DNA of 42,952 nt from Terriglobia bacterium. Lineage in GTDB: Bacteria; Acidobacteriota; Terriglobia; UBA7540. The translations under genes were made by a program, and so were the position numbers. The stretch covers positions 1-42,952 of the forward strand of contig JAIQGH010000031.1 of NCBI GenBank assembly GCA_020072655.1, given 5' to 3'. This document shows, in pieces, positions 1 to 42,952 of the stretch (position 1 is the first letter of the stretch; every line of letters starts with the position of its first letter). A model generated the notes under the pieces. That model saw only the letters and a program-made list of their open reading frames with translations, was not told the DNA's origin and ran no database searches.

Positions 1-672
1 ATAGTATTCATCGGCCCGAAAGGCCAGGATTCTTTCTCCCTGAGAAGCGAGACGCAGATAGCAAGTGATGATCGAGAAAGCGCCTTCTTCCGTCATCATC
101 GACAGCAGTCGCGGAGAAATAACGTGGATGCCGGAAAAGGCCAGCGCCTGAACCTGCTGCAAAGGTTGGACCAATTCAGTTTGATCGCTACCCGAACGCC
201 TGCCACAAAGCTGCTGCCTTTCGTCGAAGAGCAAGTACCGGGAGGTTTTTCGGTCTTTCACCGCCAGGGTGGCGAGAGCCTGGTTCGCGGAATGAAATCG
301 CACCATGCGGGGCAGATCGATGGTGCTGATGACATCGACATTGTGCACAATGAAAGGCTCTTCAAGACCGCCGGAATCCTCAAGAAAAAAATGAGCAGCT
401 TTTTTCAGGCCGCCGCCGGTATCAAGCAGAACTTCCTCGCGGGAGATGACAATCCGCATGCCAAAGTCATCGTTGGTTTGCAGATATTGGACGATCATAT
501 CCGCAAAGTGATGCACGTTGATGATCACCTCGCGAATTCCAAAGGAGCGCAAGCGAGAGAGGGTGATCTCCAGGAGCGTGCGGCCAGCGACTTCCACCAG
601 CGCCTTGGGGCGCTGGTCGGTGAGTGGTCGCAAACGCGTGCCGAGGCCGGCGGCCAAAATCATCGCTTTCAT
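1..672 (-). CDS. MurU-like sugar-1-phosphate nucleotidyltransferase (3' end outside window)
   Basis: The frame is open from the ATG at 672-670 to the window edge, giving 224 codons with no stop. The N-terminus has the nucleotidyltransferase signature LAAGLGTRLRPLT followed by RPKALVEVAG, the nucleotide-binding loop of the GlmU/RmlA/MurU superfamily. Further motifs are the metal-binding HNVDV and an RKTSRYLLFD segment. In the MurU subgroup the enzyme transfers UMP to N-acetylmuramate alpha-1-phosphate during peptidoglycan sugar recycling. The ATG overlaps the stop of the preceding kinase gene (ATGA), so the two are probably translationally coupled. The kinase-MurU pairing resembles the AmgK-MurU salvage route, which is the reason for preferring MurU over a mannose-1-phosphate guanylyltransferase. 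The substrate cannot be proven from sequence alone. Confidence 0.85.
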   Translation of the reverse strand, partial: MKAMILAAGLGTRLRPLTDQRPKALVEVAGRTLLEITLSRLRSFGIREVIINVHHFADMIVQYLQTNDDFGMRIVISREEVLLDTGGGLKKAAHFFLEDSGGLEEPFIVHNVDVISTIDLPRMVRFHSANQALATLAVKDRKTSRYLLFDERQQLCGRRSGSDQTELVQPLQQVQALAFSGIHVISPRLLSMMTEEGAFSIITCYLRLASQGERILAFRADEYY

Positions 673-2105
673 TTGCCCAAGCTCTCCAGCTCAAGATGCC
701 GCACCACGACCTCCACCCCGTCCCGGCCGCGCAGATGTTTTGCTAATTGCTCCGCCAGATAGACCGAGCGGTGCTGGCCCCCCGTGCAACCGAACGACAC
801 CATCAAGCTCTTGAAGCCGCGCGCCTGATAATTGCAGACGCTGGCATCCACCAGCGACAAGGCGCTGGCCAGAAACTGATGCACGCTCTCGTGCTGATTG
901 AGGTAATCGATCACCGGCGCGTCTTTGCCCGTGAAAGGCTGGAAACGCTCTTCGCGTCCGGGGTTGGGGAGGCTGCGGCAGTCGAAGACGAATCCGCCGC
1001 CATGCCCCGCCTCGTCTTCCGGCAGGCCGCGGCGAAATGAAAAACTGTAAATCCGGACGACCAGCTTATCGGCTTCCGTCGTCAAGGCCTGCAATTTCTC
1101 CGAGGCCACCATGCTTCGGAAGGCGTCCATGAGCACCGGCAGCGCGATGGGCAACTCGACGTGCTCAAGGAGCCAGCGCAAGTTTTTCAGCGCGTAGGGC
1201 ACGCTTTGCAGGAAATGAACTCTGCGCTCGTAGAAGCCGCGAAAGCCGTACGCGCCCAACGCCTGCATGATGCGGACGTAAACGTAGCCGTAGTAGTGCT
1301 GCATGAAGACTTCGCGCTCGAGCTGGATGAAATCGGCCAGCCTCTCAAGGTAATGATCGAGCAGTTGCTGGCGCAACTCCGGCGGCAGGTCGGCCTTGGC
1401 ATCGTACAAAAGGGAGGCGATATCGTATTGCAGCGCTCCTTTCCGGCCGCCTTGGTAATCCAAGAAGAAGGGGCAGCCGTCGCGCAACATGACGTTGCGT
1501 GACTGGAAATCACGATAGAGAAAGTAGTCGCGATTGGCGCTCAACAAGAATCTGGTCAGACGGGCGAAATCGTCTTCGAGCGCTTGCTCGCTGAAAGGAA
1601 TGCCCGCGAGCCTGAGAAAGTAGTACTTGAAGTAATTCAAATCCCAAGCGATGGACTGGCGATCGAAGCTGGCACGCGGATAGCACACCCGGTAATTCAG
1701 ATTGCGGCCCGCTTCGATCTGAAAGCGTGGCAACCAGGCCACAACTTGGCGATAGGTTTCCAGCACTTGGGGAGCAATGTTCTCGCCGATACGATTCTTC
1801 GACAGAAACTCAAAAAGGGTTGTGTCCCCCAGGTCTTCTTCGAGGTAAGCGCCGTGGCTCAAGTCATCCGCGTAAATTTCCGGCACCGGCAGACCCTGCC
1901 GACGAAAGTGCCTGGAGAATTCGAGGAAAGCGGCGTTCTCTTCGCGGACGCCATAGAGAACACCAATCGCGCTGAGATTTTCGCTGGCCAGCCGGATGAT
2001 ATTCCGCCCCGAGCCGCCGAGCTGGCCCTGCAGCGGCTGCATCCGCACGGCCGGTGAGTGGAAATGCTGCTCAAAGAGCTTCTTGAGAACGTCCATGCCC
2101 GTCAT
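669..2105 (-). CDS. Aminosugar kinase-like phosphotransferase fused to a RapZ C-terminal domain
   Basis: This is a protein of about 478 aa with two domains. Residues 1 to about 330 are an APH/AmgK-like (COG3178-type) phosphotransferase. The catalytic loop reads YRDFQSRNVM and the metal-binding segment FFLDYQGG, followed by YDIASLLYDA. Residues from about 350 to the end match the RapZ C-terminal domain: SFSFRRGLP, FDCRSLPNPG and GCTGGQHRSVYLAEQLA, the last being the family signature. The RapZ N-terminal P-loop NTPase is absent. AmgK phosphorylates MurNAc/GlcNAc at C1. The RapZ C-terminal domain senses glucosamine-6-phosphate and binds the GlmY/GlmZ RNAs in enterobacteria. The start is uncertain: a TTG at 2111, the ATG at 2105 and an ATG at 2096 are in frame, and no strong RBS precedes any of them. 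The stop overlaps the MurU-like start. Confidence 0.85.
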   Translation of the reverse strand: MTGMDVLKKLFEQHFHSPAVRMQPLQGQLGGSGRNIIRLASENLSAIGVLYGVREENAAFLEFSRHFRRQGLPVPEIYADDLSHGAYLEEDLGDTTLFEFLSKNRIGENIAPQVLETYRQVVAWLPRFQIEAGRNLNYRVCYPRASFDRQSIAWDLNYFKYYFLRLAGIPFSEQALEDDFARLTRFLLSANRDYFLYRDFQSRNVMLRDGCPFFLDYQGGRKGALQYDIASLLYDAKADLPPELRQQLLDHYLERLADFIQLEREVFMQHYYGYVYVRIMQALGAYGFRGFYERRVHFLQSVPYALKNLRWLLEHVELPIALPVLMDAFRSMVASEKLQALTTEADKLVVRIYSFSFRRGLPEDEAGHGGGFVFDCRSLPNPGREERFQPFTGKDAPVIDYLNQHESVHQFLASALSLVDASVCNYQARGFKSLMVSFGCTGGQHRSVYLAEQLAKHLRGRDGVEVVVRHLELESLGK

Positions 2106-2360
2106 TGCCAACGCCGCAGTCCGGACGGATCACTGACATTGATTGCCTTCGAGCATCTCAGTTGAGATTTGGCTGGCGGTGCGCTTCAACGGAACCATCG
2201 GGCCGGCAAAGAACGTTTCCGGTCTCAGATTGAACCAGCCCGGCCGGATATTTGAATCGATAGGTCCATCTCGTGAAAAGCTCAGCTATGACGCGGGCCT
2301 GCGTGCCGCCGGCCACCACAAAGATACCATCGAACGCGCGACCCAAGAACCGAAAGGTCG

Positions 2361-4064
2361 CTAGAACAGTCCCTGCGCCTGACCCTGCTCGTCGATGTCC
2401 ACGCGCACGGCGGCGGGCGAAGAGCCCAGGCCGGGCATGGTCATCATCTCGCCCGCGAGCGGATACAGGAAGCCCGCTCCGGCCGACAGCCGCAGGTCGC
2501 GGATCGGGAATTTGTAGCCTTTCGGCACGCCTTTCCAATCCGGGTTGTGCGAATAAGACAGGTGAGTCTTGGCCATGCAGATGGGCAAACGACCGAAGCC
2601 AAGCTCAGTGTAGAGCTTGATCTTGCGTTCGGCTTCCGGCTGGTATTCGACGTCATCGGCGCCGTAGACCCGCGTGGCCAGCGTTCGGATCTTATCCTTG
2701 ATCGGCAGGTCGTCGGGATAAAGGAGCCGCATCTTGCTCGGTTGATCCGCCGCCTTCACCACAGCCTCCGCGAGCTCCGTCCCTCCCGCGCCACCGCGCG
2801 CAAACACGTCGGAAACAATCGCGTCCTCGGCGCCCATTTCCCTGGCGCGCTCGGCAATGAAGTTCAGTTCGGCGTCGGTATCGGTTTCAAAGCGATTGAC
2901 CGCAACAATCACAGGAACGCCGGTGAGTTTGACGATGCACAGCGCCGCTCCCAACGCCGGCAGCCCTCGCTCGATGGCTGGGATATTTTCCTGGATCAAT
3001 TCCGGAGGCAGCGGCTTGCCGGCCACGATCTTCCCCACGCCGCCGTGCATTTTTAGAGCGCGTACGGTCGTGACCACGACCGCCGCGGCAACTTCCAGGC
3101 CACCCTGTCGGCAAGTGATGTTAACCAGCTTCTCATAGCCCATGTCGGCGCCGAATCCCGACTCCGTGACCACGTAATCGGCCAGCTTGAGGGCAACTTT
3201 GTCGGCCAGGATGGAGTTGTTCCCGTGTGCAACATTTCCGAACGGCCCGCAATGCACAAGCACCGGCGTGTTCTCAATGGTCTGCATGAGGTTCGGCCGC
3301 AGCGCATCCTTCAGGAGCACGGTCATCGCCCCGGCAGCCTGCAAGTCTTCCGCCGTGACCGGCTTCCCATCCTTGTTGAAGCCGACCACGGCTCGGCCGA
3401 GGCGGTTCCGCAGGTCGCGCAAGGACGTGGCCAGAGCGAGGATCGACATCGTCTCGCACGCCGCCGTGATGTCGAAGCCGGTTTCGCGCGGAAAACCGTT
3501 CAATCTACCTCCCAGGCCGATCACGATGTCGCGCAGGACCCGGTCGTTCACGTCCACGGCGCGTCGCCAAGTGATGTTGAAAGGATCGAGGTTGAGCTTG
3601 TTGCCATGCATCAGGCTGGCGTCGACCATCGCCGCGCAGAGGTTCTGGGCCGCCGTGACGGCGTGAAAGTCGCCAGTCAGGTGAAGGTTGAAATCCTCCA
3701 TCGGCACAACCTGGGAGTAGCCTCCGCCCGCCGCGCCTCCCTTGATGCCGAAGGTCGGCCCTTGCGACGGCTGCCGGCAGGTGTTGCAGACTTTCTTGCC
3801 GATCCTGGCCAAAGCCTGACCAAGGCCGACGGCGGTCACGCTTTTGCCCTCGCCCAGCGGCGTCGGCGGGATGGCAGTGACCACGATGAGCTTTCCGTTC
3901 GGCGAGTCCTTCAGCCGGTCGAGTAGATCCAGGCTGACTTTAGCCTTGAGACGACCGTAAAGCTCCAACTCGTCGTCTTGAATCCCCGCGGCTCGGGCAA
4001 TCTCCGTGATGGGTTTCAGATGGGCCGCGCGCGCTATCGCCAGATCACATGGAATTGAGGACAT
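2361..4064 (-). CDS. fhs: Formate-tetrahydrofolate ligase
   Basis: This is a full-length protein of 567 aa; the family is usually about 555-560. It catalyses ATP-dependent formylation of tetrahydrofolate with formate to give 10-formyl-THF in the cytoplasm. Diagnostic sequence includes the P-loop TPLGEGKS at residues 68-75, the glycine-rich FGIKGGAAGGGYSQVVPMED block, the LTGDFHA segment and the conserved C-terminal GLF. The segment before FGIKGG is CRQPSQGPT, slightly divergent from the common REPSLGP. The ATG at 4064 follows a good SD (GGGAGGA). It lies 38 bp downstream of the natural hypF stop, so it looks like the last gene of the hydrogenase unit. A 255-bp spacer separates it from the next minus-strand gene; that spacer shows no recognisable gene. 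Confidence 0.97.
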   Translation of the reverse strand: MSSIPCDLAIARAAHLKPITEIARAAGIQDDELELYGRLKAKVSLDLLDRLKDSPNGKLIVVTAIPPTPLGEGKSVTAVGLGQALARIGKKVCNTCRQPSQGPTFGIKGGAAGGGYSQVVPMEDFNLHLTGDFHAVTAAQNLCAAMVDASLMHGNKLNLDPFNITWRRAVDVNDRVLRDIVIGLGGRLNGFPRETGFDITAACETMSILALATSLRDLRNRLGRAVVGFNKDGKPVTAEDLQAAGAMTVLLKDALRPNLMQTIENTPVLVHCGPFGNVAHGNNSILADKVALKLADYVVTESGFGADMGYEKLVNITCRQGGLEVAAAVVVTTVRALKMHGGVGKIVAGKPLPPELIQENIPAIERGLPALGAALCIVKLTGVPVIVAVNRFETDTDAELNFIAERAREMGAEDAIVSDVFARGGAGGTELAEAVVKAADQPSKMRLLYPDDLPIKDKIRTLATRVYGADDVEYQPEAERKIKLYTELGFGRLPICMAKTHLSYSHNPDWKGVPKGYKFPIRDLRLSAGAGFLYPLAGEMMTMPGLGSSPAAVRVDIDEQGQAQGLF

Positions 4065-4102
4065 AAGATTCCTCCCGTATGCTGAATAAGTTGGAACGGC
4101 AG

Positions 4103-4231
4103 CTAGCCTTGCCGGTGAGCTGCCACCAGCGCCTGTCCAAGGCTGAGGCCACCATCGCCGGCGGGGACCTCCGAGTGGGTGAACACCTCAAAACCTGCTC
4201 CAGCGAGACGCGCGACGAGACCCTCTTGCAG
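4103..4231 (-). pseudogene. hypF: Orphaned C-terminal codons of hypF behind an in-frame TAA
   Basis: Reading on in the hypF frame past the TAA at 4234-4232 gives 42 sense codons and then TAG at 4105-4103. The tail begins LQEGLVARLAGAGFEV and contains PAGDGGLSLGQALVAA, matching the conserved end of HypF (PPNDGGISLGQ in homologues). The DGG segment belongs to the Kae1-like nucleotide/metal site. The reading frame is unbroken, so a single-base change of a sense codon (TAC or TAT would fit a Tyr) to TAA explains it. It could be a true nonsense mutation or a base-call error. Confidence 0.85.
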
Positions 4232-6376
4232 TTAGACGTTCTGGAAAGTGCCTCCACTCAAGCAGACTCGCTGCAGGCCGGTACGCTCCCGCAGCAGGTT
4301 CGCCAGGCGGAGGAAGACCTCGATTAGGCCATTGTGGAAGCGGCGACTGATGAGGCCGACTGTTTCATTGCGCCCCAGGTCGGAGATGAGCGCCTCGAAG
4401 AGTGGCTTGGTTTCGATCACCCATCCCGTGCCATCCGTGCTTAGCTCCAGTGGGTACGCTGTCGTGTCGCCACCGCCGATGGCCGCCTCCAGCTCAATCG
4501 CGGCCTGCGCTTCATAGGTAACCCTTTGACGAATGCCGACGAGCGCTGCCACGGCGTCGAACAACCGGCCACAACTGGAAGTGAGCGGAGAGTTCACTCC
4601 ACGCCCGGCCATCCTGACCAGGACTTCCGCCTGCCGACGATCGAGTTGCTTGACGAAGTTGATCGGCAGGCCCCAGAGACGCTCGCCGAAGTGCTGGGCG
4701 AGGTAGCTGACCGCCATGCGCCAGGGCTCATGGATAGCGGCCGCTCCGCCCGGCATGGGCACATAGCGAAAATGCGCCGCACGAGAGAAGGATCTGTAAT
4801 CGGCGGCCAGCACTTCCCCGCCCCAAACGTTTCCGTCGGTTCCATAGCCCGTGCCGTCGAGGGCGAAGCCGATGACTTGGCCTTCGAGATGGTTCTCGGC
4901 CATGCAGCTCGCGATGTGCGCATGGTGGTGTTGCACGCCCACCCGCTCGATTCCTTTCTGCCCGAGCGCCCAACGCGTCGAGAAGTAGTCAGGATGGAGG
5001 TCATAGGCGACAACCTGCGGTTCAATCTCGAGCACCTGCTCAAGATGCTCGATCGCCTCTTCGAAGAACCGATGGCTCTCCAGATTTTCCAAGTCTCCGA
5101 TGTGCTGGCTGAGAAAGGCCTGGCGGCCGCGGGTGAGGCAGATGGTGTTTTTGAGCTCACCGCCCACGGCCAGAACGCCAGGCATATCCTTGCCCAGAAA
5201 AACCGGCACGGGAACAAAGCCACGGGAGCGACGCAGTTGGCGCACCCGTCCGCCGCTCGCGCGCGTGACGGAATCGTCGCACCGAACCAGGATGTCCCGG
5301 TTGTGAACCAGGAAGAAATCGGCCAGCTCGGACAAGCGCGCCACCGCTTCCTGATTCTCGATGGTGATGGGTTCCTCGCTCAGATTCCCGCTCGTCATCA
5401 CCAAGGCAAGAAACTGGCCCGCCGCGAACAGAAGATGATGCAAGGGCGTGTAAGGCAAGAACACGCCCAGTTCCCGAATATCCGGTGCAACCGCCTCCGC
5501 GATCGGAGTCGGATGTTTCTTCCGCAGTAGGACGACGGGCCTTTCCGGCCCCAGCAACAAGCCGCGGGCGAGATCATCCACTTCACAGAATTGTTCCAGA
5601 GTCTTCAGGTCGCGGACCATGATGGCGAAGGGTTTGCCGACGCGCCGTTTGCGCGCGCGCAGCAATTCAACCGCGACGGCGTTCGTCGCGTCCGCAGCCA
5701 GATGAAAACCGCCCAGGCCCTTCACGGCGACCACTGCGCCGGATGCGAGCCGAGCAGCGGCCTCGGCAACAGGCTCCCCCGTCTCGACGCGTGTGCCGCG
5801 GACGTCCCAAAGCTCCACGCGTGGCCCGCAATCCCAACAGGCATTGGGTTGGGCATGAAAGCGGCGGTTGCCCGGGTCGTCGTACTCGCGCTGGCAGGCC
5901 GGGCACAGGGGGAAGACCCCCATCGAAGTCCGCGGCCGGTCGTAAGGGATTTCGCGGACAATGGTAAATCGCGGGCCGCAGTTCGTGCAGTTGATGAACG
6001 GATAGTGATAGCGCCGGTCAGCGGGATCGAACAGCTCGCGCAGGCAATCGTCACAGATGGCGACGTCGGGAGAAATCAGCGCCCGGCGCTCATCGCCGAG
6101 CCGGCTGGGAAGAATGCGAAACTCGGCGTCGTGGTCGCAAGCAAGATCACGGATCGCCAGGCTGGTGATTCGCGCGAGTGGAGGAAGTTCACGGGGCAGG
6201 CGGTCGAGGAAAGCCTCCACGGAAGCCGTCGGCCCTTCGACCTCGATGGCCACTCCGGCGACGGTATTCGCGATCGCGCCCGTCAGACCCAGCTCGTGGG
6301 CCAAACGGTATACGTACGGCCGGAAACCGACGCCCTGCACGATCCCCGCGACTTCGATTCCTTTGCGGACTTCCAT
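4232..6376 (-). CDS. hypF: Carbamoyltransferase HypF, C-terminally truncated by an in-frame stop
   Basis: HypF makes thiocarbamate on HypE from carbamoyl phosphate, the source of the cyanide ligands of [NiFe] hydrogenase. From the ATG at 6376 the frame gives 714 aa; with the 42 codons behind the stop it would be 757 positions, the normal family size. Domains in order are acylphosphatase (VQGVGFRP near residues 13-20), paired zinc-finger cysteines (C108/C111, C130/C133, C158/C161, C180/C183), a YrdC-like domain (KGLGGFHLAADATN near 219) and a Kae1-like carbamoyltransferase domain (HHHAH near 483-487). The last translated residues are SGGTFQNV. An upstream in-frame ATG at 6472 would overlap hypB by 88 bp and add non-conserved sequence, so 6376, behind GGTGG, is preferred. 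See the downstream pseudogene segment. Confidence 0.93.
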   Translation of the reverse strand: MEVRKGIEVAGIVQGVGFRPYVYRLAHELGLTGAIANTVAGVAIEVEGPTASVEAFLDRLPRELPPLARITSLAIRDLACDHDAEFRILPSRLGDERRALISPDVAICDDCLRELFDPADRRYHYPFINCTNCGPRFTIVREIPYDRPRTSMGVFPLCPACQREYDDPGNRRFHAQPNACWDCGPRVELWDVRGTRVETGEPVAEAAARLASGAVVAVKGLGGFHLAADATNAVAVELLRARKRRVGKPFAIMVRDLKTLEQFCEVDDLARGLLLGPERPVVLLRKKHPTPIAEAVAPDIRELGVFLPYTPLHHLLFAAGQFLALVMTSGNLSEEPITIENQEAVARLSELADFFLVHNRDILVRCDDSVTRASGGRVRQLRRSRGFVPVPVFLGKDMPGVLAVGGELKNTICLTRGRQAFLSQHIGDLENLESHRFFEEAIEHLEQVLEIEPQVVAYDLHPDYFSTRWALGQKGIERVGVQHHHAHIASCMAENHLEGQVIGFALDGTGYGTDGNVWGGEVLAADYRSFSRAAHFRYVPMPGGAAAIHEPWRMAVSYLAQHFGERLWGLPINFVKQLDRRQAEVLVRMAGRGVNSPLTSSCGRLFDAVAALVGIRQRVTYEAQAAIELEAAIGGGDTTAYPLELSTDGTGWVIETKPLFEALISDLGRNETVGLISRRFHNGLIEVFLRLANLLRERTGLQRVCLSGGTFQNV

Positions 6377-6384
6377 GTCCACCG

Positions 6385-7086
6385 TTAGGGCACCGACCGA
6401 GCGCGTGATGCGACCGGAGCTTCCGCAGCGGGCTGAACCTGACGGCGACGCGCATCCAGCCATCCAACCCATGCGTCCATTCCGGTGGCCGCTGTGGCCG
6501 AGACTTCCAGAATCTCGATCTCAGGATGCACGCGGCGAGCGTTCTCCCGCGCTGCTGCCATGCTAAAAGGAACGTGGGGCAGGAGATCAATCTTGCTAAG
6601 GATGAGCAATTCGGCACGAAAGAAGATGGCAGGATACTTGAGCGGCTTGTCGTCGCCTTCGGTGACGCTCAGCACCACGATTTTCGCCGCCTCGCCCAGG
6701 TCGTAGCTGGCGGGGCACACGAGGTTCCCGACATTCTCGATGAAAAGCAGATCAAAGCCCTCCAGCCGCCAGTCAGAAAGCGCGCGCTCGACCATCCGCG
6801 CGTCGAGGTGGCAGGCGCCACCCGTGGTGATCTGCTTCACAGGAAAACCGAAGCGCGCCAGACGCCGGGCATCGTTGTCCGTCTGGACGTCGCCGGTTAG
6901 GACCGCGACGCGGTCGCCGCGCGGCAGCCGGGCAAGTGTTTGCTCAAGCAGGGTCGTCTTCCCCGCTCCGGGAGAACTGATGAAGTTCAGGCAGAGGATT
7001 CCGTGCTCGCGAAAGCGACTGCGAAGGCCGGCAGCAAGGCGGTCGTTTTCACTAAGAACTTTTTTCTCTAGCGGAACTCGTTCCAT
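6385..7086 (-). CDS. hypB: Hydrogenase nickel incorporation GTPase HypB
   Basis: This 233-aa SIMIBI-class GTPase drives nickel insertion into the hydrogenase large subunit together with HypA. It has the P-loop SSPGAGKTTLLE, the GDVQTDNDA switch region, the metal-binding Cys-His pair in GGACHLDA, ENVGNLVCPA, and SKIDLL as the NKxD-type base-recognition motif. The histidine-rich nickel-storage N-terminus and the CxxC N-terminal motif of some HypB proteins are absent, so this is the short form. The ATG at 7086 follows a purine-rich GTGGAAGA. A longer in-frame ORF reaching 7329 overlaps hypA and its extra residues look like antisense of that gene. hypF starts 8 bp downstream. Confidence 0.96.
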   Translation of the reverse strand: MERVPLEKKVLSENDRLAAGLRSRFREHGILCLNFISSPGAGKTTLLEQTLARLPRGDRVAVLTGDVQTDNDARRLARFGFPVKQITTGGACHLDARMVERALSDWRLEGFDLLFIENVGNLVCPASYDLGEAAKIVVLSVTEGDDKPLKYPAIFFRAELLILSKIDLLPHVPFSMAAARENARRVHPEIEILEVSATAATGMDAWVGWLDARRRQVQPAAEAPVASRARSVP

Positions 7087-7108
7087 TCTTCCACTCTCTT
7101 TCAATACC

Positions 7109-7498
7109 TCAGGCGGCGCCCCGGAGGCCCGTTCCAGGCGCCGGGGCGGCTTGCGGTTCTTCGATCTCCAAGTAAACCATCTCCAACTCGTCCCCGCTGA
7201 CGCAGCGCGACTCGGTTGACCCGCAGTCCGGACAGACGAGATTGAAATCCACGACTCGGAAAAGGCAACCGCACTCGCAGCAACGCTGGCGGCGGGGGCA
7301 GGTCTCAACCTCCAGCGCGAGCGGTTCAAGGTCGGACCCGCGCACTAGCGCCTCAAACGAGAAACTGAGCGCGTCCGGCTCCACTCCCGAAAGCTCTCCG
7401 ACGCGCACACCCACTTTCGCCACGCGCACCCCAGGCCGCCGTGCGGCTTCGGCTCGAACGGCCTCCAGGATCGAATTGGCGATGCTCAGCTCGTGCAT
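7109..7498 (-). CDS. hypA: Hydrogenase nickel incorporation protein HypA
   Basis: This is a 129-aa nickel metallochaperone partnering HypB. The N-terminus MHELSIANSILEAV supplies the essential nickel-binding His2. The second half carries the structural zinc site: cysteines in the RCCECG segment paired with CPDCG about 17 residues on. The ATG at 7498 is fixed by the invariant MHE start; a longer in-frame extension to 7633 is not conserved in type. The hypB ATG lies 22 bp beyond its stop. Upstream, 109 bp separate it from the hypE stop, the largest gap inside the hydrogenase unit, and that gap carries a short repeat element. Confidence 0.95.
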   Translation of the reverse strand: MHELSIANSILEAVRAEAARRPGVRVAKVGVRVGELSGVEPDALSFSFEALVRGSDLEPLALEVETCPRRQRCCECGCLFRVVDFNLVCPDCGSTESRCVSGDELEMVYLEIEEPQAAPAPGTGLRGAA

Positions 7499-7501
7499 AA
7501 G

Positions 7502-7599
7502 AACAGTTGACAGTTCACAGTTCCCCTCTCCTGAGCACCGGCTAGCATCTGACGGAACATCGTTGCTCGCCGTGTCCCACCCGTGAGGTAGCGAACTGT
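7502..7599. repeat. Spacer element with CAGTT-type tandem repeats and an inverted arm
   Basis: Between hypE and hypA, 7502-7523 is a run of CAGTT units separated by 2 bases (GA, CA). The sequence GAACTGT at 7593-7599 is the inverse complement of ACAGTTC in that run. The arrangement of a short degenerate tandem array facing an inverted arm resembles the spacers near 26.7, 30.9 and 32.6 kb, although the unit sequence differs. Function is unknown. Confidence 0.4.
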
Positions 7600-7607
7600 C
7601 CACCTCC

Positions 7608-8681
7608 TCAGCAAATCCTCGGCAACTGGTCACCGGCGAGCATATCCACGATGCGAGTTGTGCCGATGAGCGTGCGCATGGCGACTACCCCAGGATGTGC
7701 CTCCGTCACCGTGCCGATCAAATCCGCGCGCTCGCCCAGCGGGTGGGAGCGCATCGCGGCGAGAACGTCTTCGATAACCTCCGGTGCAACAATGGCGACG
7801 AGCTTCCCCTCGTTCGCCACATAGAGGGGATCAAGCCCCAGCAGCTCGCAGGCTCCTTTCACTTCCTCGCGCACAAGAATCGTCTTCTCGTCCAAGAGCA
7901 TCCCCACCCGCGACTGCGCGGCGATTTCGTTGAGCGCACTGGAGACGCCGCCCCGCGTGGGGTCACGCATGCAGCGGATGCCGGTGGGCGTGGCGGCGAC
8001 CATCGCGGCGACGAGCCCGTGCAGGGCCGCGCTGTCGCTTGCGACCGAGCTCTCAAATTCCAAACCCTCGCGCACGGCCATGACGGCAATCCCGTGCTCG
8101 CCGATCGAGCCGCTCAGGATGACGCCGTCTCCCGGCCGGGCCTGGTCTGCCGACAAACACAAGCCTTCAGGGACGACGCCCAGGCCCGAGGTGTTGATGA
8201 AGAGTCCGTCGCCACTGCCCTTTTCGACGACCTTCGTATCGCCCGTCACCACCTGGACTCCGGCACTTTCCGCAGCATGATGAAGCGAATTGACGACCTG
8301 CGACAGCGTCTCCATGGGGAGGCCTTCTTCGATAATGAACGCCGCGCTCAAGCAGAGCGGCTGGGCTCCGCCCATAGCGAGATCGTTTATCGTGCCGTGC
8401 ACCGCGAGCGAGCCGATATCGCCGCCGGGGAAGAAAAGCGGCTGAACCACGAACGAATCCGTGGTGAAGGCCAGCCGCACGCCGTCCACACTCATAATTG
8501 CCTGATCGTCCAGCCTCGCCAGAATCGGGTTTTGAAAAGCCGGCAGGAAGATTTCGCGAATCAGATCCGCCGTCAGCTTGCCCCCGCTTCCGTGGCCGAG
8601 GAGAATTGTGCCCTTCGACGGCAGCGGCGTCGGACAGGTGAATTCCGGCTTGGGTCGATCGCTCAAAAACGTTGCTCTCAA
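7608..8681 (-). CDS. hypE: Hydrogenase maturation protein HypE
   Basis: HypE receives the carbamoyl group from HypF on its C-terminal cysteine and dehydrates it to a thiocyanate that becomes the Fe-CN ligand. The protein ends PRIC, the canonical modified C-terminus. The N-terminal ATP-binding half shows GHGSGGK, TTDSFVV and [10 protein letters not shown]; the C-terminal half shows RDPTRGGV. The ORF extends upstream to 8795 inside hypD without conserved sequence. The likely start is TTG at 8681-8679, which overlaps the hypD stop (TTGA), or TTG at 8666 behind a GAGAG; either gives about 352-357 aa, near the usual 330-350. No ATG is available near the conserved start. Confidence 0.94.
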
Positions 8682-9775
8682 CTCACGGTAGCGACCCGTC
8701 GGTACTGGTAATAGGCCGCACAGGCTCCTTCGGAAGAGACCATCGGCGCGCCGAGCGGCGACTCCGGCTTGCAGCGGCGTCCGAAGGCCGGGCAATCAAC
8801 AGGTTTCTTGAGCCCTTGAAGCACCTGCGCGCTGATACATTCGGCGGGCTCTTCCGCCGAGAACTCCGCCACATCGAAAATCTTCTCCGCGTCGTAAGCG
8901 GCGAATTCAGGACGCAGGCGCAGTCCGCTCTGCGCAATCAGGCCGACCCCGCGCCACTTGCGGTCGCAGACCTCGAACACTTCCTGCATGATCGCCTGCG
9001 CCGGCCGGTTACCCTCCCTGTTCACGGAGCGCGCGTACTGGTTCTCGACTTCCACGCGACCCTCTTCGAGTTGCGCGACGAGCATCGAGATTGCCTCCAG
9101 CAAATCGATAGGTTCGAAGCCGCCGACCACAAAGGGGACGTGAAACTCTCGAGCCAGCGCCTCGTACTCGCGGTATCCCATTACCGTGCACACGTGTCCG
9201 GGCGCGATGAATCCCTGGACGCGGTTGTGCGGCGAACCAAGAAGCAGCCGGATGGCCGGGGGAACGAGGACATGCGAGACGAGCATGGAAAAGTTCCGCA
9301 GCCCTTCGCGGCAAGCCTGCCAGACGGCCATGGCATTCGCGGGCGCAGTGGTTTCGAAGCCGATGCCGAAGAACACCACTTGGCGCTGGGGATTCGCGCG
9401 CGCCAATTTCAGCGCCTCGACCGGAGTGTAGACCACACGGACATCTCCCCCCGCCGCCTTCACCCGGAACAAGTCCGATTCCGACCCCGGCACCCGCAGC
9501 ATGTCGCCGTAGGAAACAAAAATGACTTCCGGCTTTGAGGCGATTCGAATCGCCTTGTCGATGATTTCGAGCGGCGTGACGCACACCGGACATCCCGGAC
9601 CATGAACGAGCGTGATTTGCCTGGGGACAAGCTCATCAATCCCATATCGCATCAAGGTGTGGGTCTGGCCCCCGCAGATCTCCATCAGCACCCAGGGCCG
9701 CGTGACGCGCCGGTGAAGCTCCGCCACTAAGGCTCGCGCGATACGTTCGTCGCGATATTCGTCGAGGTATTTCAT
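8678..9775 (-). CDS. hypD: Hydrogenase Fe-(CN)2CO assembly protein HypD
   Basis: HypD is the [4Fe-4S] scaffold on which, with HypC, the Fe(CN)2CO group is built. This 365-aa protein has the family motifs in order: CGGQTHT at residues 34-40, GPGCPVC at 59-65, GFETTAP, and a cysteine-rich C-terminal third (DCPAFGRRC followed by EGACAAYY) that supplies the cluster ligands. The length is normal (about 360-375). The ATG at 9775 is the first residue of the conserved MKYLDEYRD-type start. It follows hypC by 69 bp and its stop overlaps the likely TTG start of hypE. Confidence 0.97.
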
Positions 9776-9844
9776 CGCTTCCGTGCCCCGCCGCGGTCAC
9801 CCCTGAAGGAATGCTCCAAGCACTGAGACACGCGGCTCAGGCCG

Positions 9845-10126
9845 TCAGGCTGCCCGGTCCTGCTCGTTTGACTCTCCCCTGGACTCTGGTCCTTCACCTT
9901 CGAGCAATCCCATCCCCCTGAGAATACGAAAAGTGCGCTCGGCCTCCTCGGCATCTACGCGGCTAATGGCGAAGCCGACGTGCGTCACCACGTAGTCGCC
10001 CACCCTGGCCTCCGGGACGAAGTCCAGTTGCACTGGCCGCGTGATGCCACCAAACTGTACCCGACCCACGCGACTGTCCTTCGTCTCTTCAATAGTCAGA
10101 ATTCTTCCGGGCACTGCCAGGCACAT
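9845..10126 (-). CDS. hypC: Hydrogenase assembly chaperone HypC
   Basis: This is a 93-aa small chaperone that carries the Fe(CN)2CO moiety with HypD and delivers it to the large-subunit precursor. The start MCLAVPGRI is diagnostic, with Cys2 as the iron ligand after Met removal. The ATG at 10126-10124 shares its A with the stop of the preceding protease gene (TGATG), so translation is probably coupled; the GTG one codon earlier is less likely. The C-terminus is a charged extension after the FxIL(R) helix. Confidence 0.95.
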   Translation of the reverse strand: MCLAVPGRILTIEETKDSRVGRVQFGGITRPVQLDFVPEARVGDYVVTHVGFAISRVDAEEAERTFRILRGMGLLEGEGPESRGESNEQDRAA

Positions 10127-10740
10127 CACCCACCTTCCTTTCCCGAGACGACCTCGCTCTTCGCGAGTTCATCCAAGCCACCCGCAGGCGCGAAGCGTCG
10201 CGGCGTGGCCCAATCCCACTCGCCTTGCAGCGTAAGCATTTCCTCGAATGCTGCAAAGCACTTCACGACCGACCGAATCGCCGATTCCACGGCCGCCGAG
10301 CGCGGCGCGCCGGCGAGCGCCTGTTCAATTTCCACGCCCAGCAACGCCAGCCGCGGAATCCTCTGGCGCAGGCTGGCCATCAGCCAGAGCGTCTCCGGCA
10401 GCCCCCACCCGTGGGTCGAAATCGCGCCGAGCGTGCGCGTCACAACGCACGCAGACGGCAACGGCACGAGGTGGAGCGTGCCCGCCGCCGCGCCTGAGGA
10501 AACGGCGTCGATGAAGAGAACCGCCTCCACGTCCCGCAGCACATCCATCAACTCGACGCCCTCCTGTGGCCGTTCGAGAAGCTCGCATCGGCAGCCGCCA
10601 CGCTCTCGCAAACGTCGCACGATCTCGATGCCCGCACTGTCGTCGCCTGCCCAGGGATTGCCGCAGCCGACCACTCGCAAGGGCACACAAGGGAGTTGGT
10701 CGCCGCCGGGAATCTCGCGTTGACTGACAATTTTACTCAC
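10126..10740 (-). CDS. [NiFe] hydrogenase maturation protease (HyaD/HycI family)
   Basis: This protein is predicted to clip the C-terminal peptide of the hydrogenase large subunit after nickel insertion. The motif GCGNPWAGDDSAG near residue 25 and DAVSSG further on contain the nickel-sensing acidic residues of the peptidase M52 family. A probable GTG start at 10740 overlaps the hyhL stop (GTGAGTAA), giving about 204 aa; a TTG at 10746 is the alternative. The protein is longer than the usual 150-165 aa because of a C-terminal extension of roughly 40 residues with no motif I recognise. The location directly after hyhL suggests that HyhL is its substrate. Confidence 0.9.
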   Translation of the reverse strand: MSKIVSQREIPGGDQLPCVPLRVVGCGNPWAGDDSAGIEIVRRLRERGGCRCELLERPQEGVELMDVLRDVEAVLFIDAVSSGAAAGTLHLVPLPSACVVTRTLGAISTHGWGLPETLWLMASLRQRIPRLALLGVEIEQALAGAPRSAAVESAIRSVVKCFAAFEEMLTLQGEWDWATPRRFAPAGGLDELAKSEVVSGKEGG

Positions 10741-12058
10741 GGTCAAGCTTCAATCTCAGGAAGTGCGTGGAGCAGGAGATACAGGGATCGTAGTTGCGGA
10801 TCAAGTCCTCGCAGGCCCGCGCGATCTCGGGCTCCGGCCGATCGAGGATTCCTGGCAGGTAAAGCCACAGATCGTCCTCCATGCGGCGATAGTTCTGCGA
10901 TGTGGGCGGGACGATCTTGGCGAATTCCACCAGACCTTGGTCATTAATCTTGTAGCGGTGATAGAGGACTCCCCGAGGCGCTTCGGTGGCGGCGCATCCC
11001 TCCCCTGCATGCACCACCCTGAGATCCTCACGGCTCCGCGCCGGCTCCTGATAAGCCTCGATCAGCGACAGCGCTTCTTCGTAGGCGTGCGTCATCTCGA
11101 TGGCCCGCGCCACGATGCCCTGGAAGGGATTGCGGCTGGGCCAGGTGATGCCACAAGTGTCTGCCGCCTCCCGAGCCCGCGGCATGAGCTTCTCACGATT
11201 CAGATTCAGTCGCGCCAGCGGGCCCACAAAGTAGCTGCTGCCGCTCGTCACCTTCCGAGAGTGGAGGGCCGTGGAGCGCTCGACGTGCTCTTCCGCGAAG
11301 ACGCGCTCGAACTCGGCCGGCTCCACGTCAACCCCCGCGGAAGAAATGATCCGCCGCTCGTTCATCGGGTATTCGTCAGGATGAGAGACCGAGACGAACT
11401 CGTAGTCGGGAGCGAAGTCGGGAAACTTGAAGCCGGCGACAAGTCGCACAGTTTCGAGTGACGCGTTCAGTCCCCATTCCAAGTCGGCGTGGAGCTTCAG
11501 CAGGTCGCGCCGCCGCGGTACTTTGTAAAACCCTCCCACACAGACCGAGACCGGATGCGTGGCCCGGCCGCCCATCAATTCCAAGAGATTATTCCCGATT
11601 TTTTTCAGCCGCAGGCCCTGCTCGACTTCGCGTGGATGGTCGGCAGCCATGGCAATGGCGCTGTCATAGCCGAGGAAGTCCGGCGCCTGGAGCAGGTAGA
11701 TGTGAAGCGCATGGCTCTCAATCCATTCCGCGCAATAGAGCAGGCGGCGAAGCAGGCGGATCTCAGGCCCGGGCTTCACGCCCAGTGCCGCCTCGAGCGC
11801 GTGCACGGAGCTCATCTGGTAGGCCACAGGACAAATCCCGCAGATGCGCGCCGTGATGTCGGGCACTTCCTGGAAATAACGGCCGCGCAGGAAGGCTTCG
11901 AAGAAGCGGGGCGGCTCGAAGATATTGAGCTTGACCTCGCGCAACTGGTCGCCTTCGGCGCGCACGTACAGCCCGCCTTCGCCCTCCACGCGCGTCAAAT
12001 AATCCACTTTCACGGTCCGAAGAGGCAAGCTGGCGGGTTGAGTGTTCATCTGACTCAT
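10733..12058 (-). CDS. hyhL: Group 3b [NiFe] hydrogenase large (alpha) subunit
   Basis: This 441-aa subunit holds the NiFe active site. The L1 motif ARICGICP places C73 and C76; the L2 motif DPCISCSTH places C426, C429 and H432. Nine residues follow H432 (FLRLKLDRE), as expected for the peptide removed by the maturation protease encoded next. Together with FAD- and Fe-S-containing hyhB and hyhG partners, the features fit the cytoplasmic bidirectional NADP-linked (sulfhydrogenase) group 3b rather than F420-linked 3a or NAD-linked 3d enzymes. The ATG at 12058 overlaps the small-subunit stop (ATGA). Confidence 0.96.
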   Translation of the reverse strand: MSQMNTQPASLPLRTVKVDYLTRVEGEGGLYVRAEGDQLREVKLNIFEPPRFFEAFLRGRYFQEVPDITARICGICPVAYQMSSVHALEAALGVKPGPEIRLLRRLLYCAEWIESHALHIYLLQAPDFLGYDSAIAMAADHPREVEQGLRLKKIGNNLLELMGGRATHPVSVCVGGFYKVPRRRDLLKLHADLEWGLNASLETVRLVAGFKFPDFAPDYEFVSVSHPDEYPMNERRIISSAGVDVEPAEFERVFAEEHVERSTALHSRKVTSGSSYFVGPLARLNLNREKLMPRAREAADTCGITWPSRNPFQGIVARAIEMTHAYEEALSLIEAYQEPARSREDLRVVHAGEGCAATEAPRGVLYHRYKINDQGLVEFAKIVPPTSQNYRRMEDDLWLYLPGILDRPEPEIARACEDLIRNYDPCISCSTHFLRLKLDRE

Positions 12059-12843
12059 TGAGCGATCCTCTCCAACTTATCGCTGGCAGCGCGGAACGCG
12101 TCCGAGTAGCCGGTGAAGCCTCGCAGCAATTGGATGACGTGGCTGCGAGAAACGCCCGTGCTGAGCAGGTGGGCCGCCAGCGAATCGGGGTTGGGATTCT
12201 CCATCGGGCCGAAGCAGCCGTAGCAGCCACGGTTATAGGAGGGGCAAAGCGCCCCGCAGCCGGCATGCGTCAGCGGTCCCAGGCAGGCGATGCCTTGCGC
12301 CACCGTCACGCAGACGGTTCCCCGCCGCTTGCACTCCATGCAAACGGCGTGCGGCGGGAGGTGAGGCGCGCGGCCTTGCAGCAGCGCCGTCAGGACTTCC
12401 AGCGCCTGCACCTTGTTGATCGGGCAGCCGTTCAACTCCAAGTCCACCTTGACGTGCTTGGAAATGGGCGTCGAATCCTTCAGCGTGTGGATGTATTCCG
12501 GCCGGGCATAGACACAGCGGATGAATTCGTTCACGTCCTTCCAGTTCCGCAGCGCCTGGATGCCGCCCGTGGTGGCGCAAGCTCCGATGGTCATCAAGCA
12601 CTTCGCGTCTTTGCGGATGGCGTGGATGCGCTCGACGTCTTCCGCCGTCGTGACGGAACCCTCAACGAGCGCGACGTCGTACGGGCCGGGCAGCGTCGCC
12701 GAGCTCGCCTCGAGGAAGTAGGCGATTTCCACCGCGCCCACCAAGCTGAGCAGCTCGTCTTCGAGATTCAACAGGGCGAGCTGGCAGCCGTCGCACGAGG
12801 AGAACTTGTAAACTGCCAGCTTGGGCCGCGCCTCGGAGGCCAT
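12055..12843 (-). CDS. hyhS: Group 3b [NiFe] hydrogenase small (delta) subunit
   Basis: This 262-aa subunit relays electrons from the NiFe site. It has the proximal-cluster set CDGC, GACA and NGCP, followed by a cysteine-rich C-terminal region (CMECKRRGTVC, GIACLGP, GCGALCP, GCYGCFGP) able to hold two further [4Fe-4S] clusters. There is no Tat signal peptide, which agrees with a cytoplasmic group 3 enzyme. The ATG at 12843 lies one base behind the hyhG stop (TAATATG), and its own stop overlaps hyhL. Confidence 0.96.
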   Translation of the reverse strand: MASEARPKLAVYKFSSCDGCQLALLNLEDELLSLVGAVEIAYFLEASSATLPGPYDVALVEGSVTTAEDVERIHAIRKDAKCLMTIGACATTGGIQALRNWKDVNEFIRCVYARPEYIHTLKDSTPISKHVKVDLELNGCPINKVQALEVLTALLQGRAPHLPPHAVCMECKRRGTVCVTVAQGIACLGPLTHAGCGALCPSYNRGCYGCFGPMENPNPDSLAAHLLSTGVSRSHVIQLLRGFTGYSDAFRAASDKLERIAQ

Positions 12844-12844
12844 A

Positions 12845-13711
12845 TTAGAAATCCTCCTTGCCGAAGAAAGGTTCGATGGCCGCGAAATTGAGCACCGGCC
12901 CCTGTTTGCAGATGAACGTCGGGCCGAACTGGCAGTGGCCGCAGAAGCCCACGGCGCACTTCATGTTGCGCTCCATCGAGATATAGATCCGGTCTTTGGG
13001 GATGCGCCGGGCCAGCGCTTCGTAAATGACAAAGCGCATCATGATCTCCGGCCCGCAGGCCATCACCGCGGTTTTCTTGTGGTCGATGCGGATGCGGTAG
13101 AACAGTTGGGGGACAACGCCGACCAGTCCGCGCCAGCTCTCCTCACCCAGATCGACGGTGACCTGCACGTCGATGCCGCCCTGGCGCCATTGGTCAAATT
13201 CATCCGTGTAGAGCAAGTCAGCGGGAGTGCGAGCCCCGTAAAGCAGCACAACCTGCCCGTAGGCGCTCCTCTGGCGGAGGATGGAGAGAATGACCGGCCG
13301 CAGCGGCGCCAGGCCGATGCCGCCCGCCACGATGACCAGGTTGCTGCCTCGCGTCTTGTTGAGCGGCCAAGCGCTTCCATAGGGGCCGCGCACGCCAATC
13401 ACGTCGCCCGCCTTGAGCCGCCCGATGGCCCGCGTCACGCTTCCCGCGTCACGGATCGTGTGGCCCAGCACTTCGGGCTGGCCGGGATCGGAACTCAAAG
13501 AGATGGCGACCTCGCCGGCGCCGGGAAGGTAAAGCATGTTGAACTGCCCCGCCTGGAAGCGGTAGTTGGCGCGCTCTTCCGGATCGGCGAAAACCAAGGA
13601 AAACATCGAGATGCCGACCGCCGTAGGTTTGACGTCCTGGATCGTCGCCAGGTGCGGCAACATCGGATCGATCGGCTTGCGAACTTCGCTAGTTAGAAAC
13701 GCAGTGCTCAC
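12845..13711 (-). CDS. hyhG: Group 3b hydrogenase gamma subunit, FAD/NAD(P)-binding
   Basis: This 288-aa ferredoxin-NADP reductase-like diaphorase subunit passes electrons between the Fe-S chain and NAD(P). The flavin-binding barrel occupies about residues 15-115; the nucleotide-binding domain has [13 protein letters not shown] near 128-140 and ACGPEIMM near 218. Cysteines C252, C257, C260 and C268 form the C-terminal [2Fe-2S] site typical of HyhG and dihydroorotate dehydrogenase electron-transfer subunits. The start is GTG at 13711, overlapping the hyhB stop (GTGA). Confidence 0.95.
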
Positions 13712-14832
13712 TTGCCTCCCTTCGCGCGAATGGCGTTGACTTCCTCCGTAATCTCAATCCCCACTGGGCACCAGGTAATGCACCGGCCGCAGCCCACGCA
13801 ACCGGATGTCCCGAACTGGTCGATCCAGGAGGCGAGCTTGTGGGTCAACCACTGACGGTAGCGCGAGCGGATCGTGGGACGACTGTTTCCGCCGTGGACG
13901 TGCGAGAAGTCCCGGTTGAAGCACGAATCCGCCACGCGAATCCGCTCCGCCGAGGTGGCGCGCAGGTTGCTCACGTCCTCCACCGTCGTACAGAAGCAGG
14001 TCGGACAGACCAGCGTGCAATTGGCGCACGACAGGCATCGTGTGGCGACCTCGTCCCATTGGGGGCTTTCCAGGTTCTCGTAGAGCACATCGGGGAGATC
14101 GTCCGTGAGCATGTGGCGGCCGTCCTGCCGCTCGGCGCGCTGGATGACCCGGCTGGCGCGCCCCAAATCGAAGGCGGTAGCAGCCTCCCAGGGGACATCA
14201 CCGAGCACCTCCGCGCCCGCTTCAGAACCAATCTCCACCAGGAAGATGTCCGGCAGCTCAGTCAATGCCAGATCAAAGCCCCCCGTGACCTTGGGGCCGG
14301 TCTTCATGGAGGCGCAAAAGCAAGTGGCGCCCGAGTGACTGCAATTCACCGCCAGGACGAACACTTGCTCACGCCGAGCGGCATAGTGCGGGTCGCGAAA
14401 CTCGCTGCCGATTAGCACACGGTCCTGAATCCCAATGGCCGCCACGTCGCAAGCGCGCACGCCGATAAAGGCATAGCGCGGAGGCGGCTCTTGGGACGGT
14501 CGGATCGTCCAACTGCCGTTATTCTTCTCGACGGAGAAGAGGCGCAGCCGGGACGGATGGAGAAACTGTTTCCAGGAATGTGGCCCGACGCCATAGCTGA
14601 AGTATTGGTTGTCGGGGGCTTTCTTCAGGCGGTAGTGGGCGGGCTGCTGCTCGTCGGTCCAACCCTGCGGCAGATCATCGAGTCCATCGATCTCGTCCAG
14701 CACGATGGCGCTGTCGCGGACGGTCGGGCCGACCAGAGTGTACCCGGCTGCGCGCAGGTTATCAAAAACCTGCTGGAGCGAGCCCTTGGGCATCGCCACG
14801 CTCGCCGAGACCCGCGGTAAACTGGCCGACAT
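13708..14832 (-). CDS. hyhB: Group 3b hydrogenase beta subunit, Fe-S electron-transfer protein
   Basis: This protein of about 374 aa carries two [4Fe-4S] ferredoxin motifs in its C-terminal third: [14 protein letters not shown] and [14 protein letters not shown]. Upstream it has the RACDVAAI and NCSHSG...CFC segments of the HyhB/AsrA family. It bridges the hydrogenase small subunit and HyhG. The start at 14832 is chosen because a strong SD (GAGGAGGAAG) precedes it; the longer frame to 14889 runs into the upstream gene. The upstream gene ends 19 bp before it. Confidence 0.94.
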
Positions 14833-14851
14833 AAAGCTCTTCCTCCTCACC

Positions 14852-15298
14852 CTAGGCGAAGACGTCAAGCAACTGCAGGCGCGTGGCAATCAAGCGCGAC
14901 CCGATCACTTCCGCGAGAGCACGATAAAGCTCGAACCCGAACTCACAATCCTCGCGGCACAAGTCCATGAGCGCCCCGCCTTTAACCCCCAGGGCTTCGG
15001 TTTCCTGCGTGGCGCGTGCGGAGGCGGTCTCCAGGCGCGGCTCCACCAGCGCCGACCAACTGAAGACGTCGCCCGGACCTGCGGTCATGATCGATCGCCG
15101 CCCTTTGGAGGGCACATGGACGTCAATGGCCACTTGGCCGGTCTTGACGATGTACAGGTATAGACTGGGATCGCCCTCGTGGAAAATTGTCTGGCCTTCC
15201 GGGTAACGGAACGTCTCGCCCGTCGAAAGCAGTTTCTCTTGCACCCGCGGGGAGAGGTTAGCTAGAAAACTTCCAAACCAGTGGGTCTGTTCCGGCAT
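14852..15298 (-). CDS. Stand-alone cyclic-nucleotide-binding domain protein, no HTH
   Basis: This 148-aa protein is the first gene of the hydrogenase unit. It folds as a single CRP/FNR-type cyclic-nucleotide-binding domain: the beta-roll includes GQTIFHEGDPSLYLYIVKTGQVAI and a GDVFSWSAL segment in the phosphate-binding-cassette position. After the long C-helix (about residues 115-145) the chain stops, so the DNA-binding winged helix of CRP/FNR regulators is missing. The ATG at 15298 follows GGGGGAAG. It may be a ligand-responsive accessory of the hydrogenase rather than a transcription factor; that is inference. The stop lies 19 bp before hyhB. Confidence 0.88.
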   Translation of the reverse strand: MPEQTHWFGSFLANLSPRVQEKLLSTGETFRYPEGQTIFHEGDPSLYLYIVKTGQVAIDVHVPSKGRRSIMTAGPGDVFSWSALVEPRLETASARATQETEALGVKGGALMDLCREDCEFGFELYRALAEVIGSRLIATRLQLLDVFA

Positions 15299-15465
15299 AT
15301 TCTTCCCCCAGAAATCGCTTCTCTTGGATTCAGCGAGCACGCAACGGGCCAATTGGCTTTTGCCCGCAGTCACTTCGAGAATTGCGGTACCACGTAAAGG
15401 AGAAAGCGGATGAGGTAACTTGTCACAGTTTCAGTGAATTGTCAGACTCCATGTCTGGGGAGATG

Positions 15466-15481
15466 AGTGAAGGTGTTCACA
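15466..15481 (-). promoter_or_regulatory. CRP-type dyad upstream of the hydrogenase operon
   Basis: On the minus strand the sequence is TGTGA-N6-TCACT, one base off the CRP/FNR-superfamily consensus TGTGA-N6-TCACA. It lies about 170 bp upstream of the first operon start (15298). A second pair of half-sites (TCACA and AGTGA, everted) occurs at 15423-15437. The -10/-35 elements are not clear. A CRP-family regulator could control the hydrogenase here. The adjacent cyclic-nucleotide-binding protein cannot be that regulator because it lacks an HTH. Confidence 0.35.
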
Positions 15482-15541
15482 ACTCACGAGGGACAAAGTG
15501 TCCGCTTTGTGGGTGTTCGGCCTCAGCCACGAAAGGATGTA

Positions 15542-16462
15542 CTACCGTTCGACCTGCCGGTGCCAGCTTCGGGCTTTAAGCCAGTTCGCCAGGCAATGAG
15601 ACCACAGTGAAAGGACCTGGTCGGTCGGCGCGAGCCCGACCCCGTGCGGCCCGTGTTGAAAGATGTGGATCTCCGCAGGCACGCCGGCCTTTCGCAAGGC
15701 CAGGTAGAACAGGATGCTGTTCTCAGGCGGCACAGTCCTATCTGCATCGGTGGCAAACAGGAACGTGGGCGGCGTTTCCCGCGTGACCTGGTTTTCGTTG
15801 GAAAGAAGTTCAACAAGCTTGGGATCGGGATTCTTTCCCAGCAAGTTCTCCATTGAGCCCCGGTGCACATATTCGGTGGTGAAGGAAATCACCGGATAGG
15901 CCAGGATCGCGAAATCCGGCCGACAACTCACGCGGTCGATAGGATCGACAGCCCGCGGATCCCCGTTATCAAAATGTGTAGCGACTGTTGAGGCCAAGTG
16001 GCCGCCAGCAGAAAAACCCCAGATTCCAATGTCGTCCGCATTGAGATGAAATTTCTGGGCGTTCCACCGCATCGTCCGCAGGGCGCGCTGGGCATCAAGC
16101 AGGGGCGCAGGATGGTGATAGCGCGGGCCGAGGCGATACTTCAGCACGAAAGCAGCGATGCCGATGGAATTCAGCCACTGAGCGATTTGCTTCCCTTCGT
16201 GGTCCATAGCCAGCTTTGCGTACGCCCCGCCAGGGCAAACAACTACCCCAACGCCGGTAGCAGTGCTCGCCGGCGGCAGGTAGAGGGCCAGCGTGGGTTT
16301 GTCGGCATCTTCATCCCCAACGGCACCCGGCGCCCTCCCCTCCCACAGAGGCACGATCTTCGGCCCAGCGGATGTCTCTTCCGCCGCAACGCTGGGCGCC
16401 CAAACCACGGCCCAACATGCGGCGAGAATGATGAAAACCAATAGGGACTTCCGGAATCTCAT
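15542..16462 (-). CDS. Exported alpha/beta-hydrolase esterase (COG0657-like)
   Basis: This 306-aa protein has an N-terminal signal sequence with hydrophobic residues 7-20. LAAC at 13-16 fits a lipoprotein lipobox, while SVAAEE further on would suit signal peptidase I. The alpha/beta-hydrolase core shows an oxyanion-hole VVCPGGAY, nucleophile elbow GFSAGGH, an acid in ATDADRTVP and the catalytic histidine in HGPHGVG. This pattern is common in acetyl-xylan-esterase-like and other carbohydrate esterases; the substrate is unknown. The ATG at 16462 lies 19 bp after the trpB2 stop, so the two may be co-transcribed. Confidence 0.88.
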   Translation of the reverse strand: MRFRKSLLVFIILAACWAVVWAPSVAAEETSAGPKIVPLWEGRAPGAVGDEDADKPTLALYLPPASTATGVGVVVCPGGAYAKLAMDHEGKQIAQWLNSIGIAAFVLKYRLGPRYHHPAPLLDAQRALRTMRWNAQKFHLNADDIGIWGFSAGGHLASTVATHFDNGDPRAVDPIDRVSCRPDFAILAYPVISFTTEYVHRGSMENLLGKNPDPKLVELLSNENQVTRETPPTFLFATDADRTVPPENSILFYLALRKAGVPAEIHIFQHGPHGVGLAPTDQVLSLWSHCLANWLKARSWHRQVER

Positions 16463-16481
16463 CTTCTTGTGTCCTGTGCGA

Positions 16482-17834
16482 TCACTTCATAACGGGCAAG
16501 TGTTGGAGGGCTGCGTGAATCTTCTCCTCCGGATAGGAATAGTTCTCCAATTCCCCGGCGAAGTACTTGTCATACGCGGCCATGTCGAAATGCCCGTGCC
16601 CGCTCAGGTTGAAGAGGATCGTCTTCTCCTTCCCTTCCTCTTTGGCCTTCCGCGCCTCGTCAATCACGCACGCCACCGCGTGGGAGGTTTCAGGCGCAAT
16701 GATCAGACCCTCGGAGCAGGCGAACGTGATGGCCGCTTCAAAGCACTTTAATTGCGGGTAGCTGACAGCTTCGATTACGCCCTCGCGATGGAGCAAGCTC
16801 ACGAGCGGCGCCATACCGTGGTAGCGCAACCCTCCAGCGTGGATGCCCGGCGGAATGAAATCGTGACCGAGCGTATCCATCTTGAGCAGCGGCGTCATCC
16901 CGCTCTTATCGCCGAAATCGTAAGCGTAAAGACCTTTGGTCATGGTCGGGCACGCCTCGGGCTCAACGCCGATCAAGCGGATGTCCTTCCCCGCCGCCTT
17001 CAAGGGCACGAAGGGAAAGGCCATTCCCGCAAAGTTGCTCCCGCCGCCGCAGCACCCGATCACAACGTCGGGAAAGGCGCCGGCGCGCTTCAACTGCTCG
17101 ATCGCTTCCTGGCCGATCACGGTCTGGTGGAGCAGCACGTAATTGAGGACGCTGCCCAGCGAGTAGTTCGTGTCCTGGCGCCCCGCGGCATCCTCGACGG
17201 CCTCGCTGATGGCGATGCCCAGGCTGCCCGGTGAGCTGGGATCTTCTTCCAGGACCTTCCGTCCAGCATTCGTCTGGTCGCTGGGCGAAGGGATGCACTT
17301 CGCTCCCCAAGCTTCCATCATCGTCCGCCGATGCGGCTTCTGCTCGTAGCTCACCCGCACCATGTAGACCATGCACTCGAGGCCGAAGAAGTTGCAGGCC
17401 AGCGCCAGCGCGCTTCCCCACTGCCCCGCTCCGGTTTCGGTGGCTAGCCGTTTGATGCCTGCCTGCCGGTTGTAGTACGCCTGCGCGGCCGAGGTATTGG
17501 GCTTGTGGCTGCCGGCGGGCGAAACGCTCTCGTTCTTGTAGAAAATCTTCGCCGGCGTCCCCAGCGCCTGCTCGAGCCTGAAGGCGCGCACAAGAGGCGT
17601 CGGGCGCCAGAGCCGCAGAATGTCGAGCACCGGTTCGGGAATGGGGATCGTCCGCGCCGCGCTGACTTCCTGCTCGATGAGGGCCATCGGGAAGATCGCC
17701 GCGAGCAGGCTGGGATCGGCAGGCTGCCACGTGGCGGGATTGAGGGGCGGCTCGAGCGGCTTCGGCAGGTCCGGAACCACGTTGTACCAGGATTTGGGAA
17801 GCTCACGTTCACTGAGCAGGATGCGGTTGTCCAT
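16482..17834 (-). CDS. TrpB2-type tryptophan synthase beta chain
   Basis: This 450-aa PLP-dependent fold-type II enzyme condenses indole with L-serine. The PLP lysine is K111 in [26 protein letters not shown] (phosphate loop) and NLSGHGHFD are conserved. The N-terminal extension ([13 protein letters not shown]) and the length mark the TrpB2 subgroup, which lacks TrpA-contact features and often sits apart from trp operons; no trpA is nearby. An ORF extension to 18059 adds unrelated sequence, so the ATG at 17834 behind GAGGA is used. The 221-bp spacer before it holds no recognised gene. Confidence 0.95.
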
Positions 17835-18055
17835 GAATGTATCCTCGTTGGTTATAGGTTCGGCTCGGTCAAACCGCGACCGGGGCGAGGCCAGAAATAG
17901 AAGTGGAACATCCCCAGCGGTCGGATTCGCCCGCCGATAAAGTGAGGAGAATAGCACAAGAAGGCAGCCAAGTAGCCAACGCCGCGTTGCCCCCGCTGCC
18001 GCAAAGGTAGTCCGTCTTCGGCTTGAAATCTGCGCGGCGCACGGGAACCAAACTG

Positions 18056-19657
18056 TCAAATCTCAACCACGGCATCCGTCCTATCTAGGTGGGACACCCT
18101 CAATGGCTCGTTTCCAAATGTGCCAATTTCCTCTTCAACCTGCCGCACGACGTCCTTGCTATAGGGAATGAAGTGGTGTCCGGAGATCAGGATGGTCGCG
18201 CCGAGCCATAGCTTGGCGCGATTCATCGAATACCGGGCGACGATGTGAAAGAAGTATTTCCAGTACGCCCTCCGGTAGGAAGACCTCAAGCCTTGATGCC
18301 AGATGGAACGGAGCAAGATCTTGATGATGCTTCCCATGGTCGGCTGGTGAGCAGGCCGCTGGGGCTTCCTACTCCCCCATTTCCGGAGTGAACGTTGCGC
18401 GCGTTCGTAGAATTTCGTCGGTTCGTAGATGGAGGCAATCGTCTTTTGAAAACCCCTCCGGAGAACCGCGGTCGGCAGCGCTGTATGGAAGTTGGGCGGC
18501 GTGGAGTCGCTATTGTGCACGCTCGCTTCGATCAAGCGCCCCTCCTTCTTCATTCGATCGTAGAGCGCGGTTCCCGGCACGGCGTGCAAGAAATTGATCA
18601 TCGCCCAGGGGATCGCTGCCCGCTCAATAAAGAGAATTTGTTGCTCGAAGATGTCTTCGGGGTCGGAGTCAAACCCGACGACGAATCCTCCCGTGACCCA
18701 GAGCCCGCTCCGGTTAAGAAGCTCGAGGGAGGCCATGGGATCCATGACCAGGTTCTGGAATTTTCTCGCTTCGACCAGGGACTCTCTCGAAGGGCTTTCG
18801 ATCCCCAGAAACACATAAAAGAAGTTCGCCTTCACCATCGCCTCAATCAGCGCCGGATGCCGGGCGAGGTCCATTGACGCTTCGGTGTAAAACATCAGCG
18901 GGAAACCTCGGCTCCGCTGCCACTTTTCCAGCTCCCGGGCCAGTTCCAGAGCCAGCCGGTGATTGCCAATGAAATTGTCATCGACGATAAAGACCTGCTT
19001 TTTCCATCCCAGACTCAGAAGCGTGTCTAGTTCCGCCAGTACTTGTTCGGGCAGCTTGGTTCGCGGCTTTCGTCCGTAAAGCGCAATAATATCGCAGAAC
19101 TCGCACTGAAACGGACAGCCACGGGAAAACTGAATCGACATGGAGGCATAGGAGTCAGTTTTCAAAAGGTCAAATCTCGGTACTGGGGTTCTGGCGACGT
19201 CCGGCTTTGCTTCGATGGTGTATAGCCTTTTCGCTGTGCCGTCCTCGAGGTTTCTAGCGATGTTGTCGAACACCTCATCCACTTCGCCGACGACGACATG
19301 ATCGGCGAGCTTTAGCGCTGCATCCGGTTCGCTGCTCGCGTAAGGTCCGCCCACGATCGTACGCCGGCCCAGGCGACGGGCGCGGGCAAGGAGGTCCGCC
19401 CAGCACAAGTCCTCATCACGGAGGTCCTCGACGGCCTGGTCAATCAAGCGAATGGTCCATTCCTGGGGACACAAGGCGGCCACCGTGATGAGTCCCAGCG
19501 GCGGCATTATGGCCTTTTCACTGAGGACCTGGATCATGCCCGTGAAGGTCCAGAACGACGTTGGGAACTTGGGCCAGACCATGAGGACTTTGATCCGTTT
19601 GCCCAGCGGAGGAAAGGCGGGAGGAGTCTCTGGATGCGAGGAAGACCCGACGCTCAT
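18056..19657 (-). CDS. B12-binding radical SAM protein with DUF4070-like C-terminus
   Basis: This protein of about 533 aa has an N-terminal cobalamin-binding Rossmann domain ([35 protein letters not shown]), then a radical SAM barrel with the cluster motif CPFQCEFC (C181, C185, C188), and a C-terminal helical region of the DUF4070 type. Relatives methylate or rearrange unactivated carbons in lipids, pigments and natural products; the substrate here is unknown. Between WADL and [10 protein letters not shown] the usual beta-strand/loop segment of about 20 residues seems to be missing. ATG 19657 is preferred over 19672 because GGAG precedes it at good spacing. Confidence 0.9.
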
Positions 19658-19994
19658 GCTTGACAGCTCCATGGTCTGGTGAAAATCCCGTATCCCCTAT
19701 GGGCGCCGCGGGCTGAGGCCAAAAGCGACAATCCTACCTCGCCGACGGCCCGATTCGCCACTGATCGAGCGAGCAGGATAGCATAGGAAAGCACCAAGTT
19801 TCCGTGAGAGTTGAAGTTGAAAAGTCGGGTTCGCAGGCATATAGTGAAGGGAACCTGGTGAGCAATTTTTGAAAGGAAAGGCGAGACATCCCTGTGGGCC
19901 GGATCTTCAGTAACCCTCGACGACCTTCTACCCTGACGTAGCGTCGATCCTCTACGGGATCAATCTAGAGCGTGCTTGGGGGAAGGAGGTGGCT
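19658..19994. other. Divergent intergenic region
   Basis: This 337-bp spacer lies between the leftward radical SAM gene and the rightward protease gene. I see no gene in it. It contains the plus-strand promoter listed at 19817-19845, a long leader with a small dyad (GATCC-N5-GGATC at 19946-19960), and the strong SD GGAAGGAGGT just before the protease ATG. No clear minus-strand promoter was found. Confidence 0.6.
19817..19845 (+). promoter_or_regulatory. Sigma70-like promoter for the exported protease
   Basis: The -35 hexamer TTGAAA (19817-19822) and the -10 hexamer TATAGT (19840-19845) are separated by exactly 17 bp. Transcription would start near 19852, giving a leader of about 143 nt. Confidence 0.55.
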
Positions 19995-21215
19995 ATGTCA
20001 TTCCGACTTCGCGTCACCTTGAGTGTATTTCTCTTTTTGCTGGCTCCCTTGTTGAGGGCGCAGACCCCATCCCTGTCCCCCGCTGGGGCCGAGGTGGCCG
20101 AGCGCATTGCTCCCTCGGTCGCACTCGTCCTTGTCGGGGATGGCGGCAGGACGCAGGGAGAAGCGATTGCCGTGGTAGTAAGGAGCGACGGAGTCTTGCT
20201 GACGACCTATCACACCATCAAGGAGGCAAGTGCCGTTCAGATTCAACTGCAGAATGGTGAGACTTTCGATCGTGTCGACCTGCTCGCTTATGATGAGCGC
20301 CGCGACGTGGCTGCTGTTCGCATCTCGGGGACCGGGTTAGCCACCGCGCCGATTGCGGGGCTCGCGGACGTCCGGCCGGGTCAGCAGGCGTACGTCGTAT
20401 CGCACGTAGCGGGCTCCACTTGGACAACCTCCGCCGGGATCATCAGCGGCGTCAAGATGGCCGACGAAGTTCCCGGCGCCGGACACGGTTATCGTCTGCT
20501 GGAATTCACTGCACCCATCTCTCCCGAGTCCAGTGGGGGCATCCTCGTGGACGCGCAAGGCCGCACTCTGGGAATAGCCGTCGGAACCTTAGCGGGCGGA
20601 CAGAACCTCAATTTCGCTGTCCCGCTGGAGAGTGTCCTAGGGCTCGCGCAAATGTCGGGCGGGACAACCTTTCCGCCAGGCGCCGGCCTACGGCCGACAA
20701 CCCAGGAAACACCCCCGATTCCGCCCCCACCAGCGCCCCCGCCAGCACCCCCGCCCAGACGGGGGGTCGAAGTTTTTCGTGCCTCCGAGTCCGAACCCGA
20801 AGTCCAGCCTATCAACCCTACTGGATCCGAACTCTCCCGCGCCATCGACAGTCACGACCCTATCCAGATCCTGCGCAACTTCCGAACGATGTTCATCATT
20901 TCCAGGACGGTTTGGTTGAAGGTGGACCTCATGCAGGAGGCCATGCAGAAGGAGCCGGCGTTTACGGCCTGGGGCCTGGCCATTGTCTCCGACCCGCGAA
21001 TCGCGGATGTCCGCCTGACCGTGGACCGTGTCTTGTTCACATGGACATGGACGTACGAAATGGTGCACCAGAACAGTGGGATTATTCTCGCCACTGGGAA
21101 GCTAAATGCCATCGCCGGCGGGGCAGCCACCTCCAAAATAGCTGACGCGGTGGTACTGGAGATCGGCAAAGCCCGCGGTATCCCAGCAGGCGTGGCGCGA
21201 CCAGCGATACATTGA
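19995..21215 (+). CDS. Exported trypsin-like serine protease with Pro-rich linker and unknown C-terminal domain
   Basis: This is a 406-aa protein. Residues 1-22 form a signal peptide ending RAQ. Residues 30-225 resemble a DegP/S1C-type protease, with the triad H73 (LLTTYHTI), D104 (RRDVAAVRI) and S180 (PESSGGIL; the usual motif is GNSGG). A proline-rich linker of about 20 residues follows near 230-252. The last 140 residues form a domain I do not recognise; no PDZ motif is visible. The ATG at 19995 follows a near-perfect SD (GGAAGGAGGT); a GTG at 19989 is inside that SD region and is rejected. It is probably periplasmic. Confidence 0.85.
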   Translation: MSFRLRVTLSVFLFLLAPLLRAQTPSLSPAGAEVAERIAPSVALVLVGDGGRTQGEAIAVVVRSDGVLLTTYHTIKEASAVQIQLQNGETFDRVDLLAYDERRDVAAVRISGTGLATAPIAGLADVRPGQQAYVVSHVAGSTWTTSAGIISGVKMADEVPGAGHGYRLLEFTAPISPESSGGILVDAQGRTLGIAVGTLAGGQNLNFAVPLESVLGLAQMSGGTTFPPGAGLRPTTQETPPIPPPPAPPPAPPPRRGVEVFRASESEPEVQPINPTGSELSRAIDSHDPIQILRNFRTMFIISRTVWLKVDLMQEAMQKEPAFTAWGLAIVSDPRIADVRLTVDRVLFTWTWTYEMVHQNSGIILATGKLNAIAGGAATSKIADAVVLEIGKARGIPAGVARPAIH

Positions 21216-21435
21216 CCCGGGCCCGATGGGGGCCATCGCGGCGGTAGACTCGCAAGGCTTCAGGCTCAAAACACCCAAGGCATACACTGCATGCCGTGGC
21301 AGCCACGAACCACGGTTCTGTCAGCACCCCATTCGTCAACCGACGGAGCGAGGAAAATTGCGGAGGAGGGCAATAAAGTAGCTAGCGCTGCGCTCCGCGA
21401 CTCCGCTCCCTTGAGCCGTGCCGGAGCGGGGTGCT

Positions 21436-23526
21436 ATGCTCGAAAGGATGGACGAGGCAACGAAGGTCGGCCCCAGCGTCAACACAGCGCCGGAGCAATA
21501 CTGCGCGTTGCTCGAGGTTTCGCAGGCGATCGCGGCGCACCGGGACCTTTCCGCCCTTTTCCATGATTTGGCGCAGCGGCTCCATCGCGTGGTCAGATTT
21601 GATTTTCTCGCCTTGATTCTTTACGACCCCGCGCGCAATACCTTACGCCTGCACGTCCTGGAGAGCTCAATCTCTCCTTATGCCGAACTGGGGATGGAGA
21701 AACCGCTCAGCGAAACTCCCGCCGGACTCGTGGTGGAAACCCAGAGGCCGCTGGTTGTCCAGAATATCGACCAGGAAACCCGCTTCCCGGAAATCCTCAG
21801 CCTGATGCGCGAGAACGGCGTGAAATCCTTTTGCGGGCTGCCTCTCACCACGGCGCACCGGCGCGTAGGCGTGCTGGGCTTCGGCAGCGTCAAGCAGGAT
21901 GCCTATCCTGCGGACAATCTGGGTTTTCTCGAGCGAGTCTCCGCCCAGGTAGCGCTCGCCGTGGACAATGCCTTGAATTTCCAGAAGGCTCAGTCTTACC
22001 AGCAACAATTGGGCCGCGAGCGCGACCGGCTGCGTGTTCTGCTGGACGTGACCAACACCCTGGTCGCCAATCTCGATCTTCGCGAACTCTTGAAGGCCAT
22101 CGCCGGCTGCCTCGAGCGGGTCATGCACCACGATTACACCGGCCTATCGCTTTTCGACCCTGCCATCAATCAGTTGCGCCTGCACGCGCTGGATTTCCCC
22201 CAAGGAAAGGGCCTCCTGCAAGAGGAGATGATCGTCCCCCTGGAAGGCACGGCCGCCGGCGAGGTTTTCCAGACGCGCCAACCGTTGCTCGTCGGGCCCG
22301 CCAATTACGGCCGCTTCCAAGCCGATGTCGCCCGGACGTTCGTGGAAGAGGGGCTGATGTCGGCGTGCATTGTCCCGCTGGTCAGTTCCAAGCAGAGCCT
22401 GGGAACGCTCAGCCTGGCCAGCTTGCGCGAGGGAGCATTCACGCAGGAGGACGTTGATCTGCTCACCCAGGTCGCCAACCAGGTTGCCATCGCCGTGGAA
22501 AACGCCCTGGCCTTCCAGCAGATCGACGAGCTCAAAAACAAGCTGGCGGAGGAAAAGCTTTACCTGGAGGAGGAAATCCGCACCGACCACAACTTCGAAG
22601 AGATTGTGGGCGAAAGCGCCGCCTTGAAGCGCGTCCTCAGCCAGGTCGAAACCGTAGCGCCCACCGATTCCACTGTGCTCATTCAGGGCGAAACCGGAAC
22701 CGGCAAGGAGTTGGCAGCACGCGCCCTCCACAACTTGAGCCGACGGCGGGACCGGACCTTCGTCAAAGTGAACTGCGCAGCCATTCCCACGGGACTCCTG
22801 GAGAGCGAGCTCTTCGGCCATGAACGCGGCGCTTTCACCGGCGCAATTTCACAGAAGATTGGCCGGTTCGAGCTCGCCCACCAGGGAACGCTGTTCCTCG
22901 ATGAAGTCGGGGACATCCCCCTCGAGCTCCAACCCAAGCTGCTGCGCGTTTTGCAGGAGAAGGAATTCGAAAGACTGGGCAGCACGCGCACCATCCGCAT
23001 CGATGTTCGCGTGGTCGCCGCCACCAACCGCGACTTGACGAATATGGTCGCCGAAGGCGAATTTCGCAGCGACTTGTACTACCGCCTGAACATCTTCCCC
23101 ATCGAAATGCCAGCCCTACGAGAGCGACCGGAGGATATCCCGCTTTTGGTCCGCTACTTCGCGCAGAAATTCGCCCGCCGCGCCGATAAATTGATCGAAT
23201 CCATCCCTGCCGAGGATATGGAAGCACTCACCCGCTACCACTGGCCCGGCAACGCCCGAGAGCTTGAGAACCTCATTGAGCGGGCCGTGATTCTAACGCG
23301 CGGGCCCGTGCTTCGCCTCCCTCTTTCCGAGCTACGATCCCTTACGGAAGCTTCCCCTCCCGTCCCCCCGACGCTCCAGGCTGCGGAACGTGAAATCATC
23401 CTCCGGACCCTTCGTGAAACCAATTGGGTCATAGGGGGCCCAGCGGGCGCCGCAGCTCGTCTCGGCCTGAAGCGAACCACCCTGCAATCACGCATGAAGA
23501 AGCTGGGGATTGCAAAGCTCGCCTAG
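21436..23526 (+). CDS. GAF-GAF-AAA+-Fis sigma54-dependent activator (FhlA-like architecture)
   Basis: This is a 696-aa enhancer-binding protein. Two GAF sensor domains (about residues 20-185 and 200-365) precede a short coiled linker, a sigma54-interacting AAA+ domain and a Fis-type HTH. The AAA+ domain has Walker A GETGTGKE near 418-425, the sigma54-contacting loop GAFTGA at 465-470 and Walker B TLFLDE near 485-490. The HTH at about 650-690 contains [16 protein letters not shown]. There is no receiver domain, so it probably responds to a ligand bound by a GAF domain. The ATG at 21436 has GGAG upstream; the GTG at 21418 is an alternative. It lies directly upstream of the efflux operon, its likely target. 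The preceding 220 bp shows no gene. Confidence 0.94.
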
Positions 23527-23527
23527 T

Positions 23528-23541
23528 GCCGATATATCGGC
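23528..23541. promoter_or_regulatory. 14-bp perfect palindrome, candidate enhancer site
   Basis: GCCGATATATCGGC is a perfect dyad placed directly after the activator stop. A related sequence (TGCCGAAATGTCGCC) starts three bases later at 23545. Tandem dyads about 140 bp upstream of the possible sigma54 promoter fit upstream activator sites for the enhancer-binding protein encoded just before. This is inference from position and symmetry. Confidence 0.45.
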
Positions 23542-23597
23542 GCTTGCCGAAATGTCGCCTCCAAGGGCCTTGCCGCAGACCGCAGAAACCCCGAGAT

Positions 23598-23622
23598 TTG
23601 TACATATCTTCTTTGTGTACAA
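23598..23622. promoter_or_regulatory. Inverted repeat TTGTACA-N11-TGTACAA
   Basis: A perfect 7-bp inverted repeat with an 11-nt spacer lies between the activator gene and the efflux operon. It could be a second operator or a small hairpin. No T-run follows, so it is not an obvious terminator. Confidence 0.4.
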
Positions 23623-23653
23623 GCAGATAAAAATGTGACTGGATTTCGTCGCA

Positions 23654-23671
23654 GCGGAACTTGGTGTGCTC
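23654..23671 (+). promoter_or_regulatory. Possible sigma54 (-24/-12) promoter of the efflux operon
   Basis: GCGGAAC and GTGCT place GG at 23656-23657 and GC at 23668-23669 with the required 10-nt separation; the consensus is TGGCAC-N5-TTGC. Several non-core positions differ. The predicted start near 23681 leaves a very short leader before the SD GGGAGG and the ATG at 23695. Confidence 0.3.
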
Positions 23672-23694
23672 TCCTGAGCGTGTGGGAGGATAAT

Positions 23695-25320
23695 ATGCTC
23701 AGGGTCACCACGGAACTTAGCGGGCAAGAGATCAGGCTCAGAGTCGAAGGCAAACTTGCTCGGCCCTGGGTCGAAGAGTTGCGCCGTTGCTGGGTGCACA
23801 ACGCGGGCATCTATAAAGGTCAGCCTGTGGCGGTCGATTTGACGGGTCTAACGTTCATCGACGCGGAGGGAAAAGAATTGTTGGGCTGGGTCCACCAGTC
23901 AGGCGGCAAGCTCGTGGGTTCGGGTTTGATGGCCAAGTCGATCATCGAGGAGATTACGGGGCCATGCACGGTCGAGGGTGTGAAGCAGTCGAAAGCCGCA
24001 ACCCTCAAGGCCCTCGCGCTGGTTATTTTGCCTTTACTACTTGTCCGCAACAGCCTCAACGCGCAGGACAAGACCCCTCTGCGGCTGACGCTGCGCGAGG
24101 CAGTTCAAATCGCCCTGAAAGAGAACCCGCAAGTCCAGATTGCCAATCTGAATCTGGCGGAGAGCGAGCAGGACCGCAACATCGCCCGGTCGAGCCTGCT
24201 GCCCCAGGCGGGATTTGAGGCCGTGGATCGGGCCACGCGGTTCAACATCTACGCGCAGTTTGGCAAGAAGTTTCCTGGGATAGCGCAGCACTCGGGGCCC
24301 TTTCAGTTCTTCCAGGCGGGCCCGAATTTTGCGATGCCGATCTTCGATTTGACGCTCTGGCGGCGCTGGCAAGCGGCGCATCACGGGGTGAATGCCTCAG
24401 AAGCGCAGCAGAGCACCGTGCGCGAGCAGGTTGTTTTGCTGGTCGTTTCGCAATATCTGAGCGGCTTGCGGGCAGGAGCGGCGGTGGACGCGGCGCGCTC
24501 GCGCGTGGAGCTGGCGCAAGCCCTTTTCGATCAGGCCCAAGACCTGCAACGCCACGGTGTCGGAACGGGAATCGACACGCTGCGCGGCAACGTGCAACTC
24601 CAAAATGAGAAACAACGACTGCTCGAGGCCGAGACCCAGCAGAAGGTGGCGCTTTATGGATTAGTCCGGCTGCTCAACCTGAACCCTGACCAAACGGTTG
24701 AGCTGGCCGATCAGCCGCGTTTCTTCGAAACACCGCAACTGGAAGCCGACCAGAGCCTGCAAAAAGCGTACGAGACGCGGCCGGAGATGAAGACTCTGGC
24801 CTCGCAGGAGCAGATCGCGAGACTGCAGAAGAAAGGGGCCAGCGAGTCACGGCTGCCCTCGCTGGTGATGGGGGGCGGCTGGGCCTACCAGGGACTATCG
24901 GCGCCGAGCGCTATTCCATCTTACACGTACCAGTTGACGGTGGACGTTCCACTCTTTACCGGCGGCCGCATTCGCTCCGAAATCACCCGGGCCGATCTCG
25001 AGATCAGGAAAGTGGAGCGGCAGCGAGACAATTTGCGCGACCAGATTGCCTTGGAAGTGAAGTCGGCGATTGCGCAACTGGAGTCCGCGCGGCACGAAGT
25101 GGACGTGGCCAACCTGGGCATCAAGCTCGCCCAGGAGGAAGTATCGCAAGCGCGCGACCGCTTTCAGGCCGGTGTGGCCAACAACATTGAAGTGATCACG
25201 GCCCAGGATGAACTGGCGCGGGCCAACGACAATCAGATCGGGGCCCTCTACCGCTATAACCAGGCGCGGGCCGACGTATCTCACGCCATCGGCCAGATCG
25301 AAGAGCTCTATACCAAGTGA
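23695..25320 (+). CDS. STAS-like domain fused to a TolC-family outer membrane efflux protein
   Basis: This protein of 541 aa starts at the ATG behind GGAGG. Residues 1 to about 95 look like a STAS-type domain (RVEGKLARPWVEELRRCW and VDLTGLTFIDAEGKELL). Residues 97-124 are a complete signal peptide: lysines, a hydrophobic core at 104-117 and a cleavage-like NAQ. The rest is an outer membrane efflux protein with the duplicated TolC repeat (LTLREAVQIALKENPQVQ, then RPEMKTL and QARDRFQAGVANNIEVITAQDELARA). A STAS-like domain ahead of a signal peptide is odd. A GTG at codon 97, at 23983, could start a separate, normally exported TolC protein. The emrA gene follows 12 bp later. Confidence 0.88.
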   Translation: MLRVTTELSGQEIRLRVEGKLARPWVEELRRCWVHNAGIYKGQPVAVDLTGLTFIDAEGKELLGWVHQSGGKLVGSGLMAKSIIEEITGPCTVEGVKQSKAATLKALALVILPLLLVRNSLNAQDKTPLRLTLREAVQIALKENPQVQIANLNLAESEQDRNIARSSLLPQAGFEAVDRATRFNIYAQFGKKFPGIAQHSGPFQFFQAGPNFAMPIFDLTLWRRWQAAHHGVNASEAQQSTVREQVVLLVVSQYLSGLRAGAAVDAARSRVELAQALFDQAQDLQRHGVGTGIDTLRGNVQLQNEKQRLLEAETQQKVALYGLVRLLNLNPDQTVELADQPRFFETPQLEADQSLQKAYETRPEMKTLASQEQIARLQKKGASESRLPSLVMGGGWAYQGLSAPSAIPSYTYQLTVDVPLFTGGRIRSEITRADLEIRKVERQRDNLRDQIALEVKSAIAQLESARHEVDVANLGIKLAQEEVSQARDRFQAGVANNIEVITAQDELARANDNQIGALYRYNQARADVSHAIGQIEELYTK

Positions 25321-25332
25321 GGTGGGTCAATT

Positions 25333-26637
25333 ATGGATTCGAAGGTGGCTGAACTGGAAAGAGAACTGAATCGGGAGGCGCCCGCCACGCCGGAGACCCC
25401 GCCGGAAAAGGGCGGGCTGGCGGAACGTTGGGCCAACCCCCAGTTCCGCCGGGCGGTCGTAGGCGGTGCGGCGGCCGTTGCCCTGCTTACGGTTGGCCTG
25501 GTCATTTACTATCACAACCGTGTGAGCACGGATGACGCGCAGGTGGACGGCCACATCACCCCCATGGCCTCGAAGATTTACGGCAATGTCGAGCAGGTAG
25601 TGGTGGATGACAACCAGCACGTGAACGCCGGGCAAGTGCTCGTGCGCATTGATCCCCGCGATTATCAGGCGCGGGTCGATCAGGCGAAAGCCGCGCTGGC
25701 GGTGGCCGAAAGCCAGTTCCAGGCCGCAACCGTCGGCGTGCCTCTCACTCGCGAAACCACGCGCAGCGGGTCATCCAGCGCCGATGCGCTACTCGATGCC
25801 GCGCAGGCCAACTACGACAAAACGAAGTTTACTTACGAGAAGGATTCCACCGCGGATCTCGACTTCGCGCGCGCCAACGTGGCGGCGCGACAAGCAGATT
25901 ACGACCGCGCACAGGCGGATCTGGAGCGCATGAAACCGCTGGTGGCCAAAGACGAAATCTCCAAGCAGCAGTACGACGCTTACCTGGCGGGGGCGCGCGT
26001 GGCGGAGAGTCAGTTGAAAGCCGCCCAGGAAAAGCTGGCCTCAGCGGGAAAGGAGGCGCAGGCCGCGCGCGGATCCATGGAAGCCGCCAAGGCGCAGGTG
26101 GAACATGCCCGGGCGATGGTCCAGCAGGCCCTGGCCAACCAGAAGCAGGTGAACATCCGGCAGGCGGATGCCGCCTCCGCCGAAGCGGCGGTGGCCAGAG
26201 CGAAGGCGGACTTGGCGGCGGCAGAGCTCCAGCTCAGCTATACCACCATCACCGCGCCCATCGAGGGCGTGGTCACCAAGAAATCCGTCGAGCCGGGGCA
26301 GATTGTGCAGCCGGGGCAGGGACTCTTCGTGCTGATTCCGCTCCGAGACGTCTGGGTAACCGCCAACTTCAAGGAGACGCAGCTCGCGAAAGTCCGCGCC
26401 GGCCAGAAGGCTGAGGTAAAGGTGGATATGTACGACAGGACGTTCACCGGCCACGTGGATTCGATCGCGGGCGCGACGGGCGCGCGCCTGAGCCTGCTGC
26501 CGCCGGAAAACGCTACGGGCAACTTCGTGAAAGTGGTGCAGCGGATTCCCGTCAAGATTGTGCTCGACCCCGTCCCGCCGGAAAAGGCGATCCTGCGGCC
26601 GGGCATGAACGTGGACGCGACGATTATTACAAAGTGA
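25333..26637 (+). CDS. EmrA/HlyD-type membrane fusion protein
   Basis: This 434-aa periplasmic adaptor links the inner-membrane MFS pump to the TolC-like channel. A cytoplasmic N-terminus of about 38 residues precedes one membrane anchor (about 40-61). The barrel-sandwich half-motif STDDAQVDGHITPMASKIYGNV follows, then a long Ala/Gln-rich coiled-coil hairpin (about 115-290), the second lipoyl half (TITAPIEGVVTKKSVEPGQ) and a beta-barrel domain. The ATG at 25333 has GGTGGG upstream. It is the second gene of the tripartite operon. Confidence 0.94.
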   Translation: MDSKVAELERELNREAPATPETPPEKGGLAERWANPQFRRAVVGGAAAVALLTVGLVIYYHNRVSTDDAQVDGHITPMASKIYGNVEQVVVDDNQHVNAGQVLVRIDPRDYQARVDQAKAALAVAESQFQAATVGVPLTRETTRSGSSSADALLDAAQANYDKTKFTYEKDSTADLDFARANVAARQADYDRAQADLERMKPLVAKDEISKQQYDAYLAGARVAESQLKAAQEKLASAGKEAQAARGSMEAAKAQVEHARAMVQQALANQKQVNIRQADAASAEAAVARAKADLAAAELQLSYTTITAPIEGVVTKKSVEPGQIVQPGQGLFVLIPLRDVWVTANFKETQLAKVRAGQKAEVKVDMYDRTFTGHVDSIAGATGARLSLLPPENATGNFVKVVQRIPVKIVLDPVPPEKAILRPGMNVDATIITK

Positions 26638-26640
26638 CAA

Positions 26641-26770
26641 GGGACATGTGTCGAGTGACGAGACAACGGAGTCGAAAGTTGACAGTCGAGAACCTAAAGC
26701 TCTGGACCGCGGAGGTTTTTGCGTTCGACCCTCGACATTTGACTCTTGAATGCTGAAGGCTGACGGCCTA
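26641..26770. repeat. Spacer with degenerate GTCGA/GACNNTCGA repeats
   Basis: The 143 bp between emrA and emrB holds repeated GTCGA- and TTGAC-like words on the left (26650-26692) and their approximate inverse complements on the right (26723-26745, around CTCGACATTTGACT). The arms are imperfect. The layout resembles the other repeat spacers in this window. It may form a weak hairpin inside the efflux mRNA. Confidence 0.35.
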
Positions 26771-26780
26771 AGGCCCCACA

Positions 26781-28361
26781 ATGGACTGGTTTCTCTCCCA
26801 AGTCCGCAAAGACGGGCAAACGAATCCGTGGGTTATCGCCTTCACGGTGATGCTCGCGACGTTCATGGAGGTCCTCGACACGAGCGTCGCCAATGTCGCC
26901 CTGCCACACATCGCCGGGGACCTCTCCGCCGGCGTGGACGAGAGCACCTGGGTGCTCACCTCCTATCTGGTTTCCAACGCCATCGTTCTGCCGCTCACGG
27001 GCTGGCTATCGTCGATCTTCGGGCGCAAGCGGTTCTACATGACCTGCGTGGCGATTTTTGTCGTCAGCTCGTTTCTCTGCGGGATGGCGCCCAGCCTCGG
27101 CCTGCTGGTTCTCTTCCGCGTCTTACAGGGCGCCGGCGGCGGTGCGCTGCAACCCATCTCGCAGGCCATCCTCGTCGAGAGTTTCCCCAGGAACAAGCAA
27201 GGCATGGCGATGGCGGTCTACGGCATGGGGGTGGTCGTAGCCCCCATCATCGGGCCCACGCTCGGCGGGTGGATTACCGACGACTACTCCTGGCACTGGA
27301 TCTTCTTCATCAACATCCCGGTCGGCATCCTCTCTCTCCTGATGACTTCGCTGCTCATCCACGACCCGCCCTACCTCGTGCGCCGGCAACTCAAGGGGCT
27401 GAAGATCGATTACCTGGGTCTGGGCTTCTTGAGCGTCGGACTGGGCTTCCTTCAGGTGGTGCTCGATAAAGGGCAGCGGGAAGACTGGTTCGGGTCAAAC
27501 TTCATCGTCGGGTGCTCCGTCCTGGCCGTCGTCGGGCTGCTGGGGGCTCTGCTTTGGGAGTTGACGCGGAAAGATCCCATCGTCGATTTTCGCATGCTGA
27601 AGGAGCGCAACTTCGCCATCGCTACCTTCACCATGTTCATGCTGGGCTTTGTCCTCTACGGCAGCACGGTGTTGCTTCCCATCTTTCTGCAGACCCTGAT
27701 GGGTTATACGGCAATGCTGAGCGGCCTGGTTCTTTCCCCCGGCGGATTGGTTACCCTGCTGGCGTTGCCGATTGTCGGGCGTCTGTCCCAGAAGTTCGAG
27801 GCGCGGTGGTTGGTGGTCGTAGGACTGGCGATCACCGGCGTCGCGCTGCTGCGCATGTCAAACTTCAACCTCGACATCGATTTCTGGACCGCCCTCAAAG
27901 CCTGGACGATCTCCCGCATGGGCTTGGCCTTTCTGTTTGTGCCCATCAATGTGATGGCGTTCTACTACATCCCCAAAGAAAAGATGAACAGCGCCACCGG
28001 CCTCATCAACCTGGCGCGCAACATCGGCGGCAGCGTCGGGATCGCCAATGTGACGACCATGCTGGCGCGCCGCGCCCAGGTCCATCAGGACATCCTGGTC
28101 GGCCACTTGACCCCGCTCAATTCCGCCTACCGCGCGGCGATTTCCGGCGCCAGCCAATTCCTGATGGGGCAGGGGTCGAACGCTTCCCAGGCACTCACTC
28201 AGGCCCAGGGATTGATCTATGGGAACCTGATTCGTCAATCCACGATGCTGGCCTTTGTCGATACGTTCTGGCTGCTCGGCCTGACGTTTCTCGCCATGAT
28301 CCCGCTGATGTTCATCATGAAAAGCGCCAAGCCGCACAAGGCCACCGTGGCGGTGCACTGA
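26781..28361 (+). CDS. EmrB/QacA-type DHA2 multidrug MFS transporter
   Basis: This 526-aa inner-membrane drug:proton antiporter has about 14 predicted membrane segments. Family motifs are LDTSVANVALP in TM1 (motif D1), GWLSSIFGRKRFY (motif A), FRVLQGAGGGALQP (motif B region) and GMGVVVAPIIGPTLGGW (motif C, antiporter signature). It forms the pump of a tripartite system with the EmrA-like adaptor and TolC-like channel encoded just upstream. The ATG at 26781 has no strong SD. A CGGGAAA/TTTCCCG dyad without a T-run follows at 28372-28402. Confidence 0.95.
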   Translation: MDWFLSQVRKDGQTNPWVIAFTVMLATFMEVLDTSVANVALPHIAGDLSAGVDESTWVLTSYLVSNAIVLPLTGWLSSIFGRKRFYMTCVAIFVVSSFLCGMAPSLGLLVLFRVLQGAGGGALQPISQAILVESFPRNKQGMAMAVYGMGVVVAPIIGPTLGGWITDDYSWHWIFFINIPVGILSLLMTSLLIHDPPYLVRRQLKGLKIDYLGLGFLSVGLGFLQVVLDKGQREDWFGSNFIVGCSVLAVVGLLGALLWELTRKDPIVDFRMLKERNFAIATFTMFMLGFVLYGSTVLLPIFLQTLMGYTAMLSGLVLSPGGLVTLLALPIVGRLSQKFEARWLVVVGLAITGVALLRMSNFNLDIDFWTALKAWTISRMGLAFLFVPINVMAFYYIPKEKMNSATGLINLARNIGGSVGIANVTTMLARRAQVHQDILVGHLTPLNSAYRAAISGASQFLMGQGSNASQALTQAQGLIYGNLIRQSTMLAFVDTFWLLGLTFLAMIPLMFIMKSAKPHKATVAVH

Positions 28362-28630
28362 GCCGAAGGGCCGGGAAATCCCCTTCCGGAACCGGTTTCC
28401 CGCTAAGCAGAGAGCCCTTGCCCAACTCTGGCAAGTATGCTAGGCTACAATCTCCAGGAGACGGCGCCTCCTGCCGGGCGGCGGGGCGATGGGCGGGGCC
28501 TTGAGGAGCGGACACCCCGTGCTGTCTAGCCTGGGGAAAGAACCGGCAATCAGATGCAAGGACCGCAGCGGAACAAATTTAGAGGAAACGAACCCAAGAT
28601 GTTGTTGCTGATCAATGAGTTACAATGTTT

Positions 28631-28721
28631 GGTAACAAGCCCAAAACGCACCCTGCCTCGCCCTTGGCAGGCGGCACGAACCGCCGGAAGCCCAACCGTC
28701 GGACAATGTTACCGAGGCAGG
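28631..28721. other. Interleaved inverted repeats, candidate structured RNA or operator
   Basis: GGTAACA (28631-28637) pairs with TGTTACC (28707-28713), and CCTGCCTCG (28652-28660) pairs with CGAGGCAGG (28713-28721). Their order is A-B-A'-B', a pseudoknot-like layout. CCTGCC can instead pair with GGCAGG at 28666-28671, and GGCGG-N6-CCGCC forms a hairpin at 28670-28685. ACAATGTT occurs as a direct repeat at 28622 and 28703. I cannot match it to a known RNA family. Confidence 0.35.
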
Positions 28722-28767
28722 AACCGTGTCCCGACTCCCCTGGAACGCGCAAGCCCAATAAGTAATG

Positions 28768-28796
28768 TTGAGCGCATTTGACCAATACCATATAAT
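28768..28796 (+). promoter_or_regulatory. Sigma70-like promoter placed for leaderless transcription
   Basis: TTGAGC (28768-28773) and a perfect TATAAT (28791-28796) are 17 bp apart. The expected start near 28803 is within a few bases of the ATG at 28806, and no SD precedes that ATG. Confidence 0.65.
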
Positions 28797-28805
28797 CCCC
28801 CGCAG

Positions 28806-30815
28806 ATGGGTATACCACTCAAGCTGGGCAAGGCCGATTCTTCCGGTGCCGCACGACGAAGCACGCGTCTGGCCATTGCCATCCCCATTACCATCAGCGG
28901 CAAGGATGCGGGCGACCGCGCATTCAAAGAGAACTCCCGCACCGTCATCATCAACAAGCAAGGGGCGAAGATCGTGGCTGTCCACGAGCTCGCCCTCGGC
29001 TCGGAAGTCGCAGTGGAGAACCGCGCCCTGGGCCGCTCGGCCAAGGCAACGGTGGTCTGGCTGGGTGACCGTAAATCCTCAAAGGATCCCCAGGAAGTGG
29101 GCGTGCAATTGTTCGAAGCCCAGAACATCTGGGGAATTGATTTTGCCCCCGAGGATTGGCAGGAAGGCCCGCCCATCGGCGAAGGTGGGCGGCGGCTTGA
29201 AAAGGCGCCCGCACCCGCCGCAGGTCCCACTGCCCCGATGAAGCCTGGCGAGGTGACAATTCCCTCTCCCGCCGCAGAAGCGCCTCCCATGGAAGGAGCA
29301 GGAGCTCCAGTCGCGCCTCCGGTCGAGTCCGAAGCTCTCGAGGAGCGTTTCCGGCAGCTCGAACAAAGGCTCGCCAGCCTCTCGCAAGAGCTGGCCCAAA
29401 GGGCGCAAGCGCCCGCTGCGGAGGTTCGACCGCAAGAGACACCGGCCTCCCCCGCACTCGAGCAACGGCTTGCCGAGAGCGAGAAACAGCTCGCAGCCCT
29501 CCTGGCGAGAGTCGAAAAGCTTTCGCCGACGGCTACTACAACCGGCGTCGCACCAGCGCAAGCTGACCTTCGTGAGGTCGACGCAGCCCTTAGCCGGGCG
29601 ATCCAGGGTTTCCAGGAGCAGGTCCAGAAAGGAACGGAAAGTGCCGCCGCCCAACTTCGCGAAGCCGGCGAACGCGAAGCTGCACGGATCGGCGAGCTTG
29701 CAGAAGAACAGGTGGGAAAGCGGGCCGGGGACGCGCTCGAATCCCTCCACGCCGCCGCCGAGCAGCAACACGCCGGGTTCGAGGAGCAGGCTGCGGCATC
29801 CCTCGAGTCGCTTCGTCAAAAGGTCAGCAGTCTGATTGAGCCCCTGCAGGGGCAGATCGACCAGGCCGTCGGCGAGGCGCGCGACAAAGTCGCTCGCGAC
29901 GTGGAGGCCCTGCTGCAAAGGACGGCCGCGACGTTGCTGGAAACGGCGTCGCGCGATCTGGAGAAGCGCGTCGCCGGGACGTCCGCCCGGCTCACCGCCG
30001 AACTCCAGGCCGCGGCGAAGGCCTTGGTGGACGACACCCGGCTGCAGTTCGAGATTACCAAGCAGAGCGCGCTGGAAAGCCTGACCCAGGACGCCAAGCA
30101 GGTGGCCAAGGATTATCCCGTCCAAGTGCGTAAACAGCTTCAGGAATTCCAGGACCAGCGCACGCGCGAACTGGAAGACCACCTGCAGAAGGCTTTAGAA
30201 AAACAGCGGCAGGCGGTGCTGAAGCAAATCCAACTGGTGGGCGATGACGCGGCGTCGAAAGCGGTCGCGCAGCTCAAGACGCGGTGCGATCAGGTTGCCA
30301 AAGGAGCCATCGAGCAACTGGGGAAAGAAGACGGGCCCGCCGCGACGATCCTCAAGGACTGGGAGGAGCAGGCGCAGGCGAAGCTCGGGGCTTATTCGCA
30401 GTTGCTCGACGGCAGCTTCCAGGCTTCCGTCGAGGCGCTTCAGGAACAAGCGGGCCAAGTTTCGAACACCGTGCTGGAGAGGGTTCACGAGAATGCCGAG
30501 AACCTGCTGAAGGAGCTTCAGGCCCGCCTTGACCAGGCCGGCCGCGGCCTGCTGGAGCAGACCCAGAAAGAACTTGAGGAGAAGATTCGGGAGTTCACGC
30601 TGAAGCAGCTCGAGGAATCCGACGCGGAGTTCGACAAGCGCAGCGCCGAGAACATGGAGCTGGTCATCGAGCAGCTCAAAGAAAAGCAGGAGGAGCTGGT
30701 GGCGGACGCAACCGAGATGTTCCGCCAGACGCTCGGCCAGATGCTTCTCGGGCCGCAGGCCAGCGGGCGGAAATCCGAAGGCTCAGAGGACGCCCGCCCC
30801 AAGAAGCGGCGGTAG
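28806..30815 (+). CDS. PilZ-like domain protein with a long coiled-coil region
   Basis: This is a 669-aa protein. Residues about 15-115 resemble a PilZ domain: RRSTR (R17 and R21) fits the RxxxR motif, and VGVQLFE closes the barrel. The second c-di-GMP motif (D/NxSxxG) reads IINKQG, so two key side chains are changed and ligand binding is doubtful. A Pro/Ala-rich linker spans about 125-175. Residues about 175-650 are almost entirely Ala/Glu/Gln/Leu helix with heptad-like spacing, and the basic tail ends KKRR. There is no signal peptide or membrane segment, so it is probably cytoplasmic and elongated. It is a single-gene unit with its own promoter and probably leaderless translation. Confidence 0.8.
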   Translation: MGIPLKLGKADSSGAARRSTRLAIAIPITISGKDAGDRAFKENSRTVIINKQGAKIVAVHELALGSEVAVENRALGRSAKATVVWLGDRKSSKDPQEVGVQLFEAQNIWGIDFAPEDWQEGPPIGEGGRRLEKAPAPAAGPTAPMKPGEVTIPSPAAEAPPMEGAGAPVAPPVESEALEERFRQLEQRLASLSQELAQRAQAPAAEVRPQETPASPALEQRLAESEKQLAALLARVEKLSPTATTTGVAPAQADLREVDAALSRAIQGFQEQVQKGTESAAAQLREAGEREAARIGELAEEQVGKRAGDALESLHAAAEQQHAGFEEQAAASLESLRQKVSSLIEPLQGQIDQAVGEARDKVARDVEALLQRTAATLLETASRDLEKRVAGTSARLTAELQAAAKALVDDTRLQFEITKQSALESLTQDAKQVAKDYPVQVRKQLQEFQDQRTRELEDHLQKALEKQRQAVLKQIQLVGDDAASKAVAQLKTRCDQVAKGAIEQLGKEDGPAATILKDWEEQAQAKLGAYSQLLDGSFQASVEALQEQAGQVSNTVLERVHENAENLLKELQARLDQAGRGLLEQTQKELEEKIREFTLKQLEESDAEFDKRSAENMELVIEQLKEKQEELVADATEMFRQTLGQMLLGPQASGRKSEGSEDARPKKRR

Positions 30816-30829
30816 CGTCGCAAGAAGGG

Positions 30830-30988
30830 AAGTCAGGAGTCAGAAGCCAGAAGTCAGAAGAACGAAGGATCCTCCGTCGCGTCCTTTTCCTCGCGGTAGA
30901 CGACCGCCGCTGACACCCCCTGCCTCGCGCCCCCGTCTTGCCACCCGAAGGGTTTTCATTCTGAATTCTGAATTCTGAATTCTGACTC
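30830..30988. repeat. Inverted arms of short tandem repeats
   Basis: The left arm, 30830-30860, is built of GTCAG(A/G)AG-like units; the right arm, 30957-30988, is four TTCTGA(A) units. GAGTCAGAA (30837-30845) and TTCTGACTC (30980-30988) are perfect inverse complements, with about 134 bp between them. The element lies between two convergent genes, so it could act as a bidirectional transcript end. No T-run is present. Confidence 0.5.
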
Positions 30989-31004
30989 GTGTCTCCTGTC
31001 TTTC

Positions 31005-31925
31005 TCACACCGCCAGCTTCTTCAGATAGTCATAACTCATCTTGACCGACTCCAGCGGAGGCCGCTCAAAGAAGTCCTGTTCCACGAAGTAACACTTCAT
31101 GCCGCCCTTGGGTGCAGCGGTAAAGATGCGCTTCCAGTCGATCGTGCCGTGTCCGACCTCGGCGAAAAGACCCACCTTGTCATCTTTTTCTGTGGTGGGT
31201 GCATAGCCCGCTTTAAGGTCCTTGATGTGCAGAATCGGGAACCGTCCCGGATACTTCTCCAGGTAAGTCACTGGATCGTAGCCCGCGTGCACGACCCAGA
31301 AGCAGTCCATCTCGATGCTCACGAGTTGGGGATCGAGCGCCGAAAGTAGGTAATCGAACACCGTCGTATCGTCATATTTCTTGAATTCATAATTGTGGTT
31401 GTGATAGCCGAACGACAGGCCCGCCTGCTTGCACTTCTCCCCGACCTTGTTGAAAAACTCCGCGTGGCGCTTGAACTGGCCGAACGTCTTGCGCTCCGGC
31501 GGGTCGAGGATGGGCATGACGAGGTATTCACAACCCAGCGTTTTGGCGTCGTCGATGCATTTGGGCAGGCTGTTTCGGAGCTTGGGCAGAAGCCAGTGGC
31601 CGGCAGGAGCCTTCAGGCCGTTATCGTCGAGCAGTTTCTTCACGTCCGCCGCGGTCTTTCCATAGAAATCGTAGATTTCGACGGTCTGGTAGCCGATGGC
31701 GGCGATCTGCTTGAGCGTGCCCTCAAAGTCCTTCTCACACTGGTCACGCACGGTGTAGAGCTCGAGTCCTATGGGCAAACCCAAGGGCGGACCCACCGGC
31801 GCCGCCGGCTGAATGGGCGCCGTCGGCTGGGGCGTCGTCGAGCAGGAAATCGCCGCCAGCGCCGGGATGGAAGCCAGACCCGCAGTACTCTTGCGGAGGA
31901 ATTCTCTTCGATTGATGGGGCTCAT
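31005..31925 (-). CDS. Tat-exported sugar phosphate isomerase/epimerase-like TIM-barrel protein
   Basis: This 306-aa protein has a twin-arginine signal NRREFLRKST followed by a hydrophobic stretch and AAISC, which resembles a lipobox, so it may be a Tat-exported lipoprotein. A Pro/Ala-rich segment precedes the barrel. The AP-endonuclease-2/xylose-isomerase-like fold shows LELYTVRDQC, GYHNHNYEF, EMDCFWVVHAG and HIKDLK, supplying His, Glu and Asp metal ligands. The family includes sugar isomerases, epimerases and inositol catabolism enzymes; the substrate is unknown. The ATG at 31925 is preferred over the longer frame to 32075 because of the Tat motif and GGAGAGGAGAG upstream. Confidence 0.88.
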   Translation of the reverse strand: MSPINRREFLRKSTAGLASIPALAAISCSTTPQPTAPIQPAAPVGPPLGLPIGLELYTVRDQCEKDFEGTLKQIAAIGYQTVEIYDFYGKTAADVKKLLDDNGLKAPAGHWLLPKLRNSLPKCIDDAKTLGCEYLVMPILDPPERKTFGQFKRHAEFFNKVGEKCKQAGLSFGYHNHNYEFKKYDDTTVFDYLLSALDPQLVSIEMDCFWVVHAGYDPVTYLEKYPGRFPILHIKDLKAGYAPTTEKDDKVGLFAEVGHGTIDWKRIFTAAPKGGMKCYFVEQDFFERPPLESVKMSYDYLKKLAV

Positions 31926-32080
31926 AGAGATGGTCTCTCCTCTCCAGATGTTTGGGCCTTGAATCACCCACACTATATCCACGCCGCAGGCTCGGCGCAA
32001 CGCCGCCGCTTCGGGCTCGGCGGATTTGACTTCCTTCGCGCCGCCCCGCTTCCTCAGGCGCCAGCCCGAAGGCATGCTAG

Positions 32081-32578
<498 letters not shown>

Positions 32579-32579
32579 T

Positions 32580-32702
32580 CCATTGAATCATTGGTTCATT
32601 GATTCATTCTTTGTGGTCGGATTCATCCGGCGGCGAGATTTGGCCGAGTGGCTCTTGCCTTCCGTCAATGAATCAATGGCTCAATGAACCAATGAAGCAA
32701 TT
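32580..32702. repeat. Inverted repeat element of CAATGAAT-type units between tadA and tRNA-Ser
   Basis: Left arm 32580-32608 and right arm 32666-32702 are each made of ATTGA/TCAAT-based units. TCATTGGTTCATTGA (32588-32602) is the exact inverse complement of 32681-32695, a 15-bp match. A second 12-bp match pairs 32597-32608 with 32668-32679. The loop is about 57-78 nt. There is no coding sequence. Confidence 0.7.
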
Positions 32703-32709
32703 TGAGGCC

Positions 32710-32803
32710 GGAGAGGTACCGAAGCGGTCATAACGGGGGCGCCTCGAAAGCGTCTTGCCTGCCAAAAGCGGGCACGTGGGTTCGAATCCCACCCTCTCCG
32801 CCA
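32710..32803 (+). tRNA. tRNA-Ser (anticodon CGA)
   Basis: The acceptor stem GGAGAGG/CCTCTCC is followed by discriminator G and an encoded CCA. The anticodon stem GGCGC/GCGTC encloses loop CTCGAAA with anticodon CGA at 32745-32747. A class II long variable arm (GCCTGC-CAAAA-GCGGGC) and a T-arm GTGGG-TTCGAAT-CCCAC are present. It reads UCG serine codons. Confidence 0.97.
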
Positions 32804-33028
32804 CCCCAACGACTCGTAGTCAACGGCTGATAACGCGAAGCTGATGGGTACTGCACCCTTCTTGTGTCGCGGCCTTTTCGCCACAATCAAAGCTTCACTG
32901 CCCTGACCCTTCCCGGTACTTACACCCCTTGCGACTTGCTTAAGACACCTTCTCCACTTATTCTTTACCGAGGATCGGATACCTACCGCGCTGCTTCGCG
33001 GCGTACGACGAAGAACCGAGAACAGGCG

Positions 33029-33505
33029 ATGGGCGGGGATAACACCGTAGAGCCTCAGTTACGAATTCCGAGGGGAAGAAGGATCGACTTCCACCGCCTT
33101 CGACTGCCGCTCGTGCTGGCCGGGGTGGCGCTTCTGCTGGCATACCTTTTTGTCCGGCCCGTCGCGAGGCTTGCGGATGGCCCGCCCGCGGGCTTCATCG
33201 ATACTCGCCCGGAATGGGCTGCCGAGCGAAACGCGGCTGAAAGCCGCATGGCCCTCGCTTACTGGGAGCGGGCGAAGACGGTCTTGCAGTGGCAGTACGT
33301 CTTTGGATCGGAGCTGCCAGAGCAACCTCCGCCGGAGTTCAGTCTCGAGGCGAGTCAGTTCCCGGGGATGGCAAAAGTCGTCGCTGAATCCCGCCTGCGT
33401 TACTGGCGCAGGCTCCGCAAGGTGTGGGGCAGCCCCGGCGCATGGAAAACATCTTACGAGTGGAACACGGATTGGGCCATCAAAGTCATGAAGGTCTTGT
33501 TTTAA
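33029..33505 (+). CDS. Small single-pass membrane protein of unknown function
   Basis: This is a 158-aa protein that I do not recognise. A basic cytoplasmic N-terminus (RIPRGRRIDFHRLR) leads into one hydrophobic segment at about residues 28-47. A soluble domain rich in Trp, Tyr and Arg follows (LAYWERAKTVLQWQY, RYWRRLRKVWG, SYEWNTDWAIKV). The ATG at 33029 has a weak AGG upstream; the frame is open back to 32864 but that part looks non-coding. No close operon partner exists, since the tRNA gene is 225 bp upstream. The 225-bp gap shows nothing recognisable. Confidence 0.6.
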   Translation: MGGDNTVEPQLRIPRGRRIDFHRLRLPLVLAGVALLLAYLFVRPVARLADGPPAGFIDTRPEWAAERNAAESRMALAYWERAKTVLQWQYVFGSELPEQPPPEFSLEASQFPGMAKVVAESRLRYWRRLRKVWGSPGAWKTSYEWNTDWAIKVMKVLF

Positions 33506-33579
33506 TAGCCTGAACAAACACCCGCTTGCCGAGGCACTTCCTGCGAATTGAGAGAATCTCGCTTCCCTCCGGGCACCGC

Positions 33580-33621
33580 GGTTGACATTCTCCGCCTGAC
33601 GTGTTGCACGGTTTGTCAACC
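33580..33621. promoter_or_regulatory. Inverted repeat GGTTGACA-N26-TGTCAACC
   Basis: Perfect 8-bp arms lie at 33580-33587 and 33614-33621 in the spacer between convergent genes. The loop contains a smaller GTG-TT-GCAC dyad. It may be a hairpin that ends one of the transcripts, or a binding site; there is no T-run. Confidence 0.3.
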
Positions 33622-33726
33622 CGCTGGAAACGCCTGCCGTGAGCCCCGCCACTGCCCCGCCCCTGAGCCCCTCAAGCCAAAGCTCGAATTCGACCTCCAG
33701 CGGTAGGTCGCGGGTGCCGGGATTCC

Positions 33727-35259
33727 TCAGAAATCGGCCCGCAGAATGGCTTCGCCCCGCCGGTAGATCTCGCGCGCATAATCCGTCCAGCGGCCTTGGC
33801 CCCAATAGCGGAAATCGCTTGATTGCAGCAGAAGGTTGTGGAGCAAGGCGTTCCGGTAACGGTATTGCGAGGTAAGGGTCTCATCCGCGGACTGGCTTGC
33901 TCCGGCGTCAGACTCCGCCCGCGAGGTTGTTTGAACCAGCGGGTCAATCGTCTGGTGAAACAGCACGCTAAGCTGGTTCATGGGATTGAGGACGCCTTCG
34001 TATCCCTTGACCCAGCTCCGGTCATTGGTCCACGAGGCGCCATCCATCCGGAAGTTCGAGTCCTGACGCTTCAGGTCGTCAATCGCTTTGGCGACGCTCT
34101 GTGGGCTGATCTTGCCGGCCGGAAACCGCTCCCAGATGCGGTGTTGACCGACCGGTTGGCAAGGAGCGTAATCCTCGGGGCGGCAGCCGGCCGCTTCGAT
34201 GAGTTCGAGGTACTCGGTGCCTGTGAGCCCCACAACGCCTGAGGTCCCACCGCCCTGATGGGCCATCTCATGCCAAGCCCTGCGGAAGGCATCCGGGAAC
34301 TCATTCATCATGACCCCACCGTTTTCGCCGTCCCCGATCTGCGTGACCAGCGGCGGCACAGAGACCTTTCCCAGCTTTTGCCGCGAGAGGGTCTTGGCTT
34401 CGTAGTAGGGCTGCATCTGGGCGACCAGTTTGGTGTCTGACCCCTGGGTCTTGATCAAGGCCGTAATGCTGGTTGTTTCCCCTTGGGAATTGCGCGCCAC
34501 CAGTCGATGAGGCAGATGCCGGTATGAAAGCCCTTGCCCGTTGGGTGTCTCAACAGAGTGCTCCTGCACGAGCAGCCAGCGGTACCCGCACTCCTTCAGC
34601 GCTTTCACATACTCATAGAGGGTGTCGGGGTGCCTGGGAAGGTCCATCTCCGGCGGGGAGAATCCTCTCACGCGGGCCAGGGCGTCCAAGCCAAAGATGG
34701 CCGCGAAGTGGTGCTGCCACGCGCGGATGTGGAGACGGATATCCGGGATGGGCGTAGACGAGGCGACAGCATGACTCCACATCGTCCCCAGCCACTCGAC
34801 GTAGGGCTGGTAGGCTGGATCGCAAGTGATACGCTTGAGACTGTCCAGGATATCCCCACGCCCCATTTGCCGTAGACCCCACAGAAGGTTGCCCGAGTAG
34901 TCCAACATGATGCGGGGGTTGCAGCCTTGGCCAACGAGCTCAGGGATCATGTCCCCCATACGCTTGTAGCAGTTGGCGAACGGCCCGGCATCGTGATTGT
35001 CACCCTCGGAAGGGTGCTCGAACATATATTGCAGATTGCTGATGAGTTCCCCGTGCGCGCCCGCCGGGATGGTCGGCTGATGCATGTGCAGAGCAATGGC
35101 AAAAGCGGCCTGGACATTTTCCAAGCGGACATTCGTCCTGGACAGAAAGACCGAGCCACTGTGATGGGTAGCATCCTGAACCTGGGATTCCCAACCTGAA
35201 ATACCCGGCAATCCGTCTACGATTTCGGACAAAACGACTTGTTCCGCTACGTTTGTCAT
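33727..35259 (-). CDS. GH57-like glycoside hydrolase, DGENGG type
   Basis: This is a cytoplasmic protein of 510 aa without a signal peptide. The GH57 N-terminal motif is ALHMHQPTIPAG. FSPPEMDLP supplies the likely nucleophile glutamate, and TQIGDGENGG the acid/base aspartate region. GH57 enzymes act on alpha-1,4/1,6-glucans with retention as amylases, glucanotransferases or branching enzymes; the precise activity here is not predictable. ATG 35259 follows GGAGAG; a GTG at 35268 is the alternative. It is divergent from the GT4 gene and shares the DGENGG motif with the smaller GH57 protein at 36.8 kb. Confidence 0.85.
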   Translation of the reverse strand: MTNVAEQVVLSEIVDGLPGISGWESQVQDATHHSGSVFLSRTNVRLENVQAAFAIALHMHQPTIPAGAHGELISNLQYMFEHPSEGDNHDAGPFANCYKRMGDMIPELVGQGCNPRIMLDYSGNLLWGLRQMGRGDILDSLKRITCDPAYQPYVEWLGTMWSHAVASSTPIPDIRLHIRAWQHHFAAIFGLDALARVRGFSPPEMDLPRHPDTLYEYVKALKECGYRWLLVQEHSVETPNGQGLSYRHLPHRLVARNSQGETTSITALIKTQGSDTKLVAQMQPYYEAKTLSRQKLGKVSVPPLVTQIGDGENGGVMMNEFPDAFRRAWHEMAHQGGGTSGVVGLTGTEYLELIEAAGCRPEDYAPCQPVGQHRIWERFPAGKISPQSVAKAIDDLKRQDSNFRMDGASWTNDRSWVKGYEGVLNPMNQLSVLFHQTIDPLVQTTSRAESDAGASQSADETLTSQYRYRNALLHNLLLQSSDFRYWGQGRWTDYAREIYRRGEAILRADF

Positions 35260-35315
35260 GCGTAACACTCTCCATGCTCAAGATTAGTAGCTTAGAGGCC
35301 CTAGCTTTCCCTCTG

Positions 35316-35344
35316 ATAATACGTCGAGCTGCCCTCGGACGCAA
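35316..35344 (-). promoter_or_regulatory. Sigma70-like promoter of the leftward GH57 gene
   Basis: On the minus strand TTGCGT (35344-35339) and TATTAT (35321-35316) are 17 bp apart. The predicted leader is about 50 nt. Confidence 0.5.
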
Positions 35345-35431
35345 CCTTGACCCGCTCTGGAACATCTCTACAAGTGAAGGCATTTTCCTCGACCAATTCT
35401 CCGACGTCGGATCGGAACCGGTCTTTGGACG

Positions 35432-35445
35432 CCAATTAGAATTGG
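35432..35445. promoter_or_regulatory. Palindrome CCAATT-AG-AATTGG overlapping a -35 element
   Basis: This perfect 6+6 dyad overlaps the first bases of the plus-strand -35 hexamer (35442-35447), a common operator position. Confidence 0.4.
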
Positions 35446-35471
35446 ACAAAGCGTCACGCAAGTGATAGCAT
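35442..35471 (+). promoter_or_regulatory. Possible sigma70-like promoter of the GT4 operon
   Basis: TTGGAC (35442-35447) and TAGCAT (35466-35471) are 18 bp apart. The -10 is weak. Confidence 0.35.
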
Positions 35472-35572
35472 TCAGCGCGTCGGGCTAAGGGCTAGAGTCC
35501 CAAAAGCATACACTGCAGAGATTGGCCGGCGAGCCGACGGCCCTGCCTAGTCTTACCAAGAGGTCTAACGTC

Positions 35573-36733
35573 ATGCGGATTGCCATCCTGTCCTGGGAGA
35601 CGCTCCATTCCATCCCTGTTGGGGGTGTTGCCCCCCACGTCACCAACCTGGCGGCGGCGCTCGAGCGGAAGGGGAACAACGACGTCCACGTCTTCACCCG
35701 CATGGGCCCCGGGCAATCGCACTATGAACTGATCCACGGGGTCCACTATCACCGTTGCCCCTTCCCGTTGCATTCCGATTTCATCGAGGAAGTCAACAAC
35801 ATGTGCCGGTCGTTCGTGCACTATGTCCTTGCTACGGAGAACGCCCTGGGCCCCTTCGACGTCGTTCACGCGCACGATTGGTTGACGGCCAACGCGTTGA
35901 TCTGGATCAAGCAAGGCAGGGGTAGGAAGGCCGTTTACACGGTGCATTCCACCGAGTACGGGCGGTGCGGAAACAACTTCTATAACGGGAAATGCGCGCG
36001 CATCCGCTACCAGGAGCGGGCAGGTACCTACTGGGCAGATCGGATCATCACCGTCTCGCACTCCTTGAAGAAGGAAATCATGTGGATGTACGAAGTGCCG
36101 GACTGGAAGACGACGCCCATTTACAATGGCGTCGACGTCCACCACTTCGACGGCTACCTGGATCCCGGGGGAATAAAAGTTCGTTACGGAATCGGCCCGA
36201 CGGATCCCACGGTGTTGTTCTCCGGACGCATGGCCTACCAGAAAGGTCCCGACGTGTTGGTCGAGGCGATTCCCTGGGTACTTTGGCATTACCCCAATGC
36301 CAAATTCGTCTTCGCGGGTGACGGAGAAATGCGAGGCCTCGTCGAACGGCGGGCGTGGGAACTCCGCGTCGCGCACGCCACGCGCTTCCTGGGTTACAAA
36401 AATGGCTGGGAGCTGAGGAACCTCTACAAAGCCTGCGACGCGGTCTGCGTACCGAGTCGCAACGAGCCTTTTGGCATCGTGGTGCTGGAAGCCTGGAGCG
36501 CGGGTAAGCCGGTCATCGTTTCCAAGAACGGCGGCCCGGATGAGTATGTCTGGCACGACGTCAACGGCCTGAAGATCTATCCCAATCCCAACTCGGTCGC
36601 CTGGGGCATCGGCACCTTGTTTACGAATTTTGAATGGGCGCGGTGGATGGGCCGCAACGGCAGGGCCGCCGTGGAATCAGCCTTTACCTGGGACCATATC
36701 GCGGACCGAGTCCTCGACGTCTATTACCATTGA
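35573..36733 (+). CDS. GT4-family glycosyltransferase (glycogen synthase-like)
   Basis: This 386-aa GT-B enzyme has an N-terminal acceptor-domain loop PVGGVAPHVTNLAAAL, then VHAHDWLT and TVHSTEYGR as in bacterial starch/glycogen synthase-like proteins. The C-terminal donor domain has FSGRMAYQKGPDVLVEA and the catalytic EX7E motif EPFGIVVLE. The donor is probably a nucleotide glucose and the product an alpha-glucan, given the GH57 neighbours; that is inference. ATG 35573 lies behind AGAGGT. The frame is open to 35522, but MRIAILSWE is the natural start. The next gene begins 62 bp downstream. Confidence 0.92.
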   Translation: MRIAILSWETLHSIPVGGVAPHVTNLAAALERKGNNDVHVFTRMGPGQSHYELIHGVHYHRCPFPLHSDFIEEVNNMCRSFVHYVLATENALGPFDVVHAHDWLTANALIWIKQGRGRKAVYTVHSTEYGRCGNNFYNGKCARIRYQERAGTYWADRIITVSHSLKKEIMWMYEVPDWKTTPIYNGVDVHHFDGYLDPGGIKVRYGIGPTDPTVLFSGRMAYQKGPDVLVEAIPWVLWHYPNAKFVFAGDGEMRGLVERRAWELRVAHATRFLGYKNGWELRNLYKACDAVCVPSRNEPFGIVVLEAWSAGKPVIVSKNGGPDEYVWHDVNGLKIYPNPNSVAWGIGTLFTNFEWARWMGRNGRAAVESAFTWDHIADRVLDVYYH

Positions 36734-36795
36734 CCTTGCCGAGGCATGCTCCGCTAGGCCGCTAGCAGCAATTCGCAAAGGAGGTGAAATCTTCC

Positions 36796-37965
36796 GTGGC
36801 GAATCGTTACCATTTGCTCGGCCTTCACATGCACCAGCCCCCCGGCAATCTGGAGTTTCTCCTCGACAATTACGAATGGGAAGCCAAGCAGATCATGCTC
36901 TGCTACGACCGCCCTCTCAAATATGCTTGGCGCTATCAGGACGTGGCGACCTTCTGTGTAGGCTTCTCCGGCATCCTCCTGGAACAACTGCGGGACCCGA
37001 AAATTGTGGCGCGTTACGCCAGCGTGCTCGACATTCCCCAAATGCTCGACAGCTACCGCCGCACCCCCAATATTGAAATTGCCGGAATGGGCTATTACCA
37101 CCCGATTTTCCCGTTGATCCCGATGGAAGACTGGGATGACCAGATCAGCCGTGGCAAGAAGGTCATTCAGGAGGTTTTCGGCCGCGAGCCCAAGATTTTC
37201 TGGCCGCCCGAAATGGCTTTCACCAAGGAAATGATTCCGGCGCTGGTTCGTCACGGCTATGAAGATGTCATTCTTGACAGCGTCCACGTCAAGCCTCAAA
37301 TGCCGCTAAAGCGGGAAGACGTCGTGTATCGGACGCACATCGCGGAATATGGCGGGGCGAAGATCACCGTGATCCCGCGCGACCGGGACTTGAGCAATGC
37401 CCAGGAAAGCGGCCTCGACCCGAGCTGGTTTGAAGGAGAGGTCCGAAACAAGACTTCCGCCGCGGATAAGCCCTGCCTGGTGACGACTTGGACCGACGGC
37501 GAAAACGGCGGCTGGTTCCGCCAAACCCAGGAGGAGGCCGGATTCTGGGGCCACTTCTTTTCTCCCTACATGGAAAAAGTGCGGGCCGGGCAGATGTCGG
37601 TTCGCCCCATCTCGCCCAGCAAATTCGTCGCCGAGAACCCGCCACACGACCGAGTCGAGGTGCAGACGGGCGCCTGGAATGTCGGGTCCACCTCAGGATA
37701 TGACTTCTCCCAGTGGGCCGGTTCCGCTTCCCAGAAGAAGGCGCTCGAAGAGATTTGGCAACTAAGCCGATCTTATCAGGATTTGAGGAAAGCTCTTGCG
37801 CGGACTCGTCCCCCAGGACAGAACGAAAACCTGGGACGTGCCCGCGAGCAGATACTCAAGGCAGAAACCAGTTGCTACCTGTTCTGGGGAGATGCCTGGA
37901 TCCCGAAACTCTATGAAGAAACCCGCGTCGCCCGCCAGTTGCTAAACGCCACAAGCAAAGTATAA
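36796..37965 (+). CDS. Short GH57-like protein, DGENGG type
   Basis: This protein of 389 aa has a GH57 N-terminus (LLGLHMHQPPGN), WPPEMAF as the presumed nucleophile motif, and TTWTDGENGGW as the acid/base region. It matches the organisation of the GH57 protein encoded at 33.7-35.3 kb but is about 120 residues shorter. There is no signal peptide. The preferred start is GTG at 36796, ten bases after GGAGG; GTG at 36784 would overlap that SD. It is downstream of the GT4 gene on the same strand and probably co-transcribed, so a role in trimming or rearranging the GT4 product is plausible. Confidence 0.85.
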   Translation: MANRYHLLGLHMHQPPGNLEFLLDNYEWEAKQIMLCYDRPLKYAWRYQDVATFCVGFSGILLEQLRDPKIVARYASVLDIPQMLDSYRRTPNIEIAGMGYYHPIFPLIPMEDWDDQISRGKKVIQEVFGREPKIFWPPEMAFTKEMIPALVRHGYEDVILDSVHVKPQMPLKREDVVYRTHIAEYGGAKITVIPRDRDLSNAQESGLDPSWFEGEVRNKTSAADKPCLVTTWTDGENGGWFRQTQEEAGFWGHFFSPYMEKVRAGQMSVRPISPSKFVAENPPHDRVEVQTGAWNVGSTSGYDFSQWAGSASQKKALEEIWQLSRSYQDLRKALARTRPPGQNENLGRAREQILKAETSCYLFWGDAWIPKLYEETRVARQLLNATSKV

Positions 37966-38061
37966 TCTTCCAAGCACCCGAAGAAACTCGCATTGCGTGC
38001 GGGAGAGCCGACCTGTAGACTGGGGACCTACTTCCAGTTCGGGAGGAAGGAGCGGAATCCC

Positions 38062-38271
38062 ATGAAGTGTTGGTTTTGCGACCAGGAGGCGAGGGGGACC
38101 TGCGCCGCCTGCGGCCGAGGCCTTTGTCACCAGCATGCGCACATCCACGATGAGATGACGCTGGCAAAATCTGACACCAGCACGGGATATTCAAGCTATT
38201 ACAATGTCTACGGCGCGCTGAAGTGCTCCGACTGCCGATTGGAGTGGAAGTCATTCCAGCCGGGGCGATGA
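38062..38271 (+). CDS. Small zinc-finger protein (DUF2180-like)
   Basis: This 69-aa protein starts MKCWFCDQEARGTCAACG and continues CHQHAH with a final CSDC: eight Cys plus His residues arranged as a B-box-like double zinc site. DUF2180-type proteins of this size have this pattern; their function is unknown. ATG 38062 follows GGAGG/AAGGAG. It lies between two alpha-glucan genes on the same strand. The following 153 bp shows no gene. Confidence 0.75.
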   Translation: MKCWFCDQEARGTCAACGRGLCHQHAHIHDEMTLAKSDTSTGYSSYYNVYGALKCSDCRLEWKSFQPGR

Positions 38272-38424
38272 ACCCAGCGGGCCTGAGCCGGTGCGAACAA
38301 CGGAATGTCAGCAGATGAGTCTCCATCCGGTGGGCGCGAGTCGTGAGGTGACCAAGATCGTGGAGCGAAGAAATCTCCTCAACTTCCAGCAGTGGATTAA
38401 TCAGCCGGAAATATCCGGACCGCG

Positions 38425-39207
38425 ATGCGGCGAACCAAGAAGGCTCGACGAGTCAGACTAAAGACCGCCAAAAACCCGTATGAGCTCCTGCTAGAATCTG
38501 GCATGCTGCCCAAGTCGTATGGTCAGACGACGCTTGTGCTGCTTCCCGTCCACCCCTATCTGGTTCACGCTTACTGGCAGATCGCGCCGCGGGACCTGGA
38601 GAAAGCCCAACGGCGCTGGCGGAGGGAAGGCGAGAGCGCGCAGCCGGCCCTGCGATTCTTCGACATCACCGATATCACTTCCGCCGAGAGTCCGGCCAAC
38701 CACGCCTTCGATATCGACATCGACCTTCGGGCCGCCAATTGGTACGTTCATCTGTGGAGCCCCGGAAGAACATATGTTGTTGACCTGGGGTTCCGGATGC
38801 CGAACCGCAGATTCCTATCCGTGATCCGGTCAAATGCCGCGCAAACTCCTCCAGCTTGGCCTTCGCAAAAGATCGAGCCGGGATTCCGGCTGGAGGAACG
38901 AGCGCGCGAGCTCGCCGAACGTCTGAGGGGCCGGACAGAAGAGCGGCCCGGCCCCTGGGCCCGAGCAGCAGGCGGGCGGCAAACTCAGGGCGAGATGCCC
39001 GCGATGACCGATTCCGAGGCCGAACTGCGGAGAAAGCTGCTGGAGATGTACATGTTCCGTTTGCCGGCGGGACCGCTTTCTGAGGCTGAGCTGTCTGCGG
39101 AATGGATTCTTGCAGAGTTGGGCGCCGAAGAGGCCTTCCGTGATATCGTCGAATTGAACGAGAGGAGCTACACCGCCGGCATATCGTCTGGAGAGTCGTC
39201 TCGGTAG
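38425..39207 (+). CDS. DUF4912 domain protein
   Basis: This is a 260-aa protein. The DUF4912 core (about residues 27-140) shows LPKSYGQTTLVLLPVHPYLVHAYW, IDIDLRAANWYVHLW and RRFLSVIRSN. The N-terminus is strongly basic (RRTKKARRVRLKTAK). The C-terminal 90 residues are charged and helical. The fold is thought to be carbohydrate-associated, and the gene commonly sits beside GH57 branching enzymes; the biochemical role is unknown. It ends 72 bp before the next gene's likely start. Confidence 0.85.
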   Translation: MRRTKKARRVRLKTAKNPYELLLESGMLPKSYGQTTLVLLPVHPYLVHAYWQIAPRDLEKAQRRWRREGESAQPALRFFDITDITSAESPANHAFDIDIDLRAANWYVHLWSPGRTYVVDLGFRMPNRRFLSVIRSNAAQTPPAWPSQKIEPGFRLEERARELAERLRGRTEERPGPWARAAGGRQTQGEMPAMTDSEAELRRKLLEMYMFRLPAGPLSEAELSAEWILAELGAEEAFRDIVELNERSYTAGISSGESSR

Positions 39208-39279
39208 TACGCGCAAGTGGAACCCTCCCACGGGACGGGGCTGACCGTTCGAGGGCTGGCCGGTTTTCAAAATCGCATC

Positions 39280-40854
39280 ATGACAAGCGGCTATCTAGCG
39301 ATTGTTCTTCACGCGCATCTTCCCTACGTGCGACACCCTGAGTATGAAGATGCGCTGGAGGAAAAATGGCTCTTTGAAGCCCTCACGGAAACCTACGTGC
39401 CGTTGCTCCTCGTCATGGAGAGTCTGGTCGAGGACGGGATCGATTTCCGTTTGAATGTTTCCCTTTCGCCGCCGCTCATCTCGATGCTCCTCGACCCCTT
39501 CTTGCGGTCGAGGTATTTGAAGACGCTCGGGGGGCTGATCGAGCTGGCCAGAAAGGAAATCGATAGAACCAAAGATCAGCCGCGGTTTCATCCCCTGGCT
39601 CTGATGTATCACCGGCGCTTGAGTGCGGTGCGCGAGGCGTTCGTCCGCCGATACAAGCAGAATCTCGTCGCGGCTTTCAAACGGTTTCAGGGCCTGGGGA
39701 AGGTGGAGATCCTCGCCAGCGCCGCTACGCATGGGTATCTTCCCTTGCTCGCCGTGAATCCGTCCGCGGTGCGGGCGCAAATCAAGATAGGGGTCGGACT
39801 TCATCGGCGCGTCTTCCGTCGGCGCCCCAAGGGCTTCTGGTTGCCGGAATGCGGTTACTATCCTGGCCTGGATTCGCTGCTGAGTGAGGAAGGCATTCGG
39901 TATACGGTGCTGGAAACGCATGGGATCACGCGGGGCCAACCCCGGCCGGAGTATGGTGTCTACGCGCCGGTTAAATGTCCATCGGGAATCGCCGCTTTCG
40001 GCCGCGACCCAGAATCGTCCAAGCAGGTCTGGAGTTCCATCGAGGGTTACCCGGGGGACTATGACTACCGGGAGTTTTACCGCGACATCGGCTACGACCT
40101 CGACCAGGAGTATCTCAAGCCGTATCTGACCGAGGCCGGTACCCGAATCGACACGGGGCTCAAATACTATCGCATCACAGGTAAGACGGAACGCAAAGAG
40201 CCGTACGTGCCCGAGTGGGCTGAGAAAAAGGCCGAGGCTCATGCCGGAAACTTCATCTTCAACCGGCAGAAACAGATCGAATATCTGGCTTCAAGGATGC
40301 ACCGCAAGCCGATTGTCGTGGCGCCTTATGACGCCGAACTGTTCGGCCACTGGTGGTACGAGGGGCCCGCTTGGTTGAATTACCTGTTTCGCAAGATCGC
40401 CCAGGAGCAGGGGACCGTCCGGCTCGTGACCTTCTCGGAGTACCTCGCGGAATACCCGGCAAGCCAGAATGCCAGCCCGTGCGCGTCAAGCTGGGGATAC
40501 AAGGGCTTCAGCGAAGTGTGGCTCAATGGCAAGAATGATTGGATTTACCCGCACTTGCATCGCGCGGCCAGATTGATGGAAAAGTTGGCAGTGCGCCACC
40601 CGAAGGCCCGAGGCCTCACTTTGCGCGCCCTCAATCAGGCTCGCAGGGAACTGCTCCTGGCCCAGTCGAGCGACTGGGCGTTCATGATCAATTCCGGGGC
40701 AGTGGCAGATTACGCGACGCGCCGGACCCGAACTCATCTGCTGCGCTTCAACCGTTTGGCCAGGCAAATCCAGACCAAGCAGATCAACAAGGACTGGCTC
40801 TCGGCCATCGAGCAGCAGGACAACATTTTTGCTGACCCCATTCTTGCCCCGTAA
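39280..40854 (+). CDS. GH57 1,4-alpha-glucan branching enzyme-like protein (DUF1957 type)
   Basis: This 524-aa protein has GH57 motifs in order: VLHAHLPYVRHPE, SAATHGYLPLL, FWLPECGYYPG (nucleophile Glu), APYDAELFGHWWYEGP (acid/base Asp) and, near the C-terminus, the DUF1957 region with SSDWAFMI. This matches Thermus/Thermococcus GH57 branching enzymes in layout and length. It would introduce alpha-1,6 branches into the glucan made by the GT4 enzyme encoded upstream. The ATG at 39280 is chosen because homologous starts read GYLAIVLHAHLP; a GTG at 39217 gives 21 extra non-conserved residues. No strong SD is visible at either. Confidence 0.92.
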   Translation: MTSGYLAIVLHAHLPYVRHPEYEDALEEKWLFEALTETYVPLLLVMESLVEDGIDFRLNVSLSPPLISMLLDPFLRSRYLKTLGGLIELARKEIDRTKDQPRFHPLALMYHRRLSAVREAFVRRYKQNLVAAFKRFQGLGKVEILASAATHGYLPLLAVNPSAVRAQIKIGVGLHRRVFRRRPKGFWLPECGYYPGLDSLLSEEGIRYTVLETHGITRGQPRPEYGVYAPVKCPSGIAAFGRDPESSKQVWSSIEGYPGDYDYREFYRDIGYDLDQEYLKPYLTEAGTRIDTGLKYYRITGKTERKEPYVPEWAEKKAEAHAGNFIFNRQKQIEYLASRMHRKPIVVAPYDAELFGHWWYEGPAWLNYLFRKIAQEQGTVRLVTFSEYLAEYPASQNASPCASSWGYKGFSEVWLNGKNDWIYPHLHRAARLMEKLAVRHPKARGLTLRALNQARRELLLAQSSDWAFMINSGAVADYATRRTRTHLLRFNRLARQIQTKQINKDWLSAIEQQDNIFADPILAP

Positions 40855-40910
40855 TAGCAAACAACACACAATGTCGTTCTGGCTTCGCTATTCGCAACAG
40901 GAGACTGGCA

Positions 40911-42952
40911 ATGGCCAACAGAAAAACCTTCAACAAGACTGCTCCCGAAGGGGGGCTTCCCTCTTCCTTCACAGCCTTGGTGGTCATATTGCTTGCGTTT
41001 GCGGCTTTCGCCGCTTCCCCGCGGCAGACTAGCGAGGAGACTGCAGCCGGAACCCCCAAGCTTCCACCGACGACCGTTTATTGGAACAAGGCTCCGCTCT
41101 CGCCAACAGCCTTTTCCCCGCTGCCGCTGGGCTCCATCAACCCACGAGGCTGGCTGCGCCGGCAGCTCGAAATCCAGGCCAGTGGGCTCAGCGGCCATCT
41201 GGATGAATTCTGGGCGGATCTGAAGGACAGTGGTTGGCGGGGCGGGGCGGGCGAAAGTTGGGAACGCGCGCCATATTTTCTGGACGGGCTCGCCCCGCTG
41301 GCTTATGAACTCGAAGACCAGCGCCTAATTGACAAAGCCAAGAAATGGGTCGAGTGGACGCTCCAGCACCAACGTGAGGACGGCCGGATCGGCGCGGCCC
41401 TAGGCCGTGGCAAGTATCCGACCGCCCGCCAGGAGAGCGATACCTGGTGGCCAAACATGATCATGCTCAAAGTCCTCCGGCAATATCAGGAAGTCAGCAA
41501 CGATCCGCGCGTCATCCCGCTGATGGAACGCTACTTCGAATATCAGACCAAAGCGCTCGATCAGGCTCCCTTGCGAGAATGGGCGGAGCACCGCTGGGCC
41601 GACGAGATCCTTAGCATTGTCTGGCTCTACAATCGCACTGGGAATCCCAAACTGCTGGACTTAGCGCGCAAGCTCCACTCGCAATCGTATGACTGGAAAG
41701 CCAACTTCGCGGACTTCAAGTACCAGCAGAAGACCCCACGCAAAGAAGCCAATCTACACAACCACGGCGTGAACAACGCCATGGCCATCAAGACCTCGGC
41801 CGTGTGGTGGCAGGTCTCCGGAGACGACAGCGATCGGAAAGCGATCTACGAGCTCTACCAGCAATTGGACCGTTACCACGGACAGGCCAACGGCATCTTC
41901 AGTTGCGACGAACATCTCGCCGGCCTGGACCCTTCACAAGGGACCGAACTCTGCACCGTCGTCGAAGCGATGTTCTCGCTCGAAGAGACCATGGCGATTC
42001 TCGGCGATCCGACGCTGGGAGACCGTCTGGAGCGCATCACGTTCAACGCCCTGCCGGCCACTTTCAAGAAGGACATGTGGGCGCATCAGTACGACCAACA
42101 GGTGAACCAGGTGATGTGCAGTGTCCTGAGGGGTCGCAACTGGACCACCAACGGGCCCGACTCAAACATCTTCGGCCTGGAGCCCAACTTCGGCTGCTGT
42201 ACGGCAAACATGCATCAGGGCTGGCCAAAGTTTGCTTCCCATCTCTGGATGGCCACGCACGATGGTGGACTTGCCGCAGTGGCTTATGCTCCGAGTCAGG
42301 TGAGCGCGAGGGTGGCAGACGGAGTGGACGTGGCGATTGTGGAGGACACCGACTATCCCTTCCGCAACACCGTTCGCCTGACGGTGTATCCGACCTCGCC
42401 AGCCAAGTTCCCGCTGGTGTTGCGCATCCCGGCTTGGGCCGACGGCGCCACCATCATCGCGCAGGGAGAGAAGGAAGCGGACGTGAAACCAAACTCGTTC
42501 CACACAATCAGCCGCGAGTGGAAATCCGGTGATGTCGTCGAGTTGGTTTTCCCCATGAACCTCAATGTGACGCGTTGGTATCGCGATAGCGTGGTCGTCA
42601 ACCGGGGGCCGTTGGTCTTCTCACTGGCGCTCGGCGAGGATTGGAAACAAATCAAGGGCGAAGTCCCTCACGCCGATTGGGAAGTCTATCCAACCACGCC
42701 GTGGAACTACGGCCTGGTAGTCGATCCGCAAAATCCGCAGGCTAACTTGGCGGTCGAAGAGCGGCCAGTTGGCGAGTCGCCTTTCTCACCCGCGGGCGCG
42801 CCTGTGCTGCTGAAGGCCCGATGGCGTCGGATCCCCGAATGGCAGCTCGTGGCAGGCTCGGCGGGGCCGCTGCCCGCGAGCCCAGCGCGCACGGACGAGC
42901 CGGTCGAGAGTTTGACGTTGGTCCCCTACGGATGCACCGACCTGCGCATCAC
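40911..42952 (+). CDS. GH127-like beta-L-arabinofuranosidase, exported (3' end outside window)
   Basis: 680 codons are open from the ATG at 40911 (SD CAGGAGAC) to the window end. Hydrophobic residues 20-34 followed by FAAS form a signal peptide. The DUF1680/GH127 core shows LNxRGWLR-type GSINPRGWLRRQL, PYFLDGLAPLAYEL and NHGVNNAMA. The zinc/nucleophile centre is E346 and C348 (GTELC) with C429 and C430 (FGCCTANMHQG), matching the Glu-Cys-Cys-Cys site of characterised enzymes, where a cysteine is the nucleophile. It probably releases arabinofuranose from plant polysaccharides or glycoproteins in the periplasm. Confidence 0.92.
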   Translation, partial: MANRKTFNKTAPEGGLPSSFTALVVILLAFAAFAASPRQTSEETAAGTPKLPPTTVYWNKAPLSPTAFSPLPLGSINPRGWLRRQLEIQASGLSGHLDEFWADLKDSGWRGGAGESWERAPYFLDGLAPLAYELEDQRLIDKAKKWVEWTLQHQREDGRIGAALGRGKYPTARQESDTWWPNMIMLKVLRQYQEVSNDPRVIPLMERYFEYQTKALDQAPLREWAEHRWADEILSIVWLYNRTGNPKLLDLARKLHSQSYDWKANFADFKYQQKTPRKEANLHNHGVNNAMAIKTSAVWWQVSGDDSDRKAIYELYQQLDRYHGQANGIFSCDEHLAGLDPSQGTELCTVVEAMFSLEETMAILGDPTLGDRLERITFNALPATFKKDMWAHQYDQQVNQVMCSVLRGRNWTTNGPDSNIFGLEPNFGCCTANMHQGWPKFASHLWMATHDGGLAAVAYAPSQVSARVADGVDVAIVEDTDYPFRNTVRLTVYPTSPAKFPLVLRIPAWADGATIIAQGEKEADVKPNSFHTISREWKSGDVVELVFPMNLNVTRWYRDSVVVNRGPLVFSLALGEDWKQIKGEVPHADWEVYPTTPWNYGLVVDPQNPQANLAVEERPVGESPFSPAGAPVLLKARWRRIPEWQLVAGSAGPLPASPARTDEPVESLTLVPYGCTDLRI

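Follow-up and report, generated by a model that had tools for sequence, protein, structure and literature searches.

The window, i.e. the whole stretch of DNA analysed (42,952 nucleotides), is contig C203 of a soil Terriglobia (Acidobacteriota) MAG of 4.36 Mb in 209 contigs. At its beginning, on the reverse strand, lie two overlapping genes: the first encodes an AmgK-like kinase of the APH family joined to the C-terminal domain of RapZ (RapZ_C), and the second a MurU-like nucleotidyltransferase (Table 1). An alternative start codon of the fusion gene, TTG at 2111, gives an open frame of 480 aa at 669-2111(-). The fusion protein matches Pfam APH with an E-value of 4.7e-14 and PF22740 with 5.9e-36 (123.7 bits, gathering cut-off 27 bits), and the Pfam domain search found no P-loop NTPase domain of RapZ in it. 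The AlphaFold2 model has a pLDDT of 84.9 for the whole chain and of 91.7 for the RapZ_C domain alone; it resembles 3csv, a protein of APH fold, with Z 24.5, and its RapZ_C part matches the E. coli RapZ-CTD 5o5s with Z 19-20, an rmsd of 1.5-1.6 and 42% identity. As the original prediction had it, the C-terminal segment is thus a RapZ_C domain without the RapZ NTPase. The RapZ profile NF003828 scores 116.7 bits and covers profile positions 141-277 only, and its cut-off of 244 is not reached. An ordinary RapZ is encoded separately in the same genome (C3:3480, open frame of 332 aa), and ordinary RapZ was found in all ten genomes checked.

Table 1. Features of the kinase-RapZ_C fusion gene and its MurU-like partner in the window
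Feature	Position	Strand	Remark
APH-RapZ_C fusion CDS	669..2105	(-)	478 aa from ATG 2105; stop 669-671
AmgK-like APH kinase domain, residues 1-335	1101..2105	(-)	Pfam APH; AmgK profiles below cut-off; 3csv Z 24.5
Kinase catalytic loop Y197-R-D199-F-Q-S-R-N204	1494..1517	(-)	(nearly) invariant in Acidobacteriota and Bacteroidales; aligns with HRDFHSRN of Acinetobacter AmgK
Metal-binding D216 in DYQGGR (AmgK: DFQDA)	1443..1460	(-)	alignment
RapZ C-terminal domain PF22740, residues 349-473	687..1061	(-)	Pfam; model vs 5o5s Z 20
Fusion-specific loop D364xxGxGGG371, inserted vs RapZ (DAD)	993..1016	(-)	in every fusion, absent from RapZ panel
NPG[R/K] 381-384; G383 at RapZ pocket position H190	954..965	(-)	glycine throughout the fusions, H, Y or N in RapZ; pocket residues from PMC5737377
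Phosphate-binding loop C440-T-G-G-Q-H-R446-S447 = CX5R(S) = RapZ C247 to S254	765..788	(-)	(nearly) invariant in fusions and RapZ panel
ATGA stop/start overlap, fusion/murU	669..672	(-)	shared by 50 of the 80 loci compared
MurU-like nucleotidyltransferase, 3'-truncated at contig start	1..672	(-)	MurU = best family

The partner gene is truncated at its 3' end, since the window begins at the contig start. Against the MurU profile NF045761 the truncated window ORF scores 132 bits and the full relative in locus L003 scores 145 bits, both short of the cut-off of 250. Moreover, bases 1-585 of the window are identical to those of another MAG (L026), and the identity drops abruptly to about 82% across the remaining operon, while contig C71 of the window's genome (G000:C71, L002) closes with a further 3' piece of murU, which shares 87% identity with the nearest relatives. 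For these reasons the contig end is probably chimeric, with bases 1-585 coming from another strain, and the murU of this genome probably continues on C71. The chimeric end touches the murU sequence and not the operon structure, since the gene order is backed by independent loci.

A search for the APH + RapZ_C architecture across genomes, which the original prediction had proposed, recovered it in 80 Acidobacteriota loci and in Bacteroidales with murU adjoining. Scanning species genomes brought up 310 relatives. In all 80 Acidobacteriota loci compared among these, murU lies immediately 3' of the fusion, with the same 4-base overlap in 50, and the arrangement is thus no oddity of the window; murU adjoins the fusion in loci from other Acidobacteriota lineages as well. 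In a class sample of 151 genomes about 39 have the gene (38 by the kinase profile, plus G355, where it is truncated at a contig end), with a patchy spread over several families, and in a larger sample the kinase gene is present in 98 of 399 genomes. In two genomes (G341:C587, locus L136, and G432:C139) a frame break splits the kinase-RapZ_C gene, by sequencing error or by decay. Outside Acidobacteriota, where the survey covered plasmid records and scaffolds of a phage collection that resemble host DNA, full-length fusions with 37-46% identity occur in records of Parabacteroides, Phocaeicola, Bacteroides and Prevotella. The nucleotidyltransferase gene murU adjoins the fusion in seven of eight Bacteroidales records; the exception is Prevotella sp. 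299, whose murU is at another place on the replicon that has the fusion. A fusion arising by chance or made by assembly is ruled out by the 80 loci together with the second phylum. A scan of viral contigs gave no match. Four unverified faecal scaffolds labelled 'Bacteriophage sp.' (L130-L133: MT839161, MT836462, MT837446, MT837443) bear a Bacteroidales fusion with murU and are probably host chromosome; a contig of 3.4 kb entered as Candidatus Paceibacterota (L011, JARLIE010000041.1) carries an Acidobacteriota-type operon at 82% identity and is probably mis-binned.

The fusion architecture is already present in the databases, under the name of RapZ. In fact, NCBI calls the Parabacteroides and Bacteroides fusions 'RNase adapter RapZ' (L105, WP_005858754.1; L108, WP_237923178.1), although the first of these reaches only 105.6 bits against the RapZ profile with its cut-off of 244. 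Such Bacteroidales proteins, of which WP_005858754.1 is an example, have the identical architecture, about 44-46% full-length identity and an adjoining murU, but they belong to another phylum and are named by one of their two domains.

The kinase part is AmgK-like, as had been proposed: the catalytic D199 and N204 and the metal-binding D216 are all kept, the APH fold is recovered in the model, and the sequence can be aligned to proteobacterial AmgK over its length. The pair thereby resembles the AmgK-MurU system of Pseudomonas and Caulobacter, in which an APH-fold anomeric kinase is likewise followed by a MurU-type nucleotidyltransferase, but it differs by the extra RapZ_C domain, by low scores (56.2 and 44.1 bits for the kinase against the AmgK profiles NF045698 and NF045759, cut-offs 500 and 550; 145 bits against 250 for MurU, as above), and by changed substrate-side motifs. 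Among the 151 class genomes no stand-alone AmgK was found, and all 38 matches to the AmgK profiles are this kinase. The scores far below both cut-offs, and the changes of DFQDA to D[YF]QGGR and of the EMxLLTDW region to DLNYFKY in the kinase and of the NGDVW region to NVDVI/NVDIL in the MurU-like partner, would suit a pair acting on a sugar other than MurNAc, for example GlcNAc alone or a sugar of capsule or LPS. We regard this as unlikely, for the gene neighbours and the AnmK/MurQ pattern described below point to MurNAc, and AmgK and MurU serve MurNAc use in the Bacteroidales member T. forsythia (PMC7670621), though its AmgK may be other than the fusion.

The neighbours are those of cell-wall sugar metabolism. 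MurQ, the MurNAc-6-P etherase, is beside the fusion in 13 of the 80 loci, in 12 of these divergently upstream, an adjacency limited to some lineages; MurA is beside it in 11 loci, divergently upstream in some relatives; and nine loci have, near the operon, a protein in which GH3 is joined to a PBP4B-like serine hydrolase. This last fusion, of a GH3 beta-N-acetylhexosaminidase-like and a PBP4B-like part (L055 7874-10888(-), L006, L050 and L064), recalls a joined NagZ-AmiE pair. At the genome level, all seven genomes of genus g187 (family f86), one of them a single contig, have the fusion and AnmK and lack MurQ, and the kinase-MurU pair is therefore the only recognised MurNAc route predicted in this genus. 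The window's own genome has both AnmK and MurQ. AnmK is absent from all sampled genomes of family f83 (G298, G305, G311, G318, G324, G330, G336, G342, G347, G352 and G357), most of which have the kinase; the co-occurrence with AnmK thus fails as proof of an anhMurNAc route, since nine f83 genomes have the kinase without AnmK, and the entry of MurNAc must differ in this family. Fisher tests associate the fusion with missing MurQ (p 0.007) and with missing AnmK (p 0.015), values which are confounded by phylogeny and are of descriptive use. Taken with the MurQ, MurA and GH3/PBP4B neighbours, the AnmK/MurQ pattern makes genome context support N-acetylmuramate as the probable salvaged sugar, and so supports the role in cell-wall sugar salvage assigned by the original prediction.

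Turning to the RapZ_C domain, the phosphate-binding loop has the consensus GCTGG[QKR]HRS and is flanked by two signatures private to the fusions of both phyla, DxxG[NH]GGG and NPG[RK]. In E. coli RapZ (YhbJ/YvcJ), the GlcN6P-sensing RNase adapter, the pocket consists of H190, T248, G249, H252 and R253 with C247 nearby, and sulphate or malonate has been seen bound in it (PMC5737377, PMC7073468, PMC9841335); GlcN6P binds the RapZ-CTD with a KD of 10 nM (PMC7073468). Four of the five pocket residues are kept in the fusions (T441, G442, H445 and R446), and C440, corresponding to C247, is strictly conserved; the fifth, H190, is replaced by the invariant glycine and a Gly-rich loop is inserted. As to this position, the ordinary RapZ of the window's genome (L083, C3:3480-3836) has N there (NPNY) and other RapZ proteins have H or Y, so it varies within RapZ. 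The fusions differ from RapZ also in having neither the NTPase half nor the basic C-terminal RNA-binding tail, which in RapZ is restricted to Enterobacteriaceae (PMC7073468); the window's protein ends in HLELESLGK, and because the basic tail is absent RNA binding by the fusion is unlikely from its sequence.

In an unrooted tree the RapZ domains and the fused RapZ_C domains separate into two clades; the fused ones, from both phyla together, make up one of these (100/99), and a long branch divides it from RapZ. A recent capture of RapZ_C from the co-resident RapZ is ruled out by this single clade on its long stem. From the private signatures and the long-branched clade, fused RapZ_C is seen in the alignments as an old and distinct subfamily with a changed pocket, and not as a recent graft. 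On an unrooted tree of this shape the ancestral metabolic role offered by the original prediction is a conjecture.

One genome has lost the domain. In G305 the kinase gene has no RapZ_C part: it stops directly behind the linker, in an ATGA overlap with murU, and the kinase motifs and murU are intact. In the kinase tree this protein is nested among the fusions, with 90/90 support together with the Acidobacteriota kinases and 99/98 when Bacteroidales are included, and the phylogeny therefore points to RapZ_C having been lost in G305. Since the kinase is retained there, RapZ_C is dispensable for keeping the kinase gene. This is the sole clean loss among 98 kinase-bearing genomes and a single event; the other apparent cases turned out to be contig ends or contig splits (G560, G351, G578, G355), or genes split by the frame breaks already mentioned (G341, G432). 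G305 has ordinary RapZ but neither AnmK nor MurQ, and among the kinase-bearing members of the 151-genome sample it is alone in missing the two; by gene content the loss thus coincides with the absence of enzymes that make or use MurNAc-6-P. The conserved loop and the G305 pattern would fit a RapZ_C domain that handles MurNAc-6-P, either as a sensor or as a phosphatase.

In Pseudomonas the step from MurNAc-6-P to MurNAc is performed by MupP. If RapZ_C were a cysteine-dependent sugar-6-phosphate phosphatase of the CX5R kind, converting MurNAc-6-P to MurNAc and feeding the attached 1-kinase, then one polypeptide would strip the C6 phosphate and afterwards add the C1 phosphate. The MupP and AmgK steps would be joined in the fusion only on this condition, and we claim no homology to MupP, which is a separate phosphoglycolate-phosphatase-like enzyme (PMC13046382). 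The CX5R(S) loop, essentially invariant in fusions and RapZ panel, sits in the AlphaFold2 domain model between a strand (93-100) and a helix (106-119). Both C247A and C247S of E. coli RapZ are inactive, a catalytic SH being suggested by the authors, and the density seen in the CTD with GlcN6P likely belongs to a product of chemical conversion (PMC9841335). The genome with the sole clean RapZ_C loss has neither AnmK nor MurQ, and AnmK-positive, MurQ-negative lineages would need a MurNAc-6-P phosphatase for the kinase-MurU route. Against this, the structural indication is a motif, the PDB matches listed for the models include no fold of a cysteine phosphatase, the loss is one event, and we found no published phosphatase activity of RapZ. 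We consider such an activity rather improbable, though the strongest competitor to the regulatory reading given below. Somewhat more doubtful is the wider proposal that RapZ_C constitutes a novel family of sugar-6-phosphate phosphatases that depend on a cysteine, with a CX5R loop in a phosphofructokinase-like fold, which would perform the MupP step in cis to an AmgK-type 1-kinase and whose same chemistry would lie behind the GlcN6P sensing of RapZ.

The domain might also be a mere dimerisation or scaffold module that joins two kinases, or the kinase and MurU. The isolated RapZ-CTD dimerises (PMC5737377), the translational coupling to murU is tight, and the domain is dispensable in G305; however, strict conservation is found largely in the pocket (T441, G442, G443, H445 and R446) and in the fusion-specific loops, which a scaffold does not need, and we think this the least probable of the explanations weighed here.

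On the observed domain content, gene coupling, conservation, pocket loop and genome context, our preferred reading, held with a little less than even confidence, is that the operon is a salvage module of the AmgK-MurU type in which RapZ_C is a built-in aminosugar-6-phosphate regulator of the kinase. For the substrate, the ligand and the direction of regulation we infer the following scheme. The kinase would phosphorylate N-acetylmuramate, perhaps GlcNAc too, at C1, and the MurU-like enzyme would convert the 1-phosphate to the UDP-sugar, bypassing MurA/MurB. The RapZ_C pocket would bind an aminosugar 6-phosphate, i.e. GlcN6P, GlcNAc6P or MurNAc6P, candidates that the competing MurQ route makes or consumes; the bound ligand would adjust the kinase activity, probably inside a CTD-mediated dimer, and the sensor would balance re-use through kinase and MurU against breakdown through MurQ. 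The direct gating by an aminosugar phosphate suggested in the original prediction seems plausible in this respect. The loss of RapZ_C in G305, with kinase and murU retained, is what is expected of an accessory domain of a salvage module. On the other side, the equivalog cut-offs of AmgK, MurU and RapZ are all missed, and the presence is patchy. Moreover, with H190 replaced and a loop inserted, the ligand may differ from GlcN6P; the strict conservation of C440 seems to exceed what a simple sensor needs; and ordinary RapZ already gives the cell one sensor of such type. The regulatory reading stands somewhat ahead of the phosphatase, by a small difference, because GlcN6P binding by RapZ_C has been published and phosphatase activity has not.

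In the open-access literature we found no paper on RapZ joined to AmgK or to an aminoglycoside-phosphotransferase, and the AmgK-MurU route here appears, within that literature, to be a previously undescribed variant in which the part played by RapZ_C is putative. Many Acidobacteriota and gut Bacteroidales have retained this pair under the database label 'RapZ', which has probably concealed a recycling enzyme that is regulated or works in two steps. This naming problem, kinases being called 'RNase adapter RapZ', means that salvage kinases may escape surveys of Bacteroidales. If the phosphatase reading were true, the fusion would unite the steps of MupP and AmgK, and the domain dropped by G305 would be one left without substrate. 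Altogether one polypeptide and MurU make up a small, testable system for the ligand of the pocket and for a possible cysteine catalysis. Work on the RapZ CTD has so far dealt for the most part with RNA binding and GlcN6P sensing in E. coli, and the widespread, separately conserved form of this CTD on a salvage kinase suggests that the domain also does RNA-free work in amino-sugar metabolism.
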